Origin: a virus
IMG/VR virus record: IMGVR_UViG_3300044705_000014
Coordinates: 1 to 40,060 of that record
DNA: 40,060 nt
Strand: one strand, 5' to 3'
Positions within the stretch are counted from its first letter, which is position 1; each line of letters starts with the position of its first letter. The notes below the pieces were generated by a model that saw nothing but the letters and a program-made list of their open reading frames with translations, had not been told where the DNA came from and did not search any database. This document shows positions 1-40,060 of this stretch, in pieces. A program made the translations under genes and the position numbers.

Positions 1-17
1 AGGTGGCTGGCCTGTGA
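1..17 (+). CDS. 3' end of the 105-aa early protein (complete copy at 39558-39875)
   Basis: Only the last codons and the TGA stop at 15-17 are present here, because the circle was opened inside this gene. The complete copy lies at the right end of the window. Confidence 0.85.
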
Positions 18-196
18 CCGACCTCCAGCTGATCTACCTCAACGCGCGGGCCAAGGGCATGAAGCACCGCGCCGCCGTGGACCACGTGTCCCGCGAGACG
101 GGCATCGACTCCGGCTCCGTCGCCCGAGCGCTGGCGCGCGCCAAGCGTGCCGATGAGCGCGACGAGCGGCAGCGGAAGCGCGAGGCCGCAGCATGA
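14..196 (+). CDS. Small helix-turn-helix-like protein, 60 aa
   Basis: GTG start overlaps the previous stop as GTGA. The central part (ARAKGMKHRAAVDHVSRETG followed by DSGSVARALARAK) has the helix-turn-helix spacing of small DNA-binding proteins, and the C-terminal third is a charged Arg/Lys/Glu helix. It is likely a small regulator or nucleoid-type protein; no specific family is recognised. The same gene is repeated at 39872-40054 through the terminal overlap. It belongs to the rightward early operon. Confidence 0.75.
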   Translation: MTDLQLIYLNARAKGMKHRAAVDHVSRETGIDSGSVARALARAKRADERDERQRKREAAA

Positions 197-396
197 CCGT
201 CTTTCGCTGGGTCCCCGATCCCGAGGTCGACGTCTGCCCACCGTGTCCGCACTGCGGTGCTGAAACCGAAGCGCTGATGGTCGAGCCGGATCGGAGCCCG
301 ACGTACCTCCGCGAGGTCTTCATGTGCGTTCGCGTCGGCTGTCGTCGCGTGTGGCCGCGGCTCGGTGCTCGCGCGCTGAAGGGAGTCAACGCATGA
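193..396 (+). CDS. Small zinc-ribbon protein, 67 aa
   Basis: ATGA overlap with the previous gene. The N-terminal part carries a CPPCPHC cluster and a later C-x4-C pair (residues about 45-50), the pattern of a zinc ribbon. Such short proteins in phage early operons often bind nucleic acid or host proteins, but no specific function can be given. Confidence 0.75.
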   Translation: MTVFRWVPDPEVDVCPPCPHCGAETEALMVEPDRSPTYLREVFMCVRVGCRRVWPRLGARALKGVNA

Positions 397-764
397 CTCG
401 GCCGATCGACGAGCGCGCGACCAAGATCGCGCGGGCGCGGCATGCCCGCGGCGTCGAGAAGCTCAGCGCGGTGTTCGGCGTCCTGATGGAGAAGGACGAC
501 GAGGATCACCTTCTGCCGCCACCGCCGAACGTGCTGTCAGTTCTGGGACACATCGGCGCGCGGCAGGAGCGACGGCCACCTGGCCATGGACCGAAGACGC
601 AGAAGCGCCGCTCGAAGCGGCGTCGGCTGCGTCGGCGCGAGCGATTCCTACAACGGCAGACGTGGCGCGCCTTCTTCGAGGAGGAGAAGCGTCTGGCGGC
701 GCTGCCGCCCGAGGAGCGCGCCTACTACGCGGCAGAGAAGCGCCGCTCGAAGGAGGCATCTTGA
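393..764 (+). CDS. Hypothetical basic protein, 123 aa
   Basis: I chose the ATG at 393 because it overlaps the previous stop as ATGA. An in-frame upstream extension would cover the preceding gene. The middle is very rich in Arg and Lys (around residues 65-85) and the C-terminal half is a charged helix. No family is recognised. Nucleic-acid binding is a guess from composition only. Confidence 0.7.
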   Translation: MTRPIDERATKIARARHARGVEKLSAVFGVLMEKDDEDHLLPPPPNVLSVLGHIGARQERRPPGHGPKTQKRRSKRRRLRRRERFLQRQTWRAFFEEEKRLAALPPEERAYYAAEKRRSKEAS

Positions 765-1054
765 TAAGCGAGGTCACCGAGGCTGTCACCGCGCGGCCGG
801 AGCAGAGCGTCCACCTGACGCTGACCGTGCCCGAGTTCGCCGCGCTCTACATCCTCCACTACCGCAACGGGTCGGGCTCGCCCGAAGGAGTCCGCGGCGA
901 TATCGAGGACGGTCTGCAAGCAACGCTCGAAAAGCTGCACCCGGACTACGCCGCGTCCATCAAGAAAGCGGCCAGCACCATCGGCCGTCATCGCGAGGCG
1001 CAGTGCGCCTACGGCGAGGTCGACCGCATCGCGACCGAACTGAGGCCGTCGTGA
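761..1054 (+). CDS. Hypothetical protein, 97 aa, TTG start
   Basis: The TTG at 761 overlaps the previous stop as TTGA and has an AGGAGG ribosome site at 751-756. The longer in-frame reading upstream would run through the preceding gene and has abnormal composition. The protein is a mix of strand (SVHLTLTVPEFAALYILHY) and helix with no recognised domain. Confidence 0.7.
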   Translation: MISEVTEAVTARPEQSVHLTLTVPEFAALYILHYRNGSGSPEGVRGDIEDGLQATLEKLHPDYAASIKKAASTIGRHREAQCAYGEVDRIATELRPS

Positions 1055-1236
1055 TCCGCACGGACGGCACGCCGACGATCGCGTGGGCGCCGAGTTCCCC
1101 GGAGGTCATCAGCAACCGGGACCCCGGCGACGAGCACCACGACCCGCCGCAGCGCTCCGTGGTTGAGCGCATCCGCGAGTGGACCGTCGAAGGCACCGAC
1201 TCTGGCAACGGCACGAACACGGAAGGAGTGGCATGA
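1051..1236 (+). CDS. Hypothetical protein, 61 aa
   Basis: GTG start in a GTGA overlap. The protein is short, acidic and proline-rich, with no recognised motif. Its reality rests on the unbroken chain of 4-base overlaps with both neighbours. Confidence 0.6.
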   Translation: MIRTDGTPTIAWAPSSPEVISNRDPGDEHHDPPQRSVVERIREWTVEGTDSGNGTNTEGVA

Positions 1237-1727
1237 CCACCGCAACGAAGAAGAAGGTCGCGTCGACCCGCAAGATCCTCACCGAGTCGATCAAGGACAT
1301 CGAGGCTGGGCGCTGGTCGTGCGGCGATCTCTGCGAGGTTACCGAAGGCCCGAAGCCGATGGGCTGCGCGCTCGGGCTGCTCCAGCTGAACAGCGGAGCC
1401 GTCGAGATCAGGATCAATCCGTACGGCGAGGCCTGGGCATCGCTGTCCTACCCGAGCGACGGCGAGTGGACGCCGCAGGCGTTGGAGGCGCTCGACCTGC
1501 TTGTCGACACGGCGCAGGCACCGCCCGGCGCCGCGGGCACGCTGGCCCGCAAGCGGGAGATCCTCGCCAACGCCGAGGCCGATCCGGAGTACTATCACAC
1601 CAGCGTCATCGGCGCTAAGGAGGAGCTCGTCTATGCCCTCAACGACTTCGACGTGGGCGTCAACCGCATGACGCCGAAGCGGGCGCTCAGCTGGTTCAAG
1701 CGCGCCCTGGCCAAGCTCGACGCATGA
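1233..1727 (+). CDS. Hypothetical early protein, 164 aa
   Basis: The ATG at 1233 follows GGAAGGAG and overlaps the previous stop. The N-terminal half contains AGRWSCGDLCEV and a PMGCALGLL segment, a Trp/Cys/Gly layout resembling small proteins of unknown function in phages of high-GC Gram-positive bacteria. I see no catalytic motif. It lies four genes upstream of the DNA-modification cassette in the same transcription unit. Confidence 0.75.
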   Translation: MTTATKKKVASTRKILTESIKDIEAGRWSCGDLCEVTEGPKPMGCALGLLQLNSGAVEIRINPYGEAWASLSYPSDGEWTPQALEALDLLVDTAQAPPGAAGTLARKREILANAEADPEYYHTSVIGAKEELVYALNDFDVGVNRMTPKRALSWFKRALAKLDA

Positions 1728-1963
1728 GCTACCAGGGATACACGGTCTACCGCCGAACCGGGCGGTCAGGCGACTTCAACTGGTGGCCACAGGGCACGTA
1801 CGACGCTCGCGGGCTGGCCCATGCGGTCGAGATGGCGCTTGACGAGCGTCCGGCGAGCGAGCCCGAGCTCGTCGTCTCGAAATGCGAAGGCATGGGCGGA
1901 GGCCTTGCCCTCTTCAACGTCATTCCGCAGGTGGGCTACAGGATCGAGAGGCCGAACGAATGA
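1724..1963 (+). CDS. Hypothetical protein, 79 aa
   Basis: ATGA overlap on the left and overlap with the ParB-domain gene on the right. An aromatic N-terminus (YQGYTVYRRTG...FNWWPQG) is followed by a mixed alpha/beta segment. No family is recognised. Confidence 0.65.
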   Translation: MSYQGYTVYRRTGRSGDFNWWPQGTYDARGLAHAVEMALDERPASEPELVVSKCEGMGGGLALFNVIPQVGYRIERPNE

Positions 1964-2604
1964 GCAACCTCACCGTAGAGCGGCTGGGCATCGATGATGT
2001 CCAGCCGCATCCCGACAACGCGCGCGTCGGTGACGTGAGTGCGATCGCCGAGTCGCTTGAGCGGTTCGGTCAGGTCAAGCCGATCGTCGTCCAGGCGTCG
2101 ACCCGCTACGTCGTGGCGGGCAACCACACCCGCGAGGCAGCCGCATCTCTCGGTTGGGACGAGATCGCGGCCGTCGTGCTCGACATCGACGACGAGACGG
2201 CCAAGGCGTACCTGCTCGCGGACAACCGGCTGAGCGATCGGGCCAACTACGACCAGGCGAAGCTGTACGAGACGCTCGAAGGGCTGCTCGACCTGGACGG
2301 CACCGGCTACGACATGGACTACGTCGAGAGCCTGGGCGACGCGCTCGGAGCGACGACGGTCGAAGGCACCGAGACGGGCGAGGTCCAGAAGGTGCAGCAG
2401 GAGCCTGCGAAGCCGACAGGCGGCAGCGGCTTGACGAGCCATGTCAAGCAGGAGCCGATGCGCGACGTCGTCATGCTCATGACGGTCAGCGCCGCGCAGG
2501 AGTTCGGCGCGGAAGTGGCTCAGCTTCAGAAGGCATACGGCACGACGACGGTGGTCGCCACGGTGCGGCGCGCCGTGACCGAGGCCGTCGCTGCCCTGGA
2601 CTGA
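1960..2604 (+). CDS. ParB/Srx-domain protein, 214 aa
   Basis: Residues about 1-100 fit the ParB N-terminal nuclease-like fold: an opening strand ending in QPHPDNAR, SIAESLERFGQVKPIVV-like spacing (here AIAESLERFGQVKPIVV), and YVVAGNHTREAAASLGW, where GNHT replaces the usual GxHR. Phage proteins of this type are single-domain DNA-binding or nuclease proteins, not plasmid partition factors, and no parA lies nearby. Its stop overlaps the glycosyltransferase start (TGATG). ParB-domain, TAGT and TET/JBP genes are known companions in phage base-modification loci (comparative genomics of Iyer, Aravind and colleagues). I infer a role in placing or processing modified DNA. Confidence 0.88.
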   Translation: MSNLTVERLGIDDVQPHPDNARVGDVSAIAESLERFGQVKPIVVQASTRYVVAGNHTREAAASLGWDEIAAVVLDIDDETAKAYLLADNRLSDRANYDQAKLYETLEGLLDLDGTGYDMDYVESLGDALGATTVEGTETGEVQKVQQEPAKPTGGSGLTSHVKQEPMRDVVMLMTVSAAQEFGAEVAQLQKAYGTTTVVATVRRAVTEAVAALD

Positions 2605-3332
2605 TGCGCTACCTCATCTGGATCATCAGCGCCGGGCGACCGGACGCGGTGGCGAAGCTCGCTCCGCATCTGGACGGGCTTGACCACACGTGGCTGGTCC
2701 CTCACGCTGATGTCCACCGCTACCTGGACGCAGGCGCCGAGGTTGTCGTTCCCGACCCTGGCTCGCTGGTCGGCGCGCGGAACGCGGCGCTCGATGCCAC
2801 GTTCAACCGCGGCGAGCTCGCCTGCGTCCAGCTGTCGGACGACCTGAAGAAGATCAACAACCTGGAGGACGGTGCAGCATTCGTCCCACTCGACAAGAAC
2901 GAAGGCACGCTGGCCTGGGCGCTTGCCGAGATGGACGAGGCGCTTGAAGAGACGGGCCTCGCGCTCTGCGGTTGCTCGCCGACCGACAACCTCTACTTCG
3001 CAAAGCCCGGCATCAGCACCCGGAAGTTCATCGTCGGCGACCTGATCATGGTCCGCCCGACCGAGCTCCGGTTCGATCCGAACCTGAGGCTGAAGGAGGA
3101 CTACGACTTCACGCTTCAGCACTGGGCGACGTACGGAGGCGCGGCGCGCTGCGACTACATCGCGCCGAGCTTCTCGCACTACACGAACGCTGGAGGCGCA
3201 GTCGCTGCGCGGACGGCCGAGCTCGAGCAGGCCACGATCGCCTACCTCAAGGACAAGTGGCCCGGCCTCATCCGCGACAACCCGAGGCGTCCCAACGAGA
3301 TCCTGCTCACGACCCCGAGGAGACACCGATGA
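2604..3332 (+). CDS. TET/JBP-associated glycosyltransferase (TAGT-like), 242 aa
   Basis: I chose the ATG at 2604, directly at the ParB stop. The N-terminus (MRYLIWIISAGRPDAV) is a Rossmann-like first strand. VVVPDPGSLVGARNAALD is followed by QLSDDLKK, whose SDD is the likely DxD-type metal and sugar-nucleotide site (residues about 79-81). The layout fits the GT-A family found next to TET/JBP oxygenases in phages, which transfers sugars to hydroxymethylated bases. Sugar donor and target base cannot be read from the sequence. The oxygenase lies one small gene downstream. Confidence 0.78.
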   Translation: MRYLIWIISAGRPDAVAKLAPHLDGLDHTWLVPHADVHRYLDAGAEVVVPDPGSLVGARNAALDATFNRGELACVQLSDDLKKINNLEDGAAFVPLDKNEGTLAWALAEMDEALEETGLALCGCSPTDNLYFAKPGISTRKFIVGDLIMVRPTELRFDPNLRLKEDYDFTLQHWATYGGAARCDYIAPSFSHYTNAGGAVAARTAELEQATIAYLKDKWPGLIRDNPRRPNEILLTTPRRHR

Positions 3333-3529
3333 TCAAGATGCAGCCTGTCCCGACTGAACCCGTCGATCGCGAAATCGAGGTCACCGTCACGCTCAAGTTC
3401 CCGGAGAGCGAGATTCGCAAGCAAGCTGACAGATGTGGCCTCGCCAGCTGGCTGGGCGGGGAGTTCAACGCGGCGATCAAATCGACCAGTAAGGCGGACC
3501 CTTACCCGGCGCTGAGGAAGCTCGCTTAG
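3329..3529 (+). CDS. Hypothetical protein, 66 aa, inside the modification cassette
   Basis: ATGA overlap with the glycosyltransferase; three bases separate its stop from the oxygenase start. One amphipathic strand (REIEVTVTLKFPESEI) is followed by a helical tail. No family is recognised. Its position between two modification enzymes makes an accessory role plausible. Confidence 0.7.
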   Translation: MIKMQPVPTEPVDREIEVTVTLKFPESEIRKQADRCGLASWLGGEFNAAIKSTSKADPYPALRKLA

Positions 3530-3532
3530 GCG

Positions 3533-4447
3533 ATGGACTTCATGGAGTACCGCATCCGCACGAAGCGGAGCGACGAGTGGGCCGACAAGTACAAGGGCGC
3601 GGCCGTCACGCCGGAGATGATCAACCTCAAGCTCGCTGGCCCGGCGCGCGTGCTGAAGCCGAACGGCAAACCGCTGCTCGTATACCTGCCGGGCGCCGCA
3701 CGTGAGATCGGGGACGCCTGCTACGAGGAGTTCTCGAAGATCCGCATGGTCACCAACAACCGCGGGCTCGCGGGCGGTGGCGACCGGATCAAGGCCGAGC
3801 ATCGGAAGCGCTCCACGGCACCACCCGTGATGTCGTCGATCCTCGGCAGCTTCGACCCGGCTGGTCCGCAGCAGTTCTGTCGGCTGACCGCGTTCACCGC
3901 GCAGCAGGTCGAGTCGTGGGAGTCGCTACTCCCCTACTTCCAGCGCATCGCCGAGCTCTTCAAGGAGCACGTGCCCGATCGCTACGCCGTGCAGCTGGCC
4001 CAGGCCGAGCAGACGCAGCCTGAGTGGATCATCAAGGGCACGCCGTTCACCACGATCACGGTCAACAACACCTACCCGACCGGCATCCATACCGACAAGG
4101 GAGATCTGGACGCCGGGTTCTCGACGCTGGGCTGCATTCGCCGCGGCGAGTTCACCGGAGGCTGGCTCACGTTCCCGCAGTACGGCGTGGCCGCCGACAT
4201 GCAGAACGGCGACGTGCTCCTCATGGACGCCCACGAGTGGCACGGCAACACGCCGATCATCTGCACCGAGAATGGCGAATCGCTCCGCAAGCCTGCCTAT
4301 GGCTGCGAGCGCATCAGCGTGGTGAGCTACTACCGCACCGAGATGGTCAAGTGCGGCTCGCTCGCTGAAGAGAACGAGCGCAGGCTCGCTCTCCAGGAGA
4401 AGCGTGCGGGCGCGGCGCTCGGCATCAACGCCGAGCAGGGCGCCTAG
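3533..4447 (+). CDS. TET/JBP-family 2-oxoglutarate/Fe(II) dioxygenase, 304 aa
   Basis: Members oxidise the methyl group of thymine or 5-methylcytosine in DNA to hydroxymethyl. The iron site is visible as HTD (His186, Asp188) and a distal His237 in HEWHGNT. Arg260 in CERISVVSYYR is placed to bind 2-oxoglutarate. The N-terminal NNRGLAGGG (about 75-83) is typical of the family. Length agrees with single-domain phage members. With the TAGT-like enzyme upstream it should give a glycosylated hydroxymethyl base. No C5-cytosine methyltransferase is visible in this genome, so the substrate is either thymine (base-J-like chemistry) or cytosine methylated by the host. Confidence 0.88.
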   Translation: MDFMEYRIRTKRSDEWADKYKGAAVTPEMINLKLAGPARVLKPNGKPLLVYLPGAAREIGDACYEEFSKIRMVTNNRGLAGGGDRIKAEHRKRSTAPPVMSSILGSFDPAGPQQFCRLTAFTAQQVESWESLLPYFQRIAELFKEHVPDRYAVQLAQAEQTQPEWIIKGTPFTTITVNNTYPTGIHTDKGDLDAGFSTLGCIRRGEFTGGWLTFPQYGVAADMQNGDVLLMDAHEWHGNTPIICTENGESLRKPAYGCERISVVSYYRTEMVKCGSLAEENERRLALQEKRAGAALGINAEQGA

Positions 4448-4471
4448 CTCTTCACCCCTCAAGGAGAAGGC

Positions 4472-4657
4472 ATGACCTTCATCGCACTGTTGGTCGGCAT
4501 CGCGCTGATGCTGGTCACACACGGCACGGCCCACACGGTTGGCGAGATCCTCGTCATCGTCGGCGGAGCCCTGGTCTCTCTTCAGCTCGCCATCTTCTGC
4601 ATCGCTGCAAGGATCGCGATCAAGACCGGCCGCTCGTACACCCAGCGCTTCTTCTAG
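4472..4657 (+). CDS. Small two-helix membrane protein, 61 aa
   Basis: AAGGAG lies 7 bases before the ATG. Two hydrophobic stretches (residues about 2-16 and 24-48) are followed by a basic tail (KTGRSYTQR), which suggests an inner-membrane hairpin with a cytoplasmic C-terminus. Function unknown; superinfection exclusion or host-membrane effects are possible but unsupported. Confidence 0.75.
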   Translation: MTFIALLVGIALMLVTHGTAHTVGEILVIVGGALVSLQLAIFCIAARIAIKTGRSYTQRFF

Positions 4658-4662
4658 GCCCG

Positions 4663-5274
4663 ATGGTCATCGGGCTCACCGGCAAGAAGCAGGCCGGGAA
4701 GAACGCGGTCGCCAAGATGCTGGCCGTCTACTCCCCGCTGCCTGTAGTCGAGGTCAGCTTCGCGGCGAAGCTCAAGCAGTCCGCCGCGGCGCTCATCGGC
4801 TGCACGATCGAGGACCTCGAACGGTGGAAGAACGACCCCCACGCCACCGTCGCCGTCGGGATGATGATCGACGACGCGATCGTCGGTCACTACCAGACGG
4901 TTCGCACATTCCTCCAGCGCTACGGCACCGAGGCGCACCGCGAGGTGTTCGGCGAGGACTTCTGGCTCGACGCGGCGCTGCCGCTGCCCGCATTCCTCGG
5001 CTCGGAGCCATACGCGGATGGCCTCTACGTCGTCACCGACGTGCGCTTCGAGAACGAGGCGCAGCGCGTTCGCGACGTCGGCGGGATCGTCGTTCGCGTC
5101 ATCGGTCCGCCCGAGGTCGAGCAGGCGGGCGACGGGCATGCGTCGGAGGCGCCGCTGCCTGACGATCTCGTCGACTACTTCCTCCTCAACGACAGGCGCG
5201 ACGACGATTTCGCCTGGCTTGACCGTGCCGTACGCAACATGGTTGCGGGACTCGTCACCGAGGTGCTCCTTTGA
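4663..5274 (+). CDS. Deoxynucleoside monophosphate kinase-like protein, 203 aa
   Basis: P-loop NTPase with Walker A GKKQAGKNAVAK near the N-terminus (residues 7-18), then a LID-like region and YVVTDVRFENEAQ (about 123-135), which is typical of T4 gp1-like dNMP kinases. It would raise dNMPs to dNDPs for phage replication. The start is the ATG at 4663, shortly after the previous stop, with a weak ribosome site. Position just after the modification cassette suggests nucleotide-pool support; specificity is unknown. Confidence 0.82.
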   Translation: MVIGLTGKKQAGKNAVAKMLAVYSPLPVVEVSFAAKLKQSAAALIGCTIEDLERWKNDPHATVAVGMMIDDAIVGHYQTVRTFLQRYGTEAHREVFGEDFWLDAALPLPAFLGSEPYADGLYVVTDVRFENEAQRVRDVGGIVVRVIGPPEVEQAGDGHASEAPLPDDLVDYFLLNDRRDDDFAWLDRAVRNMVAGLVTEVLL

Positions 5275-5831
5275 ACGCGCCACTCCGTGCGGACGGGCTG
5301 CTCCGTAGCAGTCCGGCCACGATCTTCACCTACGGAGGCGGCACGATCGAGCCGCTCAACCCCGACCCGGCCGACATCGACATCCGGGCCATTGCGCACT
5401 CGCTGGCCCAGCAGTGCCGCTGGACAGGCCACACCCTGCGCTTCTACTCCGTGGCCGAGCACTGCGTCCTGGCGTCGCGCATCACGAAGACGCTGGACTG
5501 CTTGCTCCACGACGCGAGCGAGGCATATCTCAGCGACCTGGCCCGGCCGGTCAAGCAGGCGCCGGGACTCGGCGAGGTCTACCTCGAGGCCGAGTTCAAG
5601 CTGGAGCAGGCGATCGCCGAGCGGTTCGGATTGGCGCCACCGCCGATGTCCCGCGAGGTCAAGGCAGCGGACGAGGCGATGCTGAAGCGCGAGGCGCATC
5701 AGCTTGTCCCCCACCTCGGCGCGATCATGGCCGGACCACCGCCGAAGACGCCGGTCTGCCAGTGCTGGGCACCGTCTGCGGCCGAGGCCCGCTTCCTGGA
5801 GCGCTACGTCGAGCTCGGAGGGCAGCTGTGA
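5271..5831 (+). CDS. HD-superfamily phosphohydrolase (YfbR-like), 186 aa
   Basis: TTG start in a TTGA overlap with the kinase. TFTYGGGTIEPLNPDPADIDI-type openings are characteristic (here residues about 17-36). The metal site is formed by SVAEHC (H about 64), LLHDASEAY (HD about 80-81) and a later acidic residue. The family includes 5'-deoxynucleotidases and phage pool-control enzymes. With the adjacent kinase it probably tunes dNMP pools. The exact substrate is not predictable. Confidence 0.82.
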   Translation: MNAPLRADGLLRSSPATIFTYGGGTIEPLNPDPADIDIRAIAHSLAQQCRWTGHTLRFYSVAEHCVLASRITKTLDCLLHDASEAYLSDLARPVKQAPGLGEVYLEAEFKLEQAIAERFGLAPPPMSREVKAADEAMLKREAHQLVPHLGAIMAGPPPKTPVCQCWAPSAAEARFLERYVELGGQL

Positions 5832-6649
5832 CGGAGTTCTCTCCGCGCACCGAGCCACGTCGCGACCGCTACGGCCGGTACATCATCCCCGACCCGATGA
5901 CGGGCAAGGACAGGGAGTGGACGCGGGCCACGACGCTGTCCGGCGTCCTCCCGGATCGGTTCGGGCTGGAGCGCTGGGCGCAGCGCATGGTCGTGTTCGG
6001 GCTGTCGCGCCGTGACGACCTCGTTGTCCTCGCTCAGTCGGTCCAAAGCACGACGGACTACGACGACAAGAAGCGGCTCGACAAGATCGCCAAGGAGGCC
6101 AAGGACGCGGCCAAGGCTGGCGAGAAGGCCAACATCGGCACGGCCGTCCACACGTTCACCGAACTGCTGGACCGCGGCCAGCTGCCCGCCATCCCCGCAG
6201 CCTACGCCGCTGACATCAAGGCGTACCGGGAGATGCAGCGGGCCTACGGCTTCGAGGTTCTCAGTGCGGAGCAGATCGTCGTCAACACCGAGCTCGGCGT
6301 GGCTGGCACGTACGACCGGCTGGTCAAGGCGCCCGGCTTCGACCTGCCCGTCATCCTGGACATCAAGACGGGTGGGACGGTCGACTTCTCCCATCTGGAG
6401 CATTCGATCCAGCTCGGCATCTACGCCAACGCGGACCACACGTTCGACGTGGCAACCGGGAAGGTCCATCCACGCGAACCGGTCGACCGGCAGACCGCGC
6501 TGATCGTCCACCTTCCGGCCGGTAAGGGCCAGTGCACCGTGCACGAGCTCGACATCGAGCGCGGCTGGGAGCTCGCGCAGGTCGCCAAGACGGTCTACGA
6601 GGCCCGGCGCGACAAGACGCTTTCCAAGCGTTTCAACCCGCGCGGCTAA
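5828..6649 (+). CDS. RecB/Cas4-like PD-(D/E)XK exonuclease, 273 aa
   Basis: GTG start in a GTGA overlap. The nuclease core shows GTAVHTFTELL (helix with the conserved His), ELGVAGTYDRL (Asp ligand) and VILDIKTGG (D-x-K signature), followed by HSIQLGIYAN, the QxxxY-type motif of the RecB family. The enzyme would resect DNA ends during phage recombination or replication. No Beta/RecT-type annealase is recognised beside it; the protein at 6942 is the nearest candidate for a DNA-binding partner. Confidence 0.88.
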   Translation: MTEFSPRTEPRRDRYGRYIIPDPMTGKDREWTRATTLSGVLPDRFGLERWAQRMVVFGLSRRDDLVVLAQSVQSTTDYDDKKRLDKIAKEAKDAAKAGEKANIGTAVHTFTELLDRGQLPAIPAAYAADIKAYREMQRAYGFEVLSAEQIVVNTELGVAGTYDRLVKAPGFDLPVILDIKTGGTVDFSHLEHSIQLGIYANADHTFDVATGKVHPREPVDRQTALIVHLPAGKGQCTVHELDIERGWELAQVAKTVYEARRDKTLSKRFNPRG

Positions 6650-6673
6650 CCGCGCCATTTCCCGAGGAGCACT

Positions 6674-6907
6674 ATGGCAACCGCCACGATCGAGCCGGTT
6701 CAACCGGTGGAGCACACCGTGACGCTGGAGCTCAGCCTTGCGGAAGCGCACTACGTCTACCAGGCTCTCCAGTTGGTCGACACGGTCGGTCAATTCGACA
6801 GCAACGCTGAGTCAGGCGACCACGAAGATCCGGTGTACGAAGCACTCGGCGACGCGCTGCGCGCTGCCGGGCTCTATTCGTTCGACATCGTCGCGCAGGT
6901 CCTCTAG
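6674..6907 (+). CDS. Hypothetical protein, 77 aa
   Basis: GAGGAG lies just before the ATG. VTLELSLAEAHYVYQALQ is a strand-helix unit, and the acidic centre (SGDHEDPVYEAL) leads into a final helix. Small proteins of this shape occur beside phage recombination genes. No function is assigned. Confidence 0.7.
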   Translation: MATATIEPVQPVEHTVTLELSLAEAHYVYQALQLVDTVGQFDSNAESGDHEDPVYEALGDALRAAGLYSFDIVAQVL

Positions 6908-6941
6908 GCCGCGCCAGCACTAACAGAAAGGACGGAGCCAC

Positions 6942-7319
6942 TTGAGCTCTTTCTTCGACGAGTACGTAGACATCGGCGGATCCGGTGGGGACTGGGTCTC
7001 CGCGTCTGAGAAGGCCGTGCTGATGGAGCAGGGCATCCCGATCACCATCACGGACGTGGTCGACGACGACGAGAACAGGTACGGCCCGCGGTTCGCCGTG
7101 TTCGCGCTGGTGCCCGATCCCGAGTCTGGCGAGGAGACGGAGCGCAAGCTCGGATTCGCCAAGGTCACCCGCGACGACGACGGCAACGTCGAGAGCGGCG
7201 TCGAGTCCCGCGACCGCATGCTGATCCAGATGCAGGCGTACCTGGCCCGCGACGACGCGCAGCCGGTGCAGGTCAAGCTCGAGAAGGTCGGCCGCGCCAT
7301 CCTGATCAGGCAGGCGTAG
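6942..7319 (+). CDS. Hypothetical acidic DNA-metabolism protein, 125 aa, TTG start
   Basis: The TTG at 6942 follows AAAGGACGGAG. The sequence is strand-rich with many Asp and Glu (VVDDDENRYGPRFAVFALV, KLGFAKVTRDDDGNVESGVE). This is compatible with a small OB-like or single-strand-binding-like protein, but I cannot confirm the fold. It lies between the exonuclease and the replication genes. Confidence 0.65.
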   Translation: MSSFFDEYVDIGGSGGDWVSASEKAVLMEQGIPITITDVVDDDENRYGPRFAVFALVPDPESGEETERKLGFAKVTRDDDGNVESGVESRDRMLIQMQAYLARDDAQPVQVKLEKVGRAILIRQA

Positions 7320-7474
7320 TGCCAAGCGAGGCGGAGCGTGCGCGGTGGAGGCGCTACTACCACCGCCACGCCCCAGCCCGCAACCGGGCGCGTTCACAAC
7401 GTCGCCTGCGGAAGCGCATCGCGGAGAAGCGTGCGCTGCTCCAACAACTGGAGTCACATGCGCAAGAAGACTGA
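7319..7474 (+). CDS. Small basic protein, 51 aa
   Basis: GTG start overlaps the previous stop (TAGTG). Opens PSEAERARWRRYYHRHAP and continues highly basic with a final helix (RIAEKRALLQQLESHAQED). It overlaps the next gene by 17 bases. Accepted because it fills an otherwise empty 140-base gap and uses the overlapping style of the operon. Nucleic-acid binding is likely from composition only. Confidence 0.55.
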   Translation: MPSEAERARWRRYYHRHAPARNRARSQRRLRKRIAEKRALLQQLESHAQED

Positions 7475-7676
7475 GAAGGAGCTGAAGCAGGCCGCGCTCA
7501 CCAAGACGACGCGCACGGTCATTCGGCTCAAGCACTCGCTGGCGGCGGATGAGGAGATCAACGCCGTGCTGCCGGACACGCTCGATGAGTTCGAGGCTGC
7601 GTACGCGAACGGTGACCTGAAGAAGCTCACCAACGACACGGTCGCCTCGGTGCTGGCCGATGCAGCTGGCGACTGA
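7458..7676 (+). CDS. Hypothetical protein, 72 aa
   Basis: I chose the ATG at 7458 (MRKKTEKELKQAALTKTTR). The protein is all helical and charged, ending LADAAGD. It overlaps both neighbours by 17 bases. No family is recognised. Confidence 0.65.
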   Translation: MRKKTEKELKQAALTKTTRTVIRLKHSLAADEEINAVLPDTLDEFEAAYANGDLKKLTNDTVASVLADAAGD

Positions 7677-8277
7677 GCGGCGCGTTCGCATCCTCGACTT
7701 CGATGTCGAGTGCCGTCCGATCGCGTGGTACGGAGGCGACTTCGTCACGAAGCAGCCGACCGCGATCGCGTGGAAGTGGATCGGCCTCAAGGCACCGATC
7801 TACGTCGCCGTCATCGGCGAGAGCGATCGGAGCTCGCTCGTCCTGGAGGAAGAAGCGGCCATGCTGGAGCAGTTCCGGGCAGCGTACGACGAGGCCGACC
7901 TGGTCACGGGTCACTTCATCCGCGGCTTCGACCTGCCGCTCCTCAACGGTGCCTGCGAGCGGCTCGGATTGCCCGTACTCGGGCCGAAGGACACCCAGGA
8001 CACGAAGCTCGACTACGTCCGGGCCTCCGGGATCTCGAAGTCCATGGAGAACCTCGGCGCGATGTACGAGCTCAAGCACCCGAAGGTGCAGATGAACACG
8101 GCCTCGTGGGGTGCGGGTAACATGCTGCTCCCTCACGGCATCGAGGCCACGAAGAAGCGGGTCATCGGCGACGTGCGCGAGCACATCGAGCTTCGTGCCG
8201 AGATGCTCCGCCGCGGCGTCCTCGGGCCGACCAAGCCCTGGACCGGCAGCGCCCGCGCCGAGAGCTACCACCCGTAA
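7660..8277 (+). CDS. RNase H-like 3'-5' exonuclease (DEDD type), 205 aa
   Basis: The first DEDD acidic pair is ILDFDVEC near residues 12-19. The second motif is GHFIRGFDLPLLN (about 87-99) and a third acidic region is QDTKLDYV (about 112-119). This is the pattern of DnaQ-like proofreading exonucleases carried separately by phages. It sits directly before the Prim-Pol gene and may proofread for it, or process ends; this is inferred from position. Confidence 0.8.
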   Translation: MQLATERRVRILDFDVECRPIAWYGGDFVTKQPTAIAWKWIGLKAPIYVAVIGESDRSSLVLEEEAAMLEQFRAAYDEADLVTGHFIRGFDLPLLNGACERLGLPVLGPKDTQDTKLDYVRASGISKSMENLGAMYELKHPKVQMNTASWGAGNMLLPHGIEATKKRVIGDVREHIELRAEMLRRGVLGPTKPWTGSARAESYHP

Positions 8278-9920
8278 TGGGCGACCTGACCGACGCTGCC
8301 CTGGAGCTCGCCTCCCAGGGATTCCGCGTGTTCCCGGTCGGGCCGGACAAATCGCCGCGGACGCCGAACGGTTTCTACGACGCAACCACGAAGCCGGAGG
8401 TCATCCGCGCGTGGGATTGGGACGGCGGCTCCATGATCGGAGCCGCTGTCTCGCCCGGCACGGTCATCATCGATGTCGACCCACGCAACGGTGGGAGCGA
8501 CACGCTCAAGCTCTTCAAGGAGAACGGCCGCACGTTTCCGCCGACCCGCGTCGTGCGGACCAAGAGCGGTGGGTTCCACTACTACTTCAACGTCCCCGAG
8601 GATGCGGCGCTGCGGGCCAAGCTGGGCCCAGGCATCGACATCAAGCGCGCGGGCAAGGGCTACGTCGTCGTTCCGCCTTCTCCCGGCTACGCGCTCATCC
8701 GCGATGGCCAGGTCGACGCACCCGACTGGCTGCTCGAAGAGATCGCGGTCGACGAGGCCGAGACCGAAGCCGCGGCGGGCGAGCCCAGCGAGGCCAAGTT
8801 CTTCCCGTGGGAGGAAGGCACGCCCTACGGCATGGCCGCGCTCGAGCGCGAGATGGGCCGTCTCATCACGGCGCCCGAGGGTGATCGCAACAACAGCCTC
8901 AACCGTGCCGCGTTCGCTCTGTCGCAGCTGGCCGCAGGTGGCGAGATCAGCCGCAAGGCCGCGCTCAAGGCGCTGACCGAGGCGGCACCGCGCATCGGGC
9001 TGGGGCTGGACGAGGCCCGCGGCACGATCGAGTCCGGCTGGAAGGCGGGCGCCCAGGCACCACGGCAGGCGCCGCCACCGCACGAGCGGATGGACATCGA
9101 AGCGTTTGCCGAGTCTGCGGGCGGGGGGTTGGACACTCCGGGTGCGTCGGACGTAGGTCCCATGGCAGCCGGTGCCCCGCCCGCGGAAGCCGAGGCCCGC
9201 TTCTGGGTCGACTGGGACGTGGACGAGCCTGAGCTTCCGTTCTACGCGCACCCGATCCTCCCGAAGAACGCGTACGTGCTCGTGTACGGCGCGACCGAGG
9301 CGTCGAAGTCGATGGTCTGGCTCGCGATCTGCACCGAGTTGTCGCACCGCGGCCATCGCTGCTCGTTCTACTCGCTGGAGAATCCGCCGCACACCGATCG
9401 CGACCGGCTCCGGCGATGGCGTCCCAACAAGAGCACGTTCCGCCTGACGAACGAGCCGATCGACCTCAACGACGCGCGGCAGCTGGCCGCGATGGTCAAG
9501 CGGGAGCGCGAGTGGGGTGCCGACGTGATTGTCATCGACACCTACAGCCATGCCTTCAACTCGCGCTCCGAGGACGGCAACGCCAAGGCGATCGAGTTCG
9601 CCCGGCGCATCCGGCACCTCATGCACGAGGTCGGCTGCTCCGTGGTCCTCATCGACCACACCGGCTACATGCAGAAGGACGAGCCGCGCGACGCCAGCGC
9701 GAAGCGCCAGCAGGTCGACGTGGCGATCCTCATGCAGAAGGCGGGCGAGTGGCGTCCGGGGCAGTCGGCCCGGTTCACCATGGAGAACAAGAAGGCCGCG
9801 CGGTTCGCCAATCCGTTCCACCTAACCGGCGAGATCAAGGACGTGACGGATGGCGACATCCGCGGCCTCGCGCTCGGGTGGGTCGGAGGCAAGCAGCCGC
9901 GCTGGGAAGACGCCGGGTGA
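8277..9920 (+). CDS. Prim-Pol primase-polymerase fused to a RepA-like helicase ATPase, 547 aa
   Basis: The N-terminal archaeo-eukaryotic primase domain (about 1-160) has the metal site DVDP (Asp66, Asp68) and the nucleotide-binding SGGFHYYF (His101). After a linker comes a RecA-like ATPase with Walker A GATEASKS (338-345) and Walker B DVIVIDT (416-422), then IDHTGY, typical of RepA/DnaB-like hexameric helicases. One protein thus primes and unwinds DNA. Its 3' end overlaps the endonuclease VII gene. No separate DnaG or DnaB is visible, so this is likely the replication initiator. Confidence 0.9.
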   Translation: MGDLTDAALELASQGFRVFPVGPDKSPRTPNGFYDATTKPEVIRAWDWDGGSMIGAAVSPGTVIIDVDPRNGGSDTLKLFKENGRTFPPTRVVRTKSGGFHYYFNVPEDAALRAKLGPGIDIKRAGKGYVVVPPSPGYALIRDGQVDAPDWLLEEIAVDEAETEAAAGEPSEAKFFPWEEGTPYGMAALEREMGRLITAPEGDRNNSLNRAAFALSQLAAGGEISRKAALKALTEAAPRIGLGLDEARGTIESGWKAGAQAPRQAPPPHERMDIEAFAESAGGGLDTPGASDVGPMAAGAPPAEAEARFWVDWDVDEPELPFYAHPILPKNAYVLVYGATEASKSMVWLAICTELSHRGHRCSFYSLENPPHTDRDRLRRWRPNKSTFRLTNEPIDLNDARQLAAMVKREREWGADVIVIDTYSHAFNSRSEDGNAKAIEFARRIRHLMHEVGCSVVLIDHTGYMQKDEPRDASAKRQQVDVAILMQKAGEWRPGQSARFTMENKKAARFANPFHLTGEIKDVTDGDIRGLALGWVGGKQPRWEDAG

Positions 9921-10261
9921 GCGCGCTCATCGCGGAGGCCGCTCGGCAAGGCGTCAGGCCACCGAGCGAGACAACGCTGCGCCGATACGGCCTGACGGCT
10001 GACGACTGGCTCGCGCTCCTCGCGGCGCAGGGCTGGAAGTGTCCGATCTGTCGCAAGGCGGCACGCCACCTCAAACTCAACACGGACCACGACCACGTGC
10101 CGATGTGGGCCAAGCTCCCGGCCGAGGAGCGCGCCCGCACCGTCCGCGGCGTCCTTTGCGCCTACTGCAACCACCGCCGCGTCAACTCGCGGATGACCGC
10201 TGCCGAGGCGCAGCGCATCGCCGACTACCTCGCAGCCTACGAAGCCCGGAGGGACGCATGA
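9917..10261 (+). CDS. Endonuclease VII-like HNH recombination nuclease, 114 aa
   Basis: GTG start in a GTGA overlap. YGLTADDWLALLAAQGWKCP leads into the zinc and HNH core: CPIC (zinc pair), LNTDHDHV (catalytic His) and VRGVLCAYCNHR (second zinc pair). The family, typified by T4 gp49, resolves branched DNA before packaging. It clusters here with the replication genes, where it could also cut replication intermediates. Confidence 0.9.
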   Translation: MSALIAEAARQGVRPPSETTLRRYGLTADDWLALLAAQGWKCPICRKAARHLKLNTDHDHVPMWAKLPAEERARTVRGVLCAYCNHRRVNSRMTAAEAQRIADYLAAYEARRDA

Positions 10262-10392
10262 AGATCATCGCGCTCATCCAGATGGCGACGATGGTGGCGC
10301 TCGCCATCGGGTTCTGGCAGGACGGCGACAAGCGCCTTGCCATCGCGCAGATCATGTACCTCGTCGCGACCGGCGCTCTGTTCTTGCGGTGA
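10258..10392 (+). CDS. Small membrane protein, 44 aa
   Basis: ATGA overlap with the nuclease and GTGA overlap with the next gene. Two hydrophobic segments (residues about 3-19 and 29-43) are separated by WQDGDKR. A short hairpin membrane protein of unknown role, set in the middle of replication genes. Confidence 0.65.
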   Translation: MKIIALIQMATMVALAIGFWQDGDKRLAIAQIMYLVATGALFLR

Positions 10393-10613
10393 GACGCGTG
10401 ATCGTCGACGAGTGGGACGAGTACGGCCAGGGCCATCGCTCGGACGGACGCATGGTCGTGTGTATCTGCGGCGAGTACCGACGCGACGCCGACTGGAGCG
10501 ACCACTTCTGTCCGTATGACGTCCGACCCTGCGAGGCTTGCCACGCGACGGGCATCGGTGGGCCGGACGGCGAACGCTGCATTTCGTGCAGCGGGACCGG
10601 CGAGGCAAAGTGA
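10389..10613 (+). CDS. Small zinc-binding protein with DnaJ-like CxxCxGTG repeats, 74 aa
   Basis: GTG start. The C-terminal half contains CEACHATG and CISCSGTG, the paired knuckles of the DnaJ zinc domain. The N-terminal half has CICGEYRRDADWSDHFC, another potential site. Small proteins of this kind are frequent in phages of high-GC Gram-positive bacteria. It overlaps the polymerase start and may assist it, but that is inferred. Confidence 0.75.
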   Translation: MRRVIVDEWDEYGQGHRSDGRMVVCICGEYRRDADWSDHFCPYDVRPCEACHATGIGGPDGERCISCSGTGEAK

Positions 10614-12517
10614 GCGACTACACCGTCCTCGACGTGGAGACGACAGGCAACGAGCCGTGGCGCCACGACCTCGTCTGCGTCGGCATCGGGCACAACGTCC
10701 ACCACCCGGCCAAGGGAAGGACGCTGGCGAGGATGCTGATGGCGAAGCCGGGCACCACGCTCGTTGCCCACACAAACTACGACCTGCGGTGGCTGTTGCT
10801 CGATGGCGCCGCGCTGGCCGAGGGCGTCCACTTCCACGATACGAAGGTGATGGCGTGGCTTCTGGACGCCACGCAGGAGCTCGGGCTGGACGATCTGGCT
10901 GCGAAGTACCTCGGCTACGTGCCGCCGAAGCTCATCCGCAAGCGTCAGGGTCGGATCATGTTCGCGTCGAAGGCCGGGATCGTCCCCATCGAGGAAGCGC
11001 CCTGGGACGAGATGGAGGCGTACAACCTCTCCGACATCGAGACGACGGCCGAGCTCTACGAATGCCTGCGCGCGCTGCTCATGGAGCGCGACCAGTGGGA
11101 ACACTTCCTCGCGGAGGAGGCACCATTCTCCCGCCTGCTCGTCGAGATGGAGTCGGACGGGCTGCCCTTCAACAAGGAGCGCGCCGCCGAGTTGCTCGCC
11201 GAGAAGGAGGCGACGCACGTCGCGCTGCGCTCGAGGCTCGTCGCTGCTACGGGCTGGGACGGGTTCAACCCGAACAGCGGTGACCAGGTCGCCCGCTATC
11301 TCTACGAGGAGGTCTGGACGGCCGACGTTCAGTTCGACATCCCACGGCTCAACGGCATGACGGCCGAGCGCAAGCTGGCCGCAGTCCAGAGCATCGCGCC
11401 ACCCGGCGTCCACGTGACCAAGGTCGGCCGCGACTACGCCTACGGCACGCTGGCCCTGGATGGCCGCGGGCTGGCGCCGCCGAAGCGGACCAAGCGCGAG
11501 GAGGCTCGCACCTCGTCGAACGCGCGGCCATCGGTCAGCGCCAAGAAGCTCAACGTGCTGCACGGTGGCGATCCGTGGGTCGCCGACTTCATCGCGTACC
11601 AGCGCGCCGGGAAACTCATCGGCTACCTGCGAGACTGGATCGCGCGGGAGCACGACGGCCGGTTGCACGGCCGGTTCGACCAGTCGGGCACGGTGTCGGG
11701 CCGGTTGGCCGGACGCGAGCCGAACCTTCAGCAGGTCAGCGGCGAGGTGCGCTACCTGTTCGTCGGCGATCTCGTGGTCGGAGACTACGGTGGCCTGGAG
11801 GCCCGACTCGCCGCTCACTTCAGCCGTGACCCGGTGATGCTCGACATCTTCCGGTCAGGCAAGGACTTCTACGGCGTGCTCGCCGCGAATGCGTGGGGAG
11901 GTGCCGAGGGCAAGGACAACCCCGGCCGCGGCCTGATGAAGCTGCTCTGGCTGTCGTCGCAGTACGGTGCCCAGGGCGAAACACTGGCCGAGACGCTCGC
12001 GATCGCCGGGATGCGCGGCTACGGCCCACGCAAGGCCGATGCGCTGCTCCGCGACCTGGAGAACACGGTGCCGCGGCTGTTCGAGTGGCGCGAGGAGGTC
12101 ATCGCCGAGGCCCGTGCGCTCGGCTACGTCACCACGCTGGCCGGTCGACCGCGGCAGCTGCCCGACCTGGGCAGTGCCGAGTGGAAGAAGATGGCGCGGG
12201 CCGAGCGTCAGGCGGTGAGCCAGAAGGTGCAGGGCTCAGCGGCCGACGTGGTGCGCCGGGCCATGCTGCGGTGCCGCGAGCTCCTCAGCCGTGACGAGGC
12301 CCGCATCGCGCTCCAGGTGCACGACGAGATCCTCTGGGCACGTGGGCCACGCTGGGCCGACGAGATGCTGCCGACGCTGGTGCACGCCTGCGAGCACGAG
12401 CACGGCTTCGACCTCGAGGTGCCGCTGGTCTTCGAGGCCGGGATCGCTACCAGCTGGGCAGCCAAGGGCGGATCGAACACACAGGCCGTGGCCGAGGCCG
12501 TCGCCGCGCTCGCGTAG
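10610..12517 (+). CDS. Family A DNA polymerase with 3'-5' exonuclease domain, 635 aa
   Basis: GTG start in a GTGA overlap with the zinc protein. The exonuclease domain begins VLDVETTG (Asp8, Glu10). Polymerase motif A is GDYGGLEARLAAH (Asp392). Motif B is RGLMK (Arg440, Lys444) followed by LLWLSSQYG. Motif C is LQVHDEI (His571, Asp572). There is no N-terminal 5' nuclease domain, as usual for phage enzymes. The residue aligned with E. coli Pol I Phe762 is Leu448; in phage surveys Leu at this site tends to go with temperate life and slower, more accurate synthesis, which agrees with the integrase here. Confidence 0.95.
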   Translation: MSDYTVLDVETTGNEPWRHDLVCVGIGHNVHHPAKGRTLARMLMAKPGTTLVAHTNYDLRWLLLDGAALAEGVHFHDTKVMAWLLDATQELGLDDLAAKYLGYVPPKLIRKRQGRIMFASKAGIVPIEEAPWDEMEAYNLSDIETTAELYECLRALLMERDQWEHFLAEEAPFSRLLVEMESDGLPFNKERAAELLAEKEATHVALRSRLVAATGWDGFNPNSGDQVARYLYEEVWTADVQFDIPRLNGMTAERKLAAVQSIAPPGVHVTKVGRDYAYGTLALDGRGLAPPKRTKREEARTSSNARPSVSAKKLNVLHGGDPWVADFIAYQRAGKLIGYLRDWIAREHDGRLHGRFDQSGTVSGRLAGREPNLQQVSGEVRYLFVGDLVVGDYGGLEARLAAHFSRDPVMLDIFRSGKDFYGVLAANAWGGAEGKDNPGRGLMKLLWLSSQYGAQGETLAETLAIAGMRGYGPRKADALLRDLENTVPRLFEWREEVIAEARALGYVTTLAGRPRQLPDLGSAEWKKMARAERQAVSQKVQGSAADVVRRAMLRCRELLSRDEARIALQVHDEILWARGPRWADEMLPTLVHACEHEHGFDLEVPLVFEAGIATSWAAKGGSNTQAVAEAVAALA

Positions 12518-12528
12518 GCGGATCCATG

Positions 12529-12604
12529 CAGGAGCAGGGCGAAATCGTCCCTCCTGGATAGGAGCGTCCAGCGCCGACCACTTTTAGCCCGACCACCTGG
12601 TCGG
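12529..12604 (+). other. Two hairpins after the polymerase gene
   Basis: The first (12529-12556) pairs CAGG with CCTG and AGGG with CCCT around a short CGAAATCG cap. The second (12589-12604) is CCGACC, loop ACCT, GGTCGG. Neither is followed by a T-run, so they are poor Rho-independent terminators. They could separate expression of the polymerase block from the small genes downstream. Confidence 0.4.
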
Positions 12605-12635
12605 CTCAACCGCTAGCACCGACTGGAGGTACTGC

Positions 12636-13025
12636 ATGGATCGTCCGGTTTGTGGCTATCCGGACTGCTCGATGTGCGCGCCGCGCGTGCGTCGGTTCTT
12701 GCGCCCTTTCGCTCGAACGCATGTTCGGGCAAACTTAGGCCCGATGCCCACGGTCGCCGCTCTTGAGAAGCACGCTGCCCGGTTCGGCGCTGAAGGCGTG
12801 GCCGAGGTGGCGGCCGAGCACGGCCTCGTTGTCAACCTCAAGGGCGCCGCGGCCGTCGAGCGACGCGTGAAGCGCGGACGACGCCGCGGCAGCCTGCCGA
12901 AGCAGGTGGCTGAGCTCATCGGTCGTGGCGCATCGGTTGACAGCATCGCCGAGACTCTGGACCTGTCACCGAGCCGAGCCCGGCGCCTGGTGAACGAAGC
13001 GCTGGCCAAGGAGGCGAAAGCGTGA
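12636..13025 (+). CDS. HTH protein, possible regulator, 129 aa
   Basis: GGAGG lies 7 bases before the ATG at 12636. The N-terminus has CGYPDCSMC, a possible zinc site. The centre is basic (VERRVKRGRRRG), and the C-terminus (KQVAELIGRGASVDSIAETL then LSPSRARRLVNEAL) is a clear helix-turn-helix of the sigma-region-4/LuxR type. It is the first gene after the polymerase and a good candidate for a transcription regulator, possibly of the repeated operators elsewhere in the genome. An internal ATG at 12744 would remove the cysteine motif. Confidence 0.75.
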   Translation: MDRPVCGYPDCSMCAPRVRRFLRPFARTHVRANLGPMPTVAALEKHAARFGAEGVAEVAAEHGLVVNLKGAAAVERRVKRGRRRGSLPKQVAELIGRGASVDSIAETLDLSPSRARRLVNEALAKEAKA

Positions 13026-13062
13026 TGGGAATGGAATCCCTGTTCTGTGCGGAGGCTAGCCG

Positions 13063-13287
13063 ATGATCGAGCAGACCTCTAGCACCCGCTACACGCTCGC
13101 TGTTCTCGACAACACGATCATCGACCTGTCGGTTGAGGCGGACTCTGCGCGGAAGATGGCGCAGGAGGCCGAGACGAGGGCGGAACGGCTGGAATCGTTC
13201 AGGGCGCGCCTGATGGAAATGCGCGACACGCTGCGCCCGATCCTCGACTCGTCGGCACCGAGGGAGTACCCGTATGACAAGCGATAG
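13063..13287 (+). CDS. Coiled-coil protein, 74 aa
   Basis: A long heptad-like helix (about residues 20-60, rich in Ala, Glu, Arg and Met) is followed by a short tail. It overlaps the next gene by 14 bases. No family is recognised. Confidence 0.65.
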   Translation: MIEQTSSTRYTLAVLDNTIIDLSVEADSARKMAQEAETRAERLESFRARLMEMRDTLRPILDSSAPREYPYDKR

Positions 13288-13489
13288 CCCGATGGGACGC
13301 GAAGGGGTGTTCGCATCCTTCCGGGATGCGCTGGTGCAGCTTGAAGCGGAGGGTGAGCGTCGGGCTGCCCAGCACTATGGGATGAGCGAGTTTCGTGCCC
13401 ACTCTCAGGGCCATGCCTTTGCGACGGAGGCGCGTCGGATCGGGCGCGCGATTGATCGTTTGGAGAAGATGCGCGATGCGTGGGCCTAA
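13274..13489 (+). CDS. Hypothetical helical protein, 71 aa
   Basis: Starts inside the previous gene. Mostly helical (FASFRDALVQLEAEGERRAA, ARRIGRAIDRLEKMRDAWA). No motif is recognised. Codon choice is less GC-biased than in the replication genes, as in the next two genes, which may mean later acquisition of this block. Confidence 0.6.
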   Translation: MTSDSPMGREGVFASFRDALVQLEAEGERRAAQHYGMSEFRAHSQGHAFATEARRIGRAIDRLEKMRDAWA

Positions 13490-13631
13490 GTTTCACGTGC
13501 TTCTTTGCCGCTTGTTTGGGCATCGTTGGCATTTTGACGGGAGATTCTTGGGGCGCGTCGAGGGCGAGACCTGCTCGCGCTGTGGACTCTCACGTTTTGG
13601 TTCGTTTAAGGGGGTTCGTCGTGAAGGCTGA
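13476..13631 (+). CDS. Small zinc-knuckle protein, 51 aa
   Basis: I chose the ATG at 13476, overlapping the previous gene. LLCRLFGHRWHFDGR followed by CSRCGLSRF gives a C-x4-H ... C-x2-C pattern seen in many short prophage proteins of unknown function. T-rich codons set it apart from the replication genes. Confidence 0.65.
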   Translation: MRGPKFHVLLCRLFGHRWHFDGRFLGRVEGETCSRCGLSRFGSFKGVRREG

Positions 13632-13992
13632 TCGTTGCGAGTTCACGATGCGCGGCGGCTCACGGTGCCACCTACCGGCAGATCACACCGGCCCGCATCA
13701 TCCGTATGGATTGCCGGACAAGAAGGCTCCCCAGGAGCGTATCGAGTACGCCTTGATGGTGCTCGGTCAGGTCGGGCCACTTGATGTTGCCGAGGATGCG
13801 CTGGCGGCCCTGGATGAACTTGTCCCGACCTTTGCTCCCCCGGACGGTTACGTGATCGAGAAGACGGAGCCGCCCGAATGCGGCTTTTGGCTAATCCATC
13901 CGGACGGCGAGACGCGAACGTGGCACGGAACCGATGTGGCCGCGATCTTGTTCGCTCGCGGTATTGAGAGAGGAGCATATTCCGGTGACTGA
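13621..13992 (+). CDS. Hypothetical protein, 123 aa
   Basis: GTG start. The N-terminus CEFTMRGGSRCHLPADHTGPHH is a Cys/His cluster of the type that binds zinc. The rest is a globular alpha/beta segment with VIEKTEPPECGFWLIHPDGE. No known family. It overlaps the next gene by 8 bases. Confidence 0.65.
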   Translation: MKADRCEFTMRGGSRCHLPADHTGPHHPYGLPDKKAPQERIEYALMVLGQVGPLDVAEDALAALDELVPTFAPPDGYVIEKTEPPECGFWLIHPDGETRTWHGTDVAAILFARGIERGAYSGD

Positions 13993-14350
13993 GAAAGTGC
14001 GGCGCATGGAAGCAACGTTCGCGTCCTGTCGGCGCTGGTGGTGGTTCACCGACGAGCACGGCATCCGCCGCCGCCCGACATGGTGGTTCCTGATCCGCAT
14101 GTGGCTGATCGTGCTGCGCGACAAGATGCCTCAGGCCAACCGCAAGCAGGACGCGGAGATCAAGGCGTGGGCGACCTACGACGCCGGGGCGCAGGACGTG
14201 GGCCGCGCTCTCTACGCCGCCGAGACGATGATCCACATGGCGATCCTGGAGGGTCAAGACCCTCGCACCGCCGTCTCAAGGCACCTAAACGACGTGCGCG
14301 ACAAGTTCGCGATCCCGTATGCGAAGGCAACGGAGTGTGAGTCCGCGTGA
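13985..14350 (+). CDS. Hypothetical protein with aromatic N-terminus, 121 aa
   Basis: The GTG at 13985 lies inside the end of the previous gene. The N-terminal WWWFTDEHG and PTWWFLIRMWLIVLRDKM suggest a membrane-associated or amphipathic helix. The C-terminal half is soluble and helical. No function is recognised. Confidence 0.65.
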   Translation: MTEKVRRMEATFASCRRWWWFTDEHGIRRRPTWWFLIRMWLIVLRDKMPQANRKQDAEIKAWATYDAGAQDVGRALYAAETMIHMAILEGQDPRTAVSRHLNDVRDKFAIPYAKATECESA

Positions 14351-14535
14351 ACCTCAGCGACCTTGAAGGCTACGTCGCAGAGTGCGAGCGCAAGATCGAG
14401 GCGCTCGAATCTCAGGTCAAGCGGCTGGAGACTCGGCTCAACGCGACCATCGCGGTAGCGACACGCGAAGCGACGGATGCCGTGATCGCTCGTCTCCGCG
14501 CCGGATTGGGCGACGAAGCGGCTGGCCGATCTTGA
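14347..14535 (+). CDS. Coiled-coil protein, 62 aa
   Basis: GTG start in an overlap with the previous stop. Residues 5-50 form a continuous heptad pattern (LEGYVAECERKIEALESQVK onwards). Likely a small oligomeric protein; role unknown. Confidence 0.65.
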   Translation: MNLSDLEGYVAECERKIEALESQVKRLETRLNATIAVATREATDAVIARLRAGLGDEAAGRS

Positions 14536-14609
14536 ACGTGGCGATCATGGATCGCTGGTCGCAGTCCGGCCTGGTCTACGTCAAGGAGAAGGCGTGGCGG
14601 ACGAAGTAA
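14532..14609 (+). CDS. Possible tiny protein, 25 aa
   Basis: TTGA overlap with the previous stop. Reads NVAIMDRWSQSGLVYVKEKA to a TAA. It has no homology that I recognise and rests only on the overlap style of the operon. It would be the last gene before the regulatory region at 14.64 kb. Confidence 0.3.
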   Translation: MNVAIMDRWSQSGLVYVKEKAWRTK

Positions 14610-14644
14610 CACAACCACAGTAGTCGTCCCACAGGCTCAACTTT

Positions 14645-14728
14645 TCCGCAAATAGCGGAGTTCTTGGCAGGCGGGGTGTTTCGCACCGCGATGCGATCGG
14701 CTTTGATTCGTGTTGCCAACAGGCAACA
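14645..14728 (+). promoter_or_regulatory. Operator plus promoter upstream of the secreted-protein gene
   Basis: The palindrome TCCGC-AAATA-GCGGA is at 14645-14659. A -35 box TTTCGC is at 14679-14684, followed by a 17-base spacer and a -10 box TTTGAT at 14702-14707. A hairpin TGTTGCC/GGCAACA (14711-14728) follows. It aligns without gaps to 36641-36717, with the operator, both boxes and the spacer length identical while the spacer sequence differs. That pattern supports a real promoter. Confidence 0.65.
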
Positions 14729-14746
14729 TCGAAGGGAGCGAAACCC

Positions 14747-14998
14747 ATGAAGACGAAGATCCTGACACTCTTGGCGGCACTCCTGACCTCGCTGGTCCTG
14801 GCCGCAGGTGTGAGCGCGACGCCCACACGGGCGCACGGCGGGCTCCACTACACCGTCGCCTGGACCGTGAAGGACTGCCCGGTCGGGTACCTCTGCAAGC
14901 GCTGGTATCGCGCGGTGCGCAACTTCGGGCAGGCGGTCAAGCTCGAGCGCGAGCTGGCTGCTGAGGGCTACAGCGCGTGGGTGCAGATCAACTTCTAG
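14747..14998 (+). CDS. Secreted small protein, 83 aa, stand-alone transcription unit
   Basis: GAAGGGAG precedes the ATG. A classic signal peptide is visible: KTK, then a hydrophobic core (ILTLLAALLTSLVLAAGVSA), with likely cleavage after SATPTRA. The mature part of about 55 residues has two cysteines (DCPVGYLCKRWY) that could form a disulfide, and a helix with Arg/Lys/Glu. It has its own promoter/operator and a strong terminator, the arrangement of a moron gene that can be expressed from the prophage. Function unknown; a cell-surface effect is plausible. Confidence 0.75.
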   Translation: MKTKILTLLAALLTSLVLAAGVSATPTRAHGGLHYTVAWTVKDCPVGYLCKRWYRAVRNFGQAVKLERELAAEGYSAWVQINF

Positions 14999-15024
14999 CG
15001 CGCCCCGCCACCACCTGCACGACG

Positions 15025-15050
15025 AAGCCCGGCCCATCGGCCGGGCTTTT
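15025..15050 (+). terminator. Rho-independent terminator of the secreted-protein gene
   Basis: GCCCGGCC (15027-15034), loop CATC, GGCCGGGC (15039-15046), then TTTT. The preceding AA can pair with the first two Ts, lengthening the stem to ten pairs. It lies 27 bases past the stop codon. Confidence 0.9.
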
Positions 15051-15054
15051 CGTT

Positions 15055-15147
15055 GCGGAAAAATCCGCTATTTGCGGAAAGTTCCGCGCGTTGTTAGCGA
15101 ATCTCGCCCGACGGGGGCTTTCGCTAACACCGCTGTTCGCCTATCGT
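15055..15147 (+). promoter_or_regulatory. Operator and promoter of the integrase operon
   Basis: The nested operator (15055-15087) is GCGGAA, 3 bases, TCCGC, TATTT, GCGGA, 3 bases, TTCCGC, the same geometry as at 36636. A -35 box TTTCGC is at 15119-15124 and, after 17 bases, a -10 box TATCGT at 15142-15147. The operator centre lies 21 bases (two helical turns) further from the -35 box than in the other two copies. Confidence 0.6.
15093..15128. repeat. Inverted repeat upstream of the integrase operon (attP or operator candidate)
   Basis: Perfect 9-base arms GTTAGCGAA (15093-15101) and TTCGCTAAC (15120-15128) lie 18 bases apart. The outer flanks continue the symmetry with one mismatch (GCGTT against the complement of ACCGC). 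The size, about 46 bp with an asymmetric centre, fits a serine-integrase attP. Overlap of the right arm with the -35 box equally fits a repressor site. Confidence 0.5.
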
Positions 15148-15181
15148 TCGGCCCGTGAACGCAACCTACAAGGAGGCCACG

Positions 15182-15538
15182 ATGGCAACCACCGATTCAT
15201 ACCTGCGCCCGTCGACGCAGCGCGTCCTCGAGTTCAGGACGAATGTCGACCGCGACACGGACGCCCGGCTCGCCGACGAGCTCGAGCTCCGCGCGCAGAT
15301 GCTCCGGGACACGGTCGTACGTCCGGAGGACGAGCGCGAGGACTACGAGCGCGTGTGCCAGCGCGTCGCGTCCTACTGCTACGACAACGACTGGCGCCAG
15401 GCGCGCATCGCGCGGCGGTGCTGGGTGACCGGCGAAGCCCTGTGGCACGCCATCTTCGTCCTGTTCGGCTCTGCCGACGCGTCGGGCTGCCAGTGCAACG
15501 CGCCCGAGTGCAAGGCCCGGAGGGAGGCTCGGTCGTGA
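15182..15538 (+). CDS. HTH-like protein co-transcribed with the integrase, 118 aa
   Basis: AAGGAGG lies 6 bases before the ATG at 15182; a GTG at 15155 is upstream of that site and less likely. The centre (NDWRQARIARRCWVTGEALW) has the spacing of a helix-turn-helix. The C-terminus has CQCNAPECKARR, a small cysteine cluster. The stop overlaps the integrase start. It could be a recombination directionality factor or the lysogeny regulator; the sequence does not decide. Confidence 0.7.
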   Translation: MATTDSYLRPSTQRVLEFRTNVDRDTDARLADELELRAQMLRDTVVRPEDEREDYERVCQRVASYCYDNDWRQARIARRCWVTGEALWHAIFVLFGSADASGCQCNAPECKARREARS

Positions 15539-16926
15539 GCGCCCCGATCGGCATCTACGTCCGCGTCTCCAAGGTCGGCGACCGCGAGGACGAGCGGTTC
15601 CATAGCCCGAAGGAGCAGGTCGACCGCGCCACAGCCCTGGCCCGCGCCAAGGGCTACGCGGTCGGCCCTACCTTCGAGGACATCGACGTGTCGGGCGCAA
15701 CGGCTCCGGCCGACCGTCCGGCCATGTCCCAGCTGCTCGCAGCGATCGACGCGGGCGAGCTCGGCGGCATCGCGGCCTACTCGCTCGACCGGCTCAGCCG
15801 TGAGCCGGGCCACGGCGATGCGCTGGTCAAGCGCGTCACCAAGGCGGGAGGCGTCATCCTCACGCCCGACATCCCCGACGCCATCGACACGCCGACCGGG
15901 GAGTTCACGTTCGGCATGCTGCTCCAGGTGGCCAAGCTCTACCGCTCGCAGGCCAAGGCCCGGTTCAGTGACGCGACGGCGCGGGCCACGGCCGCGGGCA
16001 TCGCCATCGCTCAGCCGCCACTCGGCTACCGGGTGCGTGAGGACCGTCGCCTCGAGATCGACCCCGAGATGGCGCCGGTCGTGCGCGAGGCGTTCGAGCG
16101 TCGCGTCAATGGCGACGGCTGGACGAACCTGGCCACGTTTCTCTCTGAGGCCACCGGCCGCGTCTGGTCGCGGGCTGGCGCGCGGACCCTCATCCGCAAC
16201 CCACTGCTCAAGACGGGACGCCTGGAGTACGGTGGCGTGGTCAGCGAGCACTACGCAGGAGCGATCGTGGACGAGGCGCTGTGGGCAGCCGCGCAGAAGG
16301 CCGAGGCCCATCGCCCGACGCGCTCCAAGGAAGGCTGGCTCCTCACGGGCATCGCCACGTGCGCCGGGTGCGGCAAGAACCTCATCCCGTGGACGTCGGC
16401 CCTCAACAAGGGCAGGCGCTATCGGCGCTACTTCTGCGACAAGAAGCACTGCCAGGCAAGGGCCAGCGTCTCGGCTTGGAAGCTGGAGCGCTACGTCACG
16501 GAGAAGACGTTCGCCATCGAGCACGAGTTCGCGACGCGTGGGTCGGCGCCCGACCTCACCGCTCTCGAGGCCGAGGTCGACCAGGCGAAGCGGCGACTGG
16601 ACTGGGTCACGACGCCCGAGGCCGTCGACGGCCTGGGCGATGCGTTCGGCCCGACCGCCAAGCAGTACCGCGAGGCTTACGAGGCTGCGCTCGCCGCGCT
16701 GGGTGAGGCGCGCCAGCGGGCAGGCGTGCCCGAGCTCTCGTTCTCGCTCCAGGACAAGTGGGACGGGATGACAGCGGCCGACCGGCGTGCCGCGCTCTTG
16801 CTCGTCTGGCGCGAGATCCGCGTCGCGGCGAGGGGCGACGACGGTATGCAGCACGTGACGCTCGTCGGTCGAAGCGTCGGCGGGGTGACCGAGGTTGATC
16901 TCCCGGCCAACGGCAACGGCGCCTAA
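15535..16926 (+). CDS. int: Large serine recombinase (phage integrase), 463 aa
   Basis: GTG start in a GTGA overlap. The catalytic domain begins IGIYVRVSKVG with Arg10 and nucleophile Ser12. Further active-site segments are DIDVSGATAPADRPAM and AYSLDRLSRE. The recombinase domain follows (about 150-270, with PLGYRV and a TLIRNPLL-like TLIRNPLLKTGR). A zinc ribbon comes next (CAGC near 280 and CDKKHC near 305), then a coiled-coil stretch. The enzyme would integrate the phage by attP x attB exchange without host factors. It is shorter than many relatives but all domains are present. Confidence 0.93.
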   Translation: MSAPIGIYVRVSKVGDREDERFHSPKEQVDRATALARAKGYAVGPTFEDIDVSGATAPADRPAMSQLLAAIDAGELGGIAAYSLDRLSREPGHGDALVKRVTKAGGVILTPDIPDAIDTPTGEFTFGMLLQVAKLYRSQAKARFSDATARATAAGIAIAQPPLGYRVREDRRLEIDPEMAPVVREAFERRVNGDGWTNLATFLSEATGRVWSRAGARTLIRNPLLKTGRLEYGGVVSEHYAGAIVDEALWAAAQKAEAHRPTRSKEGWLLTGIATCAGCGKNLIPWTSALNKGRRYRRYFCDKKHCQARASVSAWKLERYVTEKTFAIEHEFATRGSAPDLTALEAEVDQAKRRLDWVTTPEAVDGLGDAFGPTAKQYREAYEAALAALGEARQRAGVPELSFSLQDKWDGMTAADRRAALLLVWREIRVAARGDDGMQHVTLVGRSVGGVTEVDLPANGNGA

Positions 16927-16928
16927 AC

Positions 16929-16959
16929 GAAAAGGGCTCCCGGCGTGGGAGCCCTCCGT
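16929..16959. terminator. Bidirectional terminator between the converging operons
   Basis: AGGGCTCCC (16933-16941), loop GGCGT, GGGAGCCCT (16947-16955) is a 9-bp stem. Read leftward it is followed by TTTTCGTTT, a good terminator for the late operon. Rightward it ends the integrase transcript with only a weak T-rich tail (CCGTCTT). Confidence 0.85.
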
Positions 16960-16960
16960 C

Positions 16961-17113
16961 TTACCAGCGCCCGCGGTGCGGGCAGTCTTTCTCGTGGCGA
17001 TCCCACGGGTGCGCGTTGCACCTGACGCAGCGTCGAAGGCGCATCAGCTCCCGACCGCGCTGCATGTTGACCATCACCAGGAGCACGGCGATCGTGAATG
17101 CGAGCGTGGTCAT
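16961..17113 (-). CDS. Membrane-anchored zinc-finger protein, 50 aa
   Basis: ATG start overlapping the previous stop (TGATG). An N-terminal membrane helix (TTLAFTIAVLLVMVN) is followed by a basic stretch and a CVRC...HEKDCPH cluster that could bind zinc. Last gene of the leftward late operon, downstream of the lysis genes. Role unknown. Confidence 0.65.
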   Translation of the reverse strand: MTTLAFTIAVLLVMVNMQRGRELMRLRRCVRCNAHPWDRHEKDCPHRGRW

Positions 17114-17277
17114 CAGTCCGGCCTCACGTGGATCCAGGCCGACGTGCCGCCGACGATACCGGGCACGCTTCGCGGACGCGGGTAGCTCTGCGCAGGCGAC
17201 TGCGCGCCAACGCCCAGCCCCCACGCCATGTCGAACGCGACAGCCAGCGCGAACGCGAGCAGGAGCACCACCTTCAC
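17113..17277 (-). CDS. Small exported or membrane-anchored protein, 54 aa
   Basis: GTG start. The first 25 residues are a strong hydrophobic segment (VVLLLAFALAVAFDMAWGLG) that can act as a signal or anchor. The remainder is Pro, Ser and Gly rich. It lies in the lysis-gene cluster and could be a lysis accessory such as a spanin-like protein, though no lipobox or clear coiled coil is seen. Confidence 0.5.
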   Translation of the reverse strand: MKVVLLLAFALAVAFDMAWGLGVGAQSPAQSYPRPRSVPGIVGGTSAWIHVRPD

Positions 17278-17281
17278 GGCC

Positions 17282-17353
17282 TTAGAAGCGCCGGATGGCG
17301 AGCACGATGATCGCGACGCAGGCAGCTGCGAGCAGCCAGTCGAGCAGGCTCAT
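17282..17353 (-). CDS. Tiny membrane peptide, 23 aa
   Basis: The ATG overlaps the previous stop as ATGA. It is a single hydrophobic helix (LLDWLLAAACVAIIVLAI) with a basic RRF end. It resembles in form the single-helix peptides found in phage lysis cassettes. Support comes from its placement, ATGA coupling and composition. Confidence 0.5.
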   Translation of the reverse strand: MSLLDWLLAAACVAIIVLAIRRF

Positions 17354-17547
17354 GACTTGGAGCTCGCGTTGAGGAACATCTGCGCCTGCACCGCGGCGAA
17401 CTTGCCCGCGGAGAGCGCGGCGGCGATGCTCGCGGCCTTCAGCTGCGTCATGTCACTCAGCGTGGTGACCGACGCCAGGGAGACGAACGTGACGACGAAG
17501 GTGGCGCCGACACGCTCGACGAAGTCGATCAGTTTGGCACGGTTCAT
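17350..17547 (-). CDS. Holin-like protein, 65 aa
   Basis: AAGGG lies 6 bases before the ATG at 17547; another ATG two codons upstream (17553) overlaps the preceding stop. NRAKLIDFVERVGATFVVTF is followed by a second hydrophobic stretch (AASIAAALSAGKFAAVQAQM), the two-helix layout of small holins in phages of high-GC Gram-positive bacteria. It would form the membrane lesion that releases the GH25 endolysin. It is one of several membrane proteins in this cluster, so the holin/antiholin assignment is tentative. Confidence 0.65.
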   Translation of the reverse strand: MNRAKLIDFVERVGATFVVTFVSLASVTTLSDMTQLKAASIAAALSAGKFAAVQAQMFLNASSKS

Positions 17548-17549
17548 CT

Positions 17550-17846
17550 TCATCCCTTCGGGATGTGCGGCAGGTTCCCGCACGGCCTCAGGTTCCCGAC
17601 GCGGAGAACCTGATCGAGCGTGTGAACGCTCTGCACCTTCTGGTCAATGGGCACCGTCTTGCTGACCAGGGTGCGGCGCTCCAGGTAACAGAGGATCGAG
17701 TGGAGCGCATCGTTCTGGTGGGTCTGGACATAGGCGACGCGAGCCGCGAAGTCATGCTGGTTCGCGCGGAACTGCGTGGCCGTCCAGAGCCAGAGCAGTC
17801 CGGTGGCCGTGAGCGCCACGACCGCCGAGGTGATCGTCTTGAGCAT
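17550..17846 (-). CDS. Membrane-anchored lysis-cluster protein, 98 aa
   Basis: ATG at 17846, overlapping the previous stop. One N-terminal membrane helix (ITSAVVALTATGLLWLW) is followed by an outward helical domain (about 25-70) and two cysteines. This N-anchor plus exported helix is the shape of Rz-like i-spanins or of phage holin partners. The true role is open. Confidence 0.6.
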   Translation of the reverse strand: MLKTITSAVVALTATGLLWLWTATQFRANQHDFAARVAYVQTHQNDALHSILCYLERRTLVSKTVPIDQKVQSVHTLDQVLRVGNLRPCGNLPHIPKG

Positions 17847-18097
17847 CAGACGAGTCCCTTCATCCGGCCATACAGCCAGACGGCCTGCGCCGTTGGTCCC
17901 ATCTGGGTGACCCAGGCTGTGATGGCAGCTGCGACCCCCTGTCCACCCACGATCCCCAGCACGACCCACATACGGAGCTCGGACTTCGTAACGAAGCCCT
18001 CCTGGATCTCGTGCCGAAGATCGGTGACGGCCTCGTAGACGTCCCGATGCGTGACCCGCGCCGGAGTCTGCTTGTCGTCCTCGTGACTGCGGCTCAT
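17846..18097 (-). CDS. Holin-like or hemolysin-XhlA-like membrane protein, 83 aa
   Basis: A charged N-terminal helix (THRDVYEAVTDLRHEIQEGF) precedes one hydrophobic segment (WVVLGIVGGQGVAAAITAWV) and a short tail. This order, soluble helix then a C-terminal membrane helix, resembles XhlA-type holin partners. It directly follows the endolysin gene. Confidence 0.65.
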   Translation of the reverse strand: MSRSHEDDKQTPARVTHRDVYEAVTDLRHEIQEGFVTKSELRMWVVLGIVGGQGVAAAITAWVTQMGPTAQAVWLYGRMKGLV

Positions 18098-18098
18098 G

Positions 18099-18836
18099 TC
18101 AGCTCGCCTTGAGACGTCCGGTCTTCAGGAGGCGCCTGATCCACTTGTAGAGCCTGCTCCCGACGCGGACGCGCATGCCCCAGTAGGTGATGTACCGGCG
18201 CTTCGGCCTCGGCTTAGGCGTCGGCTTCGGGGGCGGTGGAGGCGTCGGCGAGGGCTTCGGCGCTGGCGTCCCCCGCAGCGCGCGCATGTCGACCACGACG
18301 GACGTGTCGAGGTGCAGGATGGCGCCGGGGTACTTCGGATCCCCGTTTGAAAGCTGCCACGCCGCGTACGAGTAGAACTTCGGCTTCGCGCCGTAGCTGG
18401 GAATCCAGCGCGGCACTCCGAGGTCGGCCAGGCCGTGCGCCTTGATGAAAAACGAGCCGCAGTAGAGGCCGCAGTGGCCATGGGCCTTCTTGACGGCCGC
18501 GATGAATGCCTGCGCGTATGGCTTGACAACGCCTTCGGGCTTCGGAGCGGCCGAGCGCTCCAGGTCCAGCATCGGGATGAGGTCGCCAGGCTCGTACTTC
18601 AGATGCGACAGGAAGAACGCTGCCTCAGCGTGCGGGTTGTCGGCCGGGTGCGCGAAGTGATAGCCACCCACGAGCAGCCCGGCGCGCTTGGCCGCGGCCC
18701 TGTTCGCCAGGTACGTGCGATCGACGAAGTCGGTTCCTTCGGTGACCTTGAGGTACACGCCGATGGCGCCTGCCCGCTTGGCAGCGACGAAGTCGACGTG
18801 GCCATTGTTGTTGCTGACGTCGATGAACTTGGTCAC
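18099..18836 (-). CDS. GH25 endolysin (muramidase), 245 aa
   Basis: Begins MTKFIDVSNNNGHVDF with Asp6. The catalytic pair is Asp91 and Glu93 in PMLDLERS, and KVTEGTDFVD is a family signature. Residues about 1-190 form the lysozyme barrel. A Pro/Lys linker (about 193-212) leads to a basic C-terminus (RPKRRYITYWGMRVRVGSRL and on) that probably binds the wall. It cleaves the glycan strand of peptidoglycan to release progeny. No signal peptide, so release depends on the holins encoded just downstream. Confidence 0.92.
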   Translation of the reverse strand: MTKFIDVSNNNGHVDFVAAKRAGAIGVYLKVTEGTDFVDRTYLANRAAAKRAGLLVGGYHFAHPADNPHAEAAFFLSHLKYEPGDLIPMLDLERSAAPKPEGVVKPYAQAFIAAVKKAHGHCGLYCGSFFIKAHGLADLGVPRWIPSYGAKPKFYSYAAWQLSNGDPKYPGAILHLDTSVVVDMRALRGTPAPKPSPTPPPPPKPTPKPRPKRRYITYWGMRVRVGSRLYKWIRRLLKTGRLKAS

Positions 18837-18931
18837 GTGGACCCCTTTCAGATGAAGCTGGGCGCAGGCGCGCGGTCGAATCTCCGCACCCTCTCGAGTC
18901 GCGCCTTACAGTGCTGTCGGCCTGCGCCGGG

Positions 18932-19177
18932 TTACGCGGCCTCTTCGGCGACTGCGTCGAGCAGCTGCCGGATGGCGTCGAGCTTGGTCGTGTGGATGGC
19001 GATCGCGTCCTCGAGGTCACCGAGGGTTCCTTCGACCTTCGTCACTTCCTCGTCGGTGCCGAGGGCGCGTGCCACCTCGAGGTCGCAGGTGAGGTTGAAG
19101 TGACGAGACTCGAGCTCGGCGATCGTCTGCGTGAGCAGCTGAACGCGCTGCTCGATGGTGAGCTGTGTGTAGTCCAC
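18932..19177 (-). CDS. Coiled-coil protein between tail and lysis genes, 81 aa
   Basis: Nearly all helical with heptad spacing (TIEQRVQLLTQTIAELESRH onward). Acidic overall. The place between tail fiber and endolysin suggests a tail-tip accessory or lysis chaperone. No family is recognised. Confidence 0.65.
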   Translation of the reverse strand: MDYTQLTIEQRVQLLTQTIAELESRHFNLTCDLEVARALGTDEEVTKVEGTLGDLEDAIAIHTTKLDAIRQLLDAVAEEAA

Positions 19178-19207
19178 TCTGCTCCTTGAGTCAGGGTTGC
19201 GCTGCGC

Positions 19208-20137
19208 TTACAGCGCTTGGACGTTCGCGAGGGACTGGTGGATCAGAAGCCACTTGGACACGGCCGGGTCATAGACGCCCGTGAACGTTGTGCCGAAGCC
19301 GTTCGCCGGAACCGTGGGTGAAATCTGCGACAGCCATCCCCCGAACGAGAGTGTCATCGCGCCGCCAGAGGCGTTGTTGATGATGAGGTGGATGACAGCC
19401 GACGTGCCTGCCGGTGGAGCGGCGGGAGGCGAGACGGTCAGCGTCCCGGGAGAGGTCAGGCTGTACCTCTGAACGAGTCCGTTCGCGAGGCTGAGCGACC
19501 AGGTGGCTGGGCCTGCGCTCGTCGACTGGTAGCCCTCGATGATCTTGTTGCTGACGGTCAGGACACCCGCCGACGAGCGCGCGAGCGAAGTGTCGACCGC
19601 AGCCGTGCCATTGCCCCAGTTATGTGTGCCGTCGCCAGCGATGTAGAAGCGGTCTGTCGTATCGGTCGTGACCAGCGTCTCGAATACGGCACTGGCCGCA
19701 AGGTCCGCATAAGTGCGCAGCCAGCCGCGCTGAGAAGTCGAGCCGATATGCAGCCGACCCGCGCCCCCGCGCGACAACGTTGTGTCCGGCGCTGTCGCCC
19801 CTCCCGGCCCCCACTGTATCGCCCCGGTCTGATCGACCGTGAAACGGTATTGCGTGTCGGTGGTGAACGAGATTCGGCACCATAGATCCGTCACGTTGTT
19901 GACAGCCACCAGACGCCCACCGATGAGAGCAGTGCCTACTGTGCCTCCCCCGCCAGCATTCGCGGTAGTCGGCCCGGTCGACCAAATCGTCGCGAGGTAC
20001 GCAGCGCCACCGGCCGTGAGATCGACGGTGCCCGCGTCGCCGTGGAGATACTTCAGGTTGTCGATGATCTCGGCGTTGTAGACGGCCGCGGTGACCAGGA
20101 AGCCGGTCGCGCGATCGGTAGGTGTGGTCCAGGCCAT
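19208..20137 (-). CDS. Tail fiber / minor tail protein, candidate receptor-binding, 309 aa
   Basis: The N-terminus MAWTTPTDRATGFLVTAAVY and NAEIIDNLKYL is a common opening of minor tail proteins in siphoviruses of high-GC Gram-positive bacteria. The body is beta-rich with many Gly, Thr and Ser (about 40-230, including LSRGGAGRLHIGSTS) and ends in a beta domain. The last of the tail-tip genes, it is the best candidate for host contact. Confidence 0.75.
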   Translation of the reverse strand: MAWTTPTDRATGFLVTAAVYNAEIIDNLKYLHGDAGTVDLTAGGAAYLATIWSTGPTTANAGGGGTVGTALIGGRLVAVNNVTDLWCRISFTTDTQYRFTVDQTGAIQWGPGGATAPDTTLSRGGAGRLHIGSTSQRGWLRTYADLAASAVFETLVTTDTTDRFYIAGDGTHNWGNGTAAVDTSLARSSAGVLTVSNKIIEGYQSTSAGPATWSLSLANGLVQRYSLTSPGTLTVSPPAAPPAGTSAVIHLIINNASGGAMTLSFGGWLSQISPTVPANGFGTTFTGVYDPAVSKWLLIHQSLANVQAL

Positions 20138-20150
20138 GCTCGGTCCCTCC

Positions 20151-21359
20151 TCAGTACACGAGCTTCGTCGTCTTGCCGAGCAGGCCGTTCACCGGATCAC
20201 CGAGGACCCAGTAGCCCGTGGCTGGCGCGGGCGACAGCCGCCACGTGCAGACGGCGTCGATCCCGGCGTTGATGTCGAGCGAGATCGCCTCGATGATGCA
20301 GTCGACGCTCTCGACCTGGGCACCACCGAATGGCGTGCGGGTCACCGTGATTCGGTCACCGATGGCGCGCGTCAGCACCTGCGTCCAGGTGGCCGTGTCC
20401 GTGCCCGGTCGGAGGACGAGCTCCTCGTAGCGGGTGTACGAGGTCGACTTCTGCCCGAGCAGCCATCCGGCAAGCAGGTCGGCGTTGGAGTCGCTGATCT
20501 GCTGCGTCTGCTTGCTCAGCGTCCGCAGTCCGTAGGACGCGATGGAGGTGGTGTCCTTCTCCTCCTGGAGCGTCCCGCCTGCGCGGGTCACCTGAATGTC
20601 GTTGTAGATCCGCGACTGCCGCGTGGTGACCTTCTCGTAGAGGATGCCACCGCCAGCCGAGTTGGGCACGTCGCAGAACGTCGCCTGCGACACGGTGTAA
20701 GGGCTGACCAGCCGATGGTGCCGATCCTGGAAGACGGCGTTGCCCGAGGCGTCGATGAAGAAGTAGCCAGAGTCAGCCGTCTCGGCATCGCGGATGAGGC
20801 TCAGCGCATCCTTGTTGGCGTTGCCCGCGGTGACGGCCTGCACCGTCTCCTGCCCGGCGTCGATGTTGCGGAGCGCCGCGGGCCAACCGATCGCGTTGAG
20901 GATGTTGTTGATCCGGGTGCCCGAGAGCTCCTGCGCGAACGTCTGCGTGGCGCTGAGGTAGGCGTTGGCCAGCAGGTCAAATGCGTCGTTGCCTGGCACG
21001 CTCACCGTGGCCGGGCCGGTCTGGGAGTCGTCCCGACGCCAGCCGTTCTCGATGTCGATGAACGTGGTGAAGAGGTCGTTCCAGGTGGTGCCACCATCCT
21101 GCGACCACTGCGAGTTGATCCGGCGCATCGGCACGACGTTCGGCGCATAGAGCCCGACGGTGTTCTCAGGGTCGTAGCGCCGGTCGTCATCGATCAGGAC
21201 GAGCCCACCCGTGCCGGTCGCTGCGGTGTCGTCCTCGGTCTGGCGTCCGCGACGCAGCGATCGGGATTCGACGTGGTCGGTCACGTCGGTGTACGTCTGG
21301 ACGGTGGCGAGCGGCAGCGAGGCGAACGCGATCCGGTCGCGGAACAGTGGGTAGGCCAT
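20151..21359 (-). CDS. Minor tail protein, distal tail / baseplate hub type, 402 aa
   Basis: Follows the tape measure with a 1-base overlap, the usual place of distal tail and hub genes. The N-terminal third (DVTDHVESRSLRRGRQTEDD and GGLVLIDDDRRYDPENT) is typical of hub-like minor tail proteins. The remainder is beta-rich. It would cap the tail tube and carry the fiber. Confidence 0.75.
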   Translation of the reverse strand: MAYPLFRDRIAFASLPLATVQTYTDVTDHVESRSLRRGRQTEDDTAATGTGGLVLIDDDRRYDPENTVGLYAPNVVPMRRINSQWSQDGGTTWNDLFTTFIDIENGWRRDDSQTGPATVSVPGNDAFDLLANAYLSATQTFAQELSGTRINNILNAIGWPAALRNIDAGQETVQAVTAGNANKDALSLIRDAETADSGYFFIDASGNAVFQDRHHRLVSPYTVSQATFCDVPNSAGGGILYEKVTTRQSRIYNDIQVTRAGGTLQEEKDTTSIASYGLRTLSKQTQQISDSNADLLAGWLLGQKSTSYTRYEELVLRPGTDTATWTQVLTRAIGDRITVTRTPFGGAQVESVDCIIEAISLDINAGIDAVCTWRLSPAPATGYWVLGDPVNGLLGKTTKLVY

Positions 21360-23266
21360 TACGTGATCGCGAACGTGGTGCCGCGGCGCTTCAGAACCTC
21401 GAGCTCGCGCCCGAGCTTCGTCGCGAGGTCCTGATCGCTGCCAACCCAGCCGGTCACGTGGACCGTGATGTTCCCGCCACCGACTCCGTGCTTCCCGTCC
21501 AGCGGGATGACGGCCTCGGCGCCACGCTCGCCGATCATGGCCAGCGTTGGTGAGGTCACGATGCCACCCTCGGCCAGCATCGGGATGTGGAACGGGTACG
21601 TCCAGTCGATCGAGAAGCCGTCAGGGATCCCGTGCCACGTCTTGATGTGGATGCCGCTCGGGAGCTTGATCGAGTCGATCAGCTTGATGACCGCGTTGAT
21701 CGGCGCCTTGAAGACCGAGACGATGGCATCCGCGGCAGCGCCCAGCGTCTTCTTGAGCCAGCCGCCGAGCTTGCCGAACGCATCGTTGATGTCCCCAGGG
21801 ATGCCCTTGATGAAGTCCCAGGCGTCCGAGAACGGGCCGGTGATGAGACGCTTGGTCACCCAGCCGCTGGCCGTCTTGAACCAGTGGGCGATGTCGCCGA
21901 ACTTGTCGGTGACCTTGCCTGGGATCTCCTTGATTGTGCTCCAGGCGTCCGAGAAGGGCTGAATGACCAGCGTCTTGCCGAGCCAGCTGGTCGAGCTCAT
22001 GAACCACTTCTTGATCTTTCCGAAGCCATCCGTGATGTCGCCGGGGATGCCCGAGATGACCGACCAGGCGGCTGAGAAGGGTGCCGTGATCAGTCCCTTG
22101 ACGAGCGTCCACGTGTTCGAGAACCAGTCCTTGACGGCCTCGAAGGCGTTCGGCACCGTCGTGGTGAAGAACGATACGAAGGCGTTCGTCGCGTCGGTCA
22201 CGTCCGACCAGACGCCCTTGACGATGTCCCGGAACGTCTGAGAGTGCTGCCAGAGCTCGACGAAGGCGACGACCAGCGCGGCGATCGCGATGACGAGCAG
22301 GCCGATCGGGTTGGCGGCCATGATGCCGTTCCACAGCGCCTGCGCCGCGGCTGCCAGCTTGACGTACCCGGTGTAGAGCAGGATGCCCGTGGCGAACGTG
22401 CCGATGACAGCGATGACGATCTTGACGACCTTCGCGTGCTCCGTCAGGAACTGCGTGAACGAGGCGAGCGTCGTCGCGACCTTGGTCAGGATCGGGATCA
22501 GCACCTTGCCCAGGTTGATCTCGAGCAGGTTGATCTCGGCGCCCATCTTGTCCTTGGCGCCCGCCGCAGTGTCCGCGAAGGCGCTGGCCTGCCCGCCGAG
22601 CTTCTGGTTGACGAGGTCAATCGTCTTCGCCGCTGTAGCCTGCTTGTCGGCCAGCGAAGCCTGAGCCTTGGCCGCCGAGTAGGCCGCGGTGGACGCGAAG
22701 TCCGTCTTGGACTTGAGCGCATCCATGTGGGTCGTCACCGGGATGATGTCGATGCCCAGCTGGCGCGCAGCCCGCGACGAACCGGCGATCGTGCCCGTCA
22801 GGATCTTGGTCGCAGACTCGAGGCTGATGCCCTTGAAGCGAGCCAGGTCCTGGGCGTTCGCCAGGAGCTTGATCGCCTGCTCGCTGCTGCCGGTCGCCGT
22901 GACCAGGGAGCCGAGCGCCTGCTTCACGTCCTCGGACTTGAAGCCGAGCTGAGCCGACGACTGCTCGGCCTTCTCGATCTCGTCCTTGTAGTTGTTGACG
23001 TTGAGCCCGGCAGCCTTGTACGCCGAGGCCAGACGCGCCTGCGCCTGCTGATCCTCGACGGCCGCGTCGACCGACTTATGCAGGCCGATGACGAGCGCGG
23101 TCACGGCCGCCGCTGCGGGGATCGCGGCCTTCGTGATGCCACCCCTGAAGCCATTGGCGGTCGTCGAGGCCATCTCTTCCGCAGTCAGCTTCCCCTTCTC
23201 GAGGCCAGCGGCGAGCGGCTTGATGTCCGCGACGAGTTCGAGTACGGCTTTGCCGAGTGACTCCAT
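21359..23266 (-). CDS. Tape measure protein, 635 aa
   Basis: An N-terminal helical part with Ala and Gln rich stretches (to about 230) precedes hydrophobic segments (IVIAVIGTFATGILLYTGYV, IGLLVIAIAALVVAF). Three imperfect repeats of about 38 residues follow, built on PFSDAW...IPGxIxDxFGxxxxW (about 400-510). The C-terminal domain contains EGGIVTSPTLAMIGERGAE, common in tape measures. At about 0.15 nm per residue the tail would be near 95 nm, a family-based estimate. Confidence 0.93.
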   Translation of the reverse strand: MESLGKAVLELVADIKPLAAGLEKGKLTAEEMASTTANGFRGGITKAAIPAAAAVTALVIGLHKSVDAAVEDQQAQARLASAYKAAGLNVNNYKDEIEKAEQSSAQLGFKSEDVKQALGSLVTATGSSEQAIKLLANAQDLARFKGISLESATKILTGTIAGSSRAARQLGIDIIPVTTHMDALKSKTDFASTAAYSAAKAQASLADKQATAAKTIDLVNQKLGGQASAFADTAAGAKDKMGAEINLLEINLGKVLIPILTKVATTLASFTQFLTEHAKVVKIVIAVIGTFATGILLYTGYVKLAAAAQALWNGIMAANPIGLLVIAIAALVVAFVELWQHSQTFRDIVKGVWSDVTDATNAFVSFFTTTVPNAFEAVKDWFSNTWTLVKGLITAPFSAAWSVISGIPGDITDGFGKIKKWFMSSTSWLGKTLVIQPFSDAWSTIKEIPGKVTDKFGDIAHWFKTASGWVTKRLITGPFSDAWDFIKGIPGDINDAFGKLGGWLKKTLGAAADAIVSVFKAPINAVIKLIDSIKLPSGIHIKTWHGIPDGFSIDWTYPFHIPMLAEGGIVTSPTLAMIGERGAEAVIPLDGKHGVGGGNITVHVTGWVGSDQDLATKLGRELEVLKRRGTTFAIT

Positions 23267-23273
23267 GGTTCTC

Positions 23274-23456
23274 CTAAGCGACCTTGATCCCGAGCGACGC
23301 GATGTCGGCCTTCGTCGCCTTGCGGGGTGCTTCGTCTATGCCAGCGGCCTTACTCAGCCGGGCGAGGTGCTTCCGCTGGTCCTTCTGATCGAGGTAGGGG
23401 TGGACCGCGGCTGCTCGCGCGAGGAGCTCCTCCTCAGCGGCGAGCCTGGGCATCAT
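23274..23456 (-). CDS. Tail assembly chaperone, frameshifted C-terminal part (gpT-like)
   Basis: The frame is open beyond this ATG back into the end of the previous gene, reading VVEACWAMMPRLAAEEELLA, which is the typical start of gpT parts. I therefore expect it to be made mainly as a -1 frameshift extension of the chaperone upstream, with the 60-aa reading from the internal ATG less likely. It lies directly before the tape measure, as expected for a chaperone that binds it. Confidence 0.75.
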   Translation of the reverse strand: MMPRLAAEEELLARAAAVHPYLDQKDQRKHLARLSKAAGIDEAPRKATKADIASLGIKVA

Positions 23457-23470
23457 GGCCCAGCAGGCTT

Positions 23471-23932
23471 CTACGACTGGTCGGGGGAGGCTGAGCCACT
23501 CCCAGGCTCCTCCTCCGTAGAACCGGGCGAGCCGAGCAAGTTGCTCGTCAGCTGTGACACGAGATCCTCCCCCAGCGCCTTCTTGCTGGCCAGCCCTGCT
23601 CCGACGAAAAAACGCACCGCCAGTCCCCGCTTGTCGATAGCGGAGAGCGCCTGAATGGCGACGGCAGGTGCGTCAGGGATGAAGATCTGCGCGAGCTCGT
23701 TGCTCAGCTTCTCGAGCCGCTTGTCCTCGGTCTTGCTGCGGTCGGCCTTCTCCCACAACTCGTCGTGCTCCGTGTAGAGCCGACTGATCCGGGCGAGCTG
23801 GACGGTGCCGATCTCCTCGGGCACGAGCAGCTGGAAGGTCTCGTCATGCTCGCCAGCCTCATCGGCCCACTGGATCCGCGCGAGCGGCTTCTCCGGGGCG
23901 AGCGTGTTGAAGTTAAGAATCTCGGGGGCCAT
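23471..23932 (-). CDS. Tail assembly chaperone (gpG-like), 153 aa
   Basis: GAAGGAG precedes the ATG at 23932. An acidic and helical protein; the centre (VPEEIGTVQLARISRLYTEH) and a final Ser/Glu/Pro-rich tail are typical. It should coat the tape measure during tail assembly together with its frameshifted long form. Its stop is at 23471-23473, a short distance after the slippery C-run. Confidence 0.8.
   Translation of the reverse strand: MAPEILNFNTLAPEKPLARIQWADEAGEHDETFQLLVPEEIGTVQLARISRLYTEHDELWEKADRSKTEDKRLEKLSNELAQIFIPDAPAVAIQALSAIDKRGLAVRFFVGAGLASKKALGEDLVSQLTSNLLGSPGSTEEEPGSGSASPDQS
23482..23490 (-). other. -1 ribosomal frameshift site
   Basis: Read leftward, codons TCC CCC GAC form a run of five C. 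A one-base backward slip joins the frame that continues through the upstream stop into 23274-23456. The joined protein reads RPVVEACWAMMPRL and on. Confidence 0.65.
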
Positions 23933-24110
23933 CTGTGTCTCCTTCATTCGGGACTTGGATGCCGATGTCGGTGAGGCGCTCCAGGAAGGCGGCACGGCGC
24001 ATGGCGTCGCGCGCCGCCTTCCTGTGCTGAGACGACATGCGCTTGTGGTCGCGTGCCGTCTCGCGAAGAGCCTCCACCGCCTGTGCTACCGCTGTGGCGG
24101 GGTTGGTCAT
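23913..24110 (-). CDS. Small helical tail-region protein, 65 aa
   Basis: ATG at 24110, overlapping the chaperone start by 20 bases. Long basic helix (AVEALRETARDHKRMSSQHR and on). Position between major tail protein and chaperones. No family is recognised. Confidence 0.65.
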   Translation of the reverse strand: MTNPATAVAQAVEALRETARDHKRMSSQHRKAARDAMRRAAFLERLTDIGIQVPNEGDTDGPRDS

Positions 24111-24121
24111 GTGGTCTCCTC

Positions 24122-24691
24122 TTACGAGGTCTGCTCCTCCCAGGTGCCGAAGCCGTTCGTGGCATCCTCGAGAGAGTCGAACTTGAGGGACAGCATCGCG
24201 GGTGCGCCCTCCCCGGCGTACGCGGGAGCGGCCGTGCCGTCCTCGATCGCGATCGGGATCCAGTACTGCGCGCCGAGCGTCTCGTTGATCGGCGAGATGC
24301 CGCGAGCCAGCAGCGCCACCTGCGCGACCACGGCGCCCTGCTGAAGCGGGATCGACTTCGTCGCAGGCGGACCCGCGTTGGTCGTCACCGTCGCAGTGTT
24401 GAGCGCGTAGGCGTACTGCTCTGCCGTCAGGTCGACGAGGTCGAACTCGACGGAGATGAACTCCTCAGTCCGCCAGGCCTTGCGGTGTCCGGTGCCTCCG
24501 GCCGGGCGCCACTTGACGATCGTCTCGTTGTGCGTGACGACGACGCCCTTAGTGCCGTAGTTCTTGGAGCCGGACGTGCCGAGCTTGACCCACGAGCCCG
24601 ACGGCGCCGCGTTGACGGCGGGCTTCGCCGTCCCGACCGGGGCGACGTAGACCGTGAGCGGCGCGGCGATGACTTCGTACGGAGCGGCCAT
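24122..24691 (-). CDS. Major tail tube protein, 189 aa
   Basis: A compact beta-rich protein: PLTVYVAPVGTAKPAV near the N-terminus, then WVKLGTSGSKNYGTKGVVVT, TEEFISVEFDLVDLTAEQYA and a closing beta segment. The pattern and the position after the tail terminator fit siphovirus tube subunits. Confidence 0.85.
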   Translation of the reverse strand: MAAPYEVIAAPLTVYVAPVGTAKPAVNAAPSGSWVKLGTSGSKNYGTKGVVVTHNETIVKWRPAGGTGHRKAWRTEEFISVEFDLVDLTAEQYAYALNTATVTTNAGPPATKSIPLQQGAVVAQVALLARGISPINETLGAQYWIPIAIEDGTAAPAYAGEGAPAMLSLKFDSLEDATNGFGTWEEQTS

Positions 24692-24694
24692 GCC

Positions 24695-24988
24695 TTACTC
24701 CTTCTCCGGCTCGTCCGCCGGGGGATTCTCGTGCTGATGAACCACCTCGCCGTCCGGGCGAACCTCGACCGAAGCCTCCACCTCATCAGTGGACTCGGTC
24801 AGGGGCTCGTCGGTCAGCTCGACGCCCATCTGCGGATCTGCTGCCAGCTCTCGAGCCAGCGCTGCGGGCAGTTCGCCTACGCGACCCTGCTCGATGACCA
24901 CATCGCCTGCTACCAGGCGAGCGGGTGGACCGGGTATGCCCGCGAACCTGACGCGGAGCATCCCGTCCTCGGTCTTGGCCTTTGCCAT
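24695..24988 (-). CDS. Hypothetical tail-region protein, 97 aa
   Basis: The N-terminal half is beta-rich (LRVRFAGIPGPPARLVAGDV) and the C-terminal half very acidic. It precedes the major tail protein. Many siphoviruses carry a small protein here, of unknown role. Confidence 0.65.
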   Translation of the reverse strand: MAKAKTEDGMLRVRFAGIPGPPARLVAGDVVIEQGRVGELPAALARELAADPQMGVELTDEPLTESTDEVEASVEVRPDGEVVHQHENPPADEPEKE

Positions 24989-25001
24989 GACCCTCCCTCT
25001 G

Positions 25002-25412
25002 TCAGAGCGCGGCTACTTCGGAGGCGAGCACCTGGAAGGTGCCCACGCACACGGGCCACGTCGTTTGCGGATCGTGTCCGCTCGTTCCGTCCGCAACGCA
25101 GATGGCCCAGTGGAGCAGCACCTGGTTCTCGACGATGGTTCCCATGCCCTTGAGGGCTGCGTACACAGCATCGAAGAGGTCCGATGCCGCCTTCTCGTTG
25201 GCGCCGTAGCAGTCGACATCGATCCGCTTGTCGCCGAAGTTGTTGGTCTGGCCGAGGCTGCCGCCACCCGCACGCCGCAGGATGACCGCGGTTGGAGCCT
25301 CGGTGCCCTCCTGCACGCTGCGCGGCAGCGATCCGGCGAAGACGTTGGTCGTGATCGCGCTGACGCCGGGGTCGGCGAGCACGAAGGTGCGCAGCGCGCC
25401 GATTACGTCCAT
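25002..25412 (-). CDS. Tail terminator / tail completion protein, 136 aa
   Basis: I chose ATG 25412 (MDVIGALRTFVLADPGVSAI), overlapping the gene before. The order ALRTFVLADPGVS...RIDVDCYGANEKAASDLFD is typical of gp17/DUF3168-like proteins that close the tail tube. Correct place between neck and tube genes. Confidence 0.8.
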   Translation of the reverse strand: MDVIGALRTFVLADPGVSAITTNVFAGSLPRSVQEGTEAPTAVILRRAGGGSLGQTNNFGDKRIDVDCYGANEKAASDLFDAVYAALKGMGTIVENQVLLHWAICVADGTSGHDPQTTWPVCVGTFQVLASEVAAL

Positions 25413-25747
25413 CGGACCAGTCCTTTCAGCACGGTGCGAAGCTCGCGGAAGTGGCGGTCGGCCGCGGGCCTGAGCCACGGCGTCTTGCGCTCAAGGAACA
25501 GGCCGTAGAAGCCCTCCGCGCGCATCGAGCTGCCGAAGCGACCCCTGACCGTGCCCTCAGGCGTCAGCGTGGCTGGTTCGGCGAACGTGTTGCTCTCCAG
25601 GTCGCCGGTGCGGTTCGACCACCAGTGGTTCTGCTTGGCGTCGTCGGCCGCGGCCTCGGTCACGTGGTCGATCGCTTCCTTCGCCTTCGCGATCGTCTCC
25701 TCGACGATCAGGTCGCCGAGCCACTCAACCCTCCCCCAGCCGGGCAT
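25403..25747 (-). CDS. Neck protein, HK97 gp10-like, 114 aa
   Basis: ATGA overlap with the gene before. Long N-terminal helix, then NRTGDLESNTFAEPA and GFYGLFLERKTPWLRPA, close to the HK97 gp10 family signature (a Y-x-x-xxE then P-xL-pa motif). It belongs to the neck between head and tail. Confidence 0.85.
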   Translation of the reverse strand: MPGWGRVEWLGDLIVEETIAKAKEAIDHVTEAAADDAKQNHWWSNRTGDLESNTFAEPATLTPEGTVRGRFGSSMRAEGFYGLFLERKTPWLRPAADRHFRELRTVLKGLVRWT

Positions 25748-26094
25748 CAGTCGGCCCTGCGGAGAACCAGCTCAATCCGGTCGGGCCAGGTGATCAGCTG
25801 GTCGATCGTGTGCGCGCCCTCGAAGATGACGGCGCCGCGGTAGGTCACGTCGGTGACGCGGTCGGTCTCGAGGATGTCGGTGCCGAGCGGGAGCGCCAGG
25901 TGGCGCGTCGTCACGCCTGCGATCTCCCCCGGCATGATGCTGAGGGACTCCGAGACGAACCACGCGCGGCAGACCTGGTTGGTGAGGTGGTCGGTCCAGG
26001 TGCCGCTGGCCTGTCCCCAGGAGTCGGTCCCCGCGGCGCGGCGCTGCGTCGTGCAGAGGTGCGTCATGCTGACGCGCGAGCCGAGCGCGGTCAC
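25747..26094 (-). CDS. Head-tail stopper / head closure protein, 115 aa
   Basis: GTG start in an overlap with the adaptor. A beta-barrel-like composition (VCRAWFVSESLSIMPGEIAG, RVTDVTYRGAVIFEG) matches SPP1 gp16-like closure proteins in position and size. It seals the connector after packaging. Confidence 0.75.
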   Translation of the reverse strand: MTALGSRVSMTHLCTTQRRAAGTDSWGQASGTWTDHLTNQVCRAWFVSESLSIMPGEIAGVTTRHLALPLGTDILETDRVTDVTYRGAVIFEGAHTIDQLITWPDRIELVLRRAD

Positions 26095-26702
26095 CTGAGG
26101 CCGACCGTCTGCTCGGTGCGGCGGAAGGCGTCGGTGAGGTCGGCCTCCTCCTCGTCCGTCAGCATCAGTCCGACGGCCGGGTACATCGTCTGGACCGAGC
26201 CGATCATCTCCTGCTGGGCGGCCTCGGGATTGACCCACACGCGGGTGACGGCCTCGAGCGCGACCGTCTTGCAGAGCGCCAGCTGGTAGGGCACCGGGTT
26301 CGCGGCGGGATCCCAGCCGTGGTCGTAGGTGATTGTGAGCTGCCAGCCCGGCCCGAGCCACCCGTTGCCGATCGTGAAGCTGAGCGGCCAGTCGTAGCGG
26401 ACGAGCTCGTCGCGATCGACGTAGTACGTGATCGGGTCGACCGTGTACTGCGTGCCGTTCATGAACTGCGCCTGCACCGAGGTCACCTGGATGACCGGGC
26501 GCTGCGGGATGAGCAGCTTGTTGCCCCAGACTCCGCGCGTCACCCACACGTCGTTCGTGTGCTTGGTGACCTCCTGGCGCACCTGCGTGCGGATCATGTC
26601 GGAGGCCTGCGAGAGGAGCGCGTCGGCGCGCGTCTGCTCGGCGGCCGTGAGGGGGATGCCGAGGCGCGCTGCCAAGTCTGCGTTCGTGGCGAATGCGGTC
26701 AC
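26091..26702 (-). CDS. Head-tail adaptor protein, 203 aa
   Basis: GTG start, GTGA overlap with the glycosyltransferase. The helical N-terminus (LAARLGIPLTAAEQTRADAL then ASDMIRTQVRQ) and a beta middle (PVIQVTSVQAQFMNGTQYTV) match the gp15/gp6-like adaptor family that binds the portal. Confidence 0.82.
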   Translation of the reverse strand: MTAFATNADLAARLGIPLTAAEQTRADALLSQASDMIRTQVRQEVTKHTNDVWVTRGVWGNKLLIPQRPVIQVTSVQAQFMNGTQYTVDPITYYVDRDELVRYDWPLSFTIGNGWLGPGWQLTITYDHGWDPAANPVPYQLALCKTVALEAVTRVWVNPEAAQQEMIGSVQTMYPAVGLMLTDEEEADLTDAFRRTEQTVGLR

Positions 26703-27301
26703 GCGTGCTCCTTCGAAAGGTCAAGCGCAGACTCGACGAGGTGCGCGGGATAGTGCTCGGCGAGGATGGAGAGGTCGTGCTCGATGCCATCGCCGATGGA
26801 GTTGCGGACGCCCGCGTAGGGCGACACGCTCTCGGAAGTCTTGAAGTCGACGCCGGGGATGCCGTCGCGTTCGACCATCTCGGGCATCCCGAGCGCGCCG
26901 CGGAGCATCGCCTCGGTGCCGCGCTGCATCCGATCGGGGAATGGCCGGAAGCCCTTCGGCTCAAGCAGCGAGCGCGGGACGAGCCACGGGATGAGGTGCT
27001 CGGCGTGCGCGTGCTGGACGACGCCGCGGTCGAGGTCGACGAAGTCCAGTGACCGGGCCGTCGAGACGCATCCCAGCGGCCAGTGGTCGAAAGCTGTCGG
27101 GTGAATCCAGTCGTCGCTACCGGCCAGGACGAACAGGTCCGCGCCGTGGTTGGCGGCATGGGCGAAGCCAGCGTTCCACTTCGAGCCCATGAACTCGTTG
27201 CTCCACCAGATGGAGTGGAAGCCGTGCAGCGTCGCGAGGTCCAGGTTCTCAACGTCGCTCGCGACGACGATCGCCTGGAGGTTGATCCCCTTCGGCGCCA
27301 A
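26699..27301 (-). CDS. GT-A glycosyltransferase-like protein in the structural operon, at least 200 aa
   Basis: AIVVASDVENLDLAT and ADLFVLAGSDDWIHP (DxD-type SDD) indicate a GT-A fold. The TTG at 27301 is the only usual start codon, but the same frame is open and protein-like back to the coat gene stop near 27387 (WVVTTAWRRP, VTELALLEWGWLR), supplying the missing first strand. No ATG, GTG or TTG exists in that extension or in-frame upstream within the coat gene. It may start at a rare codon, by coupling to coat termination, or through an unseen sequencing error. It could glycosylate virion protein or modified DNA. Confidence 0.7.
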   Translation of the reverse strand: MAPKGINLQAIVVASDVENLDLATLHGFHSIWWSNEFMGSKWNAGFAHAANHGADLFVLAGSDDWIHPTAFDHWPLGCVSTARSLDFVDLDRGVVQHAHAEHLIPWLVPRSLLEPKGFRPFPDRMQRGTEAMLRGALGMPEMVERDGIPGVDFKTSESVSPYAGVRNSIGDGIEHDLSILAEHYPAHLVESALDLSKEHA

Positions 27302-27387
27302 CTGGCCACGGAGCCAGCCCCATTCGAGCAGGGCGAGCTCCGTGACCCGTGGCCGACGCCAGGCCGTGGTGACGACCCAGGCGTCCG

Positions 27388-28299
27388 TTAGGCCAGCGTG
27401 ACCGTCGCGAGGGCGAGCGCCGAGGCGTAGTTGACCTTGCCACCGTAGAGGTGGAGGCCACGGATGCCGTCGAGGAAGCCCTCGGTCTGGAGGCGCAGAG
27501 CCTCGACCGAACTGATCTGGTCGGCGTAGGTGTGCGCCATCGGGTGGCCGAACATGCAGTGGAACGCGGAGCCGGAGACCGGAACCGTGTTCGACTCGTA
27601 CACGTTGAAGCCAGCGATGCGGCCGATGAAGCTGTCGCCTGCCGACTGACCCGGCGTGGGCGAGCTCGAGCCGTCGGAGACGTTGCCGTCACCGAGCGGC
27701 GTCGCGCCACGCCCGACCAGCTGCGGGTTCGCGACGAAGCGCGAGTCCTGGAGCAGATAGCCGGTGGCATCGGGCGGAATGACAGCCCAGCGGTCGTTGT
27801 ACGGCACGTTCGCCTTGTTGAGCTTCGTCCGAGCGGCGACGAACGCCTTCCCGTAGAAGTCCGACGCGGCGACCGTCACCGAGACAGGGCCGATGTCGTT
27901 GCCGGTGCCGTTCACCGCGGTGAGCAGGTTGGTCGCCACGTACGAATCCGCGTTCTTGACGAGGTTGTACGAGGCGCCCTGGCTCGCCTTGGCGATGAAG
28001 CCGGGCAGCGACTGGCGCTTGTCGATGTCGTCCACCGTGAAGGCGAAGTAGTCCGACTGGTTCACGACCAGCAGGTTCTCCGCGTCCGTGAGGACGTCCC
28101 ACGTGATCGGTCCGCCCTTGGTGTACGTCCGGACCGCCGGGTCCGAGAACGACACCATGTGGACCGTGTCGCCGTAGGCGCTGATGTCGCCTTCGTAGTC
28201 CCGGTTGGAGATCCCCGGTCCTGCGTAGACGAGCTGAGCGCGAAGGTTGGCCAGGATGTTCGCTGACCAGATCTTCGGCTGGAACTTGGTGATGGCCAT
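27388..28299 (-). CDS. Major capsid protein, 303 aa
   Basis: Starts MAITKFQPKIWSANILANL; GISNRDYEGDISAYGDTVHM and VDDIDKRQS are typical of P22-like coat proteins in phages of high-GC Gram-positive bacteria. HK97 fold by family. Follows the scaffold gene and precedes the glycosyltransferase, whose frame continues straight from this stop. Confidence 0.9.
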   Translation of the reverse strand: MAITKFQPKIWSANILANLRAQLVYAGPGISNRDYEGDISAYGDTVHMVSFSDPAVRTYTKGGPITWDVLTDAENLLVVNQSDYFAFTVDDIDKRQSLPGFIAKASQGASYNLVKNADSYVATNLLTAVNGTGNDIGPVSVTVAASDFYGKAFVAARTKLNKANVPYNDRWAVIPPDATGYLLQDSRFVANPQLVGRGATPLGDGNVSDGSSSPTPGQSAGDSFIGRIAGFNVYESNTVPVSGSAFHCMFGHPMAHTYADQISSVEALRLQTEGFLDGIRGLHLYGGKVNYASALALATVTLA

Positions 28300-28325
28300 T
28301 CAGCCATCTCCTTTCGGTTCGTCGG

Positions 28326-28961
28326 TCAGCTGAGCAGGTCAGCCATGCGACCTTCGGCGGTCGCCTTGGCGATCTCCTCAGCGCTCATCGTTTCGAGCTG
28401 TTCCGCGGTGACCTGACCGTCCTTGGTCGAGGTGCCGCGGGCGCCCTGGTCCACCTTCGTGGGCTGGGGCTTGCCGACGAACTCCGGGATCTGTTCGAGG
28501 AGACCCTTGACAGCCTCCTCCACGCCGCTGACCGTGCCGTCGTCGCCTACGGTCAGACCCGTCTTGTCCAGCGCGCGCAGTGCGCCATCCACGTTGGAGA
28601 CACCCTGCTTGGCGAGCTCGGCCATGGCAGAGGCACGGATGAGTGCCTCCTGCGCCCTCGCGGTGACCTCAGCAGCCTTCGCCTCGGCCTTCTCGCGTGC
28701 CGCGTTCGCCTTCTCGAGCTCCGACTGGTTGGCAGCCTCGATCTCGTCGAGGCGTTCCTTCGCCTTGCGGAGCTCGGCCAGCTCGTCCTTCGACGGCTGA
28801 CCCTTGGCCGCACGTGCCAGGCGCTCCTGCACGATGCGGTCGACCTCGGACTGCGGTAGCATCTTCTCGCCGCTGCCGCTGCCCTGTGACGAGGCCGTTC
28901 CCTCGTCGGCGGCGCCGCCTTCGGTGGCTGCGCCTTCCTGCTCGGTGGCCTCGTCGGCCAT
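28326..28961 (-). CDS. Scaffolding protein, 211 aa
   Basis: AAGGAGG lies 6 bases before the ATG at 28961. The N-terminus is Glu/Gly-rich and disordered, then a coiled coil (about 50-125, with AELRKAKERLDEIEAANQSE) and a C-terminal helix-rich coat-binding region (EQLETMSAEEIAKATAEGRM). Usual size and place for a scaffold made before the coat. It is expected to leave the head during maturation. Confidence 0.87.
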   Translation of the reverse strand: MADEATEQEGAATEGGAADEGTASSQGSGSGEKMLPQSEVDRIVQERLARAAKGQPSKDELAELRKAKERLDEIEAANQSELEKANAAREKAEAKAAEVTARAQEALIRASAMAELAKQGVSNVDGALRALDKTGLTVGDDGTVSGVEEAVKGLLEQIPEFVGKPQPTKVDQGARGTSTKDGQVTAEQLETMSAEEIAKATAEGRMADLLS

Positions 28962-29012
28962 CTTCGTCCTCCTTGGTGGAGTCATCCGGCGCTTGAACGC
29001 GCGCCGTTGCGC

Positions 29013-29213
29013 TTACTTCGAAGCCGCGGCCTTCTCCCGCTTGGCCTTGGCCTTCGCCTTCGAGTCTTCGAGCCGCTCGAAGTTGACGATGCTGTCGTTC
29101 TCGGGATCGATGTCGTAGGTGAAGATCTCCGGCTCCTCGCCGTCGCCTCCACCCCCGCCGATCGAGATCTCGTACTTGCCGAATCCCCTCTTGCTCTCGG
29201 TGTGCTTGGCCAC
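29013..29213 (-). CDS. Hypothetical structural-region protein, 66 aa
   Basis: AAGGAG precedes the GTG at 29213 by about 10 bases. Strand-rich front with a Gly/Asp/Glu loop, and a tail of Lys/Ala repeats (AKAKAKREKAA). Lies between the decoration-like genes and the scaffold. No family. Confidence 0.6.
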   Translation of the reverse strand: MAKHTESKRGFGKYEISIGGGGGDGEEPEIFTYDIDPENDSIVNFERLEDSKAKAKAKREKAAASK

Positions 29214-29232
29214 GAGGGCTGGGCTCCTTCCG

Positions 29233-29598
29233 TTAGTAGGGCAGGTGGTAGACCCGGACGGTGCCGGTCGCGCCTGCCTGCACGTCGATGTTGATCGTGC
29301 CGTCCGGCTGCATGTGCCTCTCCAGGTCGAGCGGGACGAGAACGCGCTGCGCATTGAGCGACAGCACGAGGTCGCCGAGCCCGGCGTTCTGCGGAAAGCC
29401 ATTCGCGCCTGGCGTGCCTGCCTTGATCGTGAAGGTCTTGGCGCCCGCGAAGGTTGAGTCGATGTCGAGGATGGTCGTGCCAGCCTCGGTGACCGCGGCG
29501 ATCACGTGCCCGTTGGTCGGATCGACAGCGACGCCGGTCGCCTGGAGGGTCGAGGCGCCCTTCGGAAGGCGCGTGCGGGGTGCGTTCGTCCTGGCCAT
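29233..29598 (-). CDS. Head decoration-like protein B, 121 aa
   Basis: Beta-rich. Its second half (PLDLERHMQPDGTINIDV then TGTVRVYHL) lines up in spacing with the next upstream gene's PPDLYNDVNGDAYITF...MAVLDL, so the two look like diverged paralogs. Size and place near the scaffold fit capsid decoration or stabilising proteins. Confidence 0.65.
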   Translation of the reverse strand: MARTNAPRTRLPKGASTLQATGVAVDPTNGHVIAAVTEAGTTILDIDSTFAGAKTFTIKAGTPGANGFPQNAGLGDLVLSLNAQRVLVPLDLERHMQPDGTINIDVQAGATGTVRVYHLPY

Positions 29599-29948
29599 TA
29601 CGGAGTCGCCAGGTCGAGGACGGCCATCGTGAGTCCGGTGACCTCGGAGAACGTGATGTAGGCGTCGCCGTTCACGTCGTTGTAGAGGTCAGGCGGCAGG
29701 ATGCCGATGAACTTGTCGCCGTTCGTCGCCGGGATCGAGACGGTCTGCGCGGGGATCGTCTTACCGCGGTAGGGCTTCTGCGGCGTGATCGAAACGGTGC
29801 AGGCGTTCGCGCCGCTCTTCTTCACGTGGAGCAGGACGAGTCCGCTGTTGCGCACCAGGAAGGTGTCGGTCGTGGTCAGGCCCGCGTTGTACGTTGCGGC
29901 CCAGCCCGCGTCCGAGGGCTTCTCCGGATTGAGGCGGATGAGAGCCAT
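29598..29948 (-). CDS. Head decoration-like protein A, 116 aa
   Basis: A 1-base overlap with its paralog. DTFLVRNSGLVLLHVKKSGA and TVSITPQKPYRGKTIPAQTV form a beta sandwich-like pattern, typical of small head proteins in this position. Likely surface decoration of the head; inferred from context. Confidence 0.65.
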   Translation of the reverse strand: MALIRLNPEKPSDAGWAATYNAGLTTTDTFLVRNSGLVLLHVKKSGANACTVSITPQKPYRGKTIPAQTVSIPATNGDKFIGILPPDLYNDVNGDAYITFSEVTGLTMAVLDLATP

Positions 29949-29951
29949 GAG

Positions 29952-30677
29952 CTAGTTCCTTTCGCGGCGGCGCCGCTTCTTCGGAGGTGCCGGGACAGGC
30001 CCGGTGGTGTCGAGCCGGGACTCGAGGTCACCCGATTCGCCAGGCGCGACAGCGCCCGAGTCGCCTGAGTGGAAGCCCAGGCCGGTCGCCGCAACAGCCG
30101 CCGCTCCGAACACGGGCTCGAGATCGCACTCGCAGTTCTCGTGGATCGGCATCTGGACCGTCGGGTGGTACAGACCCTCGGCCGCGGCCTCGCAGTAGTC
30201 GCACGTGCCTGACGGGACGCGCTTGTAGGCGCCGATCGAGGCATCGCCGTCCATCCAGTCGGCCGCACTCTTGGTGTACGCCATGTGGATGTCCGTGGCC
30301 GCCAGCTTCGAGACTGCATCGATCGCGCTGGCGTGCGCGGTCGCCTCGTCTGCGCCCTCCTTCAGCTGCCCGTAGAAGGCGCCGTAGGGACGCGCGTACA
30401 CCTCAACTGCCTTCGTGTCGCGGAGCTTCTCGACGGTGTAGTCGTTGAGCGCGAGCGCCTTGTGCCGCACGTGCCCCGTCTCGCGGGCCTTCGCCGTCAG
30501 GTAGGCGGACGTGAGGGTGGCCATGGCGCGCTGCCCTCCCTCGACCGCGGTGAGCACCTGCGCGAGGTAGCGGTTGCGATTCTCATGCTGCGCCTGCCAG
30601 ATGGCCGTCGCCTGAGCAACGACCCGATCACGAAGCTGCGCGCGCTGCGCGCGGAACGTCTCGTCGAGCTGCGTCAC
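29952..30677 (-). CDS. MuF-like head morphogenesis / capsid maturation protein, 241 aa
   Basis: GTG start overlapping the portal stop. Helical N-terminal half, then CDYCEAAAEGLY and MPIHENCECDLEPVF, the Cys/His C-terminal signature of the phage MuF family. Such proteins are minor head components carried beside the portal. The C-terminal tail is Pro/Lys/Arg-rich (PPKKRRRRERN). Confidence 0.85.
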   Translation of the reverse strand: MTQLDETFRAQRAQLRDRVVAQATAIWQAQHENRNRYLAQVLTAVEGGQRAMATLTSAYLTAKARETGHVRHKALALNDYTVEKLRDTKAVEVYARPYGAFYGQLKEGADEATAHASAIDAVSKLAATDIHMAYTKSAADWMDGDASIGAYKRVPSGTCDYCEAAAEGLYHPTVQMPIHENCECDLEPVFGAAAVAATGLGFHSGDSGAVAPGESGDLESRLDTTGPVPAPPKKRRRRERN

Positions 30678-32203
30678 GCGTGGACGGTCGGAGGTTTGAC
30701 GGTGGCCGCACCCGGATCGATCGACTGATCACCGGGCTCGAGCACGATCTTGCCCGTCGGGTCGGGTGCCGCGACCTGGCCGAGCAGCTTCTCCGCGGCC
30801 TCCATCGCCATCATCCGCGCGATCTGCACCTGGGTGTACCCGAGGTCTTCGAGCGCCTGCTCCTTCGGGATGAGCCCACCCGCGTACTTCTTGATCGTGG
30901 CGTCGGTGCGCACGGCCTCGGACTCGGTCGCGGCGTCGGCCCACACGACCTCGCTGTCGACGGACGGCTCGGCGTTCGGGTCCTGGAACTGCCGGGCCAG
31001 CTGCATGACCTCTTCCCACGACTCGCCGAACGCATCCTGCTTGCGCTCGACCTTGCGGACCAGGCCGGACTCGGCACTCTTGATCGCGTCGCCACTCGGC
31101 TCCTGACCCTCGGGCAGGAGGTAGTGCTTCGGCGTGCGCGTGGTGACGGCGAGGTGCGTGACCTTCTGCTCGATCGCCTTGAGGTAGTCGCTGAGGTCGG
31201 TCTGGCCGAACTCGCCGAACTTGGCGTCCGGATTCTCGGAGGCCCAGAGCTTGTCGATCGCCGAGTCGAACGGCTCTTTCAACTTGCCCGTCGCCTCGTC
31301 GGTCATCAGCTTGATGCCCGCGACGTACCGCTGCCGATGAGCGCCGAAGTACCCGGCCAGCATGAGCAGGAAGTTGAACGCATTGATCTGGTTTTGGATC
31401 GGCCAGACGTCGGCCAGCTCGCTCTCGCCTTCGAGCAGCGTGCGGCCGCGGTTCCGCAGCGGCACGATCGGGACGATGCCGATCGAGTTGGCGACGTAGG
31501 GCTCCTCGTCGGTGATCGGCAGCCACGGGTTCTTGCCGACCTGCCCGGACAGCGCCGTCGCTCCGGCGTAGCTGTCGGCGCCCGTCAGCGAAGCCCAGCT
31601 CGGGAGCCCGGCGCCACTGATCTCCTCGAGGTTGACCGCCTTGCGCTGGAAGCGGTAGCAGCCATCCGGCATGTACACCGTGGCGCGCTCGAGATTCCCG
31701 TCGACCCACGTCTTGAGCGCAGCGTCCCGCCTGCGGAAGTTGCTGCCCGGCGTGTAGGCGACGATCGTCTCGCACGCATCCTCGACGGCGATGTCGGCGT
31801 AGCCGTCGTCATCGGCATCGCTCCAGACCGAGACGTAGCTGACGCCCTTGACCAGCGCATCGAGCTGGGCGGCACGGCTGAGCGAGTCGAGCTGGTTCGC
31901 CTGCCAGATGTCCCACGAGTCCTTGTCGGACTGAATGTCGGAGTCGGCCGACAGCCGGAAGCCCTCGACCTGGAGGCGCTCATCGACCACGTCGACGAGC
32001 AGCCGCATGAAGTTGGAGCGCGACTCCTCCAGCATCTGCCGGAACTGCGAGCGCATCTTCTCAGCGTGCGCAGGCGTGAGGAATGGCAGCGGATGGTCGC
32101 CCGTGTAGTAGTCGTTGAGCGCGTCGAATCCGCTCTCCCGCGCCTTCAGCTGGGGATAGAGCGCGTAGAGCCAGGTGATCGCGGGATCGAAGTCGACTGC
32201 CAC
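30674..32203 (-). CDS. Portal protein, SPP1 gp6-like, 509 aa
   Basis: I chose the GTG at 32203, with AGGAAAGG about 10 bases upstream; a longer reading would overlap the terminase end by 53 bases. Key segments are ALNDYYTGDHPLPFL near the N-terminus, FMRLLVDVVDERLQVEGFRL, and RTPKHYLLPEGQEPSGDAIK, typical of the SPP1 gp6 family. Twelve copies would form the vertex through which DNA enters and leaves. Confidence 0.9.
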   Translation of the reverse strand: MAVDFDPAITWLYALYPQLKARESGFDALNDYYTGDHPLPFLTPAHAEKMRSQFRQMLEESRSNFMRLLVDVVDERLQVEGFRLSADSDIQSDKDSWDIWQANQLDSLSRAAQLDALVKGVSYVSVWSDADDDGYADIAVEDACETIVAYTPGSNFRRRDAALKTWVDGNLERATVYMPDGCYRFQRKAVNLEEISGAGLPSWASLTGADSYAGATALSGQVGKNPWLPITDEEPYVANSIGIVPIVPLRNRGRTLLEGESELADVWPIQNQINAFNFLLMLAGYFGAHRQRYVAGIKLMTDEATGKLKEPFDSAIDKLWASENPDAKFGEFGQTDLSDYLKAIEQKVTHLAVTTRTPKHYLLPEGQEPSGDAIKSAESGLVRKVERKQDAFGESWEEVMQLARQFQDPNAEPSVDSEVVWADAATESEAVRTDATIKKYAGGLIPKEQALEDLGYTQVQIARMMAMEAAEKLLGQVAAPDPTGKIVLEPGDQSIDPGAATVKPPTVHA

Positions 32204-32219
32204 TCGGGTGAGCCTTTCC

Positions 32220-33851
32220 TCAGAAGCCTGCGGTCCGGTACTCGGTCCGCTCGGTTGCTCCAGCCGCGACACAGTCGCCGCGGGCCTCCCAGCTCAGCAC
32301 CGCGGCCATCGCCGCGTCGATCTTCCTCGGGGAGTCGGGACGATCCTTAGAGAGCGTGTGCATCTGCCGATGCTGGTCGTCGTAGACGTTCAGCTTCTGG
32401 CGCCGGGCCTGCCGCAGGTGCCGCAGGAAGTCGGCATCGTCGGCGAGCGACACGTCGCCAGCCGCCATCGCGTCGGTGTAAGCGCGTACGGCGAACGCGA
32501 TCTGCCGTGGCCGGTTCGTGCGCCACTCCAGCACGACCTTCTCGCCGTATGCCCCCTGCCATTTCTCGACGAGTCCCTCGATGTACTGAGGGTCGACGTA
32601 GGCGCGCCACACCGAGTACGTCTCGAACGCTTCGCGCACGGCGCCGTCGACCTCGACGAGCGGGTGCTCGTAGTCGTCGGGCGCCGACTCCGGCCGCTCC
32701 CAGATGCCGATCGGCCACTGGTAGCCGGTCTTGGCCTCCGTCGCCACGACGGCCAGTGCGTCCACGAACCGGGCACCGTCGATGCCGAGCGTGATGACGG
32801 CACCGTCGGCCACGGTGCGTGACTCATCAACACCGTCGCTGAGTACGTCGGCGTTGAACGCTGCGCTCTCGGTCGACTGCTTGCGGTTGAGGAACCAGCG
32901 CTCCGCCTGCGCCGGGTCCCTCGGGAGCAGCGCGACGATCTCGCTGTCGATCCGGTCGAGGTCGACCCAGTAGGAGTCGCGGTAGACCGACCGCAGCGCG
33001 CGGCGCCGCTCGGCCTTGTTGCGGACGGAAAGGCCGGGCGCCGGTTCGACGTCATCGTTGTAGACGTCACCGGCAGCTGCTTCCACTTCGGCCGTGTACT
33101 GCGCGACGCTCTCCTCGGCCGGATCCCAGGCGTTCGGCGTGGAGAGCCAGCGTCCGCCCATCCCGGCGAGGTTGCGGCGCTGCGTGTCGGCGAGCGCGCG
33201 GCCTCCGTTGTGGCGGGTCCAGCTTTCGGTCTGATCCTGGACGATGAACGTGACGCGCTGGCCGAGGCGCGACTTGGCGGCGCTCGTGACGGGCTCGATG
33301 TAGCCGCCACCCGGCAGCCATACGCGCATCAGGCCGGTCTCCGGGATGTCGGACTCGAAGTTACCGAGCGCGATCATCGGGAGCAGCGCCATCCACACGT
33401 TGTCGGTCTGGTCCTCGGAGAGCGCGGTCAGCTGGATGACCGGCGTCGCGTTCGTCCGTCCGACCGGCCGACCCTCAGCGTCCCAGCCGTCGAACACGAC
33501 CGGACCTGCGGCCTCGGCGCAGACGACGGCGCCCGAGAACGGACCCTTGCCCCATTTCTGCGGCCGACACAGCTGCGCGCCGCGGCTGTAGTGAAACGCG
33601 CCACGCCAGCGGTCACGCTCGGCATCGTGCTTGGCGTGCGGGTTGATCCGGTAGAAGTGGAGGAGGAACGTCCACTGCTCGTCGGTCAGGAGGAATGGCT
33701 CACCGACCTGATCGCGGTCGGGGATGGCGCATCGCTCCTCGATCCAGCGGCCGATCTCGTAGCCCAGCGTCGGGAAGGTGTGGCAGGCGACGCAACGGCC
33801 ATCGTCATCCCACGCGGTACCGCCGCACTTCTGGCACTTAGGCGAAGCCAT
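32220..33851 (-). CDS. terL: Terminase large subunit, 543 aa
   Basis: N-terminal zinc ribbon (CQKC at 6-9, CVAC at 20-23), then the packaging ATPase with Walker A CRPQKWGKG (95-103) and VTFIVQDQTESW at the Walker B position. The C-terminal RNase H-like nuclease has LGIDGARFVDALAVV and a late Asp in KIDAAMAAVLSWEA. The N-terminal zinc ribbon is an extra. It overlaps the metalloprotease-like gene by 14 bases. Confidence 0.92.
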   Translation of the reverse strand: MASPKCQKCGGTAWDDDGRCVACHTFPTLGYEIGRWIEERCAIPDRDQVGEPFLLTDEQWTFLLHFYRINPHAKHDAERDRWRGAFHYSRGAQLCRPQKWGKGPFSGAVVCAEAAGPVVFDGWDAEGRPVGRTNATPVIQLTALSEDQTDNVWMALLPMIALGNFESDIPETGLMRVWLPGGGYIEPVTSAAKSRLGQRVTFIVQDQTESWTRHNGGRALADTQRRNLAGMGGRWLSTPNAWDPAEESVAQYTAEVEAAAGDVYNDDVEPAPGLSVRNKAERRRALRSVYRDSYWVDLDRIDSEIVALLPRDPAQAERWFLNRKQSTESAAFNADVLSDGVDESRTVADGAVITLGIDGARFVDALAVVATEAKTGYQWPIGIWERPESAPDDYEHPLVEVDGAVREAFETYSVWRAYVDPQYIEGLVEKWQGAYGEKVVLEWRTNRPRQIAFAVRAYTDAMAAGDVSLADDADFLRHLRQARRQKLNVYDDQHRQMHTLSKDRPDSPRKIDAAMAAVLSWEARGDCVAAGATERTEYRTAGF

Positions 33852-34269
33852 CTGAGCCGGGCGGCGGCAGCGGGATCGCGCCGAGCCCGGCGATCACAAC
33901 GGCGACGGGATCGATGAACCGCTCCATGTTGATGCGGTATGCCCCGACGAACATCTCGTGCTGGGGCGGCGCCATCACCGTCGGAAGCACGTGGTGGATG
34001 AGCTCGTCGACCGGCGCGTGATGGCAGTGGAGAAGCTCGTGGATCACGATGACCCGCTGCTCCTCCGGCGAGACGGCGAAGAACTCGGAGTCGAACCGGA
34101 TGGTCGCGTAGCGCCTGCCGTAGATGGCGGCGCACTCGGCCGTGCATTCCTCGTCGTCCCTGCGCTCGACGCGGATCGTCCAGTCCGTGAGTCCTAGAGC
34201 ATCGGCGACGAGTCTCACGTATCCGTCCAGCCACTCCAGGTAGTTGACCTCGATCTCCCAGTTGCTCAC
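33838..34269 (-). CDS. Metalloprotease-like protein with HExxH-type site, 143 aa
   Basis: GTG start at 34269, overlapping the small terminase stop. VIVIHELLHCHHAPVDELIH contains HELLH (HExxH) with further His residues, as in ImmA/SprT-type peptidases. The N-terminal half is helical with two Cys. A zinc peptidase between the terminase subunits is unusual; it may process virion or host proteins. Confidence 0.7.
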   Translation of the reverse strand: MSNWEIEVNYLEWLDGYVRLVADALGLTDWTIRVERRDDEECTAECAAIYGRRYATIRFDSEFFAVSPEEQRVIVIHELLHCHHAPVDELIHHVLPTVMAPPQHEMFVGAYRINMERFIDPVAVVIAGLGAIPLPPPGSDGFA

Positions 34270-34685
34270 TTCGCCTCCGGCAGCACGCGCAGCGGCGTCG
34301 GCTCTGGGGTGGCCGCGATGTCGTCCGGAGCGTCCTCTTCCGGAAGCAGCAGACGAGCATCGCGGCGCCCTTTCGGCGATAGCGCCAGGTTGTCGATGCG
34401 GATGCGGATCTCTCCGGCGCGCACGACCGGATCGGCCGCGTGCAGCATGATCGTGTCGACCGCCAGAGCGATGTCCGATGCGTTGAACGTCGCGGTCACC
34501 GGGTCCTCGCGCCACGCGTCCCAGAGCATGCGCGATGCAGCGGGCCAACCATCGGCCGGTTCGTCGAGGTCCGAGAGCGCCGGTAGGACTGGCTCGGCCA
34601 GCGGCTCAAGGCGGCGCCAGTCGCCGAGCGCTGGGGTGTTCGCGCGCTGTCTGCGTGCCTTCGGCGCTGGTCCACGACCGGACAT
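34266..34685 (-). CDS. terS: Terminase small subunit, 139 aa
   Basis: AGGAGG lies 6-7 bases before the ATG at 34685. The N-terminus MSGRGPAPKARRQRAN followed by a Pro-rich linker and AASRMLWDAWREDP is a common signature of small terminases of siphoviruses of high-GC Gram-positive bacteria. The C-terminal half is helical and would oligomerise. Immediately upstream is a non-coding stretch with repeats that could be its DNA-binding site. Confidence 0.8.
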   Translation of the reverse strand: MSGRGPAPKARRQRANTPALGDWRRLEPLAEPVLPALSDLDEPADGWPAASRMLWDAWREDPVTATFNASDIALAVDTIMLHAADPVVRAGEIRIRIDNLALSPKGRRDARLLLPEEDAPDDIAATPEPTPLRVLPEAK

Positions 34686-35046
34686 GTTTTCCTCCTGGAT
34701 ACGTGGCGGCGGGAGTGTGCGCCGCGAGATTCGTTGATTCGTTCGCTCGTCCTCAGGAGTCCCTGACCCGTTAGCTCTTGGCCGTGCTGACTCCGGCGGC
34801 CCTTGCGCGATCGTGCAGGGGCACCACCCCACCACAACTGCGTGGGGTCGTGGGCGCCGCTGCTCGTCGTCGCGAGCAGGGGACTGCCTGTCGCCCGGAA
34901 CTGGGGACTCCCCGCCACCTCCCGACGTCCGGCTCCGTCCGGCTCGGCCGTCCGGCAGCAATGAACACTGCTGCGGTACCCGGCCTCCTCGGGGGTGGTG
35001 TTGAAGAACCGATCTGAACGAGCCCTCCGGCAGGGTGGTGTGGGGG
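34686..35046. other. Non-coding region upstream of terminase, candidate cos/packaging site
   Basis: No convincing gene. Three direct copies of CGTCCGGC lie at 34926-34933, 34936-34943 and 34949-34956. Several hairpins are present on the minus strand, including CTGCTCG, loop CGACGA, CGAGCAG, then GGGGAGTCCCC and GCAGCA/TGCTGC. Location between HNH nuclease and terminase, plus repeats, is typical of cos regions; the cut itself cannot be seen. Confidence 0.5.
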
Positions 35047-35373
35047 TCAGCTGCCTCGTGCCTCGCGCGCCGTCTTGTTGCGGTGGCACGGCGTGCCGTG
35101 GATCGGACGCATGTTGCTCTCGTCGTCTGCTCCACCTGCGGAGAGGGGGACCACGTGGTCTGCCTCGTCAGCGCCGGGCAGTCCACACACATGGCATATG
35201 CCACCGTGCCTGCGGATCACCCGCTTCGCGCGCTCCTGCTCCTGCCAGCCACTCCCCTTCCGGGGGCGTCTTTTGCGAACGTCTCGCCACGCCGGACGTG
35301 AATGCTCCTGGCAGTCGATGTTCGGGCAGCCTGGCTCAGGGCAGACGGTTGGCTTCGATGTACCGCGTGGCAT
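35047..35373 (-). CDS. HNH endonuclease next to terminase, 108 aa
   Basis: A zinc pair CHVCG, then ADHVVPLSAGG (catalytic His), and the closing N...HGTPCHRNKT. The N-terminal part adds CPEPGCPN and DCQEH. HNH proteins in this position support cos cleavage together with the terminase in many phages. It overlaps the next upstream gene by 38 bases. Confidence 0.9.
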   Translation of the reverse strand: MPRGTSKPTVCPEPGCPNIDCQEHSRPAWRDVRKRRPRKGSGWQEQERAKRVIRRHGGICHVCGLPGADEADHVVPLSAGGADDESNMRPIHGTPCHRNKTAREARGS

Positions 35374-35545
35374 CCGGTCCCTTCAGGCAGGTGCGGTCTG
35401 GTGGATCACCGAAGATCACCGAGGCGTGCTCCGGGTTGCCGTGGCCACAGCACGCGGACACGACAGGCGCGGGCAGCATGCCGACGCACGGATCGGGCTC
35501 TTGGCCCGGTTCGTACTCGGCGCCGCACGCGCGGCACGTTCTCAC
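35336..35545 (-). CDS. Cysteine-rich small protein, 69 aa
   Basis: GTG start in a GTGA overlap. CRACGAEYEPG, later CVGM and SACCGHGNPEH give at least five Cys suited to zinc binding. One of several such proteins heading the leftward operon. No function is recognised. Confidence 0.65.
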   Translation of the reverse strand: MRTCRACGAEYEPGQEPDPCVGMLPAPVVSACCGHGNPEHASVIFGDPPDRTCLKGPDATRYIEANRLP

Positions 35546-35661
35546 AACTCGCACCTGCGCTTGACCTTGACGGGACGCTTGCGGCCAGCTTCCTGGCACG
35601 TCTCGCAGTGGCTCGTCTTGCCCGGCTGCCACGTGCCGTTGACACAACGATGTTGAGTCAC
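35542..35661 (-). CDS. Small zinc-knuckle protein, 39 aa
   Basis: GTG start in a GTGA overlap and GTGA at its end. Residues show C6, then HCETC (19-22) and C37 in a basic background. Retained because both junctions and composition match the neighbours. Confidence 0.6.
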   Translation of the reverse strand: MTQHRCVNGTWQPGKTSHCETCQEAGRKRPVKVKRRCEL

Positions 35662-35861
35662 AGAAGGATCTCCGATACGAGGTAGTGGGGACACCCGGCA
35701 CCGAGCATGTCGAGCGCCTCGTGCAGGTCGATGTCTCGTCGCGCAGCCAACAGGCGCGCGTTGAGCAGCGGCATCCCGGCACGTTCGAGTTGACGCTCGC
35801 GCCAGCCGACCACCTTCAGCTGCGGTGGATCGGACAGGTCGTACATCGGGTGTTCTTCCAC
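35658..35861 (-). CDS. Hypothetical protein, 67 aa
   Basis: GMPLLNARLLAARRDIDLHE and EALDMLGAGCPHYLVSEIL form helices. No motif is known. Coupled to the next gene by GTGA overlap. Confidence 0.6.
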   Translation of the reverse strand: MEEHPMYDLSDPPQLKVVGWRERQLERAGMPLLNARLLAARRDIDLHEALDMLGAGCPHYLVSEILL

Positions 35862-35871
35862 GGCTGACCCC

Positions 35872-36126
35872 TCACGCGCAGTCGGCGCAGACGCCTAGCA
35901 GCACGTCGTCGCTCGCTATCCCGCACCAGTCGCAGACGCCACTCAGGTCGTTCTGGCTGGGTTTGGGTGTTGCCTCGACGGGCAACTCGACTTCAGGGAC
36001 CGGCGTGCGGTCATCCCCTTCCCGCTGTCGGTCCCGCCTCTTTGCGAGCGCAGCTGCGCGGATCGCTTCGCCTTCCGGCGTGAGGCTGTCCGGCCGATCC
36101 TCGTCGTACTCGTCCCAGAAGGACAT
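35872..36126 (-). CDS. Small zinc-finger protein, 84 aa, first gene of the leftward operon
   Basis: Acidic and charged N-terminal region, then CDWCG...CADC at the C-terminus (a treble-clef-like or ribbon pair). It lies directly after the tRNA in transcription order. Possibly the first late protein; its role is unknown. Confidence 0.65.
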   Translation of the reverse strand: MSFWDEYDEDRPDSLTPEGEAIRAAALAKRRDRQREGDDRTPVPEVELPVEATPKPSQNDLSGVCDWCGIASDDVLLGVCADCA

Positions 36127-36128
36127 AG

Positions 36129-36201
36129 CTGTGGAGGCAGGGATCGAACCTGCGCGCTCCCGGTTAACAGCCGGGCGCTCTACCAGCTGAGCTACTCCAC
36201 A
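36129..36201 (-). tRNA. tRNA-Asn (anticodon GTT)
   Basis: Cloverleaf: acceptor TGTGGAG/CTCCACA, D-arm GCTC...GAGC with loop AGCTGGTA, anticodon arm CCCGG-CTGTTAA-CCGGG with GTT, variable loop of 5, and T-arm GCAGG-TTCGATC-CCTGC. Discriminator G. CCA is not encoded. All stems are perfect, so it looks functional. It lies 2 bases before the first leftward protein gene. Confidence 0.95.
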
Positions 36202-36248
36202 AGGAACGGGCTTCGGTTCATCGGCGCCCGCGAGCCGGAACGTAGAAA

Positions 36249-36328
36249 AGGCCCACCCGCACCGGCGCTTCTATCCGGCGATTCCCCGCAGGCACGAAAG
36301 CCAGCGCGGGCGAGCAACGGGTGGGCCT
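36249..36328. other. Long-stem structured element in the control region
   Basis: AGGCCCACCCG (36249-36259) pairs perfectly with CGGGTGGGCCT (36318-36328) over 11 bases. The 58-base interior holds smaller hairpins (CCGG/CCGG, and GGC-ACGAAA-GCC). On the minus strand the stem is followed by TTTCT, so it may end a leftward transcript just before the tRNA; a small RNA is another option. Confidence 0.5.
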
Positions 36329-36429
36329 GTTTGGTTCCTCTCTTCGATTTACTGGCGGGCGCCGGGTTGATTGCGCGCGTGTTCCCTCGTCCAGCGAGCC
36401 TCTTCGCGAGCCAGCACACATCGCTCATG

Positions 36430-36556
36430 CCAGAGCGACGACCGACGAGCGATGAGCGACGATCGACCGCTAGAGAGTGTTGAGCTCTGAAGCTCAGAAG
36501 GGTCTAACGCTTCAAAGGGCTTAGCTCGACGATCGACGTTCGACGCTCGTCGATCG
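36430..36556. promoter_or_regulatory. Repeat-rich control region between divergent operons
   Basis: An imperfect 14-base repeat (GAGCGACGACCGAC-like) lies from about 36433. CGACGATCGAC-type words occur near 36457, 36527 and 36548. A perfect inverted repeat CGATCGACG (36530-36538), 9 bases, CGTCGATCG (36548-36556) is the strongest element. TGAGCT-CTGA-AGCTCA is at 36481. These look like protein-binding sites for control of the divergent operons. I see no gene here. Confidence 0.5.
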
Positions 36557-36635
36557 ACCACGGATACCCCATTTGCAACCCATGTTCGTGGACTTGCTGG
36601 GCGTTCAGCATGCATCGACGGTCTTGCACAGAACT

Positions 36636-36730
36636 GCGGAAGTTTCCGTAAATAGCGGACATTTCCGCAGCCGGGGTGTTTCGCTCGATGAGGTGTTCGG
36701 CTTTGATTCGTGTTGCCATGGAAGGCAACA
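36636..36730 (+). promoter_or_regulatory. Early rightward promoter with nested operator and leader hairpin
   Basis: Operator 36636-36668: GCGGAA, 3 bases, TCCGT, AAATA, GCGGA, 3 bases, TTCCGC. A -35 box TTTCGC is at 36679-36684, with a 17-base spacer and -10 box TTTGAT at 36702-36707. A hairpin TGTTGCC/GGCAACA (36711-36730) has the ATG of the next small gene in its loop. Boxes and spacing match the 14.65 kb copy. Confidence 0.7.
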
Positions 36731-36828
36731 AGCAGCTGATCGGCAAGTGGAGCGTCCCCGGTCTTGAGGTCAAGAGGCCGCGGCCGTTCCCCGATGTCGA
36801 CAGAAGTCAACTCACGAAGGAGGACTGA
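36718..36828 (+). CDS. Leader peptide or small early protein, 36 aa
   Basis: The ATG at 36718 sits in the loop of the leader hairpin, about 10 bases past the -10 box, so the message would be nearly leaderless. It reads MEGNKQLIGKWSVPGLEVKR and ends ...KED; its stop is one base before the next gene, whose AAGGAGG lies inside it. The AAGGAGG overlap suggests coupled translation. Confidence 0.55.
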   Translation: MEGNKQLIGKWSVPGLEVKRPRPFPDVDRSQLTKED

Positions 36829-36829
36829 C

Positions 36830-37150
36830 ATGGCACGGAACGAGGCGAGGATCACGGCGATCCTCCAGCAACTAGCGGCCAGCCCGATCGACCTGGTCGG
36901 CAACTACGACGAGCAGGGCTACGCCCGGCTCCAACTCGAAGGCAAGACGCTCGCCTACGCGATCCCAGGCACCGAGCGCGTGAAGCTCGACTTCGCGACG
37001 CCGCTGGTCGAGGGCGCGCCCCAGTGGTTTCAGAAGATGTTCGAGGGCGACGACGGCGAGCGGTTCAAGTCCGGCCGCGCGAAGCTGTTCGTCACGCCGA
37101 AGAACGTGAAGGGCGCTCGGGCGCTGCTCGAGTGGGTCGCGAACCAATGA
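36830..37150 (+). CDS. Hypothetical early protein, 106 aa
   Basis: AAGGAGG 8 bases before the ATG. Alternating helices and strands (ARITAILQQLAASPIDLVGN; GYARLQLEGKTLAYAIPG; GRAKLFVTPKNVKGARALLE). No known domain. As the first full-size rightward gene it may act in takeover or regulation; nothing in the sequence proves it. Confidence 0.75.
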   Translation: MARNEARITAILQQLAASPIDLVGNYDEQGYARLQLEGKTLAYAIPGTERVKLDFATPLVEGAPQWFQKMFEGDDGERFKSGRAKLFVTPKNVKGARALLEWVANQ

Positions 37151-37353
37151 TGAGACGGGCACGCATCCACGAGCGGCTGGAGACCTTGGTCGGGGAAGGG
37201 ATCATCCGCGACTTCTATGTGCAGGGCAACATGCCGGGCCTCCGCTGGACGCTGCTCGGCCGTGGATGGGATCGCACCTACACGACCGTCGAGATCGAAG
37301 CGTTCCTTGACGGCGTAGCGCTCGGACATCGCACGCTGGTGTACGGGCGATGA
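37147..37353 (+). CDS. Hypothetical early protein, 68 aa
   Basis: ATG at 37147 overlaps the previous stop as ATGA. A basic N-terminal helix (RRARIHERLETLVGEGIIRD) is followed by a beta-rich segment (GLRWTLLGRGWDRTYTTVEI). No family. Confidence 0.7.
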   Translation: MMRRARIHERLETLVGEGIIRDFYVQGNMPGLRWTLLGRGWDRTYTTVEIEAFLDGVALGHRTLVYGR

Positions 37354-37787
37354 AGCACTCGCTCGACAAGGGGACGCAGGTGCAGCAGGCGCTGCGCGCG
37401 CTCGAAGGTGAAGCCGCGCAGCGCGGTGCTGCCCGCGTGATGAACGAGGCCCGCGAGCGGCGCGACTTCGCGCAGGAGCAGCGGGCCTCCGCGCTGTACG
37501 AGGAGCTACGGCTTCTGGACCGCAAGCAGCTGGCCGAGCTCGCCGGATACGACGCGCCAAGGCAACAGCTGATCGCGCAGATCATCGAAGCTGATGCAAA
37601 TGGACTCTTGGCAACTCAACCCCTCGGAAGGGGGGTTTTCGCGGACCAGGGGAAACGCGATAGTTGCTCTTACCTTGACCGCTGCGGCCGCACGCACGAG
37701 TCTCCGACGCCTGGTCCTGACCACCTTGATGGTCAGCGTGACGGCGTCGCCCGTCGTGGCAAAGGCGAACGCAGCGATGCGGCCTAA
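37350..37787 (+). CDS. Helical early protein, 145 aa, with an unusual tail over an RNA hairpin
   Basis: ATGA overlap with the gene before. Residues 1-85 are clearly coding: a charged helix (ALRALEGEAAQRGAARVMNE onward) ending QQLIAQIIEADANG. From residue about 90 the frame runs through the hairpin at 37618-37639 and 150 more bases with weak coding character. The true protein may end there by sequence change, or the message may be cut short by the hairpin. The N-terminal part is well supported, the C-terminal part not. Confidence 0.65.
   Translation: MKHSLDKGTQVQQALRALEGEAAQRGAARVMNEARERRDFAQEQRASALYEELRLLDRKQLAELAGYDAPRQQLIAQIIEADANGLLATQPLGRGVFADQGKRDSCSYLDRCGRTHESPTPGPDHLDGQRDGVARRGKGERSDAA
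37618..37639 (+). terminator. Hairpin with T-run, likely terminator or attenuator
   Basis: AACCCC TC, loop GGAA, GG GGGGTT followed by TTTT (six pairs plus two less stable). It sits inside the reading frame of the gene at 37350 and directly before the gene-free structured region. It overlaps a TTTCGC box at 37637-37642 that, with GATAGT 16 bases later, could start a transcript there. Confidence 0.6.
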
Positions 37788-38039
37788 CCTGCCGCGACAT
37801 CACGTCCCTGGGCACTGCGGGCCACGAGCGCACCGGCTGCACCGGGCACAGCGCCACCGACCTAACGGGGACGGCAGTGGTCACCACGATGGCGCGTTCG
37901 CATGGTGGCCCGGCAACGCGAAAGTGATTCTGGCGCCTGGTGGCCTATCGCGTCGTGACATCTTCGGCGCGACGGGTCGTCTACCGGCGCGCGTTCGACC
38001 CGACCAAGCTCGCGCGCCTTAGTTCGCCGCGACCAGGCA
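37640..38039 (+). other. Gene-poor stretch with helices, possible 5' part of the structured RNA
   Basis: GGACCAGG (37643-37650) pairs with CCTGGTCC (37710-37717). TGACCA, loop CCTTGA, TGGTCA lies at 37718-37735. CGTCCC (37803-37808) pairs with GGGACG (37868-37873). An H-type pseudoknot is at 37974-38018: GGGTCG/CGACCC interlaced with GGCGCGCG/CGCGCGCC. A reading frame at 37594-38022 has a signal-peptide-like start, but its codon use is unlike real genes here. Confidence 0.45.
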
Positions 38040-38500
38040 GCGCACGTTGACCGCGACCCCTCGTGAGGGCGGGTAGGTAGCGGAAGCAGCAACGCCGAGG
38101 ACACGGGTCTACCCGGACCGGAGTCGGAAGCTCAGTCCGGGCGCTGAGGGCATCAGCGACTAACTAAACCAGGGACGTGCACAGGGCTTAGCCCTGGTCC
38201 CGAGATTGCCGGCCACCTGCCGAAGCAGGTGCCAGAAGGGAGTGACCGGTGCAACGGTCAGCGGACCCCGCGGGTGCAACCGCGGTCCAAAACAGTGGTC
38301 CCCAGGGCCAAGCGCGCTTTGGAGGGACCGACCATACACCGGATCCGCGGCCTGCGAAAGGCCCGGAGTCCGTTGAAAGCGCTGGCCATTCCCAGCGCCT
38401 AGCTCGCGGAGAGCTCCAGCCGAGCAGCGAGGACGACCGGGCAATCAACCCGGCTCGCGCCAGTAACTCGGTGAGAGAGCAAACCGAGTTCCGCGAGCTG
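38040..38500 (+). ncRNA. Large structured noncoding RNA, unrecognised class
   Basis: Helices in order: CCCGGAC/GTCCGGG (38112-38141); CGCTGA/TCAGCG (38142-38158); GGGAC/GTCCC around CAGGGC-TTA-GCCCTG (38172-38201); CACCTGC-CGAA-GCAGGTG (38214-38231); TGACCG/CGGTCA (38243-38260) and CCGCGG/CCGCGG (38268-38285), both capped by GTGCAA; GGTCCC/GGGACC (38297-38329); a bulged 13-bp stem capped by GCGAA (38340-38372); GCGCTGG/CCAGCGC (38379-38398). The 3' domain is closed by AGCTCGCGG/CCGCGAGCT (38401-38409, 38491-38499) and encloses GCTC/GAGC, a GCGAG/CTCGC arm with CCGGG hairpin, and AACTCGGT/ACCGAGTT. It ends one base before the next ATG. No open frame fits. It is either a free RNA or a giant leader of the gene at 38501. 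Confidence 0.65.
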
Positions 38501-39004
38501 ATGGAAGAGCCGCCTGGTGGCGTCAACACCGGGCGCGCGGCTTCCCGTGATCCCAACGTCGAAGGGCGCTTCGTCGCGCTCGGCGTCGCAGAGGCACAGG
38601 CTGCCGAGTTCGCCCGCGAGGGCGGCTGGTCGCTGGCGCAGCCCCACGCCAAGGGTCGCTATGGCGATAGCACTGGCGGGCTGACAGCCCATCGCGGCGT
38701 CCTTCAGGGCGACGAATACGTCGACGCCTCAGCGCTTCTCAAGGGCATCGAGGCCGAGTTCGGGTTCACAGTCGAGCAGGTGCGCTCCGTCTACCGGCGT
38801 GGCCGGTTGACGGCGTTAGAGGGCGAGCTCCGCGTGCAGATCGATGCGCGGCTGCTCGCCCTTTCTCGTTCCGGCGCCAATCTAGCGGTGTTGGCGCGCA
38901 TCTTCGGGTTGACCTACGACCCGACGCGCCGCACCTACGAAGTCGTCGAGCGCGCGCTCGCTCGCGCCAAAGCAGCGGAGCTCCAGACCGAAGGGAGCCA
39001 CTGA
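38501..39004 (+). CDS. HTH-containing early protein, 167 aa, downstream of the structured RNA
   Basis: I chose the ATG at 38501, because the frame upstream passes through the RNA helices and has odd composition. There is no Shine-Dalgarno site; the RNA's last helix occupies that place. The C-terminal part (ALSRSGANLAVLARIFGLTY and VVERALARAKA) is a helix-turn-helix-like unit. The middle has GDEYVDASALLKGIEAEFGF. It could be a regulator whose translation the RNA controls, or simply its neighbour. Confidence 0.7.
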   Translation: MEEPPGGVNTGRAASRDPNVEGRFVALGVAEAQAAEFAREGGWSLAQPHAKGRYGDSTGGLTAHRGVLQGDEYVDASALLKGIEAEFGFTVEQVRSVYRRGRLTALEGELRVQIDARLLALSRSGANLAVLARIFGLTYDPTRRTYEVVERALARAKAAELQTEGSH

Positions 39005-39135
39005 TGTGGTGGGACGACGAGCCCTGGTCGGACGACGACGCGGGCGAAGACCCCTACTACCAGCACGCGGGCGGAGTCGATCCGTGGGACGTCGCGCTCG
39101 CCGAGTTGAACGAGCCCGAGGAGGTGACGGCGTGA
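39004..39135 (+). CDS. Small acidic protein, 43 aa
   Basis: ATG overlapping the previous stop (TGATG), GTGA overlap with the next. Begins MWWDDEPWSDDDAGEDPYYQ, strongly acidic and Trp-rich, of the type seen in DNA-mimic or small inhibitor proteins. Function unknown. Confidence 0.6.
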   Translation: MWWDDEPWSDDDAGEDPYYQHAGGVDPWDVALAELNEPEEVTA

Positions 39136-39203
39136 TCCTCATCTGGCTCATCGTCTGGGCGCTTTTGCGGGCACGGCGAACGTCGGCGGCTGGTGGCTCG
39201 TGA
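39132..39203 (+). CDS. Tiny membrane peptide, 23 aa
   Basis: GTGA overlaps on both sides. One hydrophobic helix (ILIWLIVWALLRARR) and a short tail. Supported by coupling only. Confidence 0.45.
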   Translation: MILIWLIVWALLRARRTSAAGGS

Positions 39204-39259
39204 CGCTGATTCTCGCGGCGATCACGGCGCTCAATATCAAGACGGAGCACAAGCGATGA
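39200..39259 (+). CDS. Tiny peptide, 19 aa
   Basis: GTG overlap with the previous stop, ATGA overlap with the next gene. A hydrophobic start (LILAAITALNI) and a basic end. Real only if the coupling is meaningful. Confidence 0.35.
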   Translation: MTLILAAITALNIKTEHKR

Positions 39260-39561
39260 GCGATGCCTGGAGCACGACGCTCGTCGCGAGCAAGGCACCG
39301 GCCGAGGTCGTCCGCCGCAACCGCGAGCGCACCACGAAGGCACGGCACGCCGAGGAGATGGACGCGTTCCTCTTCCTCACGGTCGACCACGACGCCTACG
39401 AAGGCGAGCTCAACCGCAACTACGACCCGATGCCCGTGCCCGAGGCCGGACCAACGCCGGAGGACTGGTACGTCGGCACCGGCATCGGCCTGCTCTATGG
39501 CCTCGGTGGCGAGCACCACGCCTGGCAGCTGGCGGGCTGGAACGTGAGGAGGGCAGCATGA
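39256..39561 (+). CDS. Hypothetical early protein, 101 aa
   Basis: I chose the ATG at 39256 (MSDAWSTTLVASKAPAEVVR). Charged helix, then FLFLTVDHDAYEGELNRNYD and a Gly-rich end (GTGIGLLYGLGGEHHAWQLA). No family is recognised. It overlaps the next gene by 4 bases. Confidence 0.7.
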   Translation: MSDAWSTTLVASKAPAEVVRRNRERTTKARHAEEMDAFLFLTVDHDAYEGELNRNYDPMPVPEAGPTPEDWYVGTGIGLLYGLGGEHHAWQLAGWNVRRAA

Positions 39562-39875
39562 GCCACACCTACGAGCAGCTGCTCCGGTCCGGCCGCGATG
39601 GCGACAAGTCGGTCATCATCAAGATGACGGCTCGGCAGGTCGCGATCGTCGAGTTGATCGTCGACGCAGCCGTCGACTTCGGCGTAGGAACGGAATGCCT
39701 CGCCGCGGTTGCCGACGTGCTGGGCATGGAGGGCGCTGAGCGCGCCCTGCTGGAGTTCAACATCGCGCAGAAGCGCATCGGCATCGCGATGTGCCGCGTG
39801 ATGGGCGACCACGACTACGCGGCGCAGCTGACGGCCGACCTCGCGCGGCTGGACGGGGAGGTGGCTGGCCTGTGA
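39558..39875 (+). CDS. Hypothetical helical early protein, 105 aa
   Basis: ATGA overlap at both ends. Helical throughout (TARQVAIVELIVDAAVDFGV, ECLAAVADVLGMEGAERALL). No motif is known. The last bases are repeated at 1-17. Confidence 0.7.
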   Translation: MSHTYEQLLRSGRDGDKSVIIKMTARQVAIVELIVDAAVDFGVGTECLAAVADVLGMEGAERALLEFNIAQKRIGIAMCRVMGDHDYAAQLTADLARLDGEVAGL

Positions 39876-40060
39876 CCGACCTCCAGCTGATCTACCTCAA
39901 CGCGCGGGCCAAGGGCATGAAGCACCGCGCCGCCGTGGACCACGTGTCCCGCGAGACGGGCATCGACTCCGGCTCTGTCGCCCGAGCGCTGGCGCGCGCC
40001 AAGCGTGCCGATGAGCGCGACGAGCGGCAGCGGAAGCGCGAGGCCGCAGCATGACCGTCT
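39859..40060. repeat. Terminal direct repeat, right copy
   Basis: Right copy of the overlap described for 1-202, with T at 39976 instead of C. It shows that the window closes into a circle. Confidence 0.95.
39872..40054 (+). CDS. Second copy of the 60-aa helix-turn-helix-like protein
   Basis: Same gene as at 14-196, present because the circular genome is written with an overlap. GTG start in a GTGA overlap; an ATG upstream at 39791 lies inside the previous gene and is not the start. The protein is identical. Confidence 0.75.
   Translation: MTDLQLIYLNARAKGMKHRAAVDHVSRETGIDSGSVARALARAKRADERDERQRKREAAA

Follow-up and report, generated by a model that had tools for sequence, protein, structure and literature searches.

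The segment 38040-38500 of the window (the whole 40,060-nt stretch of virus record IMGVR_UViG_3300044705_000014 that was analysed) holds, as judged by comparison with a related phage, a conserved RNA fold with a core at about 38171-38329. It probably belongs to an early phage mRNA, as a structured leader and translation-initiation region that acts in cis on its gene, and most likely it controls when this gene of 251 codons is translated. On the evidence of its two copies, the element appears as a new, narrowly distributed and previously uncatalogued structured mRNA leader. The original prediction of a large structured RNA of unknown class therefore stands for the conserved fold and the absence of an Rfam family, but not for a large stand-alone molecule.

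Genome organisation and host

The window has 202-bp terminal repeats (1-202 and 39859-40060, 99.5% identical) and thus represents a phage genome of about 39.86 kb that is either complete or circularly permuted. The late genes, encoding the terminase, portal, capsid and tail proteins, are directed leftward, while the replication block is directed rightward; the segment is located among the genes of this rightward, early-strand block, in agreement with its predicted position in a phage early operon. The host is probably an actinobacterium, since relatives of the terminase occur in actinobacterial phages and prophages, the nearest genome being in Thermoleophilia.

The tRNA-Asn gene that had been noted 2 kb away is present (36128-36201), but on the opposite strand; it precedes the RNA by about 2-2.4 kb. 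In the related phage G444 (described below) a tRNA-Met gene (L243 4843-4915) occupies a similar place, also on the opposite strand and about 2-2.4 kb before the RNA. An HNH endonuclease gene (35047-35373, minus strand; PF01844, E 2.7e-9) is found just before the packaging genes. The noncoding strand-switch region 36401-36600 also folds strongly (z = -6.1 on the plus and -5.5 on the minus strand) and contains repeated GACGATCGAC-like motifs, making it a candidate regulatory or origin region. Near the strand switch, 36338-36377 on the minus strand matches 38438-38477 on the plus strand (40 nt, 85% identity to the reverse complement, E 2e-7), which may reflect a shared binding site or an old inverted copy. 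The gene at 37350 gradually loses its coding signal past about 37610 (region 37594-38022), a terminator-like hairpin (AACCCC..GGGGTTTT) is visible by eye just after this point at about 37617-37640, and over about 600 bases ahead of the RNA no coding frame is clear.

Folding of the segment

All of the helices quoted in the original prediction were located, namely, CACCTGC-CGAA-GCAGGTG (38214-38231), AACTCGGT/ACCGAGTT (38465-38490), GCGCTGG/CCAGCGC (38379-38398) and the 9-bp closing helix AGCTCGCGG/CCGCGAGCT (38401-38409/38491-38499). With a stem defined as perfect, at least 6 bp long and having a loop of 3-12 nt, the segment contains seven that do not overlap, with 46 bp paired, while its dinucleotide shuffles contain 1.23 +/- 1.05 and none of the 300 reaches seven. 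This bears out the claim that the helices exceed what chance produces in GC-rich DNA, and the segment has the highest stem density of the entire 40-kb phage genome, scanned in sliding intervals.

The folding energy of 38020-38510 (491 nt) is -232.8 kcal/mol, with z = -4.3 on the plus strand against -2.6 on the minus strand; the plus strand is the preferred folding strand of the segment. Among 400-nt intervals, 38101-38500 (plus) was third of 198 genome-wide, and the 200-nt intervals 38201-38400 and 38301-38500 reached z = -5.1 and -4.7 on the same strand. However, the energy alone is suggestive rather than decisive, because seven other 200-nt intervals of this GC-rich genome have a lower z than the segment. 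The most stable 400-nt stretch genome-wide, on both strands, is 28101-28500, where a putative capsid gene (27388-28299) adjoins the gene 28326-28985.

Table 1. Features of the structured leader and of the gene that starts within it (window coordinates unless stated otherwise)
Feature	Position	Strand	Evidence or remark
Conserved core of structured RNA	38171-38329	+	blastn, covariance model R1, conserved AGGGACGYGCACRGGGC and CCTGGTCCC
G444 counterpart of core	~17019-16862 (G444)	-	
Helix P0	38172-38201	+	pair probability at least 0.95 in window
P0 outer arms GGGAC/GTCCC	38172-38176/38197-38201		
P0 inner arms CAGGGC/GCCCTG	38182-38187/38191-38196		
Closing helix P1	38196-38329	+	GGTCCC (38196-38201) with GGGACC (38324-38329); encloses hairpins A-D
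Hairpin A, GG-CACCTGC/GCAGGTG-CC	38211-38233	+	three double changes in relative
Shine-Dalgarno (SD) sequence AGAAGGGAG	38234-38242	+	9 bases identical in G444
Hairpin B, TGACCG/CGGTCA	38243-38260	+	start GTG in loop; two double changes
Gene, 251 codons	38249-39004	+	tblastn; predicted start inside RNA at GTG 38249
Hairpin C, core CGCGG-GYGCAA-CCGCG	38263-38288	+	nearly identical in both phages
Hairpin D, CCAGGGC/GCTTTGG	38302-38322	+	CCAGGG/CCCTGG in G444
Hairpin F, GCGCTGG/CCAGCGC	38379-38398	+	counterparts in G444 and G443
Hairpin G	38465-38490	+	in all three phages; within coding sequence
Hairpin G closing helix	38401-38409/38491-38499	+	within coding sequence

Conservation in related phages

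Two related phages, G444 (IMG/VR 3300005529_000064) and G443 (IMG/VR 3300043331_000758), were found through the phage DNA polymerase (66% and 70% identity). The element is known in two copies, those of the window phage and G444; the latter matches 38232-38307 by blastn with E = 2.8e-9. In G444 it occupies the same place, directly upstream of the homolog of the same gene, and the surrounding synteny is kept, with homologs of 36830-37147 before the element and of the gene at about 39260 after it, in the same order. Conservation between the two phages covers about 38171-38329 and continues as scattered hairpins to 38499, while none was seen with G444 in the 5' third of the segment (38040-38170). 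G443 retains the gene (54% identity) but not the leader, and the start there consists instead of a plain strong SD sequence (AGGAGG) and ATG508.

The core is organised in both phages as the same series of anchors, AGGGACGYGCACRGGGC, CCTGGTCCC, a 30-nt spacer, CCAGAAGGGAG, a 24-25-nt spacer and CCCGCGGGYGCAACCGCGGTCCARAAC. The two spacers differ in sequence between the phages, yet in each a perfect hairpin of 6-7 bp occupies the same position. Between identical anchors, hairpin A is represented in G444 by the perfect 6-bp stem CCCGCC/GGCGGG, and hairpin B by CGACGG/CCGTCG with the GTG kept in the loop; the coincidence of both in shuffled G444 spacers has a probability of about 0.0044 x 0.023 = 1e-4. 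Hairpins D, F and G follow in the same order as in the window, and G444 has six stems in total compared with 1.34 +/- 0.98 in its shuffles.

The covariance model R1, built from the window alone, recognised G444 with 56.4 bits (E 4.6e-14), while the sequence-only model gave 35.3 bits, so that the structure adds 21 bits; the best chance match of the window-only model in 399 genomes had 26.8 bits. In the model-guided alignment of the two phages 95% of cells pair, and five pairs are altered on both sides yet still pair, three of them in hairpin A and two in hairpin B. No double compensatory change is left when the partners are slid by 1-3 columns. Compensatory changes of the kind expected of a structured RNA are present in G444, but the statistics are thin and the column-shuffle control, in which 17 of 500 shuffles reached the observed count of double changes, is weak, because there are two sequences only. 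The alignment leans towards structure, although both spacers, flanked by identical anchors, are readable by eye.

The helices P0 and P1 use the same bases (38196-38201) and are therefore mutually exclusive. The 5' arm of P0, AGGGACGYGCAC, is common to the window and G444, and P0 can be paired by inspection in G444 as AGGGAC/GTCCCT, which the thermodynamic model does not favour. P1 was aligned identically in both phages by the covariance model; it is not thermodynamically favoured in longer folds (351 and 330 nt), where P0 is favoured in the window and neither helix in G444.

Hairpins F and G are also found in G443, inside the coding sequence. Stems of the coding half do not exceed a synonymous-codon null, P being about 0.15 both in the window and in G443, and these two hairpins are weakly supported. 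The expectation that homologs preserve the helices holds in G444 for hairpins A, B, C and the closing helix, with F and G weak.

A probable gene start within the RNA

Contrary to the statement that no reading frame fits the segment, a plus-strand frame beginning at GTG 38249 is open through its second half and runs into the downstream gene, 251 codons in all; the corresponding frame is also open in G444. In the first 20 or so codons 70% of the amino acids are identical; a conserved protein frame is thus present and the RNA is partly coding. With the 251-codon gene as the query, tblastn found G444 over amino acids 6-246 (44% identity) and G443 over amino acids 42-246 (54%), in open frames, and the C-terminal part of the gene is conserved in the three phages (alignment A4).

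The pairing of AGAAGGGAG with the anti-SD sequence, which we take to be the usual actinobacterial 16S 3' end and which may not be that of the host, was scored at -13.2 kcal/mol, within the strongest 0.27% of the regions upstream of ATG and GTG codons in the genome and resembling the sites of clear genes. The same nine SD bases precede a GTG in G444 (-12.3 kcal/mol), and the combined SD and GTG are among the strongest 0.3% and 0.5% of sites. No SD sequence was found at the internal starts, which are GTG 38471 and ATG 38501 in the window and internal ATG codons in G444 and G443. By chance alone, the two frames would both be open with a probability of about 0.18 x 0.37. Against a start at GTG 38249, the codon positions in 38249-38470 and in the G444 extension do not have a coding-like composition, which is to be expected if the RNA structure also constrains the sequence. 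Hairpin C encodes the peptide PAGATAVQN, which is conserved with third-position changes. Because a strong SD sequence, the GTG and the open frame are conserved and an internal SD is absent, the gene is taken to start inside the RNA, and translation would begin at GTG 38249. In this arrangement hairpin A is upstream of the ribosome-binding site, the loop of hairpin B carries the GTG, and the first codons form hairpin C.

The predicted structure of the 251-aa product has a confident helical C-terminal half, the only part predicted with confidence. The fold search of the product gave no match, and the family search identified no Pfam and no clear PHROG family. A helix-turn-helix-like pattern can be discerned by eye in the C-terminal half, and one may guess that the product is a DNA-binding regulator.

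Database searches

At the gathering score, Rfam cmscan recovered the tRNA and no other family, and at E up to 10 nothing rose above chance; the segment lies outside any known family, as had been suspected. In the G444 region, no GOLLD, ROOL, riboswitch or leader match was obtained, either at the gathering score or at E up to 5. The candidates seen at E up to 10, sul1 RNA, AgrB and other Rfam families, scored 15-18 bits against gathering scores of 36-40 and were rejected, and group I and II introns, RNase P, tmRNA and riboswitches gave no Rfam signal.

A DNA search with the segment in phage and plasmid records found no match, and none of the 27 viral records containing terminase relatives matches it, most of them being fragments without the region. 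The window-only model found four matches at E up to 0.01 in 399 Thermoleophilia genomes, equal to the chance number, and with the two-sequence model 396 Actinomycetota genomes and 307 further ones yielded no match at E 0.001. The protein alignment found nothing in the 399 Thermoleophilia genomes, and in the viral scan the same two phages, G444 and G443, and no others.

Several isolated similarities were discarded. The first protein query (38501-39001) gave three spurious matches, all on FAREGGW; a 41-nt match in G010 is ordinary GC-rich sequence and was taken as chance; and the 17-base pattern GCGACTAACTAAACCAG had one match, also attributed to chance, in an unrelated AT-richer sequence beside a TGAT repeat. 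A Thermoleophilia acyl-CoA-ligase-like gene is 83% identical over 47 nt with no extended similarity, about 0.03 such matches being expected by chance in 399 genomes. Kissing between two GUGCAA loops was considered and dropped, because the loop of hairpin B is not kept in the relative and the 77 pattern matches are collagen-like or tandem repeats.

Alternative explanations

The element could act in cis on transcription, modifying RNA polymerase in the manner of the put RNA of phage HK022 or attenuating through P0 and P1, so that the downstream early genes are read through. Its position in the early-strand block, the chain of hairpins that a nascent transcript would form and the exclusive P0 and P1 agree with this, and put RNA is a known precedent (PMC9378689). 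Nevertheless, this mechanism is unlikely: no terminator-like site was found in 36100-39100, the element extends into the coding sequence, and the presence of a conserved SD sequence and GTG within the fold argues for translation.

The predicted resemblance to GOLLD and ROOL would imply a stand-alone trans-acting RNA, serving as a decoy, cage or scaffold, whose overlap with the gene start is incidental. The many hairpins, the phage origin, the lack of an Rfam family and the tRNA gene within about 2.4 kb in both phages are compatible with such an RNA, which we consider distinctly unlikely nonetheless, since the conserved core is only about 160 nt long, includes the conserved SD sequence and GTG and so overlaps the gene start, and sequence conservation is low outside it. 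The neighbourhood does not resemble theirs either, as instead of a tRNA island there is a single tRNA gene, encoded on the other strand and differing in kind between the two phages (Asn and Met), and the element is absent from G443, which keeps the gene.

Little credence can be given to the view that chance hairpins in GC-rich DNA, together with ordinary conservation of a coding 5' end, account for the observations with no selected RNA structure. The seven other 200-nt intervals with z as low or lower, the synonymous-codon shuffles and the third-position changes in PAGATAVQN speak for it, but hairpin A, with its compensatory changes, is upstream of the start codon, the stem of hairpin B changes while the GTG stays, and the structure-aware model gains 21 bits. 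Finally, a DNA-level element, such as operators of the adjacent protein or a replication origin with palindromes that only resemble RNA hairpins, is highly improbable: the neighbouring protein may bind DNA and the arms are perfectly palindromic, but they differ among hairpins and between phages, unlike repeated operators, the plus strand folds better than the minus strand, and hairpin D requires G-U pairs, which form on the plus strand only.

Proposed function of the leader

Control of translation initiation, the preferred reading, draws on the position of the ribosome-binding sequence between hairpins A and B and on the helix around the start codon, hairpin B, which is kept by compensatory change while the SD sequence and the GTG are conserved. 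Thermodynamic folding of the whole leader speaks against this reading, in that the P1-closed form is not favoured and hairpin B reaches only about 11% in the window. A start codon in a 6-bp hairpin beside a second strong hairpin is within the usual 30S footprint, and therefore the closed form should reduce initiation. With hairpins B and C closed, the 30S subunit would be blocked from the start codon and the gene would be silent or expressed at a low level; opening of the structure would turn translation on, or its binding and locking would turn it off. The trigger could be a protein, namely, the product of the gene itself or a different RNA-binding protein of phage or host origin. Alternatively, it could be the arrival of an upstream ribosome, an exchange between P0 and P1, which exclude each other, or the use of a shorter transcript starting within the leader. 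The product would be a small protein whose helical C-terminal domain, judging from the sequence pattern, may bind DNA. The plain AGGAGG and ATG of G443 look as if a regulated start had been swapped for a plain one.

A more specific possibility, tentative and rather improbable, is a new class of phage RNA switch, in which a multi-hairpin domain with exclusive P0 and P1 presents or hides the start site in response to a signal. A phage or host signal would in this way gate access to an early regulator's ribosome site and its start codon. There are few phages in which the timing of early gene expression by a structured leader has been elucidated, and G443, having the same gene with a plain ribosome site, is a natural knock-out that makes the function directly testable with reporters. 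The case also teaches that a rich-looking 'orphan ncRNA' may be the start of a gene.

Comparison with known phage RNAs

GOLLD and ROOL are large RNAs (many GOLLD exceed 800 nt), are often located by tRNA islands and match Rfam profiles (PMC12286853). The element described here is likewise phage-encoded and rich in helices, and its protein partner, like theirs, is not known; unlike them, it is not large, has no tRNA island and matches no Rfam profile. The put RNA of phage HK022 acts on RNA polymerase (PMC9378689); the two are alike in being structured cis elements read with phage early genes, and differ in that the element here overlaps a conserved SD sequence and start codon. Close parallels are the translation-initiation structures and operators of phage T4, which include those of genes e, soc, 49 and I-TevI and the autocontrol of gp43 and gp32 (PMC3014915). 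As in T4, helices surround the start codon and ribosome site in a phage mRNA, and a hairpin is located upstream of the ribosome site; unlike the simpler T4 examples, several hairpins and a closing helix extend here from the leader into the coding sequence, and the GTG lies in a hairpin loop.
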